64,000 nt of DNA from Halolamina litorea (GTDB lineage Archaea; Halobacteriota; Halobacteria; Halobacteriales; Haloferacaceae), in contig NZ_JANHGR010000001.1 in assembly GCF_026616205.1 (NCBI RefSeq), positions 1,612,001-1,676,000 of the forward strand. The letters run 5' to 3'. Positions 1 through 64,000 of the stretch are shown piece after piece. The notes under the pieces were generated by a model. That model did not search any database and was not told where the DNA came from. It saw only the letters and a list, made by a program, of their open reading frames with translations. A program made the position numbers and the translations under genes. Every line of letters begins with the position of its first letter. The first letter of the stretch is position 1.

Positions 1-94
1 GACCGCGGCTGCCCGTCCCCTTCCCGCCCGCGCCGAGCGTGTTGATCCGACCCTCGATGTCGCGTCGCCGATCGTTGCCGCCAGTGTCAGTCAT
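1..94 (-). CDS. N-terminal fragment of an unknown protein, cut by the window edge
   Basis: An ATG at 92-94 on the minus strand opens a frame that runs off the left end. The 31 visible residues are polar, begin MTDTGGNDRRRD and end in a Gly/Lys-rich stretch. It lies 69 bases downstream of hflX in the same direction, so the two may be co-transcribed. No family can be recognised from so short a piece. Coding potential is inferred only from the open frame and the position. Confidence 0.45.
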   Translation of the reverse strand, partial: MTDTGGNDRRRDIEGRINTLGAGGKGTGSRG

Positions 95-163
95 GAGTAG
101 CACCTCGATTGGGAGCGAGAAAAAGTCAGCGGAGGATGCCCCGGGGGCGGCCCGGGCGAGCGA

Positions 164-1708
164 TCAGTCCTCGCGGAGTTCGGCCGCCCGGGAGCGTGCC
201 CGTTCGACGACCGCCGGGCGGGCCGTGAACTCGATTTCGACCCGGTCACCCTTGTAGGTGGCACTCGCCCGGCCCCGTTCGTGGGCCCACGCGAGGAACG
301 ACTGCGTCTCCCCCGTGTTGGGCAGGTCGAACGTCGCGTCGGCGTCGGGCAACGCGTCGGCGACGGCCTCGCGGAGGCTGTCGGTACCGTCCCCCGCGAG
401 CGCGCTGACGGCGAGCGGGTCGCCGACCCGGTCGTCGGTCACGTCCGCGACGGCCGCGCGTCGAGCGTCGAGGGCGGCGTCGTCAACGAGGTCGGCTTTG
501 TTGAGCACGACCAAGAGCTCCCCCCGCGGGTCGTCGAGTTCCGCGAGCGAGACCCGGAGTTTCTCGCGCAGTTCCGCGAGCGGGTCGCTTGCGTCGACGA
601 CGAGAAGTGCGAGGTCGCTGTCCGCGACTGCATCGAGCGTGGTGCTGAAGGCCGCCACGAGGTCGTGCGGGATGCCGTCGACGAGGCCGACGGTGTCGGT
701 CAGGAGCACCCGCCTGCCGTCGACGCTCGCCCGGCGCGTCGTGGTGTCGAGGGTCTTGAACAGCGAATCCTCGACCGTGGCCGCGCCGTCGAGGTCCTCG
801 TGGTCGGGCGCCAGTTCCTCGACCGAGAGGTCCTCGGCGAGTCGGTGCAGCAGCGTCGACTTCCCCGCGTTGGTGTAGCCGGCGATGGCCACGAGGTCGA
901 ACCCCTGTTCGCGGCGGTCGGCCCGGCGCTCGCCCGCCCGGTCGGCGACTTCGTCGAGTTTGTTCTCGACGGTCCGGATGCGCTTTTCGAGGTCGACCAA
1001 CCGGGAGCCGGTCTCGGCGGCCTTCTGCATGTGGGTCCGCTCCTCGGTCTGGCGGACCCGCGGGAGTTCGTACCGGAGCTTCGCGAGTTTGACCTGTAGC
1101 CGGGCGGCCTTCCCGCCGGCGCCGGCCTCGAAGATGTCGAGGACGAGTCGGTGGCGGTCGATGATCCGCGTCCCGTCGGGGAGCAGTTCGGTCAGGGAGC
1201 TGTACTGGCCGGGGGTGAGTTCGGTGTCGAACAGGGCCGCGTCGGCACCCGTCTCAGCCACTCTCCGGGCCAGTTCGTCGGCCTTCCCGCTCCCGAGGTT
1301 GTAGCGGTTGTCCTCGCGGCGGCGCTGGGTGACGGCCCCGACGACGGCGTAGTCCGCCGCGGCGGCGAGCCGTTCGATCTCGGTCGTGTCGGGCTGTTCA
1401 TCGCGCTTGCGGGCGACGACGATGGCGGTTCGGCCAGCGTCGCTGGTCGGCTGGTCGTCGTCGATGGTCCGGTGGTCGTCCGTCCTTGTGTCAGTCGTCC
1501 GTGTGTCGTCCGCGTGGGCGTCGCTGGTCGTGTCGTCGTTCGTCGTCGGTTCGTCGGTTGCCGATCCGTCGGCTGGTGTGTCTTGCAACGTTGGTGAAGG
1601 TGGGTCCCCCGGCGTCGGCGGGCGACGACGGCGGCGACGCCTGCGGCCGACGGGAGACCCGAGGCTGTCTGGAAACGGTGCCTCAGTGGGTCTCCCGCCG
1701 TCGCTCAC
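164..1708 (-). CDS. hflX: GTPase HflX
   Basis: This is a translational GTPase of the HflX family, known to bind the large ribosomal subunit and split or rescue stalled ribosomes. In the 514-residue product the G1 loop GYTNAGKST is at about 277-285, DTVG (G3) at 338-341 and NKAD (G4) at 403-406. The HflX N-terminal domain and coiled linker occupy about 93-265. The first 90 residues are low complexity: an Arg run, then Asp/Thr-rich sequence. They precede the usual family start, which lies near TAIVVARKR at residue 94. The GTG at 1708 is the longest start; a shorter start is possible, but no ATG is seen at the canonical place. The family assignment is secure; the N-terminus is not. Confidence 0.93.
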   Translation of the reverse strand: MSDGGRPTEAPFPDSLGSPVGRRRRRRRRPPTPGDPPSPTLQDTPADGSATDEPTTNDDTTSDAHADDTRTTDTRTDDHRTIDDDQPTSDAGRTAIVVARKRDEQPDTTEIERLAAAADYAVVGAVTQRRREDNRYNLGSGKADELARRVAETGADAALFDTELTPGQYSSLTELLPDGTRIIDRHRLVLDIFEAGAGGKAARLQVKLAKLRYELPRVRQTEERTHMQKAAETGSRLVDLEKRIRTVENKLDEVADRAGERRADRREQGFDLVAIAGYTNAGKSTLLHRLAEDLSVEELAPDHEDLDGAATVEDSLFKTLDTTTRRASVDGRRVLLTDTVGLVDGIPHDLVAAFSTTLDAVADSDLALLVVDASDPLAELREKLRVSLAELDDPRGELLVVLNKADLVDDAALDARRAAVADVTDDRVGDPLAVSALAGDGTDSLREAVADALPDADATFDLPNTGETQSFLAWAHERGRASATYKGDRVEIEFTARPAVVERARSRAAELRED

Positions 1709-1824
1709 GGCGCGGCCGGGTGGCCACGCGTCCAGGGCTCTCGCCTCCCGGCCGTCGTGTGAGCGTCGCGGGCTCAGTAGGAAACGAGCTCCATCGGCTA
1801 CGCGCTACTGGATCGGCATCCCGG

Positions 1825-1833
1825 AAAAAAAAA
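1825..1833 (-). terminator. T-run terminator after the FKBP gene
   Basis: Nine consecutive A on the plus strand give T9 in the minus-strand transcript, 27 bases past the TAA of the FKBP gene. Archaeal RNA polymerase is known to terminate at such T tracts without a required hairpin. It separates the FKBP gene from hflX, so those two are probably separate transcripts. Confidence 0.6.
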
Positions 1834-1859
1834 GTTCGGTCGGTGTGGGGTCGAGTCGC

Positions 1860-2789
1860 TTACTCGTCGTCTTCGAGCTCGTCGACGATCTCCTCGGCGT
1901 CCACGTCGGCGTCCTCGAGGTCGGCCTCGATGTCCTCGATCTCCTCTTCGATGGCTTCGGCACCGCCCATGCCACCCATCATGCCGCCCATGCCACCCAT
2001 CATGCCGCCGGCGCTGCCGTCGAAGACCTCCTCGACGACGACGCGGTCGAGCTCCAGACGGTCCATCAGGTCCTGAGCGACCTGCTGCTTCTGGAACATC
2101 CACTGCTGGTTCATCTGCATCTGCTGGCTGGCCTCGATGTAGAGGGTGCGCTGCTCGACCTCCTCGGTCTCGGTGGTCTCCTCGCCGTCGTCGTCCTCGA
2201 CGGTGACCTCCTCCTCGACGGTCTCGGTCTCGATGCGGAGCTCCGGCTCCATCTGGAGGTACATCCCCAGCAGGCCGGCGGCCTTCTCCTCGTCGTCGTC
2301 GACGACGTCGACGACCTCGTACTCGTACTCGAGCTCCTCACCCGCGAGCGGGTGGTTGAAGTCGACGCGGGCGCGGCCACCGATCACGGTCTCGACGTAG
2401 CCCTGCTCGCCGTCGATCTGGACCTGCGCGCCGGGGCGTCGGTTCTCCTCGTCCAGCTTCGAGGAGCTGACGGTACGGACCTGCTCCTGGTTGTACTCGC
2501 CGAAGCCGTCCTCGGCGGGGATGGTGACGGTGCCCTCGTCGCCGACCTCGCTGCCGAGCAGCGCGTCGTCGACGCCGGGGAACACGTGGCCCTCGCCGAC
2601 GACGATGATGCGCGGCGAGAAGTCGTACTCGTCGTCGTCGATGCCGGCTTCCTCGGCGACGTCCTGTCGGGTCGTGTCGACGACGCGGTCGTCGCTCGTG
2701 GTGCGGACGGTGTAGTCGATACGGACGAAATCGCCCTCCTGAACTCCGGACTCGGTCTCGGCCTCGGCGTCGGCCTCGTTCTCACTCAT
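1860..2789 (-). CDS. SlyD-like FKBP-type peptidyl-prolyl cis-trans isomerase
   Basis: This is a predicted cytoplasmic prolyl isomerase and chaperone of the archaeal long FKBP/SlyD class, 309 residues. Residues about 18-165 hold the FKBP fold. It includes VFPGVDDALLGSEVGDE and the SlyD hallmark FNHPLAGEELEYEYEV near 144-159, with an inserted chaperone flap between them. A linker rich in Glu and Asp follows. Residues 261-276 are a Gly-Met repeat, GGMMGGMGGMMGGMGG, and the C-terminus is strongly acidic. The Gly-Met stretch resembles chaperonin C-terminal tails. The ATG at 2789 sits just before the conserved domain. Function is inferred from the family; substrates are unknown. Confidence 0.92.
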   Translation of the reverse strand: MSENEADAEAETESGVQEGDFVRIDYTVRTTSDDRVVDTTRQDVAEEAGIDDDEYDFSPRIIVVGEGHVFPGVDDALLGSEVGDEGTVTIPAEDGFGEYNQEQVRTVSSSKLDEENRRPGAQVQIDGEQGYVETVIGGRARVDFNHPLAGEELEYEYEVVDVVDDDEEKAAGLLGMYLQMEPELRIETETVEEEVTVEDDDGEETTETEEVEQRTLYIEASQQMQMNQQWMFQKQQVAQDLMDRLELDRVVVEEVFDGSAGGMMGGMGGMMGGMGGAEAIEEEIEDIEADLEDADVDAEEIVDELEDDE

Positions 2790-2882
2790 ACCCTTACCGT
2801 CTCGTGTTCCACTCTTAAGGACAACGTTTCGGGGCCAGACGGCGCCGAAACGGCTGGCCGACCCGCGGCCCGGGGGTCGGCC

Positions 2883-3446
2883 TCAATCCCGGCCGTAGCG
2901 CCCGGTCAGCGTCACCTCGTCGACGACTGCCCCCGACAGCGCGTCGTCCAGTTCCCCGCGGCCCGCGCCCGCGTCGAGGTCCAACGTCGTCCCCACGGCC
3001 GAGAGCCGGAAGCGGTAGCGGTGGGGCTCGTCGCCGACCGGCGGGCACGGTCCCATGTAGCCGATCTCGCCCGCGCTGTTGGTCCCCTGCCGGGCACCCT
3101 CCGCGAACGGCGGCCGTTCGGTCTTCGAGACGCTCCGGGGGATCGTCGTCGTGCTCACGGGGACGTTCCAGAGGAGCCAGTGGACGTACGGCTGATCGCC
3201 CGCGTCAGGATCGTCGACGACGAGGGCCAGCGTCTCGGCGTCGTCGGGGACGCCGTCTATCGTCAGTTCCGGGTTCACGTCGCCGCCCTCGCAGGTGTAG
3301 CGCGCCGGGATCGTGCCGCCGTCGGCAAACGCCGTCGCCGTCAGCGAGAAGCCCGAGTCGGCGGCCGCGCCGTCGCCGCCGCCACAGCCGGCCAGCCCGG
3401 CGGCGAACGCGACACTGGTTCCGGCGAGGTAGCGTCGTCGCTGCAT
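2883..3446 (-). CDS. YbhB/YbcL-type PEBP-family lipoprotein
   Basis: The 187-residue protein belongs to the phosphatidylethanolamine-binding / Raf kinase inhibitor-like family. Conserved elements are DPDAGDQPYVHWLLWNVP in the middle and GPCPPVGDEPHRYRFRL near residue 130, which form the anion-binding pocket in known members. The N-terminus is MQRRRYLAGTS followed by a hydrophobic stretch and a lipobox LAGC with Cys21, so it is probably Tat-exported and lipid-anchored outside the cell. It is divergent from the CYTH gene at 3554. The physiological ligand is unknown for archaeal members. Confidence 0.88.
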   Translation of the reverse strand: MQRRRYLAGTSVAFAAGLAGCGGGDGAAADSGFSLTATAFADGGTIPARYTCEGGDVNPELTIDGVPDDAETLALVVDDPDAGDQPYVHWLLWNVPVSTTTIPRSVSKTERPPFAEGARQGTNSAGEIGYMGPCPPVGDEPHRYRFRLSAVGTTLDLDAGAGRGELDDALSGAVVDEVTLTGRYGRD

Positions 3447-3553
3447 GATCCCAGCTACTCACGCGCCCGGCAAGTGTTTTCAGGTTGGATCGTCAAGCGG
3501 TCGGCCGGCCGCGATGGGCCAGCCTTTTCGCCGGCGCTGTCGACTCCCGTTTC

Positions 3554-4102
3554 ATGTACGAGGTCGAACTCAAGGTCGCTGCCGATCACGAGCGCGTTCG
3601 CGCCGCCCTCGACGACGCCGGCGCCGAGGCCGTCGACCGTATCCGGCAGGTCGACACCTACTACGACGCCCCACACCGGGAGTTCGCCGAGACCGACGAG
3701 GCGCTCCGACTGCGCGAGGAAACCGACCTCGACGGCGGGGAGACTACGGTCAAGATGACCTACAAGGGGCCGCTCGTCGAGGCGGCCTCGAAGACCCGCG
3801 AGGAACACGAGACCGCCGTCACGGACGGCGACGCCGCGGCGGGAATCCTCGACGGTCTCGGCTTCGAACCGGCGGCGACCGTCGAGAAGCAGCGCGAGCG
3901 GTTCGCCCTCGACGGCTACACGGTCACGCTCGACAGCGTCGACGGCGTCGGCGCGTTCGTCGAGGTCGAACGCGAGGCATCCGAGGACGCCGTCGAGTCG
4001 GTCCGCGAGGGGGCACAGGCACTTATGCGTGACCTCGGCCTCGACCCCGACGACCAGATCCGGACTTCCTACCTCGGTCTGCTACTGGATAATTCTTCGT
4101 AG
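3554..4102 (+). CDS. CYTH-domain protein (class IV adenylate cyclase / triphosphatase-like)
   Basis: The 182-residue product starts MYEVELK, which contains the ExExK signature of the CYTH fold at residues 3-7. Alternating acidic and basic strands follow, as expected for the triphosphate tunnel: RLREETD, KMTYKGP, KQRERF and FVEVER. Family members hydrolyse triphosphates such as thiamine triphosphate or tripolyphosphate, or act as adenylate cyclases; sequence alone does not decide. The ATG at 3554 is chosen over an upstream ATG at 3485 because the signature begins right at it. It is 62 bases upstream of the SAM synthetase gene on the same strand. Confidence 0.88.
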   Translation: MYEVELKVAADHERVRAALDDAGAEAVDRIRQVDTYYDAPHREFAETDEALRLREETDLDGGETTVKMTYKGPLVEAASKTREEHETAVTDGDAAAGILDGLGFEPAATVEKQRERFALDGYTVTLDSVDGVGAFVEVEREASEDAVESVREGAQALMRDLGLDPDDQIRTSYLGLLLDNSS

Positions 4103-4164
4103 TAATTTCTCACGGGGCGATCGTTTCCGAAGGTTATAGACCCCGCGACGGGGAAAGAGGAGCA

Positions 4165-5379
4165 ATGACGCGGAACATCCAAGTTTCCGAACTCGACCGG
4201 CGGGCCGTCGAGGACCAGCAGGTCGAGATCGTCGAGCGGAAGGGGATCGGTCACCCCGACTCGATCTGCGACGGGATCGCCGAGAGCGTCTCGCGGGCAC
4301 TCTCCCAGCTCTACCTCGAACGGGTCGGGAAGGTCCTCCACTACAACACCGACGAGACCCAACTCGCTGCGGGCCGAGCGGCGCCGAAGTACGGCGGCGG
4401 CGAAGTGATCGAGCCGATCTACATCCTCCTCGTTGGCCGTGCGACGAAGACCTACGAACACGAGGGCGAGGTCCTCGAACTCCCCGTGGACTCGACGGCG
4501 CTCGCGGCCGCCCGCGAGTACCTCGAGGAGAACATCCCGGAACTGGAGTACGGGACCGACGTGGTCATCGACGTGCGCCTCGGCGAGGGCAGCGGCGACC
4601 TGCAGGACGTGTTCGGCGAGGACGAGGTGCAGGTGCCCATGGCCAACGACACCTCCTACGGCGTCGGCCACGCGCCCCTGACCGAGACTGAAACGATCGT
4701 CAAGGAGATCGAGAACGGCCTCAACGGCGAGTACGCCGCCGAGAACCCCGAAGTCGGCCCGGACGTGAAGGTGATGGGCAAGCGCGAGGGCGACCGGATC
4801 GACGTGACCGTCGCGGTGGCGATGGTCGACGCCTACGTCGACGACCTCGACGCGTACAAGCGCGCCGTCGCCGAGGTGCGTGCGTACGCCGAGGAACTGG
4901 CCCACGAGTACACCGACCGCGAGGTCGGCGTCGAGGTCAACACAGCCGACGACTACGAGGAGGGCTCGGTCTACCTCACCGTCACCGGCACCTCCGCCGA
5001 GCAGGGTGACGACGGCTCCGTGGGCCGCGGGAACCGCGCGAACGGCCTCATCACGCCGAACCGACCGATGAGCATGGAGGCGACCTCGGGGAAGAACCCC
5101 GTCAACCACATCGGGAAGATCTACAACCTGCTCTCGACGGCGACCGCCGAGGCCGTCGTCGAGGACGTCGACGGGATCCGGGACCTCCAGATGCGTCTGC
5201 TCTCCCAGATCGGCCGCCCGATCGACGAGCCCCACGTCGCCGACGCCCAGATCGTCGTCGATGACGACATCGATGTCGCCGACATCGAGGACGACGTGAC
5301 CGAGATCGTTGACGAGAAGCTGGCGAACGTCACCGAGATCACCCGCGAGGCGATCGAGGGAGAGATCTCGACGTTCTAG
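4165..5379 (+). CDS. mat: Archaeal S-adenosylmethionine synthetase (methionine adenosyltransferase)
   Basis: It makes S-adenosylmethionine from methionine and ATP. At 404 residues it matches the archaeal MAT family, which differs strongly from bacterial MetK. Recognisable stretches are [19 protein letters not shown] near the N-terminus, [42 protein letters not shown] and [12 protein letters not shown] Shine-Dalgarno-like GAGGAG lies at 4156-4161 just before the ATG, and an AT-rich box (ggttatag, about 4130-4138) lies upstream. This is one of the clearer leadered starts in the window. The metX and metY genes at 27-30 kb supply methionine for it. Confidence 0.97.
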
Positions 5380-5418
5380 CCACCGCGCATTTATCTCGGG
5401 CGGTCGAGAGCCATCGGC

Positions 5419-6504
5419 ATGGAAACGTTCGAACTGACCGCCAGACTCCTCGCGGGGGTCGGCCTCATCCTCGCGAACGGGTTCTTCGTCGCCATCGAGT
5501 TCGCGCTCACCCGGGCACGCCAGTTCTCGAAGGAGGAGTTCCTCGGGGACGGGGGGAACAAAGCCCTCGAACGCGCCTGGGAGATGACCAACGACTTGGA
5601 GCTCTACCTCACTACCTGCCAGGTCGGGATCACCGCCTCCAGCATCGCGGTCGGGATCGTCGCCGAACCCGCGCTGGCGGCCATCTTCGAGCCGGTGTTC
5701 GAGCCGGTGTTCGAGGGGACGATGTTCGCCAGCGCGGGGGCCGGCGCGGTGCTCGCGTTCCTGATCATCAACCTCGTCCACCTCACCCACGGCGAGCAGA
5801 CGCCGACGTACCTCGGCGTCGAGCGCTCGCGGCTGGTCTGTCAGTACGGCGCGACCCCGCTGTACTGGTGTAACCGCCTGATCCTCCCGATCATCAAGCT
5901 CGGCGACTGGGTGGCGAAGGGGACGCTGCGCCTGTTCGGCGTCGAGATGACCGGCGCCTGGCTGGAGACAGAGGAGGACGCCATCGAGTCCCGCGCGGAC
6001 CTCCACAAGCGACTCGGCTCGGTGCTCTCACGGGGCGACCTCTCGGAGGACCGCCGCGCGGAGATCATGAACGCCCTCACCATCGGCGACCGCGCCGTCG
6101 ACGAGGTGATGGTCCCCGAGTCGGACATCGTCGCCCTCTCCACCGAGGCCGACACGGCGGAGAACTTCCGGCGGATGGAGGAACACCCCCACACGCGCTA
6201 CCCGCTGATCGGCGAGGACCTGAGTGACTTCCGCGGCATCGTCTACTTCCCGATGCTCGCGCGCTACCGCGACGGTGTCGCCGAGGGCGAGATCGACTTC
6301 ACGAACCTCTCGGCGCCGCCGATGACGCTCTCGGGAGACACGAGCGTCAGCGACGCCATCGACCAGTTCCAAGTCGAGAGCCAGGAACTCGCGCTCGTCG
6401 TCGAAGACGGCGAGGTCGTCGGGATGGTGACGGTGACGGACCTACTGGAGTCGATCACCGGGGAGATGGAGGACCCGCTGGACGCGGTCGACCCCGACCG
6501 TTAG
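5419..6504 (+). CDS. CNNM (DUF21) transmembrane plus CBS-domain protein, hemolysin/CorC-like
   Basis: The 361-residue membrane protein has an N-terminal DUF21/CNNM transmembrane domain. Hydrophobic segments lie at about residues 8-28, 60-80, 100-120 and 145-160. A CBS pair follows: one repeat at ALTIGDRAVDEVMVPESDIVALS and the other at TLSGDTSVSDAIDQFQVESQELALVVEDGEVVG. There is no C-terminal CorC/HlyC domain. Family members are linked to magnesium or other divalent cation transport, with CBS domains sensing adenine nucleotides. A TATA-like catttatc is at 5388-5395. The stop overlaps the stop of the convergent RAD55-like gene. Confidence 0.9.
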   Translation: METFELTARLLAGVGLILANGFFVAIEFALTRARQFSKEEFLGDGGNKALERAWEMTNDLELYLTTCQVGITASSIAVGIVAEPALAAIFEPVFEPVFEGTMFASAGAGAVLAFLIINLVHLTHGEQTPTYLGVERSRLVCQYGATPLYWCNRLILPIIKLGDWVAKGTLRLFGVEMTGAWLETEEDAIESRADLHKRLGSVLSRGDLSEDRRAEIMNALTIGDRAVDEVMVPESDIVALSTEADTAENFRRMEEHPHTRYPLIGEDLSDFRGIVYFPMLARYRDGVAEGEIDFTNLSAPPMTLSGDTSVSDAIDQFQVESQELALVVEDGEVVGMVTVTDLLESITGEMEDPLDAVDPDR

Positions 6505-7133
6505 GCGATGTCCCGGCTCGTGTCGACCTGCACTTCGCTGGAGAGTTCGAGTTTGATCGTCTCGCCCGGCAGGTCGTGGGCGCGGAACTTCGGCACCGAG
6601 AGCACGTGTTCGACCTGCGAGCCGTTGCGCTGTACCGCCACGTCGAGCACGAGGTCGCCGAAGGACTCGGTCACGTCACGCAGCGGCGAGCGCTCGGCGC
6701 TGGTCGCCGCGTGGAGGACGCCGACGCTCCCGGTACTGATCAGCGCGTCCTTGAGTTCGTTGAGGAAGGTGACGTAGCTGTCCGGATCGCCGGTTCGTTC
6801 GAGGGGATCGACGGTATCGACGACGATGCCGGCCTCTTCCTCGACCAGCGCGATGGCCTCGCGAACGTTCGCCAGCGGCTCGTCCAGGCCGGCGTACTTC
6901 ACGCTGTAGCCCGGCGCACCGCCGTCGAGGACCTTCCCGAGCGTCTCACTGACCGCGTTCTCGTTGCGCCGTGTCGTGACGTACCGGGTCCGGCGCTCGC
7001 GCATCGTCGCGTGCAACAGCGCCTCGCTCTGGCTCGCCGGCGGCGCCAGCACGAGGACGATCGACCCGGGGTCGATCCCGCCGCCGATCTCCCGGTCGAT
7101 CTCCGGCACGCCCGTCGACAGTCGCTCGCTCAC
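6501..7133 (-). CDS. RAD55/KaiC-like RecA-superfamily protein with a degenerate P-loop
   Basis: The 210-residue product has the order of a RecA/KaiC core: STGVPEIDREIGGGIDPGSIVLVLAPP, then a Walker-B-like strand EAGIVVDTVDPLERTG and an LNELKDALISTGSVGVLHAATSAE segment. The Walker A position reads APPASQSEA instead of GxxxxGKS/T, so ATP hydrolysis is doubtful. Haloarchaea carry several such HTR-like or RAD55-like paralogs of unknown role. The GTG at 7133 is chosen because it opens directly on SERLSTGVPEID; the longer frame upstream is Arg/Pro-rich and not protein-like. It converges on the CNNM gene with overlapping stop codons. Confidence 0.75.
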   Translation of the reverse strand: MSERLSTGVPEIDREIGGGIDPGSIVLVLAPPASQSEALLHATMRERRTRYVTTRRNENAVSETLGKVLDGGAPGYSVKYAGLDEPLANVREAIALVEEEAGIVVDTVDPLERTGDPDSYVTFLNELKDALISTGSVGVLHAATSAERSPLRDVTESFGDLVLDVAVQRNGSQVEHVLSVPKFRAHDLPGETIKLELSSEVQVDTSRDIA

Positions 7134-7241
7134 GGTCGACGGACACGCGTAACTCGCAAAAGACTGTGGGCGAGGCCGGTACCGGAGCCGGGGGCGCCCG
7201 CGGAGGGAAACACCCATGCCCGCCGGCCGGCTAGGCCGCCC

Positions 7242-8432
7242 GTGCAGCCGTCACCGGATCTCGCAGTCGTTCGTTTCGGGGAGTTGGGCATCAAGAGCGG
7301 CAAGGTCCGCGGGCAGATGCTCGACCGCCTCGCCGACAACGTCCGCGCGATCCTCGACGACCGCGGCATCGCCGGCCGAGTCGAACGCCGCTGGTCGCGC
7401 ATCCTGATCTGGCCCGAGGAGGGCGACACGGCGGACCGCTTCGGCGCCGACGAGGCCGCCCGCGCCGCCGCCGACGCGTTCGGCGTCGTCTCGACCCGGC
7501 CCGCAATCGCCGTCGCCCCCGAACGCGATGCCCTCGAAACCGCCGCCGTCTCGCTCGCCGGCGACCACCCCGAGGGCGCGACGTTCGCCGTCCGAGCCAA
7601 CCGCGCCGGCTCGGCCGAAACCCACCCCTTCAGCAGTCAGGAGATCGAGCGCGAAGTCGGCGCCGCCGTCGGCGAAACCACCGGCGCTGACGTAGACCTC
7701 GACGACCCCGACGAGACTTACCGACTGGAGATCCGCGAGGAGGAGGCGTTCGTCTCCGTCGCCGAGTACGACGGCCCGGGCGGGCTCCCCGTCGGGACGC
7801 AAGGCAAGACGGTGCTGCTGTTCTCGGGCGGCCTCGACTCGCCCGTCGCGGCGTGGGAGCTGTTCAAACGCGGGCTGGAGGTCGTCCCGGTCTACCTCGA
7901 TCTGGGCGCCTACGGCGGCGCCGACCACCTCGCCCGCGCGACCGAGACCGCCGAAGTCGTCGCCCGCTCGGCGCCCCACGTCGACGCCCGACTGCGGGTC
8001 GTCCCGGCGGGTGATCTGGTGAACGACCTCGTCGCCGCAACCGAGCCGACGCGGATGCTCTCGCTCCGGCGTGCGATGCTCCGGGTCGCCGAGGGCGTCG
8101 CCGACGACGTGGGCGCCCACTCGCTGGCGACCGGCGAGTCCGTCGGGCAGAAGTCCTCCCAGACCGGGCCGAACCTCCGGACGACCGACGCCGCCGCCGA
8201 CCGCCCGGTCTACCGTCCGCTGCTCACGCGGGACAAGCCCGACATCGTGGAACAGGCCCGCGAGATCGGCACGTTCGTCGACGCGACGATGAACGTCGGC
8301 TGTGAGCGCGTCGCCCCGGACTACCCCGAGACGAACGCGACGATTTCGGGCGTCGAAGCCGCCGAGCCGGACGACCTGCTCTCGCGGGCCGAGGCGCTGG
8401 CCGAGGAGCGCTACGTCGTCGGCGAGAAGTGA
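7242..8432 (+). CDS. thiI: ThiI-type tRNA 4-thiouridine synthetase (THUMP plus PP-loop)
   Basis: The 396-residue enzyme should adenylate U8 of tRNA for thiolation; some archaeal homologs also act in thiazole synthesis. An N-terminal ferredoxin-like start (VVRFGELGIKSGKVRGQM) is followed by a THUMP domain to about residue 165. The PP-loop ATPase has SGGLDSPVAAWEL, and the conserved NVGCERVAPDYPETNA stretch lies near the C-terminus. There is no C-terminal rhodanese domain, as in most archaeal ThiI, so sulfur must come from another donor. The GTG at 7242 sits seven codons before the conserved start; the longer open frame upstream lies inside the antisense RAD55-like gene. Confidence 0.93.
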   Translation: MQPSPDLAVVRFGELGIKSGKVRGQMLDRLADNVRAILDDRGIAGRVERRWSRILIWPEEGDTADRFGADEAARAAADAFGVVSTRPAIAVAPERDALETAAVSLAGDHPEGATFAVRANRAGSAETHPFSSQEIEREVGAAVGETTGADVDLDDPDETYRLEIREEEAFVSVAEYDGPGGLPVGTQGKTVLLFSGGLDSPVAAWELFKRGLEVVPVYLDLGAYGGADHLARATETAEVVARSAPHVDARLRVVPAGDLVNDLVAATEPTRMLSLRRAMLRVAEGVADDVGAHSLATGESVGQKSSQTGPNLRTTDAAADRPVYRPLLTRDKPDIVEQAREIGTFVDATMNVGCERVAPDYPETNATISGVEAAEPDDLLSRAEALAEERYVVGEK

Positions 8433-8517
8433 CCACCGTCTACTAGGTCTGGGGCCCTCCCGTCCCCCGGTTCGCCCCCACTCTTTTGGCCCGATCGGCC
8501 GTCCGTCGTGTCGAGCG

Positions 8518-9408
8518 ATGAGCTACGAGTGGACGAACGTCCGGGCGCCGAAGGCGGCACAGTTGAACGCCGTCGAGTCTGCAGGCAGCATCGCCTTCGC
8601 GGCCGGCGCTCGCGGGCTGATGATGGAGCGGAGCGGGACGGGTGAGTGGCGGACGCTGTTCGAGACCGGTCCGCGGGGAAACGGGAGCAACCTTCTCGGC
8701 TGCGGGATGACCACCGACGACCGCCGTATCTGGTTCACCGGCGCCGGCGGGACGTTCGGGTACTACGACCGACGGTCCGAGGAGGTCGAGAACTACGCCA
8801 CCCCCTACGACCTGACGGACGACCTCACGAGCGTCAGCGTGAGTGGCCCCGCAGGGAACGAGACGCTGCACGTCACGACCGACAGCGGCCGGGTGTTCCG
8901 GGCGTCGATGGACCAGAACGACCTCACCGTCGACGGCGTCGCCGTCCCGCGCGACGGCGCAACGATCAACGAGGTCGTCCGGATCGAACAGGACCACTAC
9001 CTCGCCGACGACGCGGGCTACCTCCACTACTCACAGAACGGCAAGCGGTGGCGGAGCCACCGGCTCGCAGAGACGAGCGTCGTGGGGGTTGCGACCGCGG
9101 CCAACGGCCTCTGTGCGGTGACCGACAGTCACGGGGTTCACGTCGACATCTCCGTCTTCGGCGAGGAAGGCCGGCGCAAGCAGTTCCCGCCGGGGATCAG
9201 CGCGCCTAACGACGTCTCCGCCGGCGGGCGGACGTTCGTCGTCTGTGGCGACTCCGGCGGCGTCTCGACGATGTCGAACAAGGACGCTCCCTTCACCCCA
9301 CAGGAGACGGGCAAGGACAAGTCCTACCGCGCGGTCGAACTGATGAGCGACGGGACCATCATCGCCGTCGGCGCCGAGGGGACGATCTCCGAAGGCCGGT
9401 TCCAGTAG
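8518..9408 (+). CDS. Predicted beta-propeller / photosystem-assembly-like repeat protein, function unknown
   Basis: The 296-residue protein consists of repeated strands with Trp/Gly-rich turns, for example AGSIAFAAGARGLMMERSG, RIWFTGAGGTFGYYD, DAGYLHYSQNGKRWRSH and DGTIIAVGAEGTISEGRFQ. The spacing of about 40-50 residues suggests a six- or seven-bladed propeller of the BNR or YCF48-like type. No signal peptide or membrane segment is visible, so it should be cytoplasmic. The ATG at 8518 starts the repeat region directly. No catalytic motif was recognised; the fold is an inference from pattern only. Confidence 0.72.
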   Translation: MSYEWTNVRAPKAAQLNAVESAGSIAFAAGARGLMMERSGTGEWRTLFETGPRGNGSNLLGCGMTTDDRRIWFTGAGGTFGYYDRRSEEVENYATPYDLTDDLTSVSVSGPAGNETLHVTTDSGRVFRASMDQNDLTVDGVAVPRDGATINEVVRIEQDHYLADDAGYLHYSQNGKRWRSHRLAETSVVGVATAANGLCAVTDSHGVHVDISVFGEEGRRKQFPPGISAPNDVSAGGRTFVVCGDSGGVSTMSNKDAPFTPQETGKDKSYRAVELMSDGTIIAVGAEGTISEGRFQ

Positions 9409-9578
9409 GTTCGAGTTCCCGTATTTCCTGCCCCGGCCCTCTGAACTGACGGCACGGCCGGGTCCGGCGGCTTATCTCGACGACGGAGTCACCGAAGCCG
9501 GTACGGTCATCGAGGGGACGCCGACGAACTGATCGCCGGACCGCAACCCACTTCATCGGCGCCGTCGACCGCCCGGTA

Positions 9579-10025
9579 ATGGCGCAGGTCTGTCTGTTGG
9601 GCACCCCCGAGAGTACCCTCCGCTACGAACTGCTCTCGCGGGAGACCGCCCGCGAGGCGCTCGCGACCTACGACCTGCGGGAGCCGTACGCGAACAGCCT
9701 CGCGCTCGACACCGTCTCCATCGGCGCCGCCGTCTCGCTGTTGAACGACCTGAACTGGTACCTCGTGCGCTTCACCCGGGCGGCGCTGGTGCAGTCGGAC
9801 TCCGTCTCGGAGGGGGAGTGGCTCTCCCGGGACCTCGCGACGGCGATCCGTGACGGCGAGGTCGATCCGGACGCCACGGGGACGTTCCTCGAAGTCTACG
9901 GCGTCGAGGAGGGCCGGCCCGAGGACCCCGTCTTCGTCGAGCGCGAGGGGGAATGGACCCCCGAACGCGAGGGGTACGACGAGGTACTCGTGGTCCGGGT
10001 GACCGAAGGGGAGTTCGGCGGCTAG
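9579..10025 (+). CDS. Conserved haloarchaeal protein, DUF5804-like
   Basis: The 148-residue acidic protein is of unknown function. It resembles, from memory, a haloarchaeal-only family (DUF5804) with the shared core RYELLSRETAREALATYDLREPY and LLNDLNWYLVRF. No membrane segment, signal or metal motif is visible. It stands alone between a propeller-like gene and the convergent cysteine synthase-like gene, so context gives no role. The ATG is the only sensible start. Coding status is strong because the frame is long and shows the high third-position GC of its neighbours. Confidence 0.8.
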   Translation: MAQVCLLGTPESTLRYELLSRETAREALATYDLREPYANSLALDTVSIGAAVSLLNDLNWYLVRFTRAALVQSDSVSEGEWLSRDLATAIRDGEVDPDATGTFLEVYGVEEGRPEDPVFVEREGEWTPEREGYDEVLVVRVTEGEFGG

Positions 10026-10091
10026 CCGACTCACGGACAGCCACTTCGACCGACAAACTGAGACCGCCGACCGCCGCTCGCGTTCTGTGGA

Positions 10092-11033
<942 letters not shown>

Positions 11034-11143
11034 CTGGTCCCGGGTAGCCGGGTCGGGCCTAAAGGGGTAGCGACAGCGGAGCGATCGGGGGCTCCGGGGA
11101 TCGGCCACCAGAGATATGCCCGTTCGTGGGAACGGTACGGGGT

Positions 11144-11728
11144 ATGAACGACGACAGCCTCACCGACCGACTCCCGCTCGTCGAGGGCGCCGTCGCCGGC
11201 GTCAGCGCGTACGTGTTCGGCTACCTGGTCACCTACCTCGCGACCAGCGGCTCGATGGAGGAGCGGCTCTCGGGGTTCAACTTCATCGCGGAGCTGTTCG
11301 GCGGCGAGCCGATATCGGTCTGGCAGGGCGTCGGCTGGCTGTTCTACAACGCCCACTTCGTCCGGACGCGGGCGACGGGCGGCCTCGGCGGCCCGCGCTC
11401 GCAGAACTTCATCGCCGCCAGCGACGGCGGCGCCATCGTCCTGCTCTACCTCGTGCCGGTCGTCCTGCTCGTGGGCGTCGGCTTCGTCGTCGCGCGCCTC
11501 GCCGGTGCCGACGAAGCCGCCGACGCCGCCGCCGCTGGAGCGGCAGTCACGCTCGGCTACTTCCCGCTCGCGCTGACCGGGCGGTTCCTGTTCAGCTACG
11601 ACGGCTCGGTGGCGCCGGATCTCGTGACGGCGCTGTTGCTAGCTGGGCTGGTCTACCCGCTCATCTTCGGCGCCGTCGGCGGCGCCGCCTGGAGCGTCTT
11701 CAGCGAGGACAACCGCTTCGCGGAGTAG
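11144..11728 (+). CDS. Haloarchaeal multi-pass membrane protein of unknown function
   Basis: The 194-residue protein has hydrophobic segments at about 14-33, 98-118, 133-150 and 162-183. A polar stretch between the first and second includes FNFIAELFGGEP and NAHFVRTRATGG, probably extracellular or an amphipathic loop. No family motif was recognised. The ATG at 11144 is preferred over 11126 because it follows a plausible leader and begins MNDDSLTDR, a typical acidic haloarchaeal N-terminus. It lies upstream of the thioredoxin gene on the same strand with a 75-base gap. Confidence 0.78.
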   Translation: MNDDSLTDRLPLVEGAVAGVSAYVFGYLVTYLATSGSMEERLSGFNFIAELFGGEPISVWQGVGWLFYNAHFVRTRATGGLGGPRSQNFIAASDGGAIVLLYLVPVVLLVGVGFVVARLAGADEAADAAAAGAAVTLGYFPLALTGRFLFSYDGSVAPDLVTALLLAGLVYPLIFGAVGGAAWSVFSEDNRFAE

Positions 11729-11803
11729 CGGGAATCACACTCGATAAACCGTCGTTACCGCCGGCGGCGTACGACTTATGCCCGCAGGGAGCCGAGTGCG
11801 GGT

Positions 11804-12196
11804 ATGTCCGAATCCCCCCCCGAATCGACGCTCGCGACGCTCGAACCCGACCCCGTCTGGGACGCCGAGTCCCACGGCGACGCCGTCGACGCCCTCGGCA
11901 CAGAGGGACTCGTGTTCCGTATCTGGGGCGGGGACTGGTGTGGTGACTGCCGACAACAGCTCCCGGCGTTCGCCGCGGCACTCGAGGCTGCGGGCGTGCC
12001 CGACGAGCGGATCCATGCCCACGCCGTCGAGCGCGAGAACGGCGAGAAAGTCGGCGAGGGGATCGAGGAGTACGGGATCGAACTGATCCCGACCGTCATC
12101 GTCGAGAAGGACGGCGAGGAGATCGCCCGATTCGTCGAGAGCGAGGACCGACCGATCGCACAGTACCTCGCCGACGCGATCGAGAACGCCGAGTAG
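11804..12196 (+). CDS. Thioredoxin-family protein
   Basis: The 130-residue protein has the active site WCGDC at residues 45-49 and the cis-proline region IELIPTV at 93-97. Its fold is a standard thioredoxin without a signal peptide, so it should act in the cytoplasm as a thiol-disulfide carrier. The WCGDC site resembles that of bacterial bacilliredoxin or thioredoxin-like proteins rather than classical WCGPC. It converges on the DUF255 gene with four bases between the stop codons. Confidence 0.9.
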   Translation: MSESPPESTLATLEPDPVWDAESHGDAVDALGTEGLVFRIWGGDWCGDCRQQLPAFAAALEAAGVPDERIHAHAVERENGEKVGEGIEEYGIELIPTVIVEKDGEEIARFVESEDRPIAQYLADAIENAE

Positions 12197-12199
12197 TCC

Positions 12200-14407
12200 C
12201 TAGAGGTTCGCTTCGACCCAGTCCAGCGCCGCCGTCAGATCGGTCTCCGGCGGCGAGCAGGTGAAAGAGCGGCAGGCGTACACCGTCGGTTGACCCTCCC
12301 GCGCCTCGCGACCGGCCCAGACCGGCGGCGCCTCCTCCAGCCCGAGTTCGTCCAGCCAGTCCTCGAGCCCCGCCTCAGTCGGCGGCCGACGGGCGACGAT
12401 GGCGCCCGGCAGGTGCCGCGACGCGAGCGTCTCGCGCCATTCGGTGGGGAGGTCGTCGGCGGCGACGGTGAGTTCGAGCGAGCCCCGAGCGTCGGCGTCG
12501 GCGGCGACGGCGAGCGTGCCGTGTTCGACGGGGCTGGCCTCGATCCGACCGCGGTGGGTCGACAGCGTCTCGCGGGCCGTCGACGCGAGGTCGGCGTCGG
12601 TGAAGCCGTCCAGATCGAGCAGCAGCGCGACGGCCGCGCCGACGCTCGACGGCGTCGACTGGTCGGTGAGCTCCTGGGGCCGGGCGACGAGGTCCTCGGC
12701 GTCGTTCGCCGAGAGGTAGAGCGTGCCGTCGTCGGCGTCGTAGAACGCCTCGACGATGGCCTCGGCGAGGTCGAGCGCGAACGCGAGCGGCGCCACCTCG
12801 CCGGTCGCTTGGTAGAGTTCGAACGCCCCGCGACCGAGGAACGCGTAGTCCTCGAGCGCGCCGTCGAACGCCACGTCCCCGTCCTTGAAGCGCCGGGAGA
12901 GGCGTTTTTCTTCCTCGTCCCAGAGGTGCTCCCGGACGAACGTGAGCGCGGACTCGGCGCGGTCGATCCGGGAATCGTCTCCCAGCACGAAGCCGGCGCG
13001 GGCGAACGTCTCGATGGTGAGGCCGTTCCAGCCAGCCAGCACCTTCTCGTCCCGTGGCGGGCGCGGGCGCGCCTCGCGGGCCGCGAACAGCGTCTCCCGG
13101 GCGTCGGCGAGCAGCGCCCGGATCTCGGCCTCGTCGTCGGGTGCCTCGACGGTCTCACCGGCGACCTCGATCTCGGCGCCGATCAGTTCCTCGACGGGGA
13201 CGGTTTCGGTCAGGACGCTCGTTCCGCCTTCGAAGTTCCCCCCGGAGACGACGCCGTAGCGCCGGCAGAACAGCGTCGCCGACGGCTCGTCGAGCAGTTC
13301 GCGGACCTCCTCGGGCGTCCAGACGTAGAACGCGCCCTCCTCACGCTCGGGCTCCTCGCCATCGTCGAGTCGGGAGTCGGGCGTCTCGCTCCGGGCGTCG
13401 AGCGTGCTGAAGAAGCCGCCCTCGGGGTGGGAGAGTTCACGCTCGGCGAAGTCGAGGGTCTCGCGGACGATATCGGCGTACCGGTCGTTCCCCGTGACGC
13501 GATAGCCCGCAAGTAACGCCGCCGGGACCGTCGCGTTGTCGTAGGCCATCTTCTCGAAGTGGGGAACCGTCCAGTCGTCGTCGACGCAGTAGCGGTGGAA
13601 GCCGCCGCCGAGGTGGTCGTAGAGGCCGCCGCTGGCCATCGCGTTCAGGGCGTTCTCGGCGACCGTCAGCGGCTCGGTGTCGCCGGAAAGCGTCGCCACC
13701 CGGAGCAGGAGTTCGACCCGGCCCGGCTGGGGGAACTTCGGGCTGCGACCGAAGCCGCCGTTCTCGCGGTCGGCGCCGCGGATCGCCGCCGCCGCGGCGT
13801 CGTCAAGGATCTCGGTGCCGGAGGCGTCGTCGGCGCCGGGACCGTCGTTCGCCGGCGAACTCGCGGGGGCCATCCGGTCCCGTGCGGCCGCGGTCCACTG
13901 CTCGGCGCGGTTCTCCATCTCGGCGCGCTGCTCGGGGTCGGCCCACGAGCCGGCGATCTGTCGGCACAGTTCGCCGAAGCCGGGGACGTTGCGCTGGGGC
14001 GGGGACTCCGGCGGGAAGTACGTCCCCACGTAGAACGGCTCGCCATCGGGCGTGAGAAAGGCCGACAGCGGCCACCCGCCGCCGCCGGTAACCAGCTGAC
14101 AGACCGTCTGATACACCCGGTCGAGGTCGGGGCGCTCCTCGCGGTCGACCTTGATCGGGACGAAGTTCTCGTTGATCAGTTCGGCGACCGCCGGGTCCTC
14201 GAAGGACTCCTCGGCCATCACGTGACACCAGTGGCAGGCCGAGTAGCCGACCGAGAGGAAGATCGGCACGTCCCGTTCCCGGGCTTCCGCGAGCGCGTCG
14301 TCGTCCCACGGCTGCCAGTCGACCGGGTTGTCGGCGTGCTGTTTCAGGTACGGGCTCGCCTCGTCGGCCAGTCGGTTGCGACCGTCGTCGCTCCGCGGTT
14401 CGCTCAT
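12200..14407 (-). CDS. DUF255 thioredoxin-domain protein (YyaL / spermatogenesis-associated 20 homolog)
   Basis: At 735 residues it matches the full length of this conserved family. The N-terminal thioredoxin-like domain contains NRLADEASPYLKQHADNPVDW at residues 11-31 and the CHWC site at 58-61 in GYSACHWCHVMAEESF. It is followed by VDREERPDLDRVY and GGGGWPLSAFLTPDGEPF. The rest, from about residue 190, is an (alpha/alpha)6 glycosidase-like toroid with HLGGGFHRYCVD and EKMAYDN. The biochemical activity of the family is not settled. The ATG at 14407 begins right before the conserved block. Confidence 0.93.
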   Translation of the reverse strand: MSEPRSDDGRNRLADEASPYLKQHADNPVDWQPWDDDALAEARERDVPIFLSVGYSACHWCHVMAEESFEDPAVAELINENFVPIKVDREERPDLDRVYQTVCQLVTGGGGWPLSAFLTPDGEPFYVGTYFPPESPPQRNVPGFGELCRQIAGSWADPEQRAEMENRAEQWTAAARDRMAPASSPANDGPGADDASGTEILDDAAAAAIRGADRENGGFGRSPKFPQPGRVELLLRVATLSGDTEPLTVAENALNAMASGGLYDHLGGGFHRYCVDDDWTVPHFEKMAYDNATVPAALLAGYRVTGNDRYADIVRETLDFAERELSHPEGGFFSTLDARSETPDSRLDDGEEPEREEGAFYVWTPEEVRELLDEPSATLFCRRYGVVSGGNFEGGTSVLTETVPVEELIGAEIEVAGETVEAPDDEAEIRALLADARETLFAAREARPRPPRDEKVLAGWNGLTIETFARAGFVLGDDSRIDRAESALTFVREHLWDEEEKRLSRRFKDGDVAFDGALEDYAFLGRGAFELYQATGEVAPLAFALDLAEAIVEAFYDADDGTLYLSANDAEDLVARPQELTDQSTPSSVGAAVALLLDLDGFTDADLASTARETLSTHRGRIEASPVEHGTLAVAADADARGSLELTVAADDLPTEWRETLASRHLPGAIVARRPPTEAGLEDWLDELGLEEAPPVWAGREAREGQPTVYACRSFTCSPPETDLTAALDWVEANL

Positions 14408-14454
14408 TAGCCGAACGCTGGGTACGGACGGGGAAGTAGCCGGTGGTCGCGGCG

Positions 14455-15291
14455 CTACTCAGCGTCGAGGCTGTCGACGACGCCCGGCAACGACTGGCTC
14501 TCGGCGTGGCCGTGGTTGACCGTCAGCGGCGACACGGACACCTCACCCTCGACCATCGCCCGGCGGTCGCTCCCGTGGGGGTAGCGCGTCGCGTGGTCGT
14601 CGGCCAGCGGGAAGGGGTTCTCGAACCCCTCGGTGTCGGGCCAGACGGAGTCGTCGAGCGAAACCGCCGTCGATCCGTCGCCGAGGTCACGCTCGACGGC
14701 GTCGGCGTCGTGACCCACGCGGAGGTCGTAGTCGGCGGTCGGCCGCGTGATCCGGGCGTGGGGGTCGGCGGTATCGACGGGCGCGTTGACGTTCAGCAGG
14801 TCCACCTCGTCGAACGTCTCGGTCGCTAGCGCCCGTTCGAGCAGGTCGGCGCCAACGCGGGCGGGGCGCGCGAAGTCGTACTCTTCGGGCGGCTGCGGGA
14901 AGAAATCGACCGCGTGGTACGCCGAGACGGCGACGGCGGGGAGGCCGAGGAACGCCGCCTCGATGCCGGCGCCGACGGTGCCCGAGCGGCCGACCACGTA
15001 GTTGCCCGCGTTGGGGCCGTCGTTGACGCCGGAGACGACGGCGTCGAACTCGGTGCCCAGCCCGCAGAGCGCGTAGGCGACGCAGTCGGCGGGCGTGCCC
15101 TCCAGCGAGTAGCCCCACGGGTGGTCGTGGCGGACGGCCGTCGAGTTCCGCGTGCGGCCGACGCCGCTCTGGTTGTCGTGCGGGGCGACGACGGTCACGT
15201 CGCCGACGGCCGTGAGTTCCTCGCGGAGGGAGGCGAGGCCGGGCGCGTCGATGCCGTCGTCGTTGGTGAGGAGGATACTGGGGTCGCTCAT
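14455..15291 (-). CDS. surE: 5'-nucleotidase SurE
   Basis: The 278-residue phosphatase removes phosphate from nucleoside monophosphates with a divalent metal. The metal-binding pair is in ILLTNDDGIDAPGL (Asp11, Asp12). The other ligand regions are HDNQSGVGRTRNS and SGVNDGPNAGNYVVGRSGTVGA. The product is slightly longer than bacterial SurE, owing to a C-terminal extension with a substrate-loop region. It is preceded on the same strand by a 41-residue membrane protein gene 57 bases away. Substrate range is not readable from sequence. Confidence 0.95.
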   Translation of the reverse strand: MSDPSILLTNDDGIDAPGLASLREELTAVGDVTVVAPHDNQSGVGRTRNSTAVRHDHPWGYSLEGTPADCVAYALCGLGTEFDAVVSGVNDGPNAGNYVVGRSGTVGAGIEAAFLGLPAVAVSAYHAVDFFPQPPEEYDFARPARVGADLLERALATETFDEVDLLNVNAPVDTADPHARITRPTADYDLRVGHDADAVERDLGDGSTAVSLDDSVWPDTEGFENPFPLADDHATRYPHGSDRRAMVEGEVSVSPLTVNHGHAESQSLPGVVDSLDAE

Positions 15292-15348
15292 GGGCGGGAA
15301 TGCACGACTGCGGGTAGAAACGGTTGCGGTACGGATCGGGGCGGCCGA

Positions 15349-15474
15349 TCAGGAGCCGAGCCACCGAGCGAGCGCGCCCGCGAGCAACACGAGGGCACCG
15401 GCGACGAACGTGCCGGGGATCGGGAGCACGAACAGGACGGCGCCGAACACGAGCACGAGTGTCGAGGCCTTCAT
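15349..15474 (-). CDS. 41-residue membrane protein, conserved-looking
   Basis: A short frame, ATG at 15472-15474 to TGA at 15349, encodes a nearly pure hydrophobic protein. It begins MKASTLVLVFGAVLFVLPIP, has a Gly-Thr turn, a second hydrophobic stretch FVAGALVLLAGALARWL and ends LGS. It looks like a two-helix hairpin with a Pro-Gly turn. It sits between surE and ndh on their strand. It was found by reading the gap between them; the ordered hydrophobic pattern and good codon use argue for a real gene. Function is unknown. Confidence 0.65.
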   Translation of the reverse strand: MKASTLVLVFGAVLFVLPIPGTFVAGALVLLAGALARWLGS

Positions 15475-15570
15475 GGCTCGACCGTGGGGCCAGCGCTCAA
15501 TAGGCGTTGGGTCAGTCTGGAGCAACTGGTGCCGGATGTCGGCGTCGCTCGGCGAAAATTGAGGCGTGTA

Positions 15571-15598
15571 CGATCGCGGCGAGTGACCGCCGCGATCG
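15571..15598 (-). terminator. Perfect 11-bp hairpin after the NADH dehydrogenase-like gene
   Basis: The arms CGATCGCGGCG and CGCCGCGATCG are exact complements with a six-base loop. The hairpin begins two bases after the stop codon of the flavoprotein gene at 15601, and in the transcript it is followed about ten bases later by UUUU. It probably ends or stabilises the flavoprotein transcript. Confidence 0.6.
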
Positions 15599-15600
15599 GC

Positions 15601-16794
15601 CTACATATCGTTCCAGGCGTGCATCCCCCGGCCGAACGAGGAGATGGACGCGATCCACCGAACTGCGGCAGCCTTCTTCAGGAACTTCGCGCCGGTGCCG
15701 CCGAACGTGCCGAACGGCAGGGCGTCGATGTCGTGGGCGACGGCCTCGTCGCCGACGGAGATGAGGGTCCCCTTGTCCTCGTAGGTCCACTCCGAGAGGG
15801 GCTTGCCCTGCACGGCGTTGACGAGGTTCTCGCCGGCGACCTCCGCGGCCGTCCAAGCGGCGACGGCCGTCGGCGGCGCGACGTTGTCGTCGCCCTGGTC
15901 GATCAGGGCGGTGTCGCCGATGGCGAACACGCGGTCGTCGCTGGTGCGGAAGTCCTGTGCGGCGAAGACGCGCCGGGAGCGCTCGTCCTTGTCCAGATCG
16001 GTGTTCTCCAACTCCTCCTGGCCGGTGATGCCGCCGGTCCAGACGAGCACGTCGTAGGGCATCTCCGCGGGCTCCTCGTCCTCGCCGCCGCCGAGGTAGA
16101 CGGTGTCCTCGTCGACCTTCGAGATGAACTCCCCGCACTCGATGTTGATCTCCGCGTCCTCGATCCGGGTCCGGAGGGCCTGCTGGACCTCGGAGTCGTT
16201 ACCGGGGAACACCTCGTCGAGCCCTTCCACGAGGTGGACGTCGATGTCGGCGTCGTGTTCGTCGCGGTAGGCCGCGATCTCGCCGGCCGACTGGATGCCC
16301 GAGAGGCCGGCACCGCCGACGATCACCTGCGCGGGGTCGGCGATGGAGGCGTCCGCGGCGGCCTCCTTGATCGACTGGTGGATCTCGCGGGCGTCGGCGA
16401 GGCTCTTGAGCGTGAGCGAGTGCTCGCGCAGGCCGTCGATGCCGTAGAACGCCGTCGCGCTGCCGATACCGAGCAGGAGGTAGTCGTAGTCGACCGCGCT
16501 TCCATCGTCGAGTTCGACCGACTGGTCCGCCTCGTCGAGGCCGACGACGCGGCCCTGTCGGAACTCGCCCCAATCGGGCAGGAGCGACTCACAGGGGATG
16601 GTGATCTTCGAGGCCACGTCCGGGTTCCGGATGACGCGGTGGGACTCGTGGAGCACGAGGTGGTAGTCGTGTTCGTTGATCCAGACGAGTTCGACCTCCT
16701 CTTCGAGGTCCGCCTTCGGGACCTCCTGTTTGAGGGCGTCGACGGTTCCCGCGCCCGCGTAGCCCGCCCCGACGACGACGATCCGGTGGGTCAT
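15601..16794 (-). CDS. Type II NADH dehydrogenase-like FAD/NAD(P) oxidoreductase
   Basis: The 397-residue flavoprotein has two Rossmann motifs: FAD site IVVVGAGYAGAG at residues 4-15 and NAD(P) site VIVGGAGLSGIQSAGE near 155-170. VFAIGDTALI is the conserved FAD-contacting GD motif, and a C-terminal amphipathic helix region KFLKKAAAVRWIASISSFGRGM fits membrane attachment. It should pass electrons from NADH to menaquinone, or from another donor in the case of sulfide:quinone oxidoreductase-like relatives. The cysteines needed for sulfide oxidation are not in the expected places. The ATG at 16794 begins MTHRIVVVG. A paralog lies at 40353. Confidence 0.9.
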   Translation of the reverse strand: MTHRIVVVGAGYAGAGTVDALKQEVPKADLEEEVELVWINEHDYHLVLHESHRVIRNPDVASKITIPCESLLPDWGEFRQGRVVGLDEADQSVELDDGSAVDYDYLLLGIGSATAFYGIDGLREHSLTLKSLADAREIHQSIKEAAADASIADPAQVIVGGAGLSGIQSAGEIAAYRDEHDADIDVHLVEGLDEVFPGNDSEVQQALRTRIEDAEINIECGEFISKVDEDTVYLGGGEDEEPAEMPYDVLVWTGGITGQEELENTDLDKDERSRRVFAAQDFRTSDDRVFAIGDTALIDQGDDNVAPPTAVAAWTAAEVAGENLVNAVQGKPLSEWTYEDKGTLISVGDEAVAHDIDALPFGTFGGTGAKFLKKAAAVRWIASISSFGRGMHAWNDM

Positions 16795-16890
16795 GGCCGG
16801 AGGTGACACGGGCAGGGCTAAAGTCGCTACGGAACGCTCGCGGAAACAACGACGCCGTGAGCGTTCGGCGGCGACCGGCGCCGACGGCGC

Positions 16891-17742
16891 CTACGCCGAC
16901 GCCGTCGGCTCCCCAGTCTGGTGGTCTCGCAGCGCCGAGTTCACGTCGACGATGGCGCTGTAGGTCTCCTTCAGACCGATGATGTCCCGACCGCTGGCCA
17001 GCAGGTCGGCGTCCATCGAGTGGATCACGTTGCCGTAGTGGGCCACCTGATTGCGCAGGTCGCGGATCGCTCCAAGCTTCCGGACCGCGCGGTCCTGGGA
17101 ACTGAACGGCAGCAGCGTCCAGAGGTCGTCGTGTTCCTCGACGACCCGCTCCAACTGCCAGAACGTCGTGTAGTCGACGGGCCGGAGGTGGAGGTCGGCG
17201 TCGACGTACTCCTCGTACTCAGCGCGGAGTTTGTCGTACTCGGTGCTGTGGCCGTCGCCGTCGTAGCCGACGTTGCGCAGGATCACCTCCCAATCGGTCC
17301 GCTCGTCGATCAGGTCCCGTAGCCGCGCTTCGAGTTCGTACACAAGCGTGTAGAGGTGGGCGTGGGCCGGCGGCTTGTTCAGGTCGGCGCGGCTGATGAC
17401 GCCGACCACCTCGCCGTCCCAGCCGACGAAGTATATCGGCTCCTCGCGGAGCGCGTCGAGCATCCCACCGAACCCCAACTTCGGGGAGAGCAGCCGCGAA
17501 AGCGACACCGGTTCGGCGAGCGTCGCGAGCGTCTCGTCGGGAGTCTCCTCGGCGGCGTCAGCGACGGCCGCGGCGGTGACCGACGCGGTCGGCGAGGTAT
17601 CGGCGACCGGCGCCGCCGTGTACCCCCGTTCCTCGAACCACTCGAGGGCCGTCGCGGCCGTCGCCTCCGCCGGCACACGCTCCACCTCCGTCGTCATGAG
17701 GTCCGAGACGACGACGTCGTGCTGTTCGTTGAGCATCGCCAC
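16891..17742 (-). CDS. CBS-domain protein with a C-terminal helical domain
   Basis: The 283-residue cytoplasmic protein has a CBS pair at about residues 10-120: VVSDLMTTEVERVPAEATAATALEW, then VYFVGWDGEVVGVISRADLN-like sequence. A helical region follows, HAHLYTLVYELEARLRDLIDERTDWE, with a C-terminal half containing WTLLPFSSQDRAVRKLGAIRDLRNQVAH. That half resembles a Swt1/HEPN-like helical fold with an RNxxxH-type motif (RNQVAH). CBS domains usually bind adenine nucleotides. It is divergent from menD across 115 bases. The HEPN-like reading is an inference from the motif only. Confidence 0.85.
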   Translation of the reverse strand: MAMLNEQHDVVVSDLMTTEVERVPAEATAATALEWFEERGYTAAPVADTSPTASVTAAAVADAAEETPDETLATLAEPVSLSRLLSPKLGFGGMLDALREEPIYFVGWDGEVVGVISRADLNKPPAHAHLYTLVYELEARLRDLIDERTDWEVILRNVGYDGDGHSTEYDKLRAEYEEYVDADLHLRPVDYTTFWQLERVVEEHDDLWTLLPFSSQDRAVRKLGAIRDLRNQVAHYGNVIHSMDADLLASGRDIIGLKETYSAIVDVNSALRDHQTGEPTASA

Positions 17743-17857
17743 TACTGGGCCGTTCTCCCCGGATGGGGTAGTGATTTATGGGCGATGGGTGGACCGCTCC
17801 GCCTCCCGGTCGGCCGGGAACGCAGGAACCAACAGCCCCGGCCGCGAGGGTTCGGTA

Positions 17858-19648
17858 ATGACCGCACCGAACCGGAACACGCTCTGGGCCCGGGCGCTGG
17901 TCGACGAACTCGCCCGCAGCGGCGTTACCGCGGCTTGCGTCTCGCCGGGGTCGCGTTCGACGCCGCTGACGGCCGCATTCGACGCCCACGAGGACATCCA
18001 CGTCTTCTCACACCTCGACGAGCGCGCCGCCGCCTACTTCGCGCTGGGCCGTGCTCGCCGTACCGGCGAAGTCACGCCCCTCGTCTGTACCTCCGGCACC
18101 GCCGCCGCGAACTACCACCCCGCGGTGCTCGAAGCCGACCAGTCCCGCGTCCCCCTCCTCGCACTCACCGCCGACCGACCCCCGGAACTCCGTGACTCCG
18201 GGGCGAACCAGACCGCCGATCAGGAGAAGCTCTACGGCGATGCCGTCCGGTGGTACAAGGACCTCCCCGAACCCGAAGCCGAGGCCCGGAAGCTCCGCTC
18301 CCTGCGGACAACGGTCGCCCGCGCGCTGGCCGAAGCCGAGGGGACCGACCCCGGCCCGGTCCACCTGAACGTCCCGTTCCGCAAGCCGCTCGAACCGGTC
18401 GATGTGCCCGGCGACGTGCCCGACGACCTCGACCCGCTGGCCGCCGAGGGGCGGACGGATGGGAACGACGGCACCGCACCCGCCGGCGTCGGCGGCGCGT
18501 CGCCGCCGGCGTTCGTCGAGCGCTCGCAGGGCGTTCCCGAACTCCCCGACACCGCGGTCCGCGCGCTCGCGGACGACCTCGGCGTCGAGCGTGGCCTGAT
18601 CGTCGCCGGGCCGGCCGACCCCCACGAGGTCGACCCCGAGGCGGTCGTCGCGCTCGCCCACGCCACCGGCTTCCCGATCCTCGCGGACCCGCTCTCGGGC
18701 CTGCGTTTCGGCGGCCACACCCGCGTCGCTCCCGTGCTCGGCGGCTACGACGCCTACCTCGACGAAGCGGTCACGGAGAACTGGCCCGACCCCGAGGCAG
18801 TCCTGCGCATCGGCGCCTCGCCGACGTCGAAGCCGTTGCGGAAGTACCTCGCCCGCACCGGCGGCGACCAGTTCGTCGTCGACCCCGCGGGGAAGTGGCG
18901 CGAGGCGGAGTTCACCGCGACCGACCTCGTCGTCGCCGACCCCTCACGGCTGGCCGAGACGCTCGCCCGGGTCGTCGCCGGCCCCGATTCGGCGGACTGG
19001 CGGAGCCTGTGGGCCGACGCGGAGCAGGCACACTGGGACGCCGTCGAGGGCCACGATGGGCTGTTCGAGGGGGGAATCGTCGCCGACGCCGTCGCCGAGG
19101 CGCCGGACCCGACGACGCTGTTCGTCTCGAACTCCATGCCGGTCCGGGACCTGGATCGCTTCGCCCGGCCCAGCCCCGACGCCGTGACCGCGCTCGGGAA
19201 CCGCGGCGTCTCGGGAATCGACGGTATCACGTCGACGGCGCTCGGCGCCGGTTCGGCGACGACGGACCACCTGACGCTCGTGATCGGCGATTTGGCGTAC
19301 TACCACGACATGAACGGGCTGCTCGCGATCGCGCGCTGTGACGTGGACGCGACCATCGTCCTGCTCAACAACGACGGCGGCGGCATCTTCCACATGCTGC
19401 CGATCGAGTCGTTCGACCCACCTTTCACCGGCCAGTTCAAGACGCCCCACGGGATCGAGTTCGAGCCGACGGGCGACCTCTACGGGCTCGATTACGAGCG
19501 CGTCGACTCCCGCGAGGGCTTCGTCGACGCCTACAGCGAGGCGGTCGCGAGCGAGGGGAGCACCGTCGTCGAAGTCGTCACCGACGCCGCCGACTCCCAC
19601 GGCACCCGCGACCGGCTACGCGAGCGGGTCGTCGAGGAACTCACGTAG
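17858..19648 (+). CDS. menD: MenD, SEPHCHC synthase of menaquinone biosynthesis
   Basis: The thiamine diphosphate enzyme joins 2-oxoglutarate and isochorismate to form SEPHCHC. The 596-residue product has the N-terminal pyrimidine domain (ACVSPGSRSTPLTAAFDA, CTSGTAAANYHPAVLEA, LTADRPPELRDSGANQTADQ). The C-terminal pyrophosphate domain has GNRGVSGIDG and the metal motif spanning GDLAYYHDMNGL to LLNNDGGGIFHML. The ATG at 17858 starts MTAPNRNTLWARAL, and the longer frame upstream is read-through of the divergent CBS gene. It is followed 62 bases later by an unknown membrane protein gene, then menB. No menF lies directly upstream. Confidence 0.96.
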   Translation: MTAPNRNTLWARALVDELARSGVTAACVSPGSRSTPLTAAFDAHEDIHVFSHLDERAAAYFALGRARRTGEVTPLVCTSGTAAANYHPAVLEADQSRVPLLALTADRPPELRDSGANQTADQEKLYGDAVRWYKDLPEPEAEARKLRSLRTTVARALAEAEGTDPGPVHLNVPFRKPLEPVDVPGDVPDDLDPLAAEGRTDGNDGTAPAGVGGASPPAFVERSQGVPELPDTAVRALADDLGVERGLIVAGPADPHEVDPEAVVALAHATGFPILADPLSGLRFGGHTRVAPVLGGYDAYLDEAVTENWPDPEAVLRIGASPTSKPLRKYLARTGGDQFVVDPAGKWREAEFTATDLVVADPSRLAETLARVVAGPDSADWRSLWADAEQAHWDAVEGHDGLFEGGIVADAVAEAPDPTTLFVSNSMPVRDLDRFARPSPDAVTALGNRGVSGIDGITSTALGAGSATTDHLTLVIGDLAYYHDMNGLLAIARCDVDATIVLLNNDGGGIFHMLPIESFDPPFTGQFKTPHGIEFEPTGDLYGLDYERVDSREGFVDAYSEAVASEGSTVVEVVTDAADSHGTRDRLRERVVEELT

Positions 19649-19710
19649 GTCAGTCGTCGCGGTCCGATCGGGTGGTACCTCTTTGTGCCTGTCCTGAGTA
19701 GGCCACGCTA

Positions 19711-20868
19711 ATGCCTTCGACGGGGTGGAACGTGTTCGTGGCGAGTGGGGTCGCCATCGTCGTCTACCTCGGGTTCCGCATGGGTCAGGTGCTGCCGGCG
19801 CTCGTCGCCGGCACGATGCTGTTCATCGGCGGCTGGATGACCGGCTACGCCATCAATCAGGGCCCACCCATCAGCCTCCCGCGGATGCTCATCGCCGGCG
19901 GGATCTGTGGGTTCGTCATCGTCTGGACGCTCCTGATCGAGCAGGGCGACTACGTCATCGGCGGGATCGTGATCGGGCTCGTCTCCTTCGCCGCGTGGTT
20001 CACCAGCGAGCTGGGGCCGATCAAGGGCGACGCCAGCCCGACGGCGCCCATCGACGAGCCGAAGCCGCCGGAGGGGCCCCGACCGGGGACGCCACTGGAC
20101 CTCGGCGGCGACGAACCCGCACGGCGACAGTCCGAGAGCAACGGGAGCGACGGCAGCGGCCTGCTGGGGAAGATCCGGAGCTTCGCCACGCCGCCGGAGC
20201 CCGAGCCCCCGGATTCGGACGCCCCCGGACCGAACGGCCCCGACCCGGACGATCTCACCACGCACGACTCGCCGGACGACGGCGGACCGACCTACTCGAC
20301 CCGGGAGCGCGACCGCAGCGAGGCGCCGCCGACGACCGGCGAGCGCGAGAGCATCTTCGGCCTCGGGATCTTCTACGAGGGCGACCCCGACGGCCCCACC
20401 GACGCCGGCGCCAGCGCCGACCCTGAACCGTCCTCGACGGCGACCGAGCCCAAAGGTGGCGACCACACCAAGCCCGGCGCGGCCGACCCGCGACCGGACC
20501 CGAGCGCCGACGGTGCCCCGGAGGCGGTTGCGCGGGGGCCGGCCAGCGCCGAGGAGCCGGTCGAAGTCGATCGATCGAGGAACCACGAGCCCGCAGGGCA
20601 GACCGCCGCGCCGGCTGGCGAAGGTGGGGAACCGACCGAACGGCTCCGCGAACCGCGTGACAGCCCGCTTCGGCCCGGCCAGGAGCCCGCGACCGAGACC
20701 GGTTCGGGCGACGAACTGTACCGTGGCGACGCCGCGGCGGCGAACGGTGCCGACGCCAACACCGGCGACGACGGCCGGGACGGGGAGACCGGGGAAGCGG
20801 GCGGGGAGAGCGGCCAGCCGGAGGAACACCGCGTCGACGTCGACGAGGGCGGCTTCATGTTCGGCTGA
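19711..20868 (+). CDS. Membrane protein with a long disordered tail, between menD and menB
   Basis: In the 385-residue protein the first 110 residues hold four hydrophobic segments (about 8-20, 25-48, 56-72, 80-98). The rest is low-complexity sequence rich in Pro, Asp, Glu and Gly, with scattered blocks such as SIFGLGIFYEG and a C-terminal DVDEGGFMFG. No enzyme motif is seen. It lies in line with menD (62-base gap) and menB (42-base gap), and a weak promoter-like ctttgtg stretch precedes it. A role in quinone membrane context is only guilt by position. The tail could be a scaffold or a protein-binding region. Confidence 0.8.
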   Translation: MPSTGWNVFVASGVAIVVYLGFRMGQVLPALVAGTMLFIGGWMTGYAINQGPPISLPRMLIAGGICGFVIVWTLLIEQGDYVIGGIVIGLVSFAAWFTSELGPIKGDASPTAPIDEPKPPEGPRPGTPLDLGGDEPARRQSESNGSDGSGLLGKIRSFATPPEPEPPDSDAPGPNGPDPDDLTTHDSPDDGGPTYSTRERDRSEAPPTTGERESIFGLGIFYEGDPDGPTDAGASADPEPSSTATEPKGGDHTKPGAADPRPDPSADGAPEAVARGPASAEEPVEVDRSRNHEPAGQTAAPAGEGGEPTERLREPRDSPLRPGQEPATETGSGDELYRGDAAAANGADANTGDDGRDGETGEAGGESGQPEEHRVDVDEGGFMFG

Positions 20869-20910
20869 ACCGATCGGCGGCTTTTTGCGCGACGGCGTCG
20901 CCGTAGGGGC

Positions 20911-21828
20911 ATGGTCTCAGAGCTGTTCGACCCCGACCGCTGGGAGCAGGTCGACGGCGCCGGCGAGTTCGACGACATCACCTACCACCGAGGGGTGGAC
21001 TTCCCCGCCGTCCGCATCGCGTTCGACCGGCCCGAGGTCCGGAACGCGTTCCGGCCCGGGACCGTCGACGAACTCCACGCCGCGCTGGATCACGCCCGCA
21101 AGCAGGCCGACGTCGGCGCCATCCTCCTGACCGGGAACGGTCCCTCCGAGAAGGACGGCGGCTGGGCGTTCTGTTCCGGCGGCGATCAGTCGGTCCGGGG
21201 TGGCTCGGGGTACGAGTACCGCGGCGACGACGAAGCCGCCGACGACGAGTCCGAGGCCGTCCGGTCGGCCAAAGCCGGCCGACTCCACATCCTCGAAGTG
21301 CAACGCTTGATCCGCTTTACCCCAAAGCCAGTCGTCGCCGTCGTCCCGGGCTGGGCCGTCGGCGGCGGTCACTCGCTGCACGTCGTCTGTGACCTCACGC
21401 TCGCCAGCGAGGAGCACGCGAAGTTCCTCCAGACCGACCCCGACGTGGCCTCCTTCGACGGCGGCTTCGGCTCGGCATATCTCGCCCGACAGATCGGCCA
21501 GAAGAAGGCCCGCGAGGTGTTCTTCCTCGGGAAGACCTACTCCGCAGAGGAGGCCGTCGACATGGGGATGGCCAACGAGGCGGTTCCCCACGAGGACTTG
21601 GAGGAGACGGCCATCGACTGGGCCGAGACGATGACGAGCAAGAGCCCGACGGCGATGCGGATGCTGAAGTTCGCGTTCAACATGGCCGACGACGGGATGG
21701 TGGGTCAGCAGGTGTTCGCCGGCGAGGCGACCCGACTGGGCTACATGACCGACGAGGCCGCGGAAGGCCGCGACGCGTTCCTCGAGGGCCGCGACCCCGA
21801 CTTCTCACAGTACCCCTGGCACTACTGA
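20911..21828 (+). CDS. menB: MenB, 1,4-dihydroxy-2-naphthoyl-CoA synthase
   Basis: The 305-residue crotonase-family enzyme closes the naphthoquinone ring from O-succinylbenzoyl-CoA. Family features are RPEVRNAFRPGTVDEL, GWAFCSGGDQSVRGGSGYEY and the oxyanion region PGWAVGGGHSLHVVCDLTLAS. They are followed by KFLQTDPDVASFDGGFGSAYLARQIGQKKAREVFFLG and the C-terminal QYPWHY, which is very typical of MenB. A TATA-like ctttttgc at 20881-20888 suggests a promoter of its own besides read-through from menD. Confidence 0.96.
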   Translation: MVSELFDPDRWEQVDGAGEFDDITYHRGVDFPAVRIAFDRPEVRNAFRPGTVDELHAALDHARKQADVGAILLTGNGPSEKDGGWAFCSGGDQSVRGGSGYEYRGDDEAADDESEAVRSAKAGRLHILEVQRLIRFTPKPVVAVVPGWAVGGGHSLHVVCDLTLASEEHAKFLQTDPDVASFDGGFGSAYLARQIGQKKAREVFFLGKTYSAEEAVDMGMANEAVPHEDLEETAIDWAETMTSKSPTAMRMLKFAFNMADDGMVGQQVFAGEATRLGYMTDEAAEGRDAFLEGRDPDFSQYPWHY

Positions 21829-21838
21829 GCGCGGAGAC

Positions 21839-22348
21839 TCAGGCCGGCCCGGCGCGCTCGAACAGCGCTTCGGCGTGGTCGCGGGCGAACAGCGCCTCCG
21901 GGAGGTCAGTGAACCACCCGGCGTCGGTGATCGACTCGTCCCCGACCCCGAGGTCCGAGCCGACAGCCGTCGACAGCGGCGTCGCCTCGAAGCCGACGAC
22001 GGTGAACGTCGCCGAGCGCTCGCCGTCGGTGCAGCCGACCTCGATGGCGCTGTGGGGGCGACCCGGCTCGATGCCGACGCCGGCCTCCTCGTCCACCTCG
22101 CGGACGACGCTCTCGGTCAGTGACTCGCCGGGTTGGAGGGTACCGCCGGGGAGCATCCACGCCTCGTCGTCTTCGTCGTAGATCAGCAACATCCGGCCGT
22201 CGTCGTCGAACACCGAGGCGACGGTGACCCAGCCGGTAGTGAACGGCTCGCCCCCGATCAGTTCGTCGTAGCGGCCGGGTTCGACCTCGTTTACGCTCTG
22301 GGTCTCGTAGAGGTCGTCGTACGCCGCGCGGGGGTCGGCCCGGTTCAT
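21839..22348 (-). CDS. NUDIX hydrolase
   Basis: The 169-residue product has a complete Nudix box, GGTLQPGESLTESVVREVDEEAGV, in which the core REVDEE glutamates bind the metal. It should hydrolyse a nucleoside diphosphate linked to another group; the substrate is not predictable. The ATG at 22348 (MNRADPRAAYDD) is chosen because the upstream extension is Arg/Ser-rich and not protein-like. It is on the minus strand, ten bases from the end of the convergent menB gene and 55 bases downstream of the carboxymuconolactone decarboxylase-like gene. Confidence 0.9.
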   Translation of the reverse strand: MNRADPRAAYDDLYETQSVNEVEPGRYDELIGGEPFTTGWVTVASVFDDDGRMLLIYDEDDEAWMLPGGTLQPGESLTESVVREVDEEAGVGIEPGRPHSAIEVGCTDGERSATFTVVGFEATPLSTAVGSDLGVGDESITDAGWFTDLPEALFARDHAEALFERAGPA

Positions 22349-22403
22349 GGCTCGACGTTCGGCTCGGCCCCCGAAACAGTTCCGGGTCCGGAGCGGCCCG
22401 GAG

Positions 22404-22949
22404 CTACGGTCGCGGGTCCCAGCCGACGAACTCCTCGCCGTCCTCCAGCCCCACATCGAGCGCGTCGAGCACACCCGAGAGCGACGTGTAGCCGCTCGCC
22501 AGCGAGGCGGTCCCGACGGCCGTCGATTCGTCGTAGGCGGCGACGAACGCGTCGTGGAGGTCGTCGTCGACTTCGCCCGCGAGGACGGCGGCGGCGTAGC
22601 GCAACAGCAGCGCCTCGTCGGCGTCGAACCCCCCGAAATCGCCGTCGGCGATGGCAGCCATCTCGGCCTCGGTGACGCCGGCGTCGCCGCCGATGCGGAC
22701 GTGCTGGTGCCACTCGTAGCGGGAGCCGTTCTCGGCGGCCGCGAGCAGGATCACCAGTTCCCGCTCCCGGTCTTCGAGGCCGCTCGACTCCCAAAGCGAA
22801 CCGAGGAAGGCCCGCATGCCCGCGAGCACTTCGGGGTTGTTCCCCAGCGCCGCGTAGACGTTCACCGGCTTGCCCTGTAGCTTCGAGACGACCAGATCGC
22901 GGTACTCCTCGGGGAGGTCCTCCGGGTCGACGTAGGGTACGCGTGCCAT
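22404..22949 (-). CDS. Carboxymuconolactone decarboxylase / AhpD-family protein without the CxxC pair
   Basis: The 181-residue helical protein has the AhpD-like core LEDRERELVILLAAAENGSRYEWHQHVRIGGDAGVTEAEM. The usual active site ExxCxxxxxxxH or CxxC is replaced by the EWHQH stretch, so peroxidase-partner activity by a thiol pair is not expected. Such proteins are common in haloarchaea and have no assigned role. It is divergent from menA by 120 bases, and upstream of the Nudix gene on the same strand. Confidence 0.87.
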   Translation of the reverse strand: MARVPYVDPEDLPEEYRDLVVSKLQGKPVNVYAALGNNPEVLAGMRAFLGSLWESSGLEDRERELVILLAAAENGSRYEWHQHVRIGGDAGVTEAEMAAIADGDFGGFDADEALLLRYAAAVLAGEVDDDLHDAFVAAYDESTAVGTASLASGYTSLSGVLDALDVGLEDGEEFVGWDPRP

Positions 22950-23069
22950 ACGGCGCCGTCACACGGCGGGGGTATAGCTCCCTCGCCCATCGCCGACGGG
23001 AGCCAGCCACCCGGGGGCCGCCGCCGGAGAACCCACCCTTCATGGCCCCGCCGCCCGCATCTCCCGACA

Positions 23070-24014
23070 ATGAGTACGGAGACGAATCAGGCCGCCGTCT
23101 CGAAGCGGCGCGCGTGGGTGATGGCCGCCCGCCCCCAGACGATGCCGGCGGCGATAGCGCCGGTGCTGGTCGGCGTCGGCGTCGCCGTCCACGAGGGGCT
23201 GTTCGCGCCGCTGCCGGCCGCGGCGGCGCTGCTCGGTGCGGTCCTGATCCAGATCGGCACCAACTTCGCGAACGACTACTACGACGCCGTCAACGGGGCC
23301 GATACCGCCGACCGGGAGGGGTTCACTCGCGTCACAGCCGGCGGGCTGATCGAACCCGAGTCGGTCAAGCGTGCGATGTGGCTCACCTTCGCCGCCGCAA
23401 TCGTCAGCGGCACGTACCTCGTCTGGGTCGGCGGCGTCCCCATCCTCGTGATCGGCCTGCTCTCGGTCGCGTCGGGGATCGCCTACACCGGCGGGCCGTA
23501 CCCGCTGGGCTACCACGGCCTCGGCGACCTGTTCGTCTTCGTCTTCTTCGGCCTCGTGGCCGTTACCGGAACCGTCTACGTGCAGGCCGCCGCGGCCGTC
23601 GCCGGTATCCCGACGACGCTCCCCGCGGGGACGGTGCCGACGCTGGCGCTGCTCGCCAGTCTGCCGATGGCCGCGCTCACGACGAACGTACTCGTCGTGA
23701 ACAACGTCCGCGACAAGGAGGAGGACGCGACGACTGGCAAGCGGACGCTCGCGGTTCGATTTGGCTACGGCGTCTGCCGGGCCGAGTACGTGGCGATGCT
23801 CGTGCTGGCCTACGCCGTCCCGGTGGTCCTGTTCCTCGGGGAGTTCGGGCCCCTGGCCCTGCTACCGCTGCTCTCGCTGCCGGTCGCCGGCCTGGTCACC
23901 CGGACAGTCCTCACGGAGACCAGCGGGGCGGCGCTCAACCCCGCGCTCGAGCGGACCGGCCAACTGCTCGCGCTCTACGCGGTGCTGTTCACCGCCGGAC
24001 TGATCCTCGGATGA
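23070..24014 (+). CDS. menA: MenA, 1,4-dihydroxy-2-naphthoate polyprenyltransferase
   Basis: This integral membrane prenyltransferase of the UbiA family attaches the isoprenoid tail to dihydroxynaphthoate. The 314-residue product has eight to nine hydrophobic helices. The first Asp motif is in NFANDYYDAVNGADTADR, and the second is in NNVRDKEEDATTGKRTLAVRFG. The ATG at 23070 begins MSTETNQAAVSKRRAWVMAARPQ. Its stop overlaps the menC start in an ATGA, so the two genes are translated together. Confidence 0.95.
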   Translation: MSTETNQAAVSKRRAWVMAARPQTMPAAIAPVLVGVGVAVHEGLFAPLPAAAALLGAVLIQIGTNFANDYYDAVNGADTADREGFTRVTAGGLIEPESVKRAMWLTFAAAIVSGTYLVWVGGVPILVIGLLSVASGIAYTGGPYPLGYHGLGDLFVFVFFGLVAVTGTVYVQAAAAVAGIPTTLPAGTVPTLALLASLPMAALTTNVLVVNNVRDKEEDATTGKRTLAVRFGYGVCRAEYVAMLVLAYAVPVVLFLGEFGPLALLPLLSLPVAGLVTRTVLTETSGAALNPALERTGQLLALYAVLFTAGLILG

Positions 24015-25057
24015 GTCCGACGGTCCGCCCGTTCGCGCTCGACCTCTCGACCCCACTCTCGACGGCCGACGGGGAGATAACCGAGCGCCGAGGGTTCCTC
24101 GTTGGCGTCGACGACCCGGCACGCGGTCTGGGCGAGGCGACACCCCTCCCGGGCTGGACCGAGAGTTTCGACGCCTGTGAGGCCGCGCTCCGGAACCCCC
24201 CGGCTGCGTGGGACCGCGTCGACGACGCACTCGGCGACGGCCGACCGGCGACGCCAGCGGCGCGCCACGGCTACCGACTCGCCGTGCTGGACGCCGCGGC
24301 GCGCGACGAGGAGCGACCCCTCTCGGCGCACCTCGCCGACCGCGGTGGTTTCGAAGCGCCCGCCGACACGGTGCCGGTCAACGCGACGGTCGGTGACGGG
24401 AGCGTCGAGGACACCGTCGCCGCGGCTCAGCGGGCCGCCGAGGCGGGCTTCGACACGGCGAAGCTCAAAGTCGGCGCGAGGTCGTTGTCGACCGACATCG
24501 ACCGCGTGCGGGCCGTGCTCGACGCCGTCGACCTCGCGGTCCGCGTCGACGCCAACGGCGCGTGGGACCGGGAGACCGCGAGCGAGGCGGTCGAGGCTTT
24601 CGCCTCATTCGGCGTCGAGTACGTCGAGCAACCGCTCCCGGCCGGGGCGCTATCGGGACTGGCTGCCCTCCGCGGACGCGGCGTCGGGATCGCCGCCGAC
24701 GAGTCGCTCGGCGAGCACGGGGTGGGTGCCCTGCTCGACGCCGACGCGGCCGACGTGGCCGTGCTGAAGCCGATGGCACTCGGCGGCCCGGACGCGGCCA
24801 TCGACGCCGCGAGGCGGCTGCTCGACACGGGTGTCGATCCCGTCGTCACCACGACCATCGACGGCGCCGTCGCTCGGGCGGCCGCGGTCCACGTCGCGGC
24901 CGCCGTCCCCGACGTTCGGGCCTGTGGGCTCTCGACCGGCGACATGCTCGTCACCGATCTCGGCCCGGACCCGTCCCCGACCGTCGACGGCGCGGTTCGC
25001 GTCCCCGAGGGCCCGGGGAACGTCGGCTCATCGTTCGACGGCTGTCTCCGGGACTGA
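24011..25057 (+). CDS. menC: MenC, o-succinylbenzoate synthase
   Basis: The enolase-superfamily dehydratase makes o-succinylbenzoate. In the 348-residue product the catalytic and metal residues are in order: FDTAKLKVGA (Lys), VRVDANGAWD (Asp), EYVEQPLP (Glu), GIAADES (Asp) and VAVLKPMALGG (Lys). The ATG at 24011 overlaps the menA stop by four bases. A longer frame upstream is read-through inside menA. No menE is found after it: the next gene is a convergent MATE transporter. Confidence 0.94.
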   Translation: MSPTVRPFALDLSTPLSTADGEITERRGFLVGVDDPARGLGEATPLPGWTESFDACEAALRNPPAAWDRVDDALGDGRPATPAARHGYRLAVLDAAARDEERPLSAHLADRGGFEAPADTVPVNATVGDGSVEDTVAAAQRAAEAGFDTAKLKVGARSLSTDIDRVRAVLDAVDLAVRVDANGAWDRETASEAVEAFASFGVEYVEQPLPAGALSGLAALRGRGVGIAADESLGEHGVGALLDADAADVAVLKPMALGGPDAAIDAARRLLDTGVDPVVTTTIDGAVARAAAVHVAAAVPDVRACGLSTGDMLVTDLGPDPSPTVDGAVRVPEGPGNVGSSFDGCLRD

Positions 25058-25198
25058 GCCGTCGGTGGCCGTTGTGAGCGAACAGGCGACACGAACGCTC
25101 GCGGCGCGGTGTGTCAGACTTCCGCCTCGGCCGCCTCGCGGCCACAGTCAGGGTATCGCGGGCGTGGTCGCCCGATGAGTGAAGAACGGTTGCCGAGG

Positions 25199-26713
25199 TC
25201 AGTCGTCGCTCGGCGCCGCGCCGCGGGCCCGTTCGGGGTCGACGTTCCGCCACGTGCCGCGCTGGTACCAGAAGTACGCGAGCGTGGCCCCGAAGACGTT
25301 CGAAGCGGCGAAGGAGAGCCAGAGCCCGTCGGAACCGAGCCCGAACGTCTGGGAGCCCAGCCACGCGACCGGCAGTCGGAACACCATCAGGGTCCCGACG
25401 GAGATGACCGCCGCGACGGCCGTCTTGCTCGCGCCGCGGAAGCTACCGTTGTAGGCGCGCATGATCCCCATGAAGCCGAACGTCGGCGCGACGAAGCGCA
25501 TGAACTGTGCGCCCACCTCGACGACGCGGCCGGCGTTCTCCTGATCGGCGCCGACGAAGATCGAGACGATCGGCTCGGCGAAGACGAACGCGACGACGCC
25601 CACCGCACTGAGGATCAGGAACGACGCCTTCGCCGCGAACGCGGTCGTCGCGGCGGCGCGGTCGGGCTTGTCGGCGCCGATGTTCTGTCCGCTCATGGTC
25701 TCGACGCCGCGAGCCATGGCGATGGCGGGCATGAACACCACCGAGAGGACGCGGGTGCCGATCCCGTACGCCGAGACGACGGGGGTCGCGAACAGCCCCA
25801 CGACGATCAGCAGGAGGTTGACCGAGAGCGCCCGCCCGACCCCCTCGATGGAGGCCGGGATACCGATCTGGAGGATACGGCGGGCGAAGTCCATGTCGGG
25901 AACCATGTTCCGCAGTCGGATCGTGACACCCTGGTTGCCGCGGAACATGATTCCCAGTCCGATGATGAACGCCAGCGCCCGCGAGAAGATCGTGGCGATG
26001 GCGGCGCCACGGAGACCGTCGCCGGTGTAGCCGGTCATCTGGAACAGTTGGTCCTGCAGCCCCGGCATCCCGATGATGGCGAAGAAGGGGTTGTCGACGA
26101 ACCCGAAGATGAGGAACGGATCGAGGATGATGTTGATGACGACCGAGACGAACATCACGACCATCGGCGTCACCGTGTCGCCGGCCCCGCGCATCAGGGA
26201 GATGAACATGATGAAGCCGAACATGAACACTAGTCCCAGCGAGATCACCTCCATGTAGTTCACCGCTAGCGGGAGCACGTCGGGGGAGGCGCCGTAGATG
26301 GTGATCAGCCACTCGACGCTGAAGTAGCCCGCGACGCCGAGGATGATCGAGGCGATGATCGAGAACGAAACCGTCTGGGAGGCGGCGTACTCCGCGTCGC
26401 GTTCGTTGCCGGCGCCGATGTTCTGGGCGATCATCACGCTCCCGGCGACGGAGAGCCCCATCGCCATCGAGATCAGCAGGAACACCATCGGGAACGCGAA
26501 GCTGATCGCCGCCAACGCGTCGGTGCTGTAGCGACCGACCCAGAACGTGTCCGCGAGGTTGTAGGCGGTCTGGAACAGGTTCGTGATGACGATGGGGATC
26601 GCCAGCACGAACAGCGGCTTGCCGATCCCGCCCTCCGTCAGGTCGAGGTCCTCCTGGTTGAACGCACGGTGGATGAGCTGTCGGGCACCCGCCAGTCGCT
26701 CGCGGAGGCTCAC
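25199..26713 (-). CDS. MATE-family efflux transporter
   Basis: The product is a 504-residue, 12-helix cation-antiport exporter for drugs or metabolites. The two-fold repeated MATE pattern is clear, as in PLFVLAIPIVITNLFQTAYNLADTFWVGRYS near the start and the second-half equivalent LQIGIPASIEGVGRALSVNLLLIVVGLFATP. The GTG at 26713 is preferred because it overlaps the tetR stop as GTGA; a TTG at 26719 is the only alternative nearby. It is co-transcribed with the tetR gene and thus likely repressed by that protein until an inducer is present. Confidence 0.93.
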   Translation of the reverse strand: MSLRERLAGARQLIHRAFNQEDLDLTEGGIGKPLFVLAIPIVITNLFQTAYNLADTFWVGRYSTDALAAISFAFPMVFLLISMAMGLSVAGSVMIAQNIGAGNERDAEYAASQTVSFSIIASIILGVAGYFSVEWLITIYGASPDVLPLAVNYMEVISLGLVFMFGFIMFISLMRGAGDTVTPMVVMFVSVVINIILDPFLIFGFVDNPFFAIIGMPGLQDQLFQMTGYTGDGLRGAAIATIFSRALAFIIGLGIMFRGNQGVTIRLRNMVPDMDFARRILQIGIPASIEGVGRALSVNLLLIVVGLFATPVVSAYGIGTRVLSVVFMPAIAMARGVETMSGQNIGADKPDRAAATTAFAAKASFLILSAVGVVAFVFAEPIVSIFVGADQENAGRVVEVGAQFMRFVAPTFGFMGIMRAYNGSFRGASKTAVAAVISVGTLMVFRLPVAWLGSQTFGLGSDGLWLSFAASNVFGATLAYFWYQRGTWRNVDPERARGAAPSDD

Positions 26714-27306
26714 TCGCAACCCCCGTCGGCGACGATCATCGAGTCGATGTGGGCCGCGAGGGTCTCACGGCTCTCCTCGATGGGTCGGCCGACAGCAACG
26801 CTCCGGGTCTGGGCGCCGTTGAACACCGTCACGAGGAAGTCCGCCGAGGCCTCGATGTCGAGGTCCTCGCGGAACTCCCCCGACTCGACGCCGTCGGCGA
26901 GGTGCTCCTCGACGTGCGTCCGGAGGGTGCGGTCGTGGTCCTGCAGGTGCCGGCGGAACGCCTCGTCGTAGGGGCCCTGCGCTTTGAGTTCGAGCACCGC
27001 CGTCTGGAACTGGCGGTCGGGGTGGGCGTCGTCCGGCGGGAACAGGATCGTGTCGATCAGGTCCAGCAGGCGGTCGTGGGCCGTCTCGCCCTCGACCGCG
27101 TCCAGTCGGTCGGTGAACTGCTCCAGCAGACCGTCGAAAAAGGAGACCAGCAGGTCGTGCTTGCTGTCGTAGTGGTAGTGGAGCGCGGACTTGCTGCGGT
27201 CGGTCTCGGCCGCGATGTCCTCCATGGTCACCTCCGCGTAGCCGTGCTTGCAGAGGGCACGATAGGTACCGGCGGTGATGTCGCTCGCAGTCTCTTCCGT
27301 ACTCAT
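26710..27306 (-). CDS. TetR-family transcription regulator of the MATE exporter
   Basis: The 198-residue product has an N-terminal helix-turn-helix in ITAGTYRALCKHGYAEVTMEDIAAETDRSKSALHYHYDSKHDLL, the standard TetR recognition helix. A helical ligand-binding domain follows, to the C-terminus GGCE. It starts the tetR-MATE operon and overlaps the exporter gene by four bases. A perfect 16-base palindrome lies five bases upstream of the ATG, in the promoter or first transcribed bases, fitting autorepression. The inducer is unknown. Confidence 0.93.
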   Translation of the reverse strand: MSTEETASDITAGTYRALCKHGYAEVTMEDIAAETDRSKSALHYHYDSKHDLLVSFFDGLLEQFTDRLDAVEGETAHDRLLDLIDTILFPPDDAHPDRQFQTAVLELKAQGPYDEAFRRHLQDHDRTLRTHVEEHLADGVESGEFREDLDIEASADFLVTVFNGAQTRSVAVGRPIEESRETLAAHIDSMIVADGGCE

Positions 27307-27311
27307 ACTGA

Positions 27312-27327
27312 CTGACTAGTTAGTCAG
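27312..27327. promoter_or_regulatory. Palindromic operator upstream of the tetR-MATE operon
   Basis: CTGACTAgtTAGTCAG is an exact inverted repeat, seven-base arms around a two-base centre. It lies five bases before the tetR start codon, where a leaderless or short-leader transcript begins. Further TGACTGAC and GTCAGTCA half-site-like repeats flank it (about 27308-27316 and 27337-27344). The symmetry and position fit a TetR dimer site. Confidence 0.7.
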
Positions 27328-27379
27328 ACCGTTGGGTCAGTCATAAGCCCAACGGTCCCAGCAGTTCGGCGTACGAACA

Positions 27380-27396
27380 CCCCGCAATCGCCGGGG
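27380..27396 (-). terminator. Short hairpin directly after metX
   Basis: CCCCG and CGGGG arms surround a seven-base loop and abut the metX TAA. In the transcript the hairpin is not followed by a clear T run, so it may be a stabilising 3' end rather than a terminator. Confidence 0.35.
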
Positions 27397-28839
27397 TTAG
27401 CCCATGAGTCCGGAACACGCGGTTCCGGGAGTCACCGGACCGCGCCGTGTCGAGTCGCCGTCGCGCTCGGCGGCGTCCGGTTCCCCGTCGGTTCCGTTCG
27501 GGTCGTCGTCGGTCCTGTTCCGATCGACGTCAGTCAGGTTCCGGTCATCGTCGCCCCGCGCGTCCGCCGTCATGTCGCTCTCGTCGTTCGCCAAGCGGTC
27601 GGCGACGTCCTCGGCGCTCCCGGCGAGGAACGTCCGGAGCGGCGGCCCGACCGCTGCTGGCTCGACGAGGAACGCATCGTGGCCGTGGTCGGAGTCGACG
27701 ACGTGGTGGGTGGCGGTGCTCCCGGCGGCCTCGAACGCCGAGGTAAGCGCCGCCGCGTCCGCGACGGTGAAGTGCCAGTCCCCGGTGATCGAAAGCACCA
27801 ACGCCTCGCCGTCGAAGCCCGCGAGCGCGTCGGCGTCGCTCGCGTGGCCGTCCGCGAGGTCGAAGCCCTCCATCGCCCGCGTGAGATAGAGGTAGCTGTT
27901 GGCGTCGAAGCGCTCGACGAACCCCGCGGCCTGATAGTCGAGGTAGTTCTCCACCTCGCGGTCCGGGACCGCCTCGGCGGCCGGGGGGGCCGGGAACGGG
28001 GAGTCGATCCCCCGGTCGCGCTCCTCGCGGCCGAACTTGCGCTCCATCGAGTCCTTCGAGAGGTAGCTCAGATGGCCGAGTTGACGCGCCAAGGCGAGCC
28101 CCTGATCGGGGTGGGTCCCTTCGGCGACGTACTCGCCGCCGTGCCACTCGGGGTCACCCCGGATCGCACGGCGTGCAACGGCACTCATGCCGAGCAACTG
28201 GGCGTCGAGGCGGGCCGCGGTCGCGACCGGAGCCACTCGGTCGACGGACTCGGGGTAGCGTCGCACCCAATCGAGGGCGTTCATTCCCCCGACGCTGCCG
28301 CCGACGACCGCGTGGAGTCGCTCCACGCCGAGCGAATCGAGGAGCCGCCGCTGGGCGCGGGTCCAGTCGCCGACGGTGACCGCCGGGAACGAACTCCCCC
28401 ACACGCCGCCGTCGGGGTGGGGACTGGCCGGTCCGGTCGAGCCGTAGCAGGAGCCGGGGACGTTGACACAGACGACGAAGTACTGGTTCGTGTCGATGGC
28501 GTTCCCCGCGCCGACCACGTCGTCCCACCACGCCCGGGCTTGGTCGTCGGCGCCGGCGGTCGGGTCGCTCGTCGTTCCGTCGTCCCCCTCGCCGGGACTG
28601 CTGGCGACGTGTTGGCTCCCGGTGAGCGCGTGACAGACGAGGACGGCGTTCCCGCGCCCGTTCGGGCCGCCCTCGGGGTCGTACTCGCCGTAAGTCTCGT
28701 AGGCCAGTTCGAGCTCCGGAACCGAGCCGCCGTGTTCGAACTGGAAGGGACCGAGTGCTCGGGTGTCGGCGGTGTGGCGGGCCGTCGACGTGTCGTCGAC
28801 GCTCCCGTGTTCCTCGTTCCCGCAACCGTCGTCGTTCAT
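27397..28839 (-). CDS. metX: MetX, homoserine O-acetyltransferase, with an acidic low-complexity tail
   Basis: The alpha/beta hydrolase transfers acetyl from acetyl-CoA to homoserine. In the 480-residue product the nucleophile is S182 in [12 protein letters not shown], the catalytic Asp is near ITGDWHF and the His is in [22 protein letters not shown] is a typical MetX stretch. About 60 residues at the C-terminus (after LANDESDM) are Asp/Thr/Asn/Arg-rich and absent from the family core. The ATG at 28839 overlaps the metY stop as ATGA, so this is the second gene of metY-metX. Some relatives use succinyl-CoA, which cannot be excluded. Confidence 0.93.
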
Positions 28840-30110
28840 GCTGTGGCCTCCCTGATCGCGGCGTCGATGTCCGCGATGATGTCCTCGGGTTCCTCGAGCC
28901 CGACCGAGAACCGCAGGAGGTCGGGCGAGACGCCGGCCGCACGCTGTTCGGCCTCGCTCAGTTGGGCGTGGGTCGTGCTCGCGGGGTGGATCACCAGCGT
29001 CCGCGCGTCGCCGATGTTGGCGACGAAGCCCGCGAGGTCGACGGCTTCACAGAACCGCTTGCCCGCGGAGAAACCGTCTTCGAGGCCGAACGCGAGCATC
29101 CCGCCGAACCCGTCGAGGTAGCGCGCGGCGTTCCCGTGGGTCGGGTGCTCCTCGAAGCCGGGGTAGGTCACCCACGCGACTTCGGGGTGGTCCCGGAGGT
29201 GCTCGGCGACGACCCGGGTGTTCTCGCAGTGACGGTCCATCCGCAGGTCGAGCGTCTCCAGCCCCTGCAGCGTCGCCCACGCGTCGAAAGGGGTCTGCTG
29301 GCCGCCGGTGGGCCGGATCCCGCGCTGCCGGACCGCGTGGGTCAGCGCCTCCTCGCCGAAGCATTCGGTGAAGTCGATGCCGAAAGCCGGGTTCTCGCCG
29401 GCGAGTTCGGGGTAGTCGGCGTCGGGGTGGTCCCACGGGAACGTCCCGCCGTCGACGACGACGCCGCCGACGGTGGTGCCCGAGCCGTGGATCCACTTGG
29501 TCGTCGACTCCCAAACCGCGTCGGCACCGTGTTCGAGCGGCCGGCAGAGCGCGGGGGTGGCGAAGGTGTTGTCGACGACCAGCGGCGTCGCGCGCTCGTG
29601 GGCGATCTCGGCGAGGCGCTCGAACTCCGGGGTGACGAGCGAGGGGTTGGCCATCGTCTCGACGTGGACGAACGCCGTGTCCTCGTCTATCGCGTCGGCG
29701 TAGGCGTCGTAGTCGAGCGTGTCGACGGTTCGGGTCTCGACCCCGCGCCGACCGGCGGTGTGAGCGAAGTAGGCAGTCGTGCCGCCGTAGAGGTCCCCCG
29801 CCGTGACGACGTTGTCCCCGACCGTCGCCAGCACGGTCGTCAGCGCGTCGATGGCGGCCATGCCGGCGTTGGTGGCGACGGCGCCGACGCCGCCCTCGAC
29901 GGCCGCGAGGCGCTGTTCGAGCGTCCGCACGGTCGGGTTCGAGACGCGACTGTAGATGTCGCCGTCGGCCTCCAGCGCGTAGCGAGCGGCCGCGGCGTCG
30001 GCGCTCTCGAAGCGGTACGAGGTCGTCTGGTGGATCGGCGGCGCGTACGAGCCGTTCCCCTCCGGTTCGTGGCCGCCGTGGAGCGTCCGACTCCGGAACC
30101 CGCAAGTCAT
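28836..30110 (-). CDS. metY: MetY, O-acetylhomoserine sulfhydrylase
   Basis: The PLP enzyme makes homocysteine from O-acetylhomoserine and sulfide. The 424-residue protein has [14 protein letters not shown] near the start, then [53 protein letters not shown] and the PLP-lysine motif [15 protein letters not shown]. The ATG at 30110 ([13 protein letters not shown]) matches the family start; upstream Met candidates add non-conserved residues. It is first in a two-gene operon with metX, whose product is its substrate source. Cystathionine gamma-lyase-type relatives are less likely given metX next to it. Confidence 0.95.
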
Positions 30111-30218
30111 GTGTCTAACGCATAATCTGGTGAGTGAAAAATGCATCGCAGTATTTCCGTCCGGGCGGACGGCGCGGCCGCTCACGGGGCGCATTTCGGA
30201 AGAGAACCGACGATGAGG

Positions 30219-30512
30219 CTACCTGAGCGCCGTCAACACGGCCGCGAGCGCCTCGCCGAGTTCGGCGTCGTCGCCGATTCGGACTCGGTGGTCGTCGACG
30301 ACCGGCTTGCCGTCACGGATCATCGACAGCCACCAGTCTGTACCGGTCTCGCCCGCGTTCCCGCGACTGACCAGTAGCTCGGCGTCCGCGGATCGGAGCT
30401 GCCAGACCGACTCGGTGCGCTCGACCGAGCGCCAGCCCATCGGCTCGCCGGTCCCCTCGACCGACCACACACCGTCGAGTTCGTTCCACGAACCCGCGAC
30501 GTCCGGCTGCAT
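30219..30512 (-). CDS. Small hypothetical protein, 97 residues
   Basis: A soluble, Trp-rich acidic protein (MQPDVAGSWNELDGVWSVEG at the start). It has strand-like repeats WRSVERTESVWQLRSADAELLVSRG and WWLSMIRDGKPVVDDHRVRIG, suggesting a small beta-rich domain. It is not recognised as a known family. The ATG at 30512 is used; a TTG 66 bases further upstream is unlikely. It is divergent from nhaC, and an AT-rich stretch between the two could hold both promoters. Confidence 0.7.
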   Translation of the reverse strand: MQPDVAGSWNELDGVWSVEGTGEPMGWRSVERTESVWQLRSADAELLVSRGNAGETGTDWWLSMIRDGKPVVDDHRVRIGDDAELGEALAAVLTALR

Positions 30513-30600
30513 ACGTGGTGACACACGAGCGAGAGGAATATAGTTTCGCGCCGGTCTCGAAGGGCCTTTATTTCCCAAGGTAATTCGTGGCCATACGATA

Positions 30601-32073
30601 ATGAGTTCAGGGAATACTGCTAGCGACGTTGAAAGCTCGTCGACGGCGGACCCGACGCTGAAGCAGGCGCTCGTGCCGACGTTCGGCGTGATCGTCTTCC
30701 TCGCGGTCGGGTCGGGCGTGCTCGGGATGTCCCCACACGCCCCGCTGCTGTGGAGCGTGGTGCTCGCCGGACTCGTCGGCCGGTTCTGGATGGGGCTGGA
30801 CTACTCGGCGATCTCTGATGGGGTCGAACACGGCGTGAAGATGGGGCTGCAGGCGATCCTGATCCTGTTCACCATCTACGCGCTCATCTCCACGTGGATC
30901 TCCGCGGGGACGATCCCGGGCCTGATGTACTACGGGCTGGGAGTCCTCACCCCCGAGACGTTCCTGCCGGCGACGGCGGTGCTGGCCGCCGTCGTCGCCT
31001 TCTCGATCGGTTCCTCGTGGACGACTGCCGGCACGCTCGGCGTCGCCTTCGCGGGGATCGGCTCGGGGCTGGGCATCCCGATCCCGATGACTGCCGGCGC
31101 GGTGCTGTCGGGGGCGTACGCCGGTGACAAGCAGTCACCGCTCTCGGACACCACCAACCTCGCCGCCGCCGTCACCGAGACGGACCTGTACGACCACATC
31201 CTCTCGATGCGGCTCGGGACCGCCATCGCGTTCGGGCTCTCGGTCGTGCTCTACGCCGCGCTGGGCCTCCGTGCCGGCGGGGCCATCCCCGTGGGGCGCG
31301 TCGAAACGATTCGGGGCGCGCTTGCGGGCACGTACGACCTCGGCTTGCTCGTCTTCCTCCCGCTGCTCGTGACCTTCGCCCTCGCAGTCAGGGGGATTCC
31401 GGCGCTCGCCTCGCTCGTCGCGGGCGTGTTCGCCGGCGTCGGGACGACCGTGTTCGTCCAAGGGCGACCGTTCACCGACGCCTGGGGCGTGTTCCTCAAC
31501 GGGACGGCCCCCGAGACGGGCGTGACGCTCGTCACCGACCTGCTGGCCAGCGGCGGCCTCGCTGGGTCGGCGTGGACCGTCTCGGTCGTCGTCCTCGCCC
31601 TCTCGCTCGGTGGGCTGCTCGACCGCCTCGGCGTGCTTTCGACGCTCGCCGAGGGGCTGGCCGGACTGGTCACCGGCCAGCGCAGCCTCGTCATCGGAAC
31701 GGGCGCGTCGGCGTTCCTCGTCAACGCCTTCTCCGCCCAACAGTACATGAGCATCGTCGTCCCCGGGCTGACGCTCCGGGAGCTGTTCGACGACTACGAC
31801 CTCGACAGTTCGGTGCTCTCGCGGGCCGTCGAGTCCGTCGGGACCCCCACGGGCGCGCTGCTGCCGTGGCACGCCGGCGGCGCGTTCATGCTCAGCGTGT
31901 TCCCGCTGCAGAACGAGACGTTCCTGTACGTGCTCACGGGCTACGCGCCGTACTACTTCTTCGCGTTCCTCTCGCCGCTCGTGCTGGTCGTCCTCACGCT
32001 GGCCGGCGTCGGTCTCTCGGCGGAGCCGCCCCGCGCCGACGCGAGCACGACGGCCGCCCCCAGCGACGACTGA
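30601..32073 (+). CDS. nhaC: NhaC-family Na+/H+ antiporter
   Basis: The product is a 490-residue membrane protein with about twelve hydrophobic segments. NhaC family features include the loop GSSWTTAGTLGVAFAGIGSGLGIPIPMTAGAVLSGAYAGDKQSPLSDTTN, whose GDKQSPLSDTTN is highly characteristic. A second is LVTGQRSLVIGTGASAFLVNAFSAQQYMSIVVPG. It should exchange sodium or an organic substrate for protons. The N-terminus is a short acidic polar segment. A TATA-like cctttattt about 30 bases upstream and the absence of a Shine-Dalgarno sequence fit a leaderless transcript. Confidence 0.94.
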   Translation: MSSGNTASDVESSSTADPTLKQALVPTFGVIVFLAVGSGVLGMSPHAPLLWSVVLAGLVGRFWMGLDYSAISDGVEHGVKMGLQAILILFTIYALISTWISAGTIPGLMYYGLGVLTPETFLPATAVLAAVVAFSIGSSWTTAGTLGVAFAGIGSGLGIPIPMTAGAVLSGAYAGDKQSPLSDTTNLAAAVTETDLYDHILSMRLGTAIAFGLSVVLYAALGLRAGGAIPVGRVETIRGALAGTYDLGLLVFLPLLVTFALAVRGIPALASLVAGVFAGVGTTVFVQGRPFTDAWGVFLNGTAPETGVTLVTDLLASGGLAGSAWTVSVVVLALSLGGLLDRLGVLSTLAEGLAGLVTGQRSLVIGTGASAFLVNAFSAQQYMSIVVPGLTLRELFDDYDLDSSVLSRAVESVGTPTGALLPWHAGGAFMLSVFPLQNETFLYVLTGYAPYYFFAFLSPLVLVVLTLAGVGLSAEPPRADASTTAAPSDD

Positions 32074-32119
32074 GCGTCGTCGCCACTCGCCGTCGTTCGT
32101 GCGAGCCGGAGAAGAGCCC

Positions 32120-32365
32120 TTATCGGACGATGCGACAGGTGTCGCCGCGCCGGTCGACGTAGTCAGCGCGCTGCAGGGACCGCAGCGTCGGCAGGAGTTC
32201 GATCAGCTTGAGGTCGAGTGCGTCGGCGATACCGTCGACGGTCGCCTCGACGACCGACGAGAGATAGACGTAGACGAGCTTCCCCGCCGTCGAGTCCACG
32301 TCGTCGGGCGGTTCCGTGCTCAGTTCCGTCGTCGGCTCGCTCCCCGCGGGCTGTGTCTGCGTCAT
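32120..32365 (-). CDS. Small winged-helix-like regulator, 81 residues
   Basis: After a 30-residue Pro/Thr/Glu-rich leader, the segment AGKLVYVYLSSVVEATVDGIADALDLKLIELLPTLRSLQRADYVDRRGDTCRIV matches a compact helix-turn-helix with a short wing, as in haloarchaeal MarR- or TrmB-like single-domain proteins. The minus-strand cctttacg (about 32388-32395) fits a TATA box for a leaderless start at 32365. It lies 63 bases downstream of the TrmB-family gene on the same strand. A regulatory role is inferred from the domain only. Confidence 0.8.
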   Translation of the reverse strand: MTQTQPAGSEPTTELSTEPPDDVDSTAGKLVYVYLSSVVEATVDGIADALDLKLIELLPTLRSLQRADYVDRRGDTCRIVR

Positions 32366-32428
32366 TGAATAGGTCCATGAGTTCGACGGTCGTAAAGGTT
32401 GGCTACAACGATCGTCGAAAACGGCCCC

Positions 32429-33190
32429 TCACCGGCCCTCGTTCCGGCCCGTTCCGGAGTCGATGCCCGACTGCATGAACTGGGCGAGGATGCGGCCGAT
32501 GCTGCTCTCGGCGGTCCACATCGCCTCCTCGCCGACGGCGTCGTCGGTCGTCACCGAGAGCAACACCGTGTCGTCGTCGATCATCAGCGCCCGCCCCGCG
32601 AAGTCCGCGGGGTTGTCCTCGTCCATCACGAACACCTGCACCGGGTCGCCGGCGAACCGCTCGCGTTCCGACGCCTCGGCAGTGACGACGACGACGGCGA
32701 CGCCCTCGGCGGCCCGCTCGCGCAGCGTCGCCGCAAGCGACGACGGGATCGATCTGGACTCGGGAGCGACGAACACCACCCGGCGCTCGGCCGCCCGGAT
32801 CAGGTCGCCGATCCGGTCGTCGATGGGCTGGCGCCCGCGGAGCGTCGCCACCGCACCCCCGGAACTCGGGTCCTCCGTCTCCGTCCGCAGTTCGGCGAGG
32901 TTCTCGAACGCCCGGTCACGCTCGCGGGCGAGCCGTTCGGTCAACTGTTCGCGGGCAGCCTCGAGGCTCACCGGGCGGTACTCCTTGGGCGAGGAGGCGA
33001 CCAGTTCCACCAACCCGCGCTCGACCAGGTCGTCGGCGGCACCGTAGACCTGCGAGCGGGGCACCTCGGAGACGTCGCTCACGGCCTGTGCGGTGCCCGT
33101 GCCGAGGCGTTGGAGCGCGACGAACACGCGTGCCTCGTAGTTCGACAGTCCGAGTCGTTTCAGTGCGTCGACGGCGTCTGGTGTACTCAT
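32429..33190 (-). CDS. TrmB-family transcription regulator
   Basis: The 253-residue protein has an N-terminal winged helix: LGLSNYEARVFVALQRLGTGTAQAVSDVSEVPRSQVYGAADDLVERGLVEL. It is followed by a coiled-coil-like segment (EAAREQLTERLARERDRAFENLAEL) and a C-terminal domain with RRVVFVAPESRSIPSSLAATLRERAAEGVAVVVVT, resembling a phospholipase-D-like or sugar-sensing fold of TrmB relatives. It is divergent from the RND exporter gene across 131 bases. An inverted repeat lies in the exporter promoter, so it probably controls that gene and perhaps itself. The ligand is not readable. Confidence 0.92.
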   Translation of the reverse strand: MSTPDAVDALKRLGLSNYEARVFVALQRLGTGTAQAVSDVSEVPRSQVYGAADDLVERGLVELVASSPKEYRPVSLEAAREQLTERLARERDRAFENLAELRTETEDPSSGGAVATLRGRQPIDDRIGDLIRAAERRVVFVAPESRSIPSSLAATLRERAAEGVAVVVVTAEASERERFAGDPVQVFVMDEDNPADFAGRALMIDDDTVLLSVTTDDAVGEEAMWTAESSIGRILAQFMQSGIDSGTGRNEGR

Positions 33191-33274
33191 GGCAGGTCCG
33201 GACCCCCCCTCCGGTCGGTCGGTAGTTACCGGCCGCCCCGTATGAGTCGTGTGGGTCCGGGGTTTAGAGATTTA

Positions 33275-33297
33275 GTAGAACTCTACAATATTTATAT
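33275..33297 (+). promoter_or_regulatory. Promoter of the RND exporter gene with an overlapping inverted repeat
   Basis: A TATA-like tttatat at 33291-33297 lies 25 bases before the ATG at 33322, right for a leaderless transcript. Just upstream, at 33275-33286, GTAGAacTCTAC is a perfect inverted repeat with five-base arms, placed where the B recognition element would be. A regulator bound there would block TFB, which fits repression by the divergent TrmB-type protein. Confidence 0.6.
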
Positions 33298-33321
33298 CCG
33301 TACGCTCGTACCATCGAGCAG

Positions 33322-35853
33322 ATGAAACTCGCCGAGCGCTACGCGGCCACAGTCACCGACCACAGCAAACTGGTGATCGTGGCCGTCCTGTTGCTGACCG
33401 TGGGGATGGGTATCGGCGCCGGCGCCGTCGACGGCGGCCTCACCATCGCCGGCTTCAGCAGCGACTCGCCGGAAGCGGCGGCCCTCGACGAGATCGAGCG
33501 GAACTTCTCGGTCGCGGGGGAGAACACCACGACCGCACAGGTCGTCGTCCGCGGGGAGAACGTTCTCACGCGGGAGTCCCTGCTCGAGACACTCCGATTC
33601 CAGCGGGCGATCACCGAGGACGCATCAATCAACGAGACGCTCCGTGCCGAACAGCCCGTCATCGGCCTCTCGAACGTCGTCGCCACCGCCGCCTACTACG
33701 AGGAGCGCGGCGGGGGCGGGCCGCCGCCGTCGCTCGACGCCCAGATCGACCAACTGGAGTCGATGTCCGACTCGGAGGTCGAGTCGACGGTCGAGCGCGT
33801 ACTCGACCCCGACGCCGATACGCAGGGGGATCCCTACGCCCTCCTCTCGACTGCCTACGAGCCCGGTTCGACGACCGCGCCCGCGCGGATCATGCTCGTC
33901 TACCAGGACACCAGCGACGGGCCGGCTGACAGCCTCTCCGAGGACGTGATCGCCGCACAGGTCGAACTGCAGGACCTCGCCGAAGCGTCGATCACCTCGA
34001 CCGACTACTTCGTGTTCGGCCCGGGTGTCGTCGACGAGGAGAGCGGGCAGGCCACCGGGGAGAGTTTCGCCATCATCTCGCCGGCCGCGCTGCTGTTGAT
34101 CCTCGGCGTGCTCGGGTTCGCGTACCGTGACGCCATCGACGTACTGCTCGGCCTCCTCGGCGTGGCGCTCGTGCTGGTCTGGATGGCCGGCTTCCTCGGC
34201 TGGGCCGGCATCGGCATCACCCAGATCCTGATCGCGGTCCCCTTCCTGCTGATCGGGCTGAGCATCGACTACGCGCTCCACGTGGTGATGCGCTACCGCG
34301 AGGCCACCCTCGACGACCCCGATCTCGCCCCGCAAGCGGCGATGCGCCGTGGGCTCGCCGGCGTCGTCGTCGCCATCGGCGCCGCGACGTTCACGACGGC
34401 GGTCGGGTTCCTCTCGAACGCGGTCAGTCCGATCTCCTCGATCCGGGAGTTCGGCCTCGTCAGCGGCGTCGGCATCGTCGCCGCGTTCATCGTGTTCGGC
34501 CTGCTGTTCCCCGCGCTCAAACTGGAGGTCGATCGCCTGCGTGAGCGACTGGGGCGCAACCCCGAGCGGACGCCGTTCGGTCGCGGCGAGCGCGTCGGTC
34601 GGCTGCTGAGCGTCGGCGCGACGCTCGCCAACCGCGCCCCGTACGTCGTTATCGCGATCGCGGTCGTCCTCGCCGCCGGGGGCGGCGTCGCCGCCACGGG
34701 GATCGACACGACGCTCGACCAGTCGGCGTTCCTCCCGGAGGACTCCCCCGAGTGGATGAACCTCCTGCCGGCAGCGTTCCAGCCCAGCGACTACGACCTG
34801 AAGGAGAACGCCGACTACCTCAACGAGAACTTCGTGCAGTCCCGCGGGAGCGCACAGGCCGAGTTCCTGATACGCGGCCCCGTCACGGACCCGGGGACGC
34901 TCGACGTGATCGCCGCCGCCCGGGACGACCTCCGCGAGACCGACTCGGCGGCCGTCCGCGCCGACGGCAACCTCCAGAGCACCGACCCGCTCTCGACGAT
35001 CGAAGCCGTGGCCGCACAGAACGAGACCGTCGCGGCGATGGTCGAGGACGCCGACACGGACGGCGACGGCGTCCCCGACGAGAACCTCGCGGCGATCTAC
35101 GACGCGGTGTACGACGCCGACCCCGCCGCCGCGGCGACGACGATCCACCGCGAGAACGGCGAGTACCGCTCGCTCCGGGCCACGGTAGCGCTCACGGGGA
35201 CGACGAACACGCGCGTCATCACCGAGGAGATGCGCGCCGTCGCGTCCGGGATGGAGGCGGGGAGTAGCCTCGACGTGGTCGCGACCGGGTCGCCGATCAC
35301 CACCGAACTGGTCCAGCGCTCGCTGCTCCGCACGCTCGTCGAGGGGTTCCTGATCACCTTCGGCGTGATCCTCGCGTTCCTCGCGGCGATCTTCCGGGTG
35401 CGCTACCGCTCGGCGAGTCTCGGGGCGGTGGTGCTGTTCCCGGTCGTGCTCGCCCAAGCGTGGCTGTTCGGCACGATGTACCTCGCGGGTATCGCGTTCA
35501 CGACCGAGACGGCGATCATCGCCGCCATCGGCATCGGGATCGGCGTCGACTACGCGATCCACATCGGCGAACGGTTCGTCGAGGAACGCGACGGCGGGCG
35601 GGACCCGATCGCGGCGCTCCAGCGGACCGTCCGCGGCACCGGCGGCGCCCTGCTCGCCAGCGCGGCGACGACGGCCGCCGGCTTCGGCGTGCTCATGCTC
35701 GCGCTGGTGCCGTCGCTCCAGCGCTTCGGCTTCATCACCGCCATCGCCATCACCTACGCGTTCCTCGCGAGTGTGCTGGTGCTCCCGAGCCTGCTGGTCC
35801 TCTGGTCGCGGGTCCGCGGCGAGGACGAGGTCAGCGCCGAACCGGCCGCCTGA
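33322..35853 (+). CDS. RND-superfamily (MMPL-like) exporter
   Basis: The 843-residue membrane protein has the duplicated RND layout. TM1 is in the first 35 residues, a large extracytoplasmic loop follows to about residue 240, and five more helices follow with the sterol-sensing-like segment ISPAALLLILGVLG...LIGLSIDYALHVVMRYREA. The second half repeats this: TM near 440, loop to about 670, helices with IGIGIGVDYAIHIGERFVEERDGG. The GIDYALH and GVDYAIH motifs are the proton-relay Asp sites. Substrates are unknown; relatives move lipids or hydrophobic compounds. Control by the divergent TrmB gene is likely. Confidence 0.94.
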   Translation: MKLAERYAATVTDHSKLVIVAVLLLTVGMGIGAGAVDGGLTIAGFSSDSPEAAALDEIERNFSVAGENTTTAQVVVRGENVLTRESLLETLRFQRAITEDASINETLRAEQPVIGLSNVVATAAYYEERGGGGPPPSLDAQIDQLESMSDSEVESTVERVLDPDADTQGDPYALLSTAYEPGSTTAPARIMLVYQDTSDGPADSLSEDVIAAQVELQDLAEASITSTDYFVFGPGVVDEESGQATGESFAIISPAALLLILGVLGFAYRDAIDVLLGLLGVALVLVWMAGFLGWAGIGITQILIAVPFLLIGLSIDYALHVVMRYREATLDDPDLAPQAAMRRGLAGVVVAIGAATFTTAVGFLSNAVSPISSIREFGLVSGVGIVAAFIVFGLLFPALKLEVDRLRERLGRNPERTPFGRGERVGRLLSVGATLANRAPYVVIAIAVVLAAGGGVAATGIDTTLDQSAFLPEDSPEWMNLLPAAFQPSDYDLKENADYLNENFVQSRGSAQAEFLIRGPVTDPGTLDVIAAARDDLRETDSAAVRADGNLQSTDPLSTIEAVAAQNETVAAMVEDADTDGDGVPDENLAAIYDAVYDADPAAAATTIHRENGEYRSLRATVALTGTTNTRVITEEMRAVASGMEAGSSLDVVATGSPITTELVQRSLLRTLVEGFLITFGVILAFLAAIFRVRYRSASLGAVVLFPVVLAQAWLFGTMYLAGIAFTTETAIIAAIGIGIGVDYAIHIGERFVEERDGGRDPIAALQRTVRGTGGALLASAATTAAGFGVLMLALVPSLQRFGFITAIAITYAFLASVLVLPSLLVLWSRVRGEDEVSAEPAA

Positions 35854-35884
35854 GAGGCTCTCGGCGGCACGAAGCGCTCAGGCC

Positions 35885-36571
35885 TCACTGGCGCTCTCCC
35901 AACGCGTCCATGATCCGGTCGCGCCGGACGTACGCCCACGCCGAAACACCCGTGAGCAGGAACAGGAGGACGATCGTCAGCCGGCGGTCGCCGTTGGCCA
36001 GACTCGCCCCGGAGACGTTGACGAGGATGTACCCCGGAGCCCTGCCGACGACCGTGATGGCGATCAGTTTTCGGATGTCGATGTCGGTCAGCCCGCCGAC
36101 GAAACAGAGCACGTCGTCGGGGAACCCCGGAATCAGGAACAGCACGAACAGGCTCAGCAGCCCCGCGTCATCGACGAACGCGTCGAATCGGTCGACCACG
36201 TCGGTCCGAACGACGCTCTCGACGAACGGGCGGCCGTACCGCCGGGACAGGAGGAACGCGATGGCGCTCCCGATGGTGACGCCGACCATGCTGTAGACCG
36301 TCCCGAGGAAGCCGCCGAAGAGGTAGCCGCTCACGAACCCCGTCAGCTGTCCGGGGATGGGGGCGACGACGACCTGTGCGGCGTGGAGGACGACGAAGAC
36401 CAGCGGCGCGAGGACGCCGTAGCCGTCGACGAACGCCCGCAGTTCGTCGCCGTCAGTGAGGAAGGGGAGGTACTGCCGGACCAGCATGTAGAGCACACCG
36501 AACCCGACGAGCACCCCGACAGCGGCGATGAGGAACCGGTTCCGGTCCGGCCGCGACTCGAAGACCTGCAT
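35885..36571 (-). CDS. TVP38/TMEM64-family membrane protein
   Basis: The 228-residue protein has five to six hydrophobic helices and the SNARE-associated/VTT core. This is VVAPIPGQLTGFVSGYLFGGFLGTVYSMVGVTIGSAIAFLLSRRYGRPFVE, then FLIPGFPDDVLCFVGGLTDIDIRKLIAITVVGRAPGY. DedA/VTT relatives are linked to lipid scrambling or membrane proton balance. It starts with MQVFESRPDRNRF, an ATG close to the first helix. It converges with the RND gene, whose stop is 31 bases away, so the two are not co-transcribed. Confidence 0.9.
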   Translation of the reverse strand: MQVFESRPDRNRFLIAAVGVLVGFGVLYMLVRQYLPFLTDGDELRAFVDGYGVLAPLVFVVLHAAQVVVAPIPGQLTGFVSGYLFGGFLGTVYSMVGVTIGSAIAFLLSRRYGRPFVESVVRTDVVDRFDAFVDDAGLLSLFVLFLIPGFPDDVLCFVGGLTDIDIRKLIAITVVGRAPGYILVNVSGASLANGDRRLTIVLLFLLTGVSAWAYVRRDRIMDALGERQ

Positions 36572-36695
36572 CCGCCCGTACGTTTCGCGCCCCCCGTTAT
36601 CAAGACGAGGGTGCCTGCGAACTCAGCAGGGCAGCGAGCGCGCCCCACCTGCGCTGTGGAAGTTCGGGGGCGTCATCGAGGGCCGGTCTCCCTAT

Positions 36696-37556
36696 TCACG
36701 GCAGGTCCACGTCGCGTTCGAACTCGGGGTCGAACAGCCGTGCGGACATCGGCGCCGGATCGCCCTCGGTGACGTTGTACCGCGAGAAATCGGTGACCCC
36801 GGCCTCGTGGAGCAGCGCTTCGTCGTAGAAGCTGTTGCCGGTACACGTAGCGGGATCGCGGGCCAGTATCTCCAAGACGGCGTCGGCGACGATCTCCGGG
36901 GTGCGCCAGTCGTCCTCGGTCCCAAGCCCGAAGTAGCGAGTCGCACGGGTGTCGATGGTCGTCACCGGCCAGAACGTGTTACAGCCGACGCCGTCGGCTG
37001 CCAACTCCTCGGCGAGCGAGAGCGTGACGAACGACATCCCGAGTTTCGACCAGGCGTAGGGCGCCTTCCCCGGCGAACGGTCAGTGACGATCGGCGGCGA
37101 GTTCGACAGCATCCACGCCTCATCGAGTCCCGCGAGGTGGTCGGCGAAGGCGTGTGCGACGAGGTGGGTCCCCCGGACGTTCACGTCGGTCAGGAGGTCG
37201 AACCGATCTGCCGGCAGGTCGGCGATGTTCGCCAACTGGATCGCGCTGGCGTTGTTGATGACGATATCGACCTCGCCGAAGTGGTCGATCGCTTCCTCGA
37301 CGACGGCGTCGACGCGAGCCTCGTCGCGGAGGTCGAGTTCGAGCGCGAGTGCCTCGACGCCACGGTCACGCACCTCGCGGGCCGTCTGCTCGATCGACCC
37401 CGCGAGATCCGAGTCGTCGTCGTCGGTGGTCTTACCGGTCGAGACGATGTTACAGCCGTGTTCGGCGAGCGCGAGTGCCAGCTGTTTGCCGATGCCGCGG
37501 GTCGTTCCGGTGATGAACGCCGTCGAACCGGAGAGGTCGGGAGCCGCGAGTGCCAT
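36696..37556 (-). CDS. Short-chain dehydrogenase/reductase
   Basis: The 286-residue Rossmann-fold oxidoreductase has the nucleotide motif TGTTRGIGKQLALALAEHG near residue 16, then NNAS for the adenine-side strand and the catalytic YAWSKLGM (Tyr-x3-Lys). The Ser partner is expected in MLSNSPP. The cofactor preference is not certain; TGKTTDDDD after the second strand could select NADP or NAD. The C-terminal 60 residues hold the substrate cap. The closest named relatives are hydroxysteroid-dehydrogenase-like proteins, but the substrate is unknown. Confidence 0.9.
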   Translation of the reverse strand: MALAAPDLSGSTAFITGTTRGIGKQLALALAEHGCNIVSTGKTTDDDDSDLAGSIEQTAREVRDRGVEALALELDLRDEARVDAVVEEAIDHFGEVDIVINNASAIQLANIADLPADRFDLLTDVNVRGTHLVAHAFADHLAGLDEAWMLSNSPPIVTDRSPGKAPYAWSKLGMSFVTLSLAEELAADGVGCNTFWPVTTIDTRATRYFGLGTEDDWRTPEIVADAVLEILARDPATCTGNSFYDEALLHEAGVTDFSRYNVTEGDPAPMSARLFDPEFERDVDLP

Positions 37557-37767
37557 GCCGTCGGGTCGGGCGACGGGCGTATAGTTCCCGGTGACCGAGC
37601 GGGCGCTACTGACCGGGGGGTGTGCGATTCTCGACGCATCCGGGTTGTCAGGCCGATTGGCCGCCCCTCGGTAAACTGGACTACGGGCCTTTGCTCGGGT
37701 GGTTGTGGGTTTCAGCCAACGCTACGGGGTCTATGAGGCGAGTCAAAGAAATGCGGTTGGAAGTGAG

Positions 37768-38292
37768 TTACTCGACGTCGACTGTTTCGTCGAGCACGAT
37801 GGACTCGCTCGGCACGTGGATCACACGAACTCGCCAGTCGCCATCGAACTCGTAGTCACTAGTGGTACTTCCGACTTGTACAGTCATCGTACTGCCGACG
37901 CCGAATTCACCTGGGTCGGATGTGAGTGACACGTTATTGCTCGAACCGAAGGTAACTGTCGGGTTCGCGTTGGTCCCGTTGTGGACATCGATCGACGACT
38001 CACCCGGTGGCGTAATGACCACTCGGTAGTCACCGTCAGCGAGTGCATCGCCACCATTGTGACTGATTTCGAGGAGCTCAGCCGTGTTACCAACCGTTAC
38101 CGGGGCCTCATCAGAAGCGTCGCTAGCCCCTAATGTCGCCTGCGGTGCCTGCTGTAGGCTGTCACCGAGGCCCAGGACAAATGTCCCGATCACAGCCGCC
38201 AGAATCACCGTGATGGCGACCATAAGGATGACGCCAATAACCGGGGAGACCCCACGGTCGCTATCTCGAAGCTCGATAATGCGGTCCATCAT
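37768..38292 (-). CDS. Archaeal type IV pilin-like protein (second of a pair)
   Basis: The 174-residue protein has a class III signal peptide. A short charged leader, MMDRIIELRDSDRG, is followed by the hydrophobic pilin stem VSPVIGVILMVAITVILAAV, with cleavage expected just before it. The rest is a beta-rich pseudopilin domain of the haloarchaeal type. It lies four bases after the upstream pilin gene and shares its N-terminal stem, so both are from one duplication and one transcript. Either MM codon may start; the leader is of normal length. It would be assembled in adhesive pili after peptidase processing. GC content is clearly lower than in the flanking genes. Confidence 0.9.
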   Translation of the reverse strand: MMDRIIELRDSDRGVSPVIGVILMVAITVILAAVIGTFVLGLGDSLQQAPQATLGASDASDEAPVTVGNTAELLEISHNGGDALADGDYRVVITPPGESSIDVHNGTNANPTVTFGSSNNVSLTSDPGEFGVGSTMTVQVGSTTSDYEFDGDWRVRVIHVPSESIVLDETVDVE

Positions 38293-38296
38293 TGTT

Positions 38297-38734
38297 CTAG
38301 CTCGGGATTTGGACCGTCGTGTCTACGAGGATCGACTCAGATGGCGTGTGGATGATCCGAACACGAACTTCGCCCGTAGCGATCTCAGATATCTGGCTTT
38401 GGAGGAACGTAGCAGTGTCACCAACGCTGAATTCATCGCCACTGCTGAAGTCTGAACTCACGCTAAAGTCGCTAGTGTTCCCCTCGACGGAAATATCGAG
38501 ATCACCAACTGCGATCCCGTTACCACCGTTGTGGGACACGTTAAGGGAAGTGGAGTTGCCGGAATCGACCCCGATTGTGGACTGCGGTGCCTGCTCCAGA
38601 CTGTCGCCAAGGCCCAAGACGAACGTCCCGATCACGGCGGCGAGAATAACGGTAATTGCAACCATTAGAATAACGCCGATGACAGGACTGACGCCCCGGT
38701 CGTCGTCGAGTACCGATTTGATCTTGTTTATCAT
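38297..38734 (-). CDS. Archaeal type IV pilin-like protein (first of a pair)
   Basis: The 145-residue pilin has a short leader MINKIKSVLDDDRG, then the stem VSPVIGVILMVAITVILAAV and GTFVLGLGDSLEQAPQ, nearly identical to its partner. The C-terminal domain is different, with NSTSLNVSHNGGNGIAVGDL and repeated Val/Ser strands. The first gene of the pair takes the promoter described at 38744-38794. Local GC content is about 50%, so it may have arrived by transfer. Function in adhesion or surface attachment is from family knowledge. Confidence 0.9.
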   Translation of the reverse strand: MINKIKSVLDDDRGVSPVIGVILMVAITVILAAVIGTFVLGLGDSLEQAPQSTIGVDSGNSTSLNVSHNGGNGIAVGDLDISVEGNTSDFSVSSDFSSGDEFSVGDTATFLQSQISEIATGEVRVRIIHTPSESILVDTTVQIPS

Positions 38735-38743
38735 TTGCCAATA

Positions 38744-38794
38744 GCGCGCGTAGGGCGCGCTTAGTCAAGTGGTACTCATGTAGTACGTATAAAG
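38744..38794 (-). promoter_or_regulatory. Pilin operon promoter with two inverted repeats
   Basis: On the minus strand a TATA-like ctttata is at 38788-38794. Immediately downstream is GTACTcatgtAGTAC (38772-38786), and nearer the gene is gcgcgcgtagggcgcgc (38744-38760). The predicted start is about 25 bases from the TATA box, near 38763-38765, leaving a leader of about 30 bases. The first repeat sits where a repressor could block transcription; the GC-rich repeat could fold in the leader. Confidence 0.55.
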
Positions 38795-39542
38795 CCGGTG
38801 GCCTGATTCTCAGTTTCGAAAGCGTCGGCTCCTGGACGAAAGTGTCTCGGCCGAGAATCCCGGCCGAGGCGCGCTATTGGACAGTCCCAGATCAGGGGGA
38901 CACGTGGTAATTCACACCCCATCGCTAAAACGTCATCGGCAAAATCTCTGCACCACCGACTGCTTCTCTCACCGGGGCTTATCCCATCTCGCCGCAACCC
39001 TGCCGGTAGGGGAGGTTAAACTGTGGTAGAAACGCGCGCGGGCATCACCGAATCGCAGGACGAGTACTTGGAACACGAGTTCGGTGATGACTGCGAATCG
39101 GACGCTGAGGTATCCCGGACCTCATCCATGAACACCGGCGTATGTCCCGACTCCTCGATCTTGACGAACACGCCAACGACGTGTTCGACCAATAGCCAAT
39201 CGGTGCGGCTCAAGTAAACAGTATTGCCGTGGTTTTGGTCGGTTTAGCGGAGTCTTTGATTTCTTTCAGGCATACAATCTGACAGAACCCGTCACAGGGG
39301 ATTCCCGGCTGTTGCGATGGCGTGTGGCCCGGGCTGACCGTCGCCGACAGGGCGCCGATCTCTTCCAGATAGCGCGCCGCGTGCTTAAACAGGCTTCAAG
39401 TTCAGTAACAGCAGCGTGAGCCGCACGTCCACGACCCACAGGGACCACCCCGTGAACAGTTGTCCTAACCTGAGGTCAGCGAGGTTATTAGCGCCTACAG
39501 AAATCCCTAATGACATTTGTTTCGCAACCGTTAAGACTGGAA
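38795..39542. other. Gene-poor low-GC stretch between the pilins and tRNA-Trp
   Basis: About 750 bases without an intact gene. It contains an 8-bp hairpin, ctcggccg/cggccgag, at 38846-38868, a frameshifted small gene at 39023-39195 and, from about 39200 to 39420, a plus-strand frame with no start codon. Sample lines give about 48-53% GC against about 70-75% in neighbours. Inverted 10-base repeats catcaccgaa/ttcggtgatg lie at 39043-39052 and 39080-39089. Nothing matches a recognised insertion sequence. It is probably the debris of an integrated element. Confidence 0.5.
39023..39195 (+). pseudogene. Frameshifted ribbon-helix-helix-like small gene
   Basis: The GTG frame from 39023 reads ETRAGITESQDEYLEHEFGDDCESDAEV. 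Adding one base near 39112-39114 continues into PDLIHEHRRMSRLLDLDEHANDVFDQ and a TAG at 39193-39195. Together this gives about 57 residues with the pattern of CopG/MetJ-type ribbon-helix-helix proteins: a strand, then two helices with a Leu-Ile core. The break suggests a single lost base. It is on the opposite strand from the pilins. The family call rests on pattern only, with no intact copy seen. Confidence 0.45.
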
Positions 39543-39718
39543 TGGGGACGGAGGGATTTGAACCCCCGGTCGACTGATATCTCCGGTGCGCCTCGGTCCT
39601 CCAGAGGGTCGTCGTCGCCGGCGATGATCAGTCGCCGACTCGGTATATCAGTCTGGAGTTCGTCACCGGGCGCGTGGCCTCTGGAGTCAGTCGCCATCCC
39701 GGGCTTGGCCACGTCCCC
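39543..39718 (-). tRNA. tRNA-Trp (anticodon CCA) with a 102-base intron
   Basis: The 5' exon is 39681-39718 and the 3' exon 39543-39578, 74 bases in all when joined. Acceptor GGGGACG pairs with CGTCCCC, the D stem is GCCA/TGGC, and the anticodon stem is ACTGA/TCAGT with loop CTCCAGA. The T arm is GGGGG-TTCAAAT-CCCTC and the discriminator is A73. No CCA is encoded. The splice sites lie in the classic bulge-helix-bulge: CTCC pairs with GGAG, and the bulges are AG/A and AT/A. A TATA-like ctttag lies about 30 bases upstream (near 39747-39752). The CCA anticodon and bulge position fix the identity. Confidence 0.96.
39579..39680 (-). ncRNA. tRNA-Trp intron acting as a box C/D guide RNA
   Basis: The 102-base intron has box C GUGACGA (39660-39666), D' CCGA (39640-39643), C' ACGACGA (39609-39615) and D CCGA (39593-39596). 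The guide gactgatat (39645-39653) pairs with the intron/exon-2 junction so that the fifth base before D' faces U39. The guide cctctggag (39599-39607) pairs with the anticodon loop so that the fifth base before D faces C34. This is the known haloarchaeal self-guiding of Cm34 and Um39. Terminal pairing is GCGCC/GGCGC. Confidence 0.88.
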
Positions 39719-39766
39719 TTGCACCCGGTCCTACACCGTATCGCCCTAAAGGGATTTCGATCCGCC

Positions 39767-39991
39767 TCAGTCCCGGTCGACCTCGGCCCAGTCACACTCC
39801 TGGCACTTGTAGGCCGTGACGAACTCCGTGACGCTCGGCATGTAGCCGACGCTGATCACGTCGCCGCCACAGTCCGGGCAGTCCCGGTCGGCGTCCCGAA
39901 TGGGTTCGGCCTCCAGCACGGAGTCGCCCTCTACCTGTTCGGCCAACGATTCGGGGGTCACCATTCGTCCTTGCACGACGCGATTGCTCAT
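39767..39991 (-). CDS. Small zinc-ribbon protein, DUF5795-like
   Basis: The 74-residue protein starts MSNRVVQGRMVTPESLAE. Four cysteines in CPDCGGDVISVGYMPSV and YKCQECDWAEV form a CPxC...CxxC zinc ribbon. The sequence matches from memory a haloarchaeal family (DUF5795) of unknown function. The ATG at 39991 fits that start; the longer upstream frame is Arg-rich. Its stop is about 50 bases upstream of the tRNA-Trp gene, on the same strand. Confidence 0.86.
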   Translation of the reverse strand: MSNRVVQGRMVTPESLAEQVEGDSVLEAEPIRDADRDCPDCGGDVISVGYMPSVTEFVTAYKCQECDWAEVDRD

Positions 39992-40112
39992 GCCCGGGGC
40001 GATGTACCGGGAGCCGTAATCATTGTCGGTCTGACTCTGTTCCCCGCGGGAACGTGCCCCACAGCGGCGATAGGCCCACAAGGTTTTCCTGCTCCACCCC
40101 GTCGCTCCGAGT

Positions 40113-40298
40113 ATGGGATTTGGCTCCTACGATGAGTCCGAGCAGGAGAACCAGAACATGGACAGCGACGACGACGCCGAAGGGGTCGACGTCGACGGCG
40201 GCGAGGAGGGGAACCTCTCCTTTGAGTCCACGGAGTCCACCGACGAACTGGTCGGCAAGCTCGAGGAGATGCGCGACGACGACGAAGACGACGAGTAA
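40113..40298 (+). CDS. Small acidic protein, DUF5786-like
   Basis: The 61-residue protein starts MGFGSYDESEQENQ and ends in a run of Asp and Glu. Its core GGEEGNLSFESTESTDELVGKLEEM is characteristic, from memory, of a haloarchaeal family (DUF5786) of unknown function. It is divergent from the zinc-ribbon gene. An 11-base gccacagcgg stretch and AT-poor sequence precede it, so no clear promoter is seen. Confidence 0.83.
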   Translation: MGFGSYDESEQENQNMDSDDDAEGVDVDGGEEGNLSFESTESTDELVGKLEEMRDDDEDDE

Positions 40299-40336
40299 CG
40301 GCCCGTGACGCTCTCGCGAGCCCCTCTCCGTTCTTG

Positions 40337-40351
40337 ACCGGTCGAACCGGA
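40337..40351. terminator. Small hairpin between convergent genes
   Basis: CCGGTcgaACCGG, five-base arms around a three-base loop, lies between the stop codons of the DUF5786-like gene and the second flavoprotein gene. It could end either transcript. The stem is short, so confidence is low. Confidence 0.3.
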
Positions 40352-40352
40352 T

Positions 40353-41540
40353 TCAGAGCCGCTTCAGCAGCTTCGATATCTCCTCGCCATCGGCTTCCTT
40401 CCTGAGCACGCCGAGCGCGCGCCGCAGCGAGCCGTGCTCGGCCAGGTACGTCACCCCGACCGCGGACTTGAGCGCGTTGGCGGCGCTCCCGGTCACGACG
40501 CTCGGACCGATCTGAGCGACCGCGTCGTCGCCCACCGAGATGAGCCAGCCGGGGCTCTCCCAGTTCCACTGCTCGATGTCCACGAACCCGCCGTCGGCGG
40601 TGACGCTCGCGGTCACGTTCTTCGCGGCCGTCTCGGCGGCGCGGACGGCCGCCGAGGCACTCGCCGGGACGGGCTCGCCGTCGGCGTCGACGATCCGGAC
40701 GGCGTCGCCCAGCGCGAACGTGTGGGCGTCGAGGCGGAGGTCAGCGCGCACCTGCGGACGGTCGCCACCCATCGCGTCGTTCCCCCGGATGCCGCCGGTC
40801 CAGACGAACTGGTCGTAGTCGATCCCGCCGGCCTCCGTAGAGATCTGTCGTTCGTCGACGACGGTCACGGTCGTGTCCGTCCGGACGGTCACGCCCTGTG
40901 CCTCCAGTCGCTCGTGAGTCGCGCGCTGGAACGGTTCTGGGAACCCCGGCGCGACGGTCAGAAGCTGTTCGAGCAACAGGACCTCGATGTCGTCCTCGAC
41001 CCCACGGTCGCGGGCCATCGCCGCCAACTCACCGGCGACTTGGACCCCCGAGAGGCCGGCACCGCCGACAACGACCCGACCGGATCGCTCGGTCGTCGCT
41101 TCGGGGTCGTCGTGGCCCAACTGATCGATCACAGCTTCGAACTCCCGCCGGATCGCCGCGGCGTGTTCGAGCCGCTTGAGCGGCGTGGCGTTAGCTCGGA
41201 GCCCCTCGATGTCGTAGTAGGCCGTCTGGGCGCCGAACGCGACCACACAGTAGTCGTAGCCGAGTTCGTCGCCGTCGGCCAGCGAGACGGTCCGGGCCTC
41301 CCGGTCGATGTCGGTGACCTGCGCCTCCCGCAGCGAGGCACGCTCCAAAAGCTCCGTCAGCGGGACCGAGATGTCGTCGGTGTACTCCGGGTTCCGGATC
41401 GCTCGATGAAGCTCGTGCTGGACCAAGTGGCTCCCGGTGTCGTCGACGAGCGTGAGTGTCGCCGAGTCCGGGAGGCGTCGCTCGAGCTTTCGCGTCACGA
41501 GTAGGCCCGCGTAGCCGCCGCCGAGCACGAGAACGTCCAT
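40353..41540 (-). CDS. Second type II NADH dehydrogenase-like FAD/NAD(P) oxidoreductase
   Basis: The 395-residue paralog of the protein at 15601 has FAD motif VLVLGGGYAGLLV at residues 3-15, NAD(P) motif VVVGGAGLSGVQVAGEL, and a GD motif in HTFALGDAVRIV. The C-terminal region NALKSAVGVTYLAEHGSLRRALGVL differs from the other copy but also looks amphipathic. It should be a membrane-associated dehydrogenase feeding menaquinone. It lies upstream of no obvious operon partner: the next gene on its strand, the histidine kinase, lies upstream of it, 46 bases away. Confidence 0.9.
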   Translation of the reverse strand: MDVLVLGGGYAGLLVTRKLERRLPDSATLTLVDDTGSHLVQHELHRAIRNPEYTDDISVPLTELLERASLREAQVTDIDREARTVSLADGDELGYDYCVVAFGAQTAYYDIEGLRANATPLKRLEHAAAIRREFEAVIDQLGHDDPEATTERSGRVVVGGAGLSGVQVAGELAAMARDRGVEDDIEVLLLEQLLTVAPGFPEPFQRATHERLEAQGVTVRTDTTVTVVDERQISTEAGGIDYDQFVWTGGIRGNDAMGGDRPQVRADLRLDAHTFALGDAVRIVDADGEPVPASASAAVRAAETAAKNVTASVTADGGFVDIEQWNWESPGWLISVGDDAVAQIGPSVVTGSAANALKSAVGVTYLAEHGSLRRALGVLRKEADGEEISKLLKRL

Positions 41541-41586
41541 GACCGGTGTTGGAGTGCCGACGGGAAAACGGTGTCTCCCGCGGCCC

Positions 41587-43791
41587 CTACTCCGCGTCGG
41601 CGGACTCGACGCCCGTCACCTCGAAGCGGGCGCCGGCGTCGCCGTCGCCGAGCGCGACCGACCAGCCGTGGGCCTCCGCGACCCGCTCGACGATGTCGAG
41701 ACCGTAGCCCGTCCCCGTCTCGGCCGTGGAGTACCCGGACTCGAACACCAGGTCGTGGCGCGTCGCCGGGATGCCCGAGCCGTCGTCCTCGACGGCGAAG
41801 CCGTCCTCCAGCGCCTCCACCGTCACCGAGACGTCCCGGCCGACGTGCTCGACGGCGTTCCGGAACAGGTTCTCGAGGAGCCTGATGAGCTCCCCGCTGT
41901 CGGCCCGGACGCGGGCGTCGGTATCGGCCTCCAGAGAGGCCTCCGGCTCCGAGACCGACGACCACGCGCGTTCGGCCGCCGTCTGTAGCCCCACCGGGGC
42001 GACGGTCAGGCTCCGCTCGTCGGTCCGGGCGACCGTGAGCAGGTCCTCGATGAGGTCGTTCATCCGGCCGGTAGCGCTCCCGGCGGCCGCGACGTGTTCG
42101 CGGACCGCGTCGGGGTCGTCGGCGACGGATTCTATCAGCTCCAGGCGGCCCTGCACGACGTTGAGCGGGTTCCGGAGGTCGTGAGAGACCATCGAGGCGA
42201 ACTCGTCGAGGCGCTCGTTCTGGGCTTCGAGGCGCCGCTCGTACTGGCGCTGGGTGGTGATGTCCCGGGCGACGACCACGACTTCCGACGCGTCAGCCAC
42301 GGGGAAAGGGGCGACGTGGGCTTCGAACCAGATCTCCCGAGCGTTCACCTCGACGGCGTACTCGACCTCCTGGGTCTCGCCGGTCGAGAGCGCCTCCCCG
42401 ATGGCGTCGGTGAGCGTCGCCGCGGCGGCATCGCTGATCCGGTCACAGACCTGCGTGCCCTCCAACTCGGACGGAGGTTTCCCGCCACGCTCCTCGTGGT
42501 GGGGTGACACCCAAACTTCCTGGTACACCCCGTCGGCATCGAGGAAGAAGACGTAGTCGGGGAACGCCGCCGCCAGCGAGTCCCGTCGCTGAGAGCGCTC
42601 GCGGAGTTGGGCCTCGCGCTCGGCCCGGTCGAGCGCGACCGCGGCGTGGGACCCGAGCGTCTCCGCGAGTTCCCGTGCGTGCTCGGTTGTCGGAGCGTAC
42701 CCGCGGAGACAGAGCACGCCGTGGCCTCCGAGCGGCACACAGAGCACCGAGCCGGCGTCGGTCTCGTAGGTTTGGGTCTCGCCGGTCTCGACGGCGTCCC
42801 ACTCGGGGCGCTCCGTGGTCGGGAGAGTCTCCCCGGGTTCGTCGGCCTCGCGCCCGCCGACGGCGACGGGGACGAGCCGGTCGTCCTCGCGGCTCACGAC
42901 GGCACAGAACGCCGGGTCGAACACCGACTCGGCGGCCTCGAGGACGCCGTCGTACACCGCCTCGCAGCCCTCGGCGCCGAGCAGCCGGGTCGCGGCGGTG
43001 TGTAGCTGTTCGAGGTGGCGCTTGTGCCGCTCCAGCGCCGCCTCCCGACGCTTGCGCTCGCTGATGTCCCGCACCGTCGCGAGGACCCGCCCCGCACCGG
43101 CCACCTCCATCCGCCTGAGCGTCACCTCGACGGGCACGCGCTCGCCCTCGGCGGTCACGTTCACCCACTCGAAGCGCTGGGTCTCGCCGTTTGCGGCCGC
43201 GTCGATGCGCGCCATCGCCCGCTCGACGGTGTAGGGTTCCTCGCCGAGGATGAGCTCCGAGAGCTCCATCTCGGTGGCTTCCTCGCGGTCGTAGCCGAGC
43301 AGTTCCGCGTACGGCGGGTTCGCGTCGATCACCTCCCCCGTCTCGGCGTCGTGGACGACCATCGCGCCGGCGCCGTCCGCGAACAACGCACGGTATCGCT
43401 CGGCGGATCGGTAGCGCTCGCCGTGGGTCCGGACCCGCTCGGCCAACGCCCCGAAGCGCTCGCTCGCGCCCTTCCGGACGTAGTCGTCGACGGCGCCCGA
43501 GGCGGTGGCGTCGATGCGCTCGCGTTCCTTCCCGGTCAACAGCACACACGGCGGGCCACCCTCGGTAGCCTCGATCAGCGGGCGGAACGCTCCCGGCGTC
43601 TCCGCGTCGTAGTCACTGACGACACAGTCGAACTGTTCGGCTTCGAACCGCGCGAGGGCGTCCTCCGGCGTCGCTTCCGATACGACCTCGACGTCCGACG
43701 CCGACCCGAGGAGGTCGGCGACCAACTCCCGAAACGAGGCGTCGTCCTCGGCGTGGAGCACCCGGATCGACACCCCATCCGGCTCATGCAT
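41587..43791 (-). CDS. Multi-domain sensor histidine kinase (REC-PAS-GAF-PAS-HisKA-HATPase)
   Basis: The 734-residue product has a receiver at about 7-125 with phosphoacceptor Asp60 in CVVSDYDAE. PAS1 is at 130-250 (VRDISERKRRE), GAF-like at 265-390, and PAS2 at 405-515 (VVARDITTQRQ). HisKA carries His537 in SMVSHDLRNPLN. HATPase_c has NLFRNAVEH, DDGSGIP and TGTGYGLDIV. No membrane segment is seen, so it is cytoplasmic and senses internal cues. No separate response regulator gene is nearby; the N-terminal receiver may be the input or the output. Confidence 0.92.
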   Translation of the reverse strand: MHEPDGVSIRVLHAEDDASFRELVADLLGSASDVEVVSEATPEDALARFEAEQFDCVVSDYDAETPGAFRPLIEATEGGPPCVLLTGKERERIDATASGAVDDYVRKGASERFGALAERVRTHGERYRSAERYRALFADGAGAMVVHDAETGEVIDANPPYAELLGYDREEATEMELSELILGEEPYTVERAMARIDAAANGETQRFEWVNVTAEGERVPVEVTLRRMEVAGAGRVLATVRDISERKRREAALERHKRHLEQLHTAATRLLGAEGCEAVYDGVLEAAESVFDPAFCAVVSREDDRLVPVAVGGREADEPGETLPTTERPEWDAVETGETQTYETDAGSVLCVPLGGHGVLCLRGYAPTTEHARELAETLGSHAAVALDRAEREAQLRERSQRRDSLAAAFPDYVFFLDADGVYQEVWVSPHHEERGGKPPSELEGTQVCDRISDAAAATLTDAIGEALSTGETQEVEYAVEVNAREIWFEAHVAPFPVADASEVVVVARDITTQRQYERRLEAQNERLDEFASMVSHDLRNPLNVVQGRLELIESVADDPDAVREHVAAAGSATGRMNDLIEDLLTVARTDERSLTVAPVGLQTAAERAWSSVSEPEASLEADTDARVRADSGELIRLLENLFRNAVEHVGRDVSVTVEALEDGFAVEDDGSGIPATRHDLVFESGYSTAETGTGYGLDIVERVAEAHGWSVALGDGDAGARFEVTGVESADAE

Positions 43792-43849
43792 TACGGCCGG
43801 CTATGACGACTCGGCACAAAAGTATCGCGGTGCCCCGATCCCCGAACGA

Positions 43850-45172
43850 CTACGAAACGCCCTCGCTCGCGGCGAAGGTCTCGTGTTCGCCCTCGTCGAC
43901 CACGGCCCGGAGGTGTTCGGCGACGGCGTATACGTCCTCGTAGCCGACGTACAGCGGCGCCGGACAGATCCGGATCACGTTCGGGGGGCGGTAGTCGACG
44001 ACGACGCCGCGCTCGCGCAGCGCCTGGCTCACCCGGTCGGCGTCGGGATGCTCGACGGCGACGTGGCCGCCACGGCGTTGGCCCTCGGACGGGGTCCCGA
44101 CCCGGTACTCGTAGCCCGCCTCGGCGAGGTCCTCGACGAGCGTCGCGAGCATGTCGGTCAGTTCGAGGGACTTCTCCCGAACCCTGTCGAGGCCCGCCTC
44201 GTCCAGCAGGTCGAGGGAGCCTTCGAGCGGCGCCGCCGAGAGCATCGGCACGGTGCCGACCTGCCACGCGCCCGCCGACTGCTCGGGCGTGTAGGTGAGT
44301 TCCAGGTCGAACTGGCTCTCCTTCTCGTTGCCCCACCAACCGGGCATCGCCGGCGTGAGCCCGTGGTAGCGTTCGTTGACGTACAGCCCCGCGATGGCGC
44401 CCGGGCCGGCGTTGAGGTACTTGTAGGAGCACCAGACCGCGAAGTCGGCGTCGGCGCCGCCGAAGTCGTGTTCGACTGCGCCGACGCTGTGGGCGGCGTC
44501 GAACCCCGCGAGCGCGCCGTGGCCGTGGGCCAGTTCGGTGAGCGCTTCCACGTCGAACAGTTGGCCCGAGCGGTAGAGCACGGTCGGCATGAACAGGATC
44601 CCCACGTCGTCGTCCATCGCCGCCGCGATGTCCTCCTGCTCGATGGTTCGGCCGTCGCGGCTCTCGACCAGCCGCAGGTGTTCGTCGGGGTCGAGGCCGC
44701 GCTGGCGGAACTGCGCGCGGATCGCGTAGTGGTCGGTCGGGAAGTCGAGTTCGTTGGCGACGACGACGTCGCCCGAGGCCTCGACGGGCGACTCCTCGGG
44801 GTCAACGGCGCCGGGGGTGTCGGCGACGTGATCGAGGAACGTCCCGATCAGCGTGTGGATGTTGACCGTCGTGGAGTTGGCGATCACGACCTCTCCGGGG
44901 TCGGCGCCGACGTAGGGCGCCAGCCGGTCCCCGAGGTACTCGGCGTAGTTCCACCAGGGCTGCTCGGCCTCGGTCCAGCCCTCGATCCCGCGGTCGCGCC
45001 ACTCCTCGACGACGCGGTCGAGGGTCCGTTCGGCGTCCTCGGAGACGGGGCCGAGGGAGTTGCCGTCCATGTACAGGTCACTCGAGAGGTCGAAGCGCTC
45101 CCGGAACCCTGAGAGCGCGTCGTCGGCGTCCAGCGCGGCCGCCTCCTCGCGGGAGACGGAGAAGATGCTCAT
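43850..45172 (-). CDS. kynU: Kynureninase
   Basis: The PLP enzyme cleaves kynurenine to anthranilate and alanine. In the 440-residue product the start MSIFSVSREEAAALD is followed by DLYMDGNSLGPVSEDAE and NSTTVNIHTLIGTFL, the PLP region LAGFDAAHSVGAVEHDF, and the Schiff-base lysine motif CSYKYLNAGPGAIAGLYVNERY. The late sequence MLSAAPLEGSLDLLDEAGLDRV is typical of the family. The ATG at 45172 is chosen over an Arg-rich upstream frame. No tryptophan dioxygenase or formamidase lies in the window. Confidence 0.95.
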   Translation of the reverse strand: MSIFSVSREEAAALDADDALSGFRERFDLSSDLYMDGNSLGPVSEDAERTLDRVVEEWRDRGIEGWTEAEQPWWNYAEYLGDRLAPYVGADPGEVVIANSTTVNIHTLIGTFLDHVADTPGAVDPEESPVEASGDVVVANELDFPTDHYAIRAQFRQRGLDPDEHLRLVESRDGRTIEQEDIAAAMDDDVGILFMPTVLYRSGQLFDVEALTELAHGHGALAGFDAAHSVGAVEHDFGGADADFAVWCSYKYLNAGPGAIAGLYVNERYHGLTPAMPGWWGNEKESQFDLELTYTPEQSAGAWQVGTVPMLSAAPLEGSLDLLDEAGLDRVREKSLELTDMLATLVEDLAEAGYEYRVGTPSEGQRRGGHVAVEHPDADRVSQALRERGVVVDYRPPNVIRICPAPLYVGYEDVYAVAEHLRAVVDEGEHETFAASEGVS

Positions 45173-45216
45173 GGATCGGGGTCGGTGCGGCGGGACAAAG
45201 GCGTTGTCACACCGGC

Positions 45217-46236
45217 CTACCCCGACTCGGCGAGCGCGGCGTAGGCGTCCCACGAGGGGTCCCGCGGCGGCTCGGTCCACTCCTCGTCACGGAAGCGAAC
45301 CCCGGTACCCTCGACCACCTCACCCACCTCCGCGACGGGCGTCCCGCGGGCATCGATGGCCCCTCGGACCGCCTCGGCCGCCTCGGGCGGGGCCGCGATG
45401 ACGAGCGTCCCCGAACTGGTGACCGTCCACGGGTCGACGCCCAGCGCGTCACAGACCGCCGCTACGCCGGACCGCATCGGTGCCGCGGACTCGTCGATTT
45501 CGAAGCGGACGCCCGCGCTCTCGGCCATCTCACAGAACGCCCCCAGCAGGCCGCCCTCGGTCGCGTCGTGCATCGCCGACACCTCGCCGGCCTCGGCGGC
45601 CGTGACGGCGTCGCGGACCAGTCTGACCTCGTCGAGGCCCTCGGCGGCATCGGCGACGGTTTCGGGAGAGAGCCCTCGTTCACCCAACTGTTCGGGGTAC
45701 AGCGAGGCGAACAACCCCGCCGTCTCGACGGCCGGCCCCCGCGTGACGAGCAGGCGGTCGCCCGGCCGGGCGCCGTCCGGGCGAACGACCTCGGCTGGGT
45801 CACAGGCCGCCATCGCCGTCGCGGCACCCACCCACGGGAACTCGGCGCCGGGGTAGCGGGCGGTGTGACCAGTGACGATACTGGTGCCGAGCGACTCGCA
45901 CTCCTCGTGGATGCCGGTCCAGAGCGCGTCGAACTGCTCATCAGTCACGGAGTCTGGCAGCGCGAAGGAGATCGCGAGATGGGTCGGAGTGACGCCGGCG
46001 ACGGCCACGTCCGAGAGCGCGACGTGGAGGGCGAACCGGCCTGCGCGCTCGAACCCCAGCGCCGGTAGCACCGAGATGGGGTCGGTGGCCAGCGCCAGCC
46101 CCGTTCCGTCGAGGTCGAGCAAGCCGAAGTCGACGCCGTGGGTCGGCTCCACGGTCACGTCCTCCCGCTCGGCGCCCAGCCGCGGGGCGATGTGGTCGGC
46201 GAAGAACGTCCGGTCGATCTTGCCGCGGTCGGTCAT
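45217..46236 (-). CDS. AIR-synthase-family protein (HypE/ThiL/PurM-like)
   Basis: The 339-residue protein has the N-terminal ATP-binding domain, with THGVDFGLLDLDGTGLALATDPIS and FALHVALSDVAVAGVTPTHLAISFALP. The C-terminal domain has MHDATEGGLLGAFCEMAESAGVRFEID, close to the HypE-type MHDPTRGGL motif. HypE makes the cyanide ligand of hydrogenases, PurM is in purine synthesis and ThiL phosphorylates thiamine phosphate. No hydrogenase genes are here, so the name stays open. It lies just upstream of kynU on the same strand, 44 bases apart. The ATG at 46236 begins MTDRGKIDRTFFADHI. Confidence 0.88.
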   Translation of the reverse strand: MTDRGKIDRTFFADHIAPRLGAEREDVTVEPTHGVDFGLLDLDGTGLALATDPISVLPALGFERAGRFALHVALSDVAVAGVTPTHLAISFALPDSVTDEQFDALWTGIHEECESLGTSIVTGHTARYPGAEFPWVGAATAMAACDPAEVVRPDGARPGDRLLVTRGPAVETAGLFASLYPEQLGERGLSPETVADAAEGLDEVRLVRDAVTAAEAGEVSAMHDATEGGLLGAFCEMAESAGVRFEIDESAAPMRSGVAAVCDALGVDPWTVTSSGTLVIAAPPEAAEAVRGAIDARGTPVAEVGEVVEGTGVRFRDEEWTEPPRDPSWDAYAALAESG

Positions 46237-46427
46237 GCACGAGGCTGCAGCGGGGAGGGACGTATGCTTGCCGACCTGCCGAGACATGCGACCTGCGGCG
46301 ATCCGCCCGACCGACTGCGGTCCCTCGGGCGCCACCGTGTGCCGAGCGTCGAGCCCCGTCGGACACGTTTCCGTTCCCCGAAAGGTGTCTGCCGGAGCCT
46401 TATGTCGATCTGTCGCGTTACTCGCGT

Positions 46428-46610
46428 ATGTCCTCGGGCAAGGGTCCGTACGCGGACTCCCGAACCGTGCAGGAGTCCAACGGCGGCTACATGGTGTCGA
46501 TACCGAAACAGATCGCGGAGCGCTACGACATCGAGAAGGGCGACGAAGTCTGGTGGACCGACGGCGCCGACACCGACCGGCCGACGTTCATCCCCCCCGA
46601 CGAACTGTAG
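46428..46610 (+). CDS. AbrB/SpoVT-type DNA-binding protein, 60 residues
   Basis: The sequence ESNGGYMVSIPKQIAERYDIEKGDEVWW is the swapped-hairpin DNA-binding core of AbrB, MazE and PhoU-linked haloarchaeal proteins. MSSGKGPYADSRTVQ is a short polar leader, and a few residues follow. It probably binds DNA as a dimer. A TATA-like ccttat at 46398-46403 is 25 bases before the ATG. No MazF-like toxin gene follows: the next gene is convergent. It could be a transcription regulator rather than an antitoxin. Confidence 0.86.
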   Translation: MSSGKGPYADSRTVQESNGGYMVSIPKQIAERYDIEKGDEVWWTDGADTDRPTFIPPDEL

Positions 46611-46614
46611 CCGG

Positions 46615-47136
46615 CTAGCCGTCCGTGACGGCTTTCTCGGCCCGCAGCGGCCGCTCGCTCACGAGTCGGCAGTCGAACGCGGGGTGTTCCGCGAAGTGGC
46701 GCACGAGCAGGTGCCGCCGCGAGCCAGTGAGTCCCCGCTCGCCCACGTCTTCGGCGCCGAACTCGCTCGGCAGCGACCGGAACAGGTCTCGGAGTTCCTC
46801 GACGGAGTCGAACACCTGTTCGTTGCCGGGCGTGTCGGCGCTCCGTCGCCCGACGGCGTAGCTCCCGTCGCGCCGGTAGTGACCGACGGTTCTGAACAGT
46901 TCCAGCCGGCGGTCCAGCGCGTCCCCGACGGCCGCGCGCAGCGAGAGCGCCTGCTCGCGGGGGAGCTCGTACCGGTCCCCGTCGATGATCAGTCTGACGG
47001 CGCCGTCAGTCGCTTCGACGGTCAGTGGGGTTCCGTCGGCAGGGGAGAACCCGATCAGGAGGGTGGCTACTCCGCATGGTTGGGGCGACGGCCGGCCGCG
47101 CGAAGAACGTGGCGGGACGTAGCTGTGTGTTGACAC
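46615..47136 (-). CDS. Haloarchaeal protein of unknown function, 173 residues
   Basis: Residues after MSTHSYVPPRSS hold LIGFSPADGTPLTVEATDGAVRLIIDGDRYELPREQALSLRAAVGDALDRR and a second part with HYRRDGSYAVGRRSADTPGNEQVFDSVEELRDLF. No family was recognised. The start is a GTG at 47134-47136, two codons past the stop of the LEA-type gene; the apparent later Val start is a GTA codon and cannot be used. A short pair of strands and helices with no membrane segment suggests a cytoplasmic protein. It probably shares a transcript with the LEA-type gene. Confidence 0.6.
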   Translation of the reverse strand: MSTHSYVPPRSSRGRPSPQPCGVATLLIGFSPADGTPLTVEATDGAVRLIIDGDRYELPREQALSLRAAVGDALDRRLELFRTVGHYRRDGSYAVGRRSADTPGNEQVFDSVEELRDLFRSLPSEFGAEDVGERGLTGSRRHLLVRHFAEHPAFDCRLVSERPLRAEKAVTDG

Positions 47137-47141
47137 ACCAC

Positions 47142-48224
47142 CTACGCAGTCGGCCCGTCGACGGCGAGCAGAGTGTCGGTCTCGGTTGGTGTCGGCGTGG
47201 CGGTGGTCGTGTCGTCGTCGGCTGGAGTCGGTGTCGTGGTGCCGCCGTCGGAACCGCCCGTATCGCCCGCGGACTCCTGCCCGAAGATGTCCGTCTCGAT
47301 GGTCCGCTCGATGCTGTCGAGCGGGATCTCGATGGTGCCGCCGCCGATCGCCGAGAGGTCGACGCGCGCGTAGAACTCGACTTCGAGTCGGGTGGTCTGA
47401 TCGTTCCGGAGGTGGCTCACCCACCACTCGTCGAGGTTCTCGTTTTGGAGGGCCGTCGTCGCCCGGACGGTTTCGAGTTCACCCGGCCGGATCGTGACCG
47501 TGCTGTCGGTGGCGCCGGCGCCCATCGTGACGTTGTTCATTCTGATCTCGTAGCCGATCTCGGAGATGGCGATCGGGGTCGGGTTGGGGTTGTACAGTTC
47601 GAAGGCCGTGTCGATCTCCGTGGTGTCGTTGCTCACCTCTCCCCACGAGCCGCTGGTACTGTTGAGCCAGAGCACCGGACTGGGCGCCGCGGGCTCGTCG
47701 ATATCGATCGGCCGGTCCTCGTCGCTGTTGAAGCCGCCGATGATGTTCGTGTTGACGTTGCGGGTGACCTGTGGGTTGAACTCCCGGCCCAGCAGGTCCG
47801 AGTGGATCGAGGCGTCGATGACCAGCGTGGTGTTCTCGCCGTTCGCAACGTGGCTCGTCCACCACGGCGGGATGCGGTCGTTGCTCATCAGCGTCGTGAC
47901 CGGGATGGTGCTGTTGCCGCTGGCGTTCAGCCCGAGCCCCTCGCGGCCGCCGGTGGCCATCCGGACGCCGTTCATCTCGACGGCGTAGTCGATACTCAGG
48001 CCGCCAAGCCTGACCCCGAAGGGGTTGGGGTTGTTGACCGTGATCTCGGACTCGATCGTCGTCGTGGACTCGTTGACGGGGCCGAACCCGTTGTCGACGC
48101 CGACGACCGAGGGCGCGCCGATGATTCCCAGCGCCCACGCACCGCCAACCGAGACCGATACCACCCCCAGTACCGCGACGACGGCCTTGATCGCCGTCGC
48201 GGTCGCGAGCTTCCCACCGAGCAT
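47142..48224 (-). CDS. Membrane-anchored protein with two LEA type-2 (WHy) domains
   Basis: The 360-residue protein has an N-terminal hydrophobic anchor (residues about 7-40, ending GIIGAPSVVGVDN). Two repeats follow, each with a typical LEA14 core. The first has TIESEITVNNPNPFGVRLGGLSIDYAVEMNGVRM, the second TAFELYNPNPTPIAISEIGYEIRMNNVTMG. Each is followed by the same PWWTSHVANGENTTLVIDASI or EWWVSHLRNDQTTRLEVEFYA element. A Thr/Asp/Pro-rich tail ends the protein. LEA type-2 folds bind hydrophobic or protein partners; the exact role is unknown. It faces outside the cell if the anchor is a signal. Confidence 0.88.
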   Translation of the reverse strand: MLGGKLATATAIKAVVAVLGVVSVSVGGAWALGIIGAPSVVGVDNGFGPVNESTTTIESEITVNNPNPFGVRLGGLSIDYAVEMNGVRMATGGREGLGLNASGNSTIPVTTLMSNDRIPPWWTSHVANGENTTLVIDASIHSDLLGREFNPQVTRNVNTNIIGGFNSDEDRPIDIDEPAAPSPVLWLNSTSGSWGEVSNDTTEIDTAFELYNPNPTPIAISEIGYEIRMNNVTMGAGATDSTVTIRPGELETVRATTALQNENLDEWWVSHLRNDQTTRLEVEFYARVDLSAIGGGTIEIPLDSIERTIETDIFGQESAGDTGGSDGGTTTPTPADDDTTTATPTPTETDTLLAVDGPTA

Positions 48225-48314
48225 ACCTCCCTGTGCACGACGACGGCTCTTAGTGCCATCGGGGTTCGGACCGGAAGCGGGGGCCTCATGGCCTCGGAGG
48301 TGATAGCTACCGAC

Positions 48315-48494
48315 ATGAACGAACGGACGAGAACGATCATCGGGCTGGTGGTGGGCGGTGCCCTCGTCGTCGGGGGGAGCCTCGCGACGGGCTACCTCAC
48401 CGGCCCGCGCTCGCAGCTGATCGCCGGCGCGATCATCGTCGCCGGCTTCGCCGTCGGCTTCCTCGTGCTCGGGGAGTTCGAGTTCCCGGAGTGA
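48315..48494 (+). CDS. Small membrane protein, 59 residues
   Basis: A short leader MNERTRT is followed by two hydrophobic helices, IIGLVVGGALVVGGSLATGYL and LIAGAIIVAGFAVGFLVLGEF. An earlier ATG at 48288 in the same frame would add nine residues. It faces convergently into the P-type ATPase gene, whose stop is at 48495 with no gap. Coding is supported by the clear two-helix pattern. Function is unknown. Confidence 0.65.
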   Translation: MNERTRTIIGLVVGGALVVGGSLATGYLTGPRSQLIAGAIIVAGFAVGFLVLGEFEFPE

Positions 48495-50876
48495 TCAGGC
48501 GACCCGGGTCTCCCGGAACGCGTTGCCGGCGATCAGCCCACAGCACAGCACCGCGGCTGCCATCGTCAGCAGGGGGTTGAGGAGCCCGACGACCGCCAGC
48601 GGGATCGCGGCCGCGTTGTACAGCAGCGCCGCTCGGTCGTTCCAGCGGCGCCGACTGTAGCTCTCCGCCGAGAGGTCGAACGCCGCAGCGACGCCGTCGA
48701 GGTCGTCCTCGACGACGGCGAGGTCCGAGGCCTCCGCGGCCAGCGCCGTCCCGCTCCCCAGCGAGATACCCAGGTCGGCCGCGGCCAGCGCGGGCGCGTC
48801 GTTCGTCCCGTCGCCGACCATCGCCACCGGCCCCTCGGCGCGGAGTCGGCGCACCGCGGCGGACTTCCCGGCGGGAGGCACGCCCGCGAAGACGTGCGTG
48901 ACGTGCGGGCTGTCGGCGAAGCCGGCGGCGGCGGACTCGTCGTCGCCGGTGAGGATCACCACGTCCAGCCCCCGGTTGGCCAGCCGTTCGAGCGTGGCCT
49001 CCCAGTCCGGCCGGGCTTCGTCGCCGACGACGACGACGCCGGCCGGCTCGCCGGTCTCCGGTCCGTCCTCGACGGCATCAGTCGAGCCGACGATGACGGG
49101 GAGGTGCCCCGACTGGCGCGCCTCGGTTGCCCGGTCACGGACTCGGTCGGGGACCGTCCAGCCGCGTTCCCCGAACAGTTCCGGGTTCCCCACCAGCACG
49201 CGCCGCCCGTCCACGACACCTTCGACGCCGGTCGGGTGGCTGGTGAAGGAGTCGACGGTCGGCGCCGTCTCGCCGAACGCGTCGACGAGCGCGGCTGCCG
49301 CAGGGTGGGAGGCACGGCGCTCCAGCGCGGCGGCCGCGGCCAACAGCGCCTCGCTGTCGGCGCCCTCGCCGGTCACGTCGGTGTCGAGGACATCCATCCG
49401 GCCGGTCGTCAGCGTCCCCGTCTTGTCGAAGACGACGGTGTCGACGCCGCGGAGGCGCTCGAACACCGTCTCGTCGAAGACGGCGACGCCGCGGGAGAGC
49501 GCCCGCGAGACGCTCGTCCCCGCCGAGAGCGGCGTCGCGAAGCCCAGCGCCCACGGCGAGGCGGCGATGAACGTCGTCAGGAGTGCGACGATACCGACGG
49601 CAACGCGGCCGCCGCTCAGGACGAGGGCGCCGGCGCCCGCGACCACCGCGACCGCGACCAGCGGCGGCGTGACGCGCTCGGCGATGCGGTTCGCCCGGCG
49701 CTGGCCGCCGTGTGTCGCGCTCTGGAACCCCCAGACGGAGGCAGCGAGGCGGTCGACGCTGCTGCGCACGTCGTCGCCGACGGCGAGGACGGCGGCGCCG
49801 GTCGTGATGACGGAGCCACCGATGAGGTCGTCGCCTGCACGCTTCCGAACCGGCGTCGACTCGCCGGTGACGACGGCCTCGTCGACGGTACACTCACCCT
49901 CCGTGAGCGTCCCGTCCACGGGCACCCGTTCGCCCTCCGGCACGAGCACCCGGTCGCCCGGTTCGAGGTCGGCGACGGGGACCGTCTCGGTCCCCGATTC
50001 GGTCTCCCGCTGGGCGTGTTCGACCCGGGAGACCGTGAGGTCGGTCAGTTCGCTCGCGGCCTCGCGTTTGGCGAGGGACTCGTAGAACGTCGCCCCGGTG
50101 ACGGTGGCGACGCCGACGACCGCGAGGTCGTAGTACGCCCCGGAGACGCCGGCGAAAAAGCCCGGGACGCCGAAGAGGAACGCGGCCATCGCCGTCAGGG
50201 TGACGAGCAAGCCGGTGTTCGGTTTCCGGAGGACGATGGCGATGTAGGCGTCGCGCAACACCGGCGCGCCGGTGACGACGATGATGACGAACGTCAGGAC
50301 GATGAACACCGGCAGTACCGTGGCGATGCCGGCCTCGCCGGCCAGCGGGTCGGCGAAGCCGAGCAGCGCCGCGAGGTGGGACGGGTAGAAGACGACGGCG
50401 TAGGGGATCAACAGGAACGAGGCGAACACCACGCCCGCGGCGTAGCGGTAGCCGAGCGCGCCGTCGACGATGCCGCCGTCGGTGTCGACTGTGGGGCCGG
50501 GTTCGCGGTCGTCGCGGCGGGTCGCGTCGTAGCCGAGGCCGCTGAGGGCTTCGGTGAGACGCTCGGTCGGCGGGTCGCCCGTACAGTCGACTCGGACAGA
50601 CTCGGTGACGTAGCTCGCGTCGGCGTCGACGACGCCGTCGATCCGGCGGGCGACCGTTTCGAGGTACGCCTCGCAGGTGGCCGAGTGCATCCCGTCGACC
50701 GAGAAGTAGACCGCGGTGGTGTCGGCGTCGGCGGCCGGTTCGGGCTCGGCCTCCTGCTCCGGGGGCTCCGGCAGCGTCTCGGCGACCGATCGACAGCCCG
50801 CCGAGCAGAACGCCCCCTCGCGGTGCTCGGGGATCGGGCCGTCACACAGCGCACAGGCTGGCGATCCGTTACTCAC
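48495..50876 (-). CDS. P1B-type heavy-metal ATPase with unusual cysteine loss
   Basis: The 793-residue product is a metal-exporting ATPase. An N-terminal zinc-ribbon-like part has Cys8, Cys11, Cys24 and Cys28 (CALC, FCSAGC). A heavy-metal-associated domain follows with GMHSATCE at 62-69, where the usual GMxCxxC has Ser65. The sixth-helix motif reads ASPWALG, where CPC or SPC is normal. The ATPase core is intact: DKTGTLTTG (phosphorylated Asp), the TGES loop in VVTGESTPVRKRAG, GDGTNDAPAL. The TM7 region YNAAAIPL is present. The GTG at 50876 begins SNGSPACALC; the longer upstream frame is not protein-like. Confidence 0.88.
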   Translation of the reverse strand: MSNGSPACALCDGPIPEHREGAFCSAGCRSVAETLPEPPEQEAEPEPAADADTTAVYFSVDGMHSATCEAYLETVARRIDGVVDADASYVTESVRVDCTGDPPTERLTEALSGLGYDATRRDDREPGPTVDTDGGIVDGALGYRYAAGVVFASFLLIPYAVVFYPSHLAALLGFADPLAGEAGIATVLPVFIVLTFVIIVVTGAPVLRDAYIAIVLRKPNTGLLVTLTAMAAFLFGVPGFFAGVSGAYYDLAVVGVATVTGATFYESLAKREAASELTDLTVSRVEHAQRETESGTETVPVADLEPGDRVLVPEGERVPVDGTLTEGECTVDEAVVTGESTPVRKRAGDDLIGGSVITTGAAVLAVGDDVRSSVDRLAASVWGFQSATHGGQRRANRIAERVTPPLVAVAVVAGAGALVLSGGRVAVGIVALLTTFIAASPWALGFATPLSAGTSVSRALSRGVAVFDETVFERLRGVDTVVFDKTGTLTTGRMDVLDTDVTGEGADSEALLAAAAALERRASHPAAAALVDAFGETAPTVDSFTSHPTGVEGVVDGRRVLVGNPELFGERGWTVPDRVRDRATEARQSGHLPVIVGSTDAVEDGPETGEPAGVVVVGDEARPDWEATLERLANRGLDVVILTGDDESAAAGFADSPHVTHVFAGVPPAGKSAAVRRLRAEGPVAMVGDGTNDAPALAAADLGISLGSGTALAAEASDLAVVEDDLDGVAAAFDLSAESYSRRRWNDRAALLYNAAAIPLAVVGLLNPLLTMAAAVLCCGLIAGNAFRETRVA

Positions 50877-50937
50877 AGTCGTAGGTACCGCTGCGGCGTA
50901 ATGTCGGTTCCGAAGCGCCGCGAAAACCGGGGCGGGC

Positions 50938-52443
50938 TCAGTCGCTCCGGTAGCGCTGCTCGATGACCGTGTCGGGGTCGGTGTACTCCTCGCGGTGGCG
51001 GAGACACCGGCTGGTGCGCCCGTCGCCCACGTCGGCGGCCTCGGGGTGCTCGGTGCTACATACGCTGCCGAACTCGGCGTCCAGCCGGGCTGCAGCACCC
51101 GACTCGTCGCCGGCGCGGGCCATCTCGGCGGCCTCGTAGACCACCGCGGCGGCGTCGTCGGGCATGTTCAGCGCGATGCCGTCGCCGGCCCGCTCGGCGT
51201 CGAACAGTTCGAGCAGGAGTTCGTCGACCGTCGACACGTCCTGGATCCCGAGGCGCTCCTTGAGCTGGTCGAGCAGCCCCTTCTCGGCGTTCGCCCGCGC
51301 GTGGAACACCGAGTAGAGTTGGTCGAGCGCCTCCCAGTGTTCGCCGCTGACGCTGTACTCGTCGGGCCGGATCTTGGCCGGACAGCGCGTCGAGAACCGG
51401 CAGCCGCTCGGCGGGTCCCGTGGGCTGGGGGGTGTCCCGCGGAGCGTGATCCGCTCGCCGGTCTCGACCATCGTGCCGGGGATGGCCGACAGCAGCGACT
51501 CAGTGTAGGGGTGGGCCGGCTCCCGGAACACCTGCTCGGTCGGGCCGAGTTCCATCACGTTGCCGAGGTACATCACCGCCACGCGGTCGGCGATGTGCCG
51601 GACGACGCTGAGGTCGTGGGCGATGAACAGGTAGGTCAGACCCAACTCCTCTTGGAGGTCCTCGAGGAGGTTGATGATCCGGGCCTGGACGGACACGTCG
51701 AGCGCCGAGACCGGTTCGTCGAGGACGAGGAACCGCGGTTCGAGCGCGAGCGCGCGGGCGATTCCCACACGCTGGCTCTGTCCCCCGGAGAACTGGTGGG
51801 GGTAGCGGTAGTAGTGTTCCTCGCGCAGGCCGACCTGTTCGAGCAGTGCCCGAACGCGGTCCTCGCGCATCTCGCTTGCGTGTTTGGTGACCGTGACGGC
51901 GGCGCTCGACTCGTCGAGCTTCACGTCCACGTCGTCGGCCGAGAGCGGTGCACGCTCCCGAACGCTGAGGCTCCCGTCGACGCCGACGGTGAGGTCGGGG
52001 CGTTCGTCGGCCTCGGCGGCGTGGACCCGTGATCCCGAGACTTCCCGGCCGCCGTCGACGGCGACCGCGAGGTCGGGCCAGTCGTGGGCCTCCAGCGGTT
52101 CCCGGATGATCTCGCCGACGGTCATCCGCTCGTTGAGGCTGGCCTCGGGGTCCTGAAACACCATCTGGGCCTCGCTCTGCCACGCCCGAAGCTCCGACCC
52201 GGAGATGCTGGTCACGTCGGTCCCGTCCGAGAGCACCTCGCCCTCGGTGGCGCTCTCGAGGTTCAGGATCGTCCGACCCAGCGTGGTCTTCCCACAGCCG
52301 GACTCGCCGACGAGGCCGACCGTCTCGCCCTCGTCGATCTCGAAGCTCACGCCGTCGACGGCTTTCACGGGGTCGTCGCCGAAGACGCCGCCGTCGTCGT
52401 AGTACTTCTTGAGGTCCTCGACCTTGAGGAACGGCTCGCTCAT
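50938..52443 (-). CDS. oppF: OppF-like ABC ATPase with internal and C-terminal insertions
   Basis: The 501-residue ATPase of a peptide or nickel-type importer has Walker [10 protein letters not shown] at about residue 45, signature FSGGQSQR in the middle, Walker [12 protein letters not shown], and the C-terminal peptide-transporter motif [11 protein letters not shown]. Between the Q-loop region and the signature an insertion of about 75 residues begins after PDLAVAVDG. After RCPAK a further ~100 residues precede the second Cys pair ([15 protein letters not shown]). Usual length is about 330. It overlaps OppD as ATGA, and is the last gene of the importer operon. Confidence 0.93.
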
Positions 52444-53462
52444 GCCGTCTCACCCCCGTCGGCCTCGACACCGGCCTCGGGCGGCGACTCCTCGAAGCGC
52501 TCCTCGTAGAGCAGACAGGCGACCTCGTGGTCGGCGCCGGTTTCTCCCACCTCGACGCGGCCGGGGTGGACCTCGTCACAGGCGCCGAAGGCGTACTCAC
52601 ACCGCGGCGCGAACCGACAGCTCGTCGGCTCACCCGTCGACGTCGGTACCTCCCCCTCGATGGTTGGGAGGCGGTCACCCTCGGCGTTCCGGCCGGGGAT
52701 CGACGCCAGCAGCCCGCGGGTGTAGGGATGCTTGGGGGCGTCGAACAGCCGATCGACCGCCGAGCTCTCGACGAACTCGCCGGCGTACATCACGTTGACG
52801 CGGTCGGCGGTCTCCTCGATCACGCCCATGTCGTGGGTGATGAACAGGACACCGAGGTCCTCCTCGCGCTGCAGGTCGGAAAGCAGGTCGAGGATCTGGG
52901 CCTGAATGGTCACGTCGAGGGCCGTCGTCGGCTCGTCACAGACCAACAGGTCGGGGTCACAGGCCAGCGCGATGGCGATGACCGCACGCTGGCGCATCCC
53001 GCCGGAGAACTGGTGGGGGTACTCGGAGACCCGACGGGCCGCGTCGGGGATGCCCACGTCCTCCAACAGTTCGATCGCCTTCTGGGTCGCGTCACTCCCG
53101 CGAAGTCCCTGGTGGATGCGGAGGGCTTCCTTGATCTGGTTGCCCACCGTGTAGACGGGGTTGAGCGAGTTCATCGGGTCCTGGAACACGATGGCGATGT
53201 CGCCGCGGTGTTGCTCCCAGTTTCCCCCGACGAGTTCGTCGCCGCGGAAGCGGATCGAGCCCTCCTCGATCACGCCCGGGTCGTCGACGAGGCCGAGCAC
53301 CGATCGGGCGGTGACGGACTTGCCCGACCCCGACTCGCCGACGAGACCGACGGTCTCGCCGGCGTTGACTTCGAAACTCACGCCGTCGACGGCGTGGATC
53401 GTCTCCTTGTCGGTGTGGAACACCGTTTGGAGGTTCTCGACTTCCAGGAGGGCGTCGCTCAT
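52440..53462 (-). CDS. oppD: OppD-like ABC ATPase of a peptide-type importer
   Basis: The 340-residue product has Walker A GESGSGKS, signature FSGGMRQR, Walker [13 protein letters not shown], and the C-terminal oligopeptide-binding tail with [19 protein letters not shown]. It begins [15 protein letters not shown]. It overlaps OppC by four bases at its start and OppF by four at its end, so translation is coupled. The operon carries five parts, typical of importers for peptides, nickel or sugars; the substrate is not readable from the ATPase. Confidence 0.95.
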
Positions 53463-54880
53463 GCGCCACCCCCGGCCCCGGCGGTCTCGCCGCCGGCGCT
53501 GTCGGACTGCGGGTCGATGGCGTCACGGATGCCGTCACCCAGCGCGTTGAACCCCGTCACGACGAGCGTGATGAGGATGCCCGGGATCAGGGAGATGTGC
53601 CACGAGCCGGTACGGACGTAGTCCTGTCCGAGGTTGACCGCGCGCCCCCACTCGGGGGTCGGCGGCGCCACGCCCAGCCCGAGATAGGAGAGCCCCGCGA
53701 TGGAGATGATCGCACCGCCGAGGGTCATCGAGCCGTAGATGAGCAGGTAGCCGGTGACGTAGGGAAGCATGTGTTTGCGCATGATCGTCGTCGGTCGCTG
53801 GCCGAAACTGCGGGCGGCGTCGATCCACTCGCGTTCGGCGATCTGAAGGGCGGGCCCACGCACGGACCGCCACATGTACGTCCAGCCGGTGAAGGCGAAG
53901 ATGAGCGCGAGCAGGAACCCGCCGCTGTACACTTCGTTGATCCACGTGTCCGCGAGCACCGTGGTGAGCATGATCAGTAGCAGGAGTTGGGGCATCGCCA
54001 TGACGCCGTCGGAGACCAGCACCATGCTGAGGTCGACGCGACCCTTGTAGTAGGCCGCCGTCAGCGCGAGCGACGCGGCGATGCTCGCGCTCAGGGCCAC
54101 CGAGAGCACCCCGATGACCAACGAGATGCGCGAGCCCACCATCAAGAACGTAAAGAGGTCACTGCCGTCCTGCATCGTCCCGAACGGGTGGAAGCGTCCG
54201 TAGTCGTCGTAGCTCCACGGGCCGATGTTGCGGTCGTTGCCCTGCGAGACGGAGCCGAGGTTGGCGTCCCCGACGGTGACGGTCTCGACGGAGCCGCTCT
54301 CGGTGCTCCAGTAGTCGATCTCGTAGCCGTAGGAGTTCCGCATGTTCTGTTCGACGGTCGTCGGCCCGAGCGCGGGCGCGAACACCGCCATCGTCACGAA
54401 CATGAAGACGATCACCAGCCCGAACAGCCCCCACTTGTGGCCCCGGAGTCGGTCGATCACGTCGTCGCGAGGAGTCCAGTCGGCCGGTCGGTACTGGCTG
54501 CGGTAGATCTGGAAGCCGTAGACGGCCCAGCCCGCGGCGGCGAAGGCGTAGACGTAGACGAGCGTCGCCCGCAGCGCCCACGCCATGGCGGGTGCCAGCC
54601 CGAGGAACGTCTCCTCGTAGCCGCTCCCGTTGTAGTAGCCCTGGTTGGGGATCGTCTCACGCGAGAGCAGCGTCGGGATGGCGTCGACGGCACCCTGCAG
54701 CCCCGAGAGGGCCGCGGCGGCGTCGACGCCCGGCACCACCGAGACGACGGTGATCAGCACCTCGACGGCGAAGCTCGCGAGCGAGCCGAACTGCAGGGCG
54801 AGCATGAATAGGCCGACGCCGAGCCAGGCCATCGTCCGGCCGTCGGACAGCACCTCGTCGGTGGAGACGTTGGCCAGCAT
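53459..54880 (-). CDS. oppC: OppC-like permease with a long N-terminal extension
   Basis: The 473-residue protein exceeds the ~300-residue family norm because of about 150 extra N-terminal residues with two added hydrophobic segments (about 14-50 and 108-125). The core starts near HKWGLFGLVIVFMFVTMAVF and continues with the transport domain. Its EAA-loop-like EREWIDAARSFGQRPTTIMRKHMLP contacts the ATPases, and LGGAIISIAGLSYLGLG is the conserved end. It follows OppB after a one-base gap and overlaps OppD. The extension is a common haloarchaeal variation; its role is unclear. Confidence 0.93.
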   Translation of the reverse strand: MLANVSTDEVLSDGRTMAWLGVGLFMLALQFGSLASFAVEVLITVVSVVPGVDAAAALSGLQGAVDAIPTLLSRETIPNQGYYNGSGYEETFLGLAPAMAWALRATLVYVYAFAAAGWAVYGFQIYRSQYRPADWTPRDDVIDRLRGHKWGLFGLVIVFMFVTMAVFAPALGPTTVEQNMRNSYGYEIDYWSTESGSVETVTVGDANLGSVSQGNDRNIGPWSYDDYGRFHPFGTMQDGSDLFTFLMVGSRISLVIGVLSVALSASIAASLALTAAYYKGRVDLSMVLVSDGVMAMPQLLLLIMLTTVLADTWINEVYSGGFLLALIFAFTGWTYMWRSVRGPALQIAEREWIDAARSFGQRPTTIMRKHMLPYVTGYLLIYGSMTLGGAIISIAGLSYLGLGVAPPTPEWGRAVNLGQDYVRTGSWHISLIPGILITLVVTGFNALGDGIRDAIDPQSDSAGGETAGAGGGA

Positions 54881-54881
54881 C

Positions 54882-55940
54882 TCACTCGCCCTCCAGTGCG
54901 ACGCGCGGGTCGATCAGCGTGTAGAGCACGTCCTGAATCAGGTTGATGCCAACGGTCATGAGGATGAAGATGTACATGAGCGTCCCGACGAGCGGGAGGT
55001 CGCCCTGAATGGCCGCCTGGAAGAACAGGTAGCCGATCCCGTTGATCCCGAACACGGACTCGACGAGCACGCTGCCGCCGATCAGCAGGAACGCCTCGCT
55101 GGTGATGATCGGTACAAGCGGGACGAGCGCGTTCCGAAGGATGTGTTTGTAGACGAGCGCGCGGTCGGAGACGCCCTTCACTTTCGCGAGTTCGACGTAG
55201 TCCTGGTTTTTCACTTCCAGGACGGCGGTCCGGCCGATACGCATCTCGTTACCCATCGACGCCGAGCCGAGGACGATGGCCGCGGGGGCGACCTTCTTGA
55301 TCGCCTGCAGCGTCGCCCCGGGATTGGTGAAGAAGGCGAGCGGCCCGTTCTCCAAGGAGGTCAGGTCGCCCGCGAGGTAGCTCAGGTCCGGGTTGCCGGA
55401 TATCCCGGTCGTCAGGTCCGGTCCGAGCGTCTGCCAGCCGAGGAGTTCCCAGCCGCCGAGCACCGCGAGCAGCATGATGCCGAGCCAGAAGTTCGGCATG
55501 GCGCGCCAGACGATGCCGCCCATCGAGGCGACGTAGTCGGCGACGGTGTTCGAACGCATCCCGGCGTAGAACCCCAACGGGACGCCGACGAAGACGGCGA
55601 TGAGCACGGACCAGAACCCGAGCCACAGGGTACGCGGGAGGAAATCGAGGATGAGTGCGTTGACGTTCGAACCCTGGTAGAGGAGCCACGTCTGGCCGAG
55701 GTCGAAGGTGACGAGGTTCCCCATCCAGTCGAAGTAGTGCTGCAGCGGCGGTTGGTCCAGCCCGAGTTGGGTCTGGGCGGCCTGATACGCGTCGGGGTTG
55801 CGGACTTGCCCCTCGCTCAGTAGGCGTGCTGCGGGGTCGATCGGCCCCATGAAGATGATGAACCACGTCATCGTCGTACCCAACCACACGACGGGGAGCG
55901 CCATGAGGAAGCGCTTGCCGAGGTAGCGGGCTCTGCTCAC
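54882..55940 (-). CDS. oppB: OppB-like permease of a peptide-type importer
   Basis: The 352-residue membrane protein has six hydrophobic helices. The OppB hallmark KRFLMALPVVWLGTTMTWFI is near the N-terminus, and MRIGRTAVLEVKNQDYVELAKVKGVSDRALVYKHILRNALVP is the EAA-type loop that meets the ATPases. The start is a GTG at 55938-55940, with no closer ATG. It lies 125 bases downstream of the substrate-binding protein and one base before OppC. Confidence 0.94.
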   Translation of the reverse strand: MSRARYLGKRFLMALPVVWLGTTMTWFIIFMGPIDPAARLLSEGQVRNPDAYQAAQTQLGLDQPPLQHYFDWMGNLVTFDLGQTWLLYQGSNVNALILDFLPRTLWLGFWSVLIAVFVGVPLGFYAGMRSNTVADYVASMGGIVWRAMPNFWLGIMLLAVLGGWELLGWQTLGPDLTTGISGNPDLSYLAGDLTSLENGPLAFFTNPGATLQAIKKVAPAAIVLGSASMGNEMRIGRTAVLEVKNQDYVELAKVKGVSDRALVYKHILRNALVPLVPIITSEAFLLIGGSVLVESVFGINGIGYLFFQAAIQGDLPLVGTLMYIFILMTVGINLIQDVLYTLIDPRVALEGE

Positions 55941-56065
55941 GTCTGCCCCCCGTTGGACAGCCGGTCAGTACGTCCGTTTCGGAGGTCGACGCCGCGTGTT
56001 CGGTGCATTCGTGTGCGTTCGCCCAAGGGTACGAAGGGGGTATTGAAAAGCCGCCGGTTACCGTT

Positions 56066-57976
56066 CTACCGACTGAGCGTCAGGTCGGTGAACGTCTGGT
56101 TCTCCATCACGCCGTACATCTCCACGTCGACGCCGGTGTGCCAGAAGCGCTGGCTCGCCGTGTGAACCGTCGGGAGCTCCTGGACCGACGCCCAGTTGAC
56201 CTCCTCGATGGTCTGGAAGGCCTCGGCTTCCGACGCGTCGTCGGAGCCCTCGGCGGCGTAGTTCTCGTTCCACGCGTCGAGGGCGGTCTGTCGGAGATCC
56301 TCGTCGTGGTAGCTCCCTTCCGCGCCCCAGCGGGTGAACTGCCCCTGCGGCTCGCTGCCCCAGAGGAAGCGCAGGAAGTTCTCCGGGCCGGGGTACTCCA
56401 TCCCGTCACCGAGGGCGAACACTTCCATGCTGCCGCTGATGGCCTGACTGATGATGGTCCCGAACTGCGCCTCGGTGATGTCCATCTCGATGTGGGCCTG
56501 TCGGAGCTTGGACTGCAGGCGGGTGAACACCTGCTGGTAGCCGCTGTCGCCGGCGATGGTCGTCGCCGTGATCTCGAAGGTGTTGTCGGGGCCGTAGCCG
56601 GCCTCCTCCATCACCTGTGCGGCGGACTCGAGGTCCGTCTCGCCGTAACCGTACATGTAGCCGTCGGCGGCCACGTCGAGGTTGCTCTCGAAGCCGGATT
56701 CGGCGTGCTGGCTGTAGGTCGTGTTGGCGTCGGCGTCGCCGAAGGAGGGGTAGGCCGCAGGCGGCGTGATGTGGTAGGCCGGCTGGGCGGTCCCCTTGTA
56801 GACGTTCTCGGCGACGGAGTGCTGGTCGAGCGCGTAGGCGAACGCCTTGCGCACCGCGATCGGCACCTTCATCGTGTTGAACACGAGGTACTCCGTCGAC
56901 AGCGAGGGGATCTCCCCGTAGTTGACGGTGGTGCCACCGAGGTCGTAGGTCCCGATCGACTTGTTGCCGTCCTCCGTCTCGATGGAGACGTTGCTCGGGG
57001 TGAACGACGCCGCGGGCATCCCCTCGAGGATGTCGGCGTTGCCGTTCTCGAAGCGGCTCAGGCGGGCGTTCCCGTCAGGAACGACGGTGTAGACGATCTC
57101 GTCGATCTGGGGCTGAGTGCCGTAGTAGTCGTCGTAGGCCGACAGCGTGATCGCGTCACCCTTGCTCCAGGAGTCGACCATGAAGGCGCCGGCGCCGGCG
57201 AAGGTGGGGCCGTCGCCCTGGGTGCTGAAGAACTCGTTGTAGTCGTACTCGCCGTCGTAGCCCTCGATGTCACCCACCGAGCCCTCGGGGATGATGGCGA
57301 ACGTCCCGCCGGCGATCTGGAACGTCGTCCACGAGAACGGGCTCTCGAGGGTCATCTCGAAGGTGTAGTCGTCGACGGCCTCGACGGCCAGCGACTCGGG
57401 CACGTAGTCGCCGAGGGTGACCTCGTCCTCGGGGGCGGTGATACTCGCGTCCTTCTCGTGTGCGACGGTCATCGTGTCGCCGATGATGTCGTCGCGGTTG
57501 CGGGAGTTCTCCGATCCCGCGAGGCGTCGGTAGGAGTAGACTACGTCGTGGGCGGTGACGTCGTCGCCGTTGTGGAACGTCACGTCCTCACGGAGCGTGA
57601 ACGTGTAGGTCAGCTGGTCGTCGGACAGCTCGTAGTCCTTCGCGATAGCGGGCTCCGGCGGGTACTCGCCGTCGGGGAACCGGAGGAGCTGTTGGTTGTA
57701 CTGATTGTACCCGGCGCCGGACCCCTTCGCGTTGATCGGGTCGAGCGTCTGGATCGAACCCTGGGCCATCAGCTGGAGGGTGCCGCCGGCCATCGGCGTG
57801 CTGTCCTCGTTCTCCTCCGTGTCGGCCTCCGTATCGGAGCCGCCCGTTTCGGGCTCCTCCGTTGGGGGTTCGGTGTCTGTCTGATCCGGGGCGTTGCCAC
57901 CGCAGCCGGCGAGTGCCGCTGCCACGCCGGTACCTGCCGCCGCCAAGAACGACCGCCGAGTTGTCTCCTCGGGCAT
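56066..57976 (-). CDS. Extracytoplasmic substrate-binding lipoprotein of the peptide-type importer
   Basis: This is a 636-residue SBP_bac_5-type protein. The twin-arginine and lipobox signal MPEETTRRSFLAAAGTGVAAALAGC ends at Cys25, so it is probably Tat-exported and lipid-anchored. An acidic Thr/Glu linker follows, then the two-lobed fold with TFTLREDVTFHNGDDVTAHDVVYSYRR and a long C-terminal lobe. The extra length is typical of haloarchaeal relatives. It is first in the importer operon, divergent from the metallophosphoesterase gene. Substrate could be peptide, dipeptide, nickel or sugar. Confidence 0.94.
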   Translation of the reverse strand: MPEETTRRSFLAAAGTGVAAALAGCGGNAPDQTDTEPPTEEPETGGSDTEADTEENEDSTPMAGGTLQLMAQGSIQTLDPINAKGSGAGYNQYNQQLLRFPDGEYPPEPAIAKDYELSDDQLTYTFTLREDVTFHNGDDVTAHDVVYSYRRLAGSENSRNRDDIIGDTMTVAHEKDASITAPEDEVTLGDYVPESLAVEAVDDYTFEMTLESPFSWTTFQIAGGTFAIIPEGSVGDIEGYDGEYDYNEFFSTQGDGPTFAGAGAFMVDSWSKGDAITLSAYDDYYGTQPQIDEIVYTVVPDGNARLSRFENGNADILEGMPAASFTPSNVSIETEDGNKSIGTYDLGGTTVNYGEIPSLSTEYLVFNTMKVPIAVRKAFAYALDQHSVAENVYKGTAQPAYHITPPAAYPSFGDADANTTYSQHAESGFESNLDVAADGYMYGYGETDLESAAQVMEEAGYGPDNTFEITATTIAGDSGYQQVFTRLQSKLRQAHIEMDITEAQFGTIISQAISGSMEVFALGDGMEYPGPENFLRFLWGSEPQGQFTRWGAEGSYHDEDLRQTALDAWNENYAAEGSDDASEAEAFQTIEEVNWASVQELPTVHTASQRFWHTGVDVEMYGVMENQTFTDLTLSR

Positions 57977-58145
57977 CGTCTCAACACGAATAGCGACAAC
58001 TGAAATACTTTACTCTCTTGGATGGTTCGTCGCTGCATATTCTGTACGAAACGGGGACCACACTATCGCTATATATGCATACATAACGGTCGTTCGGACG
58101 GACCAAGCTCCACAGGTTTATGTCTCGCCTTCGTCCAATCAGGGT
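57977..58145. promoter_or_regulatory. Divergent promoter region: importer operon and metallophosphoesterase
   Basis: For the plus-strand gene a TATA-like gtttatg lies at 58116-58122, 24 bases before the ATG. For the minus-strand operon gtaaagtat lies at 58005-58013, about 30 bases before its start. Between them is an AT-rich stretch, ctatatatgcatacata near 58070-58086, with a short TATGCATA palindrome at its centre. Promoter calls rest on position and composition. Confidence 0.5.
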
Positions 58146-59114
58146 ATGGCTACCGGACCCATCGACCACCGCGAGGCCGCCCCCGGAAACGTCATGGCGC
58201 GGCTCGACCGCCCGCGAAGCGACGAACGTACTCGGATCGCCGTCATCGCGGACCCGCACGTCTCCACGCGCGAGGAGGGTACCTCCAAACTGTTCGAACA
58301 CACCGAAGCCCACCTCGAGAGCGCCGTCGACGACATCAACGACCGCGACATCGACTACACGATCTGTGTCGGCGACATCACGAAGGACGGCGAGCGATGG
58401 AACTACGACGCCGCCGACGAGATCCTCGAAGCCCTCGAAACCCCGTTCCGTGCGGTCCCCGGCAACCACGACGTCGTCAAGGAGGGCTACGACCACGAGA
58501 ACCTCCCCCTCGCGGAGTTTGAGGAGCGCTACACCCCCGACGGCGAGCTCCCCTTCCACGAGCGCGTCGGCGGCGTCGACGTGGTCGGGCTCAACAGCTC
58601 CGGCGGCGACGACTGGCTCACCGACTCCCACGACGGGCTGATCCCGGAGGACCAACTCGAGTGGCTGGCGGAGACCCTCCCCGAACTCGACACCCCCCTG
58701 ATCGCGGTCCACCACAACCTCCCGACGATGTCGGATCAGCTGCTCCAGCACCGCGACAACAACGAGCCGGAGATGGCTATCCCGCCAACGATGCGCGAGC
58801 CAGACGCGTTCCTCGACGTGCTCGAGGAACACGACGCGCCGCTGATGGTCACGGGCCACCTCCACCTCCCCTCGGCGACGAAGGAACGCGGCGTCCGCGA
58901 GATCATGTCGCCGACGACCTGTTCGTTCCCGCAGTCCTACCTCGTCTTCGACGTGGGGCCCGACGGCACCGAGGTCCGACTGATCCCCGTCGCCGACCAC
59001 GAGGGGATGATGCTCGGCCACTACGAGCGCCACACCGACTCCTACACCGGGAAGGGCCTGACCGACATGGCCGCCGTCCGACTGGCGCAGTTCCCGCTCG
59101 TCGACGAGTCCTAG
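58146..59114 (+). CDS. Calcineurin-like metallophosphoesterase
   Basis: The 322-residue enzyme has the full two-metal set: IADPHVST (Asp-x-His), VGDITKDGE (Asp), GNHD, then HHNLP and GHLH (paired His). The family hydrolyses phosphate esters such as cyclic nucleotides or nucleotides, and here the substrate is unknown. The ATG at 58146 begins MATGPIDHREAAPGN. It is divergent from the importer operon and 35 bases upstream of a small membrane protein gene on the same strand. Confidence 0.92.
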   Translation: MATGPIDHREAAPGNVMARLDRPRSDERTRIAVIADPHVSTREEGTSKLFEHTEAHLESAVDDINDRDIDYTICVGDITKDGERWNYDAADEILEALETPFRAVPGNHDVVKEGYDHENLPLAEFEERYTPDGELPFHERVGGVDVVGLNSSGGDDWLTDSHDGLIPEDQLEWLAETLPELDTPLIAVHHNLPTMSDQLLQHRDNNEPEMAIPPTMREPDAFLDVLEEHDAPLMVTGHLHLPSATKERGVREIMSPTTCSFPQSYLVFDVGPDGTEVRLIPVADHEGMMLGHYERHTDSYTGKGLTDMAAVRLAQFPLVDES

Positions 59115-59149
59115 GAAAGGGTTTCCCCACTACGGGCCGAGACGAAATC

Positions 59150-59440
59150 GTGGTCCACCCCCGACTGCTCGTGCTCGCCGCGGGCCTCGTCCTCCTCATC
59201 CCGCTCGCCGAACTCTGGTCGCGCTACTGGAACGCCGACCCCGGGAACTGGCCCCGGCGCGCGCTGGTCCGCGGGGCCGCCGCGTGCGCCATACTCGCGC
59301 TCCTCGGCTTCGACAACACCTTCGGGCTGGTCCCGGATCCCGGCGTCGGCACCGGAGTCGCCTTCGCGGCCGAGCTGACGCTGATCTCGCTCTCGCTCGC
59401 GGGCTACGCTGCGTTCTTCTGGCTTCTCCGTCGCGACTAA
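59150..59440 (+). CDS. Small membrane protein, 96 residues
   Basis: Starting at a GTG (VVHPRLLVL), the protein has an N-terminal helix RLLVLAAGLVLLIPLAEL, a second in ALVRGAAACAILALLGF and a third in ELTLISLSLAGYAAFFWLL. It is Arg-terminated and tryptophan-poor between. No family was recognised. It follows the metallophosphoesterase after 35 bases and may share its transcript. Its stop overlaps the stop of the convergent PH-like membrane protein gene. Confidence 0.72.
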   Translation: MVHPRLLVLAAGLVLLIPLAELWSRYWNADPGNWPRRALVRGAAACAILALLGFDNTFGLVPDPGVGTGVAFAAELTLISLSLAGYAAFFWLLRRD

Positions 59441-60723
59441 CGGTCCCGCTCCGCGATCCACCGCACCCCGAGCGCGTCGACGATCGCGTCGGCGTCTCGG
59501 ACGTGTGCAGCCGTCACGGGCCGGTCCTCGTTTGCGTCGTCAACGTCGGCCTCGTCAGGGTCGGGGAGGCCGAACTCCGGGGTCGTGTCCGGCCCCTCGG
59601 CGTCGAGGTCGAGCGTCTCGGTTCCGAACAGCCGGTCGACGGGGTCGCGGTCGGTCTCGACGCCGTCGACGGCGCCCCGGCGCAGCCGCCGTTGCCCCTC
59701 GCCGAGGAGCGTGCTGTGGACGACGACGAGCCCGTCGTAGCAGCGGTATTCGACGGCGCCGTAGGTGAGGTAGCGGGCGAGGCCACGAACAAACACGGAC
59801 GGGACGAGCACGAGCACCGCGACGGCGACGCCACCCCAGAGCCCCGCCGCGAGGCCGACGACGAGCGCCACAGAGAGCACGAACACCGTCGCCCCACTAG
59901 CGAGCGCGTAGGCGAGGCCGCGAGCGATCGCGTCGGCGAGCGCCGCTGCCCGAGGGGGTCGCTGAACTACTGGTGGCTCGCAGTCGGGTTCCTCAACGGG
60001 CTCCGGGTCGACAGCGGTGTCTGTACTGCCGAACATCCGGGCGAGCAGCCCGTGTCGGTCCTCGTCGGCCTCGATCCGGAGTCCCTGCAGGTCGAGGAGG
60101 AGTTTGCCGCCGACGAGCAACATGAGGACGGCCTCGGACGGTCCGGTGCCGACCTCGGCGGCGTCGATGGCGAGTGCGGTCGCGAGCAGCCCCATCACCC
60201 CGATCATGCTCATGAACGGCGGCGCGAACGCCGACCGGGGTGAGTGGTCGCGGTAGCCGCCATGGATGAAGTACTCCAGAACCGTCTCGCCGCCGCGCAG
60301 GAGGAACACGATCAGCGCGCCGAGCACGATCGTGGCGCCCTCGTTATCGGCGACGCCATCGGCGGCGACGCCCCCGAACAGCGCGAGCGCGAGGACGATT
60401 CCGATGGGGGCGATGAACAGCCCGCCGAACAGCGGCGGGAGGTTCCGGGGGTAGATCGCCGGCACCGGCCCGGGAAGCGGGATCGAGCCGCGGAGCCGGT
60501 GGAGAAGGCCGTTGACCCGCGACTGCTCGACGCGGCCACGGGGGCGCTTCGCGGCGAAAGGGATCTTCACCAGCGACCAGCCGACGACGGCGACCAGTTC
60601 GGCGACGTAGACGCCAACCAGCACCGCGATGGACCAGTCGAGGAAGACGACGCCCGCCGGCGCGACGAGGTTCGTCGCGATCACGGCGGCGACGGCGTCG
60701 AGGTCGGGGCGGGTGTCGGCCAT
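59437..60723 (-). CDS. Large membrane protein, DUF6498-like with a C-terminal PH-like part
   Basis: The 428-residue protein has about nine hydrophobic helices in two groups: residues 10-190 and about 265-325. GGETVLEYFIHGGYRDHSPRSAF between them is a conserved loop of the DUF6498 type. The end, LTYGAVEYRCYDGLVVVHSTLLGEGQRRLRRGAVDGVETDRDP, has the look of a bacterial-PH strand series. An acidic tail follows. Its start shares one base (60723) with the stop of the upstream ABC permease gene, suggesting one transcript with that exporter pair. Function is unknown. Confidence 0.7.
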   Translation of the reverse strand: MADTRPDLDAVAAVIATNLVAPAGVVFLDWSIAVLVGVYVAELVAVVGWSLVKIPFAAKRPRGRVEQSRVNGLLHRLRGSIPLPGPVPAIYPRNLPPLFGGLFIAPIGIVLALALFGGVAADGVADNEGATIVLGALIVFLLRGGETVLEYFIHGGYRDHSPRSAFAPPFMSMIGVMGLLATALAIDAAEVGTGPSEAVLMLLVGGKLLLDLQGLRIEADEDRHGLLARMFGSTDTAVDPEPVEEPDCEPPVVQRPPRAAALADAIARGLAYALASGATVFVLSVALVVGLAAGLWGGVAVAVLVLVPSVFVRGLARYLTYGAVEYRCYDGLVVVHSTLLGEGQRRLRRGAVDGVETDRDPVDRLFGTETLDLDAEGPDTTPEFGLPDPDEADVDDANEDRPVTAAHVRDADAIVDALGVRWIAERDR

Positions 60724-62471
60724 CAGTAGGGCTCGTGTTCGTCGACGCGCCGGACAGCCAGCCGGTAGGCGACCAGCGCGGTCAGCACGCCGCTGACCAC
60801 GAGGAGCGCGCCCATCCCGACGCCGACGATGGCGACCGGTAGCGACCCCACGGCGGCCGCGGTTTCCACGAATCCGGCCTCGATGGCGGCGATCGCGCCC
60901 CCGTCAGCGTAGAGGCCAGCCAGTAGCCCGGGGACCGAGATCAGGCCCGCGAGCACGGCGCGGACCACCCCCGGCGCCGTGAGGGCGCCGACCAGCGCCG
61001 TGCCGGGCACGGCCACCAGCCCGAAGTGGAGCGCGCCGGCGAACAGCCGCGGCGGGCGAACGTCGTCGCTGCTGCCGATCCGGATCGCGCTGTAGCGCGG
61101 GAACCACATCCCCAGCAGCGGCGCCAGGGCCGCGCCGACGCCGGCGACGACGGCTCCGGCGACCCCGAGGGCAAGCGCCGTCACGGGAGCGGTTCCCGTC
61201 CCGAGGCTCACGGCGAGCGTGAGAAGGGTGACGGCGGGCGCCGACAGCAACACCGGCGCGATCAGTCCCCGGACGTACGCCCGACTGGGGACCGAGGTGA
61301 GCGTCATCGGGAGTACCGGCCCCTCGTCGCCGAGGGGGTTGAGTGCGAACGCCGCGCCGGCGACCCAGCCGCCGACCAGCGCCGTCGCCGGGCCGAGCAC
61401 CGAGAGCGAGGCCGACCCCTGCAACAGGAGGTTCAGCACCGCCGAGCCGCCGCCGAACACCGGCACCATGAGGAAGTTCAGCCGCTGGGGCTCCCGACGT
61501 GCCCGGAGCAGCGTCCAGCGGGCGACCGTTCGGCTCGGCCCGTCCAGCAGCGGTACCGAGAGCGGCGAGAGCGACCGGGCGAGCGCTCCCGTGCCCGTGC
61601 GGTCCTCGACGGCGACGGGTTCGTCGTGCCCGTCGTCGGGTGCGACCTCGTCGCCGTACCAGAGCGACGAGGCGACCAGCGTGGCGGCCCAGCTACCGCC
61701 GAGGATGGTACCACCGGCGACGACGACGCCCCCGAGGAGACGGCTCCCCGAGTACCGGATCGGCGTCCCGACGACCGCGAGGTCGACGAGCCAGCCGACC
61801 GGGAGTAGCCCAAGCAGCGCCGGATCCAGCGAGTACGGGAGCATCGGCAGTTGGAACAGCATGTAGCCGCCGAAGAAGCCGATTGCGACGACTGCGCTCA
61901 GCGCGGTGCGGTGGCGGGCGACGAACGGCACGCGGGCGACGAGCCACGCGGCCGTGTAGCCGGTCACGCGGCCGGCCACCACGGCGCTGCCGACGAAGAG
62001 GGCGGCGACGACCGGAACGACAACGAGCGTCGCCGGCGACCCGAGCACGTACGCCGCGGTGGGGAGAAGTACGGCCATCGGCAGCGCGCCGTACGCAGCC
62101 ACGCGGAGCGTCTCGGCGACGACGCCGCCGACAACGGCGGTTCGCGCCGAGACCGTCGTGAGGACGAACGGTTCGGCGACCAGTTCGTCGTAGGCCGTCG
62201 CCGCCCGCTGGGCCAGCAGGAAGACGCCGAACAGCCAGAACAGCGCGGTACCCCCGCGGACGGCGTCGGGGACGGCGAGGTCGGTTGGGACGTCCCCCCG
62301 TATCGCCGAGCCGAACAGGGCGGCCATCCCCGCGAGCAGCAGGGTGGGGAACACGACGCTGATCCCCAGCAGCACCAGTCGGGCGGTGTCCTCCCGAATC
62401 GCCCGGGCCGAGCGCCGGAACTCGAAGGCGCCGGCCCGAACCGCGTGCCGGAGCCAGTTCGACTCAGCCAT
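60723..62471 (-). CDS. ABC-type transporter permease, large membrane subunit
   Basis: The 582-residue protein starts MAESNWLRHAVRAGAFEFRRSARAI and has about twelve to fourteen hydrophobic segments, typical of haloarchaeal ABC-2-like or FtsX-less exporter permeases. It overlaps the ATPase gene at its start by eight bases, and its stop touches the start of the DUF6498-like gene downstream. A longer upstream frame is read-through and was not used. The pair is probably an exporter; the substrate is unknown. Confidence 0.82.
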   Translation of the reverse strand: MAESNWLRHAVRAGAFEFRRSARAIREDTARLVLLGISVVFPTLLLAGMAALFGSAIRGDVPTDLAVPDAVRGGTALFWLFGVFLLAQRAATAYDELVAEPFVLTTVSARTAVVGGVVAETLRVAAYGALPMAVLLPTAAYVLGSPATLVVVPVVAALFVGSAVVAGRVTGYTAAWLVARVPFVARHRTALSAVVAIGFFGGYMLFQLPMLPYSLDPALLGLLPVGWLVDLAVVGTPIRYSGSRLLGGVVVAGGTILGGSWAATLVASSLWYGDEVAPDDGHDEPVAVEDRTGTGALARSLSPLSVPLLDGPSRTVARWTLLRARREPQRLNFLMVPVFGGGSAVLNLLLQGSASLSVLGPATALVGGWVAGAAFALNPLGDEGPVLPMTLTSVPSRAYVRGLIAPVLLSAPAVTLLTLAVSLGTGTAPVTALALGVAGAVVAGVGAALAPLLGMWFPRYSAIRIGSSDDVRPPRLFAGALHFGLVAVPGTALVGALTAPGVVRAVLAGLISVPGLLAGLYADGGAIAAIEAGFVETAAAVGSLPVAIVGVGMGALLVVSGVLTALVAYRLAVRRVDEHEPY

Positions 62472-63249
62472 CGGTCGGTGCCTCGGCGCTGTGACGCGTC
62501 GACGCCTCCGCATGGGCGTCGTCGGTCGTGAGTTCGAGGAACGCGTCCTCGAGCGACCGGGCCTCGCCGGTCTCGGCGCGCTGTTGGAGGTCGGCCGGCG
62601 AGCCCTCCGCGACGAGGTCACCGTCGTAGAGGATACCCACGTCGTCGGCGACGGCCTCGACGACCGGGAGGATGTGCGTCGAGAGGAAGACGGTGGTCCC
62701 GGAGTCGGCCCGCTCCGCAATGAGTTCCCGGAGCGTCCGGGCGGCTCGCGGGTCGAGTCCGGAGGTCGGTTCGTCGAGGAACAGCACGTCCGGGTCGTGG
62801 AGCGTCGCCTGCACGTAGGCGACCTTCTGGCGCATCCCCTTCGAGTAGTCGGCGATGCGGGAGCCGGCGTCCTCGGGCGGGAGGTCGAGCCGGGAGAGCA
62901 GGTCGTCGGCGCGCTCGCGGGCGGCCTCGGGGTCGAGGTCCCGGAGCCCGGCGGCGTAGTCGAGCTGTTCGTACGCCGTCGCGTGGTCGTACAGCGGCGG
63001 CTCCTCGGGGAGATAGCCGATCCGCGGCCTGAGTCGGTCGCGGTCGGTGGTCTCGACGCCGGCGACCTCGGCACGGCCGCGCGTAGGCCGAACGAGACCG
63101 GTGAGCATCCGCATTGTCGTCGTCTTCCCGGCGCCGTTGGGGCCGAGGAAGCCGAAGACCGTCCCGGCGTCGACGGCGAGGTCGAGGCCGGCGACGGCGA
63201 CGGTCGAACCGTACTGCTTGGTCAGATCGGTCGTCTGGATGGCGGGCAT
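62464..63249 (-). CDS. ABC-type exporter ATPase
   Basis: The 261-residue protein has Walker A GPNGAGKTTTMRML, signature YSKGMRQK, Walker B VLFLDEPTSGLDP and a switch His in LSTHILP. The first residues, MPAIQTTDLTKQYGSTVAVAGLDLAVDAGTVFGFLG, fit the CcmA/NatA class. It is first in a cluster with the permease and the DUF6498-like membrane protein. The ATG at 63249 is the only close start. Confidence 0.94.
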   Translation of the reverse strand: MPAIQTTDLTKQYGSTVAVAGLDLAVDAGTVFGFLGPNGAGKTTTMRMLTGLVRPTRGRAEVAGVETTDRDRLRPRIGYLPEEPPLYDHATAYEQLDYAAGLRDLDPEAARERADDLLSRLDLPPEDAGSRIADYSKGMRQKVAYVQATLHDPDVLFLDEPTSGLDPRAARTLRELIAERADSGTTVFLSTHILPVVEAVADDVGILYDGDLVAEGSPADLQQRAETGEARSLEDAFLELTTDDAHAEASTRHSAEAPTDG

Positions 63250-63360
63250 GGTGACGAGCGGGGACTCGCTCGTGGGTTGCTGGCGGTGCCGGCCTCAAAG
63301 GCGTACCGACGCCGTGTGGAGCCCGGAAGGGCTTTGTCGCCGGGCCATAGCCAGTCGTAC

Positions 63361-63585
63361 GTGTCCGCACCCTCAGACGGGAGCCCGCTGGTCAGCGGCG
63401 CCCGGCTCGTGACCGCCTTCGGGCTCGCCTTCCTCGCCAACCTGCTCGACTGGCAGCTACTCGGGCTGATCGGCGTCGGGGGCGTGGGAGAACTACTTCT
63501 GAACACCCTCGTCCACGGGGTCGGAATCTACGTCGGGGTCACCATCGCCGCGTGGGTCAACCGCCCCAACGAGCCGGCGGACTGA
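63361..63585 (+). CDS. Small membrane protein, 74 residues
   Basis: Starting with a GTG at 63361 (SAPSDGSPLVSGARL), it has one or two hydrophobic segments, RLVTAFGLAFLANLLDW and a second LLLNTLVHGVGIYVGVTIAAW. The conserved-looking DWQLLGLIGVGGVGEL between them is a loop or re-entrant part. Divergent from the ABC ATPase gene across 111 bases. No family was recognised. Confidence 0.7.
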   Translation: MSAPSDGSPLVSGARLVTAFGLAFLANLLDWQLLGLIGVGGVGELLLNTLVHGVGIYVGVTIAAWVNRPNEPAD

Positions 63586-63593
63586 TACCCGAT

Positions 63594-63950
63594 TCAGGCG
63601 TACTTCGCGGCCGCCCGCAGCGCGGTGTCGGTCCACACAGCGACGATGATTCCCAGTTCGGCGGCAGTCGGCAGCCCGTTCGGGAAGAGGAAGTAGACGA
63701 CCAGCGCCAGCGCGATGAACACCGCGAGCGGCGGCACGTCGTCGACGGGCGTCTCGTGGGTACCAGTGTAGTAGAACGTCGCCCCGGCGACGACGCCGAC
63801 GACGACGGCCCCGGCGAGGACCGGTGCCGCAGGCAGCGCCGGCACCGCTCCACCCCAGAGTTCGAGGTAGATCAACGCCGTCGCGACGACGGCGATCAGT
63901 GCCGAGATCAGCACCGACTCCGAGATATCCGACTCCGCGTTCTCGTCCAT
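63594..63950 (-). CDS. Small membrane protein, 118 residues
   Basis: It starts MDENAESDISESVLI and has four hydrophobic segments: ALIAVVATALIYLELWG, APVLAGAVVVGVVAGATFYY, AVFIALALVVYFLF and LGIIVAVWTDTALRAAA. The ATG at 63950 is used; an earlier one adds five residues. It converges on the 74-residue membrane protein gene, with eight bases between stops. Function is unknown. Confidence 0.75.
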   Translation of the reverse strand: MDENAESDISESVLISALIAVVATALIYLELWGGAVPALPAAPVLAGAVVVGVVAGATFYYTGTHETPVDDVPPLAVFIALALVVYFLFPNGLPTAAELGIIVAVWTDTALRAAAKYA

Positions 63951-64000
63951 GCCGGCACCTGACACGCGAGGGGAAAAAGCGTGCCCTTCGAGCGCCGGAC

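Follow-up and report, generated by a model that had tools for sequence, protein, structure and literature searches.

A haloarchaeal clade of P1B-type ATPases with Trp in the M4 motif appears to have lost the membrane copper path and kept the ATPase motor

The substrate of a P1B-type ATPase is read from the motif in membrane helix M4 together with a few residues of M1, M5, and M6. One gene in a 64,000-nucleotide stretch of the Halolamina litorea genome (hereafter the window) encodes an ATPase of this type in which SPW replaces the CPC, CPH, or SPC metal-ligand motif of M4, and the replacement extends across a whole clade of relatives, here called xPW (Trp in the third position of the motif; x = S, C, T, or A). 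What, if anything, does such a protein move? A sequence-only reading of the window had described two missing key cysteines on an intact ATPase core and had offered either a subclass with other metal ligands (such as N-terminal cysteines) or a changed metal selectivity. Translation of 48495-50876 on the minus strand bears out the description: Ser65 stands in GMHSATCE (codon 50682-50684), residues 440 to 442 read SPW (Ser codon 49557-49559), and the 793-aa protein carries intact TGES (337-340), DKTGT (484-488), HP (524-525), and GDGTND (688-693) motifs. The alignment behind the counts below was made up of rows with CPC, CPH, or xPW in M4. The 84 xPW rows were selected by motif, so that W442 is 84/84 by construction; L016 (from genome G086), L228 (with CLW), and L202 are excluded from the column counts, and denominators below 84 reflect gaps.

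48495..50876, minus strand: P1B-type ATPase of the xPW clade; single open frame, 793 aa, GTG start
50793..50855, minus strand: N-terminal Cys4 module (C8, C11, C24, C28); Cys in 72/72 scorable xPW and 22/22 scorable CPC proteins
50526..50705, minus strand: HMA domain (PF00403), residues 58-117; Pfam 38.9 bits, cutoff 24.8
50670..50693, minus strand: GMHSATCE, first Cys replaced by Ser65, second (Cys68) kept; C65 in 12/82 and C68 in 80/82 scorable xPW proteins
50418..50420, minus strand: S153, first membrane helix; Met in 23/23 CPC relatives and 3/82 scorable xPW proteins
50214..50216, minus strand: T221 in place of the entry-site Met (NMD to NTG/NTD), start of M1; Met in 0/83 scorable xPW and 23/23 CPC proteins
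50193..50195, minus strand: T228, M1; Thr in 76/82 xPW versus Ala in 23/23 CPC proteins
49857..49868, minus strand: TGES, A domain; E339 in 84/84 xPW proteins
49551..49559, minus strand: SPW (440-442), unwound part of M4, at the CPC position; first residue S60, C18, T4, A2 in 84 xPW proteins
49524..49526, minus strand: S451, M4; Ser in 80/84 xPW versus Ala in 23/23 CPC proteins
49413..49427, minus strand: DKTGT phosphorylation motif; D484 in 84/84 xPW proteins
48798..48815, minus strand: GDGTND hinge motif
48630..48632, minus strand: A749, M5; Trp in 23/23 CPC and 0/82 scorable xPW proteins (L74, A3, G2, V2, T1)
48615..48620, minus strand: YN (753-754), M5, kept; Y in 80/82 and N in 82/82 xPW proteins
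48540..48554, minus strand: AVLCC (775-779), M6, at the MxxSS position of relatives; M775 in 0/83, SS in 4/82, and CC in 6/82 xPW proteins

The window protein is a P1B-type ATPase in the broad sense, as its core motifs, its match to TIGR01525 (the general heavy-metal P-type ATPase model of NCBIfam; 372.9 bits, cutoff 346.25), and its fold all agree. Pfam recognizes HMA, E1-E2_ATPase, and Hydrolase domains, and the predicted structure (mean pLDDT 82.8, pTM 0.76) has the P1B fold, including the extra N-terminal membrane helices, with helix M4 broken at residues 440 to 443. The NCBIfam models for copper (TIGR01511; 312.3 bits, cutoff 397) and cadmium (TIGR01512, P1B-2 Zn/Cd; 254.2 bits, cutoff 313.5) both score below cutoff. 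The best fold match is ZntA (P1B-2; 4umv; Z 25.9, 28% identity), from which the window ATPase differs by lacking CPC and by falling below the TIGR01512 cutoff. It resembles the P1B-1 pump CopA in fold (Z 24.9 for LpCopA, 4bbj; Z 21.7 for AfCopA, 7r0g), in catalytic motifs, and in YN, but has no sulfur ligand of the CopA entry or transport site; of the P1B-1 signature it shows YN in M5, with SPW in place of CPC in M4 and AVLCC in place of MxxSS in M6. The P1B-4 signature, SPC in M4 with HEGxT in M6, is likewise absent (SPW and TMAAAVLCC). In architecture, the protein is like CcoI/FixI (P1B-1 Cu(I) ATPases of the CopA2 type, which serve in cytochrome oxidase assembly): both have a single HMA domain preceded by an extra N-terminal Cys site, and they share the core and YN; a CPC paralogue from its own genome (L002; 46% identity) has the same architecture. 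Unlike CcoI/FixI, xPW proteins lack CPC, the entry Met, the M6 Met, and mostly MxxSS, have a Trp in M4 but not at the M5 position, and in this genus do not lie beside the oxidase families that were searched.

Is SPW a feature of one gene or of a lineage? SPW (six genomes) or APW (one genome) occurs at the same locus in 7/7 same-genus genomes, window included, and the locus is syntenic in all seven, flanked by an ABC-transporter-like gene and a gene for a LEA_2 protein. Close relatives all carrying CPC, which the sequence-only reading had named as the sign of an error or a decaying gene, were thus not encountered; CPC occurs in two paralogues within the same genome, at 46% and 42% identity to the window ATPase. 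When 148 genomes were searched without bias at the protein level, every one of the 19 top-scoring loci was xPW, and CPC began with the next locus. A DNA pattern for P-W-A-x-G-x-A/S-T-P matched 83/391 haloarchaeal genomes (reversed control, 0), which is a lower bound, as the pattern misses at least two members, one with SPWG (G094) and one with CLW (G414). In a sample of the phylum, the same pattern matched 19/81 haloarchaeal and 0/311 other genomes, with one match for the reversed control. All 40 further pattern places were P-type ATPases with DKTGT, and xPW and DKTG lay in one open frame at 87/88 loci (around pattern places or same-genus genes); at the remaining one (L202, a contig end with N), the two were not found in one frame within 70 residues.

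With four motif stretches removed, the 46 xPW rows of the tree formed a single clade among CPC haloarchaeal ATPases (SH-aLRT 100), in keeping with the earlier suggestion of a subclass. A single change separates xPW from CPC in the 107-row tree, with no CPC row inside the xPW clade. Within the clade, at least 10 changes of the first M4 residue and 4 changes of the HMA first Cys indicate that the first Cys was exchanged several times. Two checks are free of motif selection, i.e., the 19 best loci of the protein search and 19 further places picked by similarity alone. The latter comprised 4 xPW places (two from one genome), 15 CPC places, and no intermediates; the readable xPW proteins all lacked the M1 Met, MxxSS, and the M5 Trp, whereas the readable CPC proteins had all three (the tree of these places kept the motif columns). 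The trees, which were "quick" searches restricted to haloarchaeal ATPases (i.e., excluding bacterial CcoI) and in which the long branches of L041, L252, L042, and L259 were flagged, place the clade as descending from haloarchaeal CPC ATPases with the N-terminal Cys module and one HMA domain. The xPW clade is best explained by a single origin from a Cu(I)-pump-like CPC ancestor that would have had the CcoI/CopA2 architecture.

A decaying or mis-sequenced copper ATPase is a highly improbable explanation of these proteins. The same-genus orthologue in G086, a genome that is 79% complete, is split over three frames (L183, about 7600-9970; an assembly error or real damage), and one relative (L228:9592-12123, minus strand) has CLW for CPW, having lost the M4 Pro and kept the Trp together with an intact CxxC HMA domain. 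Against these cases stand 84 distinct sequences of one motif class with intact catalytic motifs, the conserved synteny, and a mean ATPase dN/dS of 0.28 across six same-genus genomes, compared with 0.22 to 0.30 for five neighboring genes; at the clade level, we reject error and decay on these grounds. The catalytic motifs are kept under purifying selection.

The losses reach well beyond the two cysteines noticed at the outset, as M1 and M6 have lost their copper ligands too. The copper-path residues described for AfCopA are an entry Met on the cytosolic side, where MB' passes into M1, both Cys of CPC, the M5 pair YN, and the M6 motif MxxSS (PMC9433437, in part); all of these positions are fixed in the 23 CPC relatives. 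By motif and position, T221 probably corresponds to the AfCopA entry Met. All five membrane Cys/Met positions that are fixed in the 23 CPC relatives (the entry Met, both CPC Cys, the M6 Met, and the first-helix Met) are lost in most or all of the 84 xPW proteins. At the entry position, Thr is found in 79 of the 83 scorable proteins and Met in none; the first CPC Cys is kept in 18/84, and the M6 Met is replaced mostly by Val or Ala. Other fixed membrane positions were lost at 14/54, compared with 5/5 for Cys/Met (one-sided Fisher P = 0.0023, in a post hoc test of positions that share a phylogeny). Among soluble fixed positions, 2/9 Cys/Met and 2/96 others were lost, and the comparison calls for caution in that membrane positions are more relaxed in general. 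The replacements T221, T228, and S451 are nearly fixed, which points to selection more than to drift. The M5 Trp at position 749, invariant in the CPC relatives, has become Leu in 74 of 82 xPW proteins and Ala, Gly, Val, or Thr in the others, so that an M4 Trp was gained and an M5 Trp lost in the same clade; the two changes may be sterically connected. D250, E266, and YN are kept, D484 and E339 are invariant, and the xPW alignment contains no newly fixed charged membrane residue that would indicate a substrate. These sequence comparisons show that the membrane Cu(I) path was dismantled and the ATPase motor preserved; the motor is probably still in use. The proposed change in metal selectivity understates the result: of the thiol and thioether ligands along the membrane path, none is retained throughout the clade, although C440 persists in 18/84 members.

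The N-terminal cysteines, put forward earlier as substitute ligands, are unlikely in that role: the Cys4 module precedes the membrane domain and is found just as consistently in CPC relatives (22/22 versus 72/72), which marks it as inherited and rules it out as a replacement. CxxC in the HMA domain is kept in 12/82 scorable xPW proteins, all 12 of which also keep C440; of the other 70, 5 keep C440 and 65 have neither. The two N-terminal sites of Rhodobacter CcoI are described as important and not essential for copper delivery, and one has been suggested to regulate the ATPase (PMC8475189, in part). By analogy, the Cys4 module and HMA domain may have a regulatory role in the xPW ATPase.

The genes on either side of the window ATPase are as follows.

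47142..48224, minus strand: LEA_2-domain protein (two-domain), next gene downstream; syntenic in 7/7 same-genus genomes
50938..52443, minus strand: next gene upstream, an Opp/Dpp-type ABC transporter ATPase by eye; syntenic in 7/7 same-genus genomes

Farther downstream lie a DUF7528 protein (46615-47427, minus strand), also syntenic in 7/7 same-genus genomes, and a short frame (46428-46610, plus strand; 60 aa) with the look of an AbrB/SpoVT-type DNA-binding protein by eye. For other xPW loci, context was scored with twelve families, including copper/zinc ATPases, CDF, blue copper proteins, multicopper oxidases, CopZ-like proteins, two oxidase subunits, DsbB, CPBP proteases, PadR, and an unnamed membrane protein. 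At least one of these families was near 26/38 distinct loci outside the genus, a score that leaves out 40 further loci and uses query genes taken from named plasmids among the scored loci. None of the twelve occurs at any of the 7 same-genus loci. The coxA and cydB queries, for cytochrome oxidase genes, gave 0/7 same-genus matches and 3 and 5 matches, respectively, among the 38 other distinct loci. In another set of loci, mostly of family f4, xPW genes lie among sulfatase, GNAT, MFS, and DCC1-like genes. Context therefore connects some xPW members with metal islands, and no common function emerges; as a guide to function it was set aside, since it differs between plasmid metal islands, the opp-like/LEA_2 locus, and the sulfatase/GNAT/MFS/DCC1-like loci.

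An unnamed multi-helix membrane protein with a CTCGCCG stretch, found in 89/391 haloarchaeal genomes, adjoins xPW genes at 22/38 distinct loci outside the genus (e.g., L120:12819-13850, L125:12989-14191, and L127:12535-13554, all on the minus strand and convergent with the xPW gene). It has no Pfam match above cutoff and no match to the two NCBIfam models tested. As a dedicated partner it was rejected, as it was not found at the 7 same-genus loci and also occurs without xPW, sometimes beside other P1B ATPases. A 453-aa protein with a sub-cutoff Pfam match (L277:10956-12314, minus strand) lies upstream of xPW genes at 26/37 loci compared.

We favor, at a probability of about 45%, the reading that the xPW ATPase is a duplicate of a Cu(I) pump whose copper path was dismantled and whose ATP-driven cycle was kept, and that it most likely moves a non-thiophilic substrate, a term suggested only by the absent ligands. 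In the clade, the entry Met has changed to Thr, the second CPC Cys to Trp, the first repeatedly to Ser, Thr, or Ala, the M6 Met mostly to Val or Ala, and the bulky M5 Trp to Leu or smaller residues. ATP would still drive the usual E1/E2 switching, the substrate might pass a site lined by hydroxyls, the Tyr-Asn pair, and Trp442, and the Cys4 module with its mostly one-Cys HMA domain would act as cytosolic regulatory or sensing domains. This reading draws on the single clade recovered with motif columns left out, the Cys/Met loss in the membrane while 7/9 soluble Cys/Met positions are kept, the invariant D484 and E339, the CPC paralogues that persist in the same genome, the dN/dS of 0.28, and the fold matches with the M4 break. 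Several observations count against it. YN, a copper-site pair, is kept, and some members retain C440 (18/84), the HMA CxxC (12/82), or SS in M6 (4/82) and so may still touch copper. The 26/38 loci near at least one of the twelve families, many of which are metal or copper related, would suit a metal role, the xPW alignment lacks a new fixed charged membrane residue, and 14/54 other membrane positions were lost as well. In AfCopA, moreover, replacement of the entry Met left copper binding unchanged, and this residue was assigned to uptake (PMC9433437, in part). A further proposal is that xPW represents a new P1B subgroup in which the gain of Trp in M4, its disappearance from M5, and the loss of the conserved sulfur ligands in the membrane would have turned a copper pump into a primary pump for a non-metal or hard cation, bound by an aromatic residue together with hydroxyls; in these salt-loving cells, the cation might be organic or might be K+/Na+. 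This proposal is doubtful.

The main alternative is a non-pumping ATPase whose cycle would serve as a conformational switch that regulates or helps to assemble membrane or copper proteins, with no transport across the membrane and with Trp442 plugging the old path; we consider this somewhat unlikely, yet it would account for sulfur ligands lost with no new fixed charged residues, for a bulky Trp in the ion site clade-wide, for the retained N-terminal Cys domains, and for the many plasmid members near copper-protein genes. It fits poorly with the retained ion-pump scaffold, YN, M4 break, and membrane helices, and with the lack of a partner gene common to all loci, the 7 same-genus loci being without any of the 12 island families. 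P-type pumps, furthermore, normally require ligand binding for phosphorylation, which that binding triggers. It is unlikely, in turn, that the protein still moves Cu(I)/Ag(I) or another thiophilic metal through other ligands; examples would be Cys440 where the motif is CPW, Cys778/779 in the present genus, or Trp442 through a cation-pi contact of the kind that the periplasmic protein CusF makes with its metal. The 12/82 scorable members with a CxxC HMA domain, all with C440, would fit such a role, as would the kept YN, the many relatives in copper or metal islands, and the CC at 778-779, present in the window ATPase and in 6/82 members. Met is, however, absent at 221 and 775 in every scorable member; substitutions in CPC, YN, or MxxSS impaired copper binding by AfCopA (PMC9433437, in part), and replacement of both CPC Cys in Caulobacter FixI gave the deletion phenotype (PMC12617631, in part).

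For the favored reading, in which a P-type motor outlives its original path, a model of KdpFABC offers a precedent for reuse of the engine: in that model, an ion that binds in KdpB sets off phosphorylation, whereas K+ leaves from KdpA, the partner subunit (reviewed in part of PMC10654040). The P1B-like Rcc01042 of Rhodobacter, like xPW proteins, is described as having no typical transmembrane metal-binding motifs, with its function unassigned, and no xPW motif was seen in the portion of that account consulted (PMC7558416). We found no description of xPW among the titles and abstract beginnings of the open-access literature, a scope outside which the P1B survey of Smith et al. (2014) falls.

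Within a single lineage, a natural series runs from CPC through CPW to SPW, TPW, and APW; the copper path is removed along it and the motor is kept, and CPC paralogues are present in the same cell. The series would allow a direct test of the residues by which ATP hydrolysis is coupled to metal binding, and of whether such a motor can be reused for another substrate. Plasmid records label xPW members with names like "heavy metal translocating P-type ATPase," and such names may be wrong.
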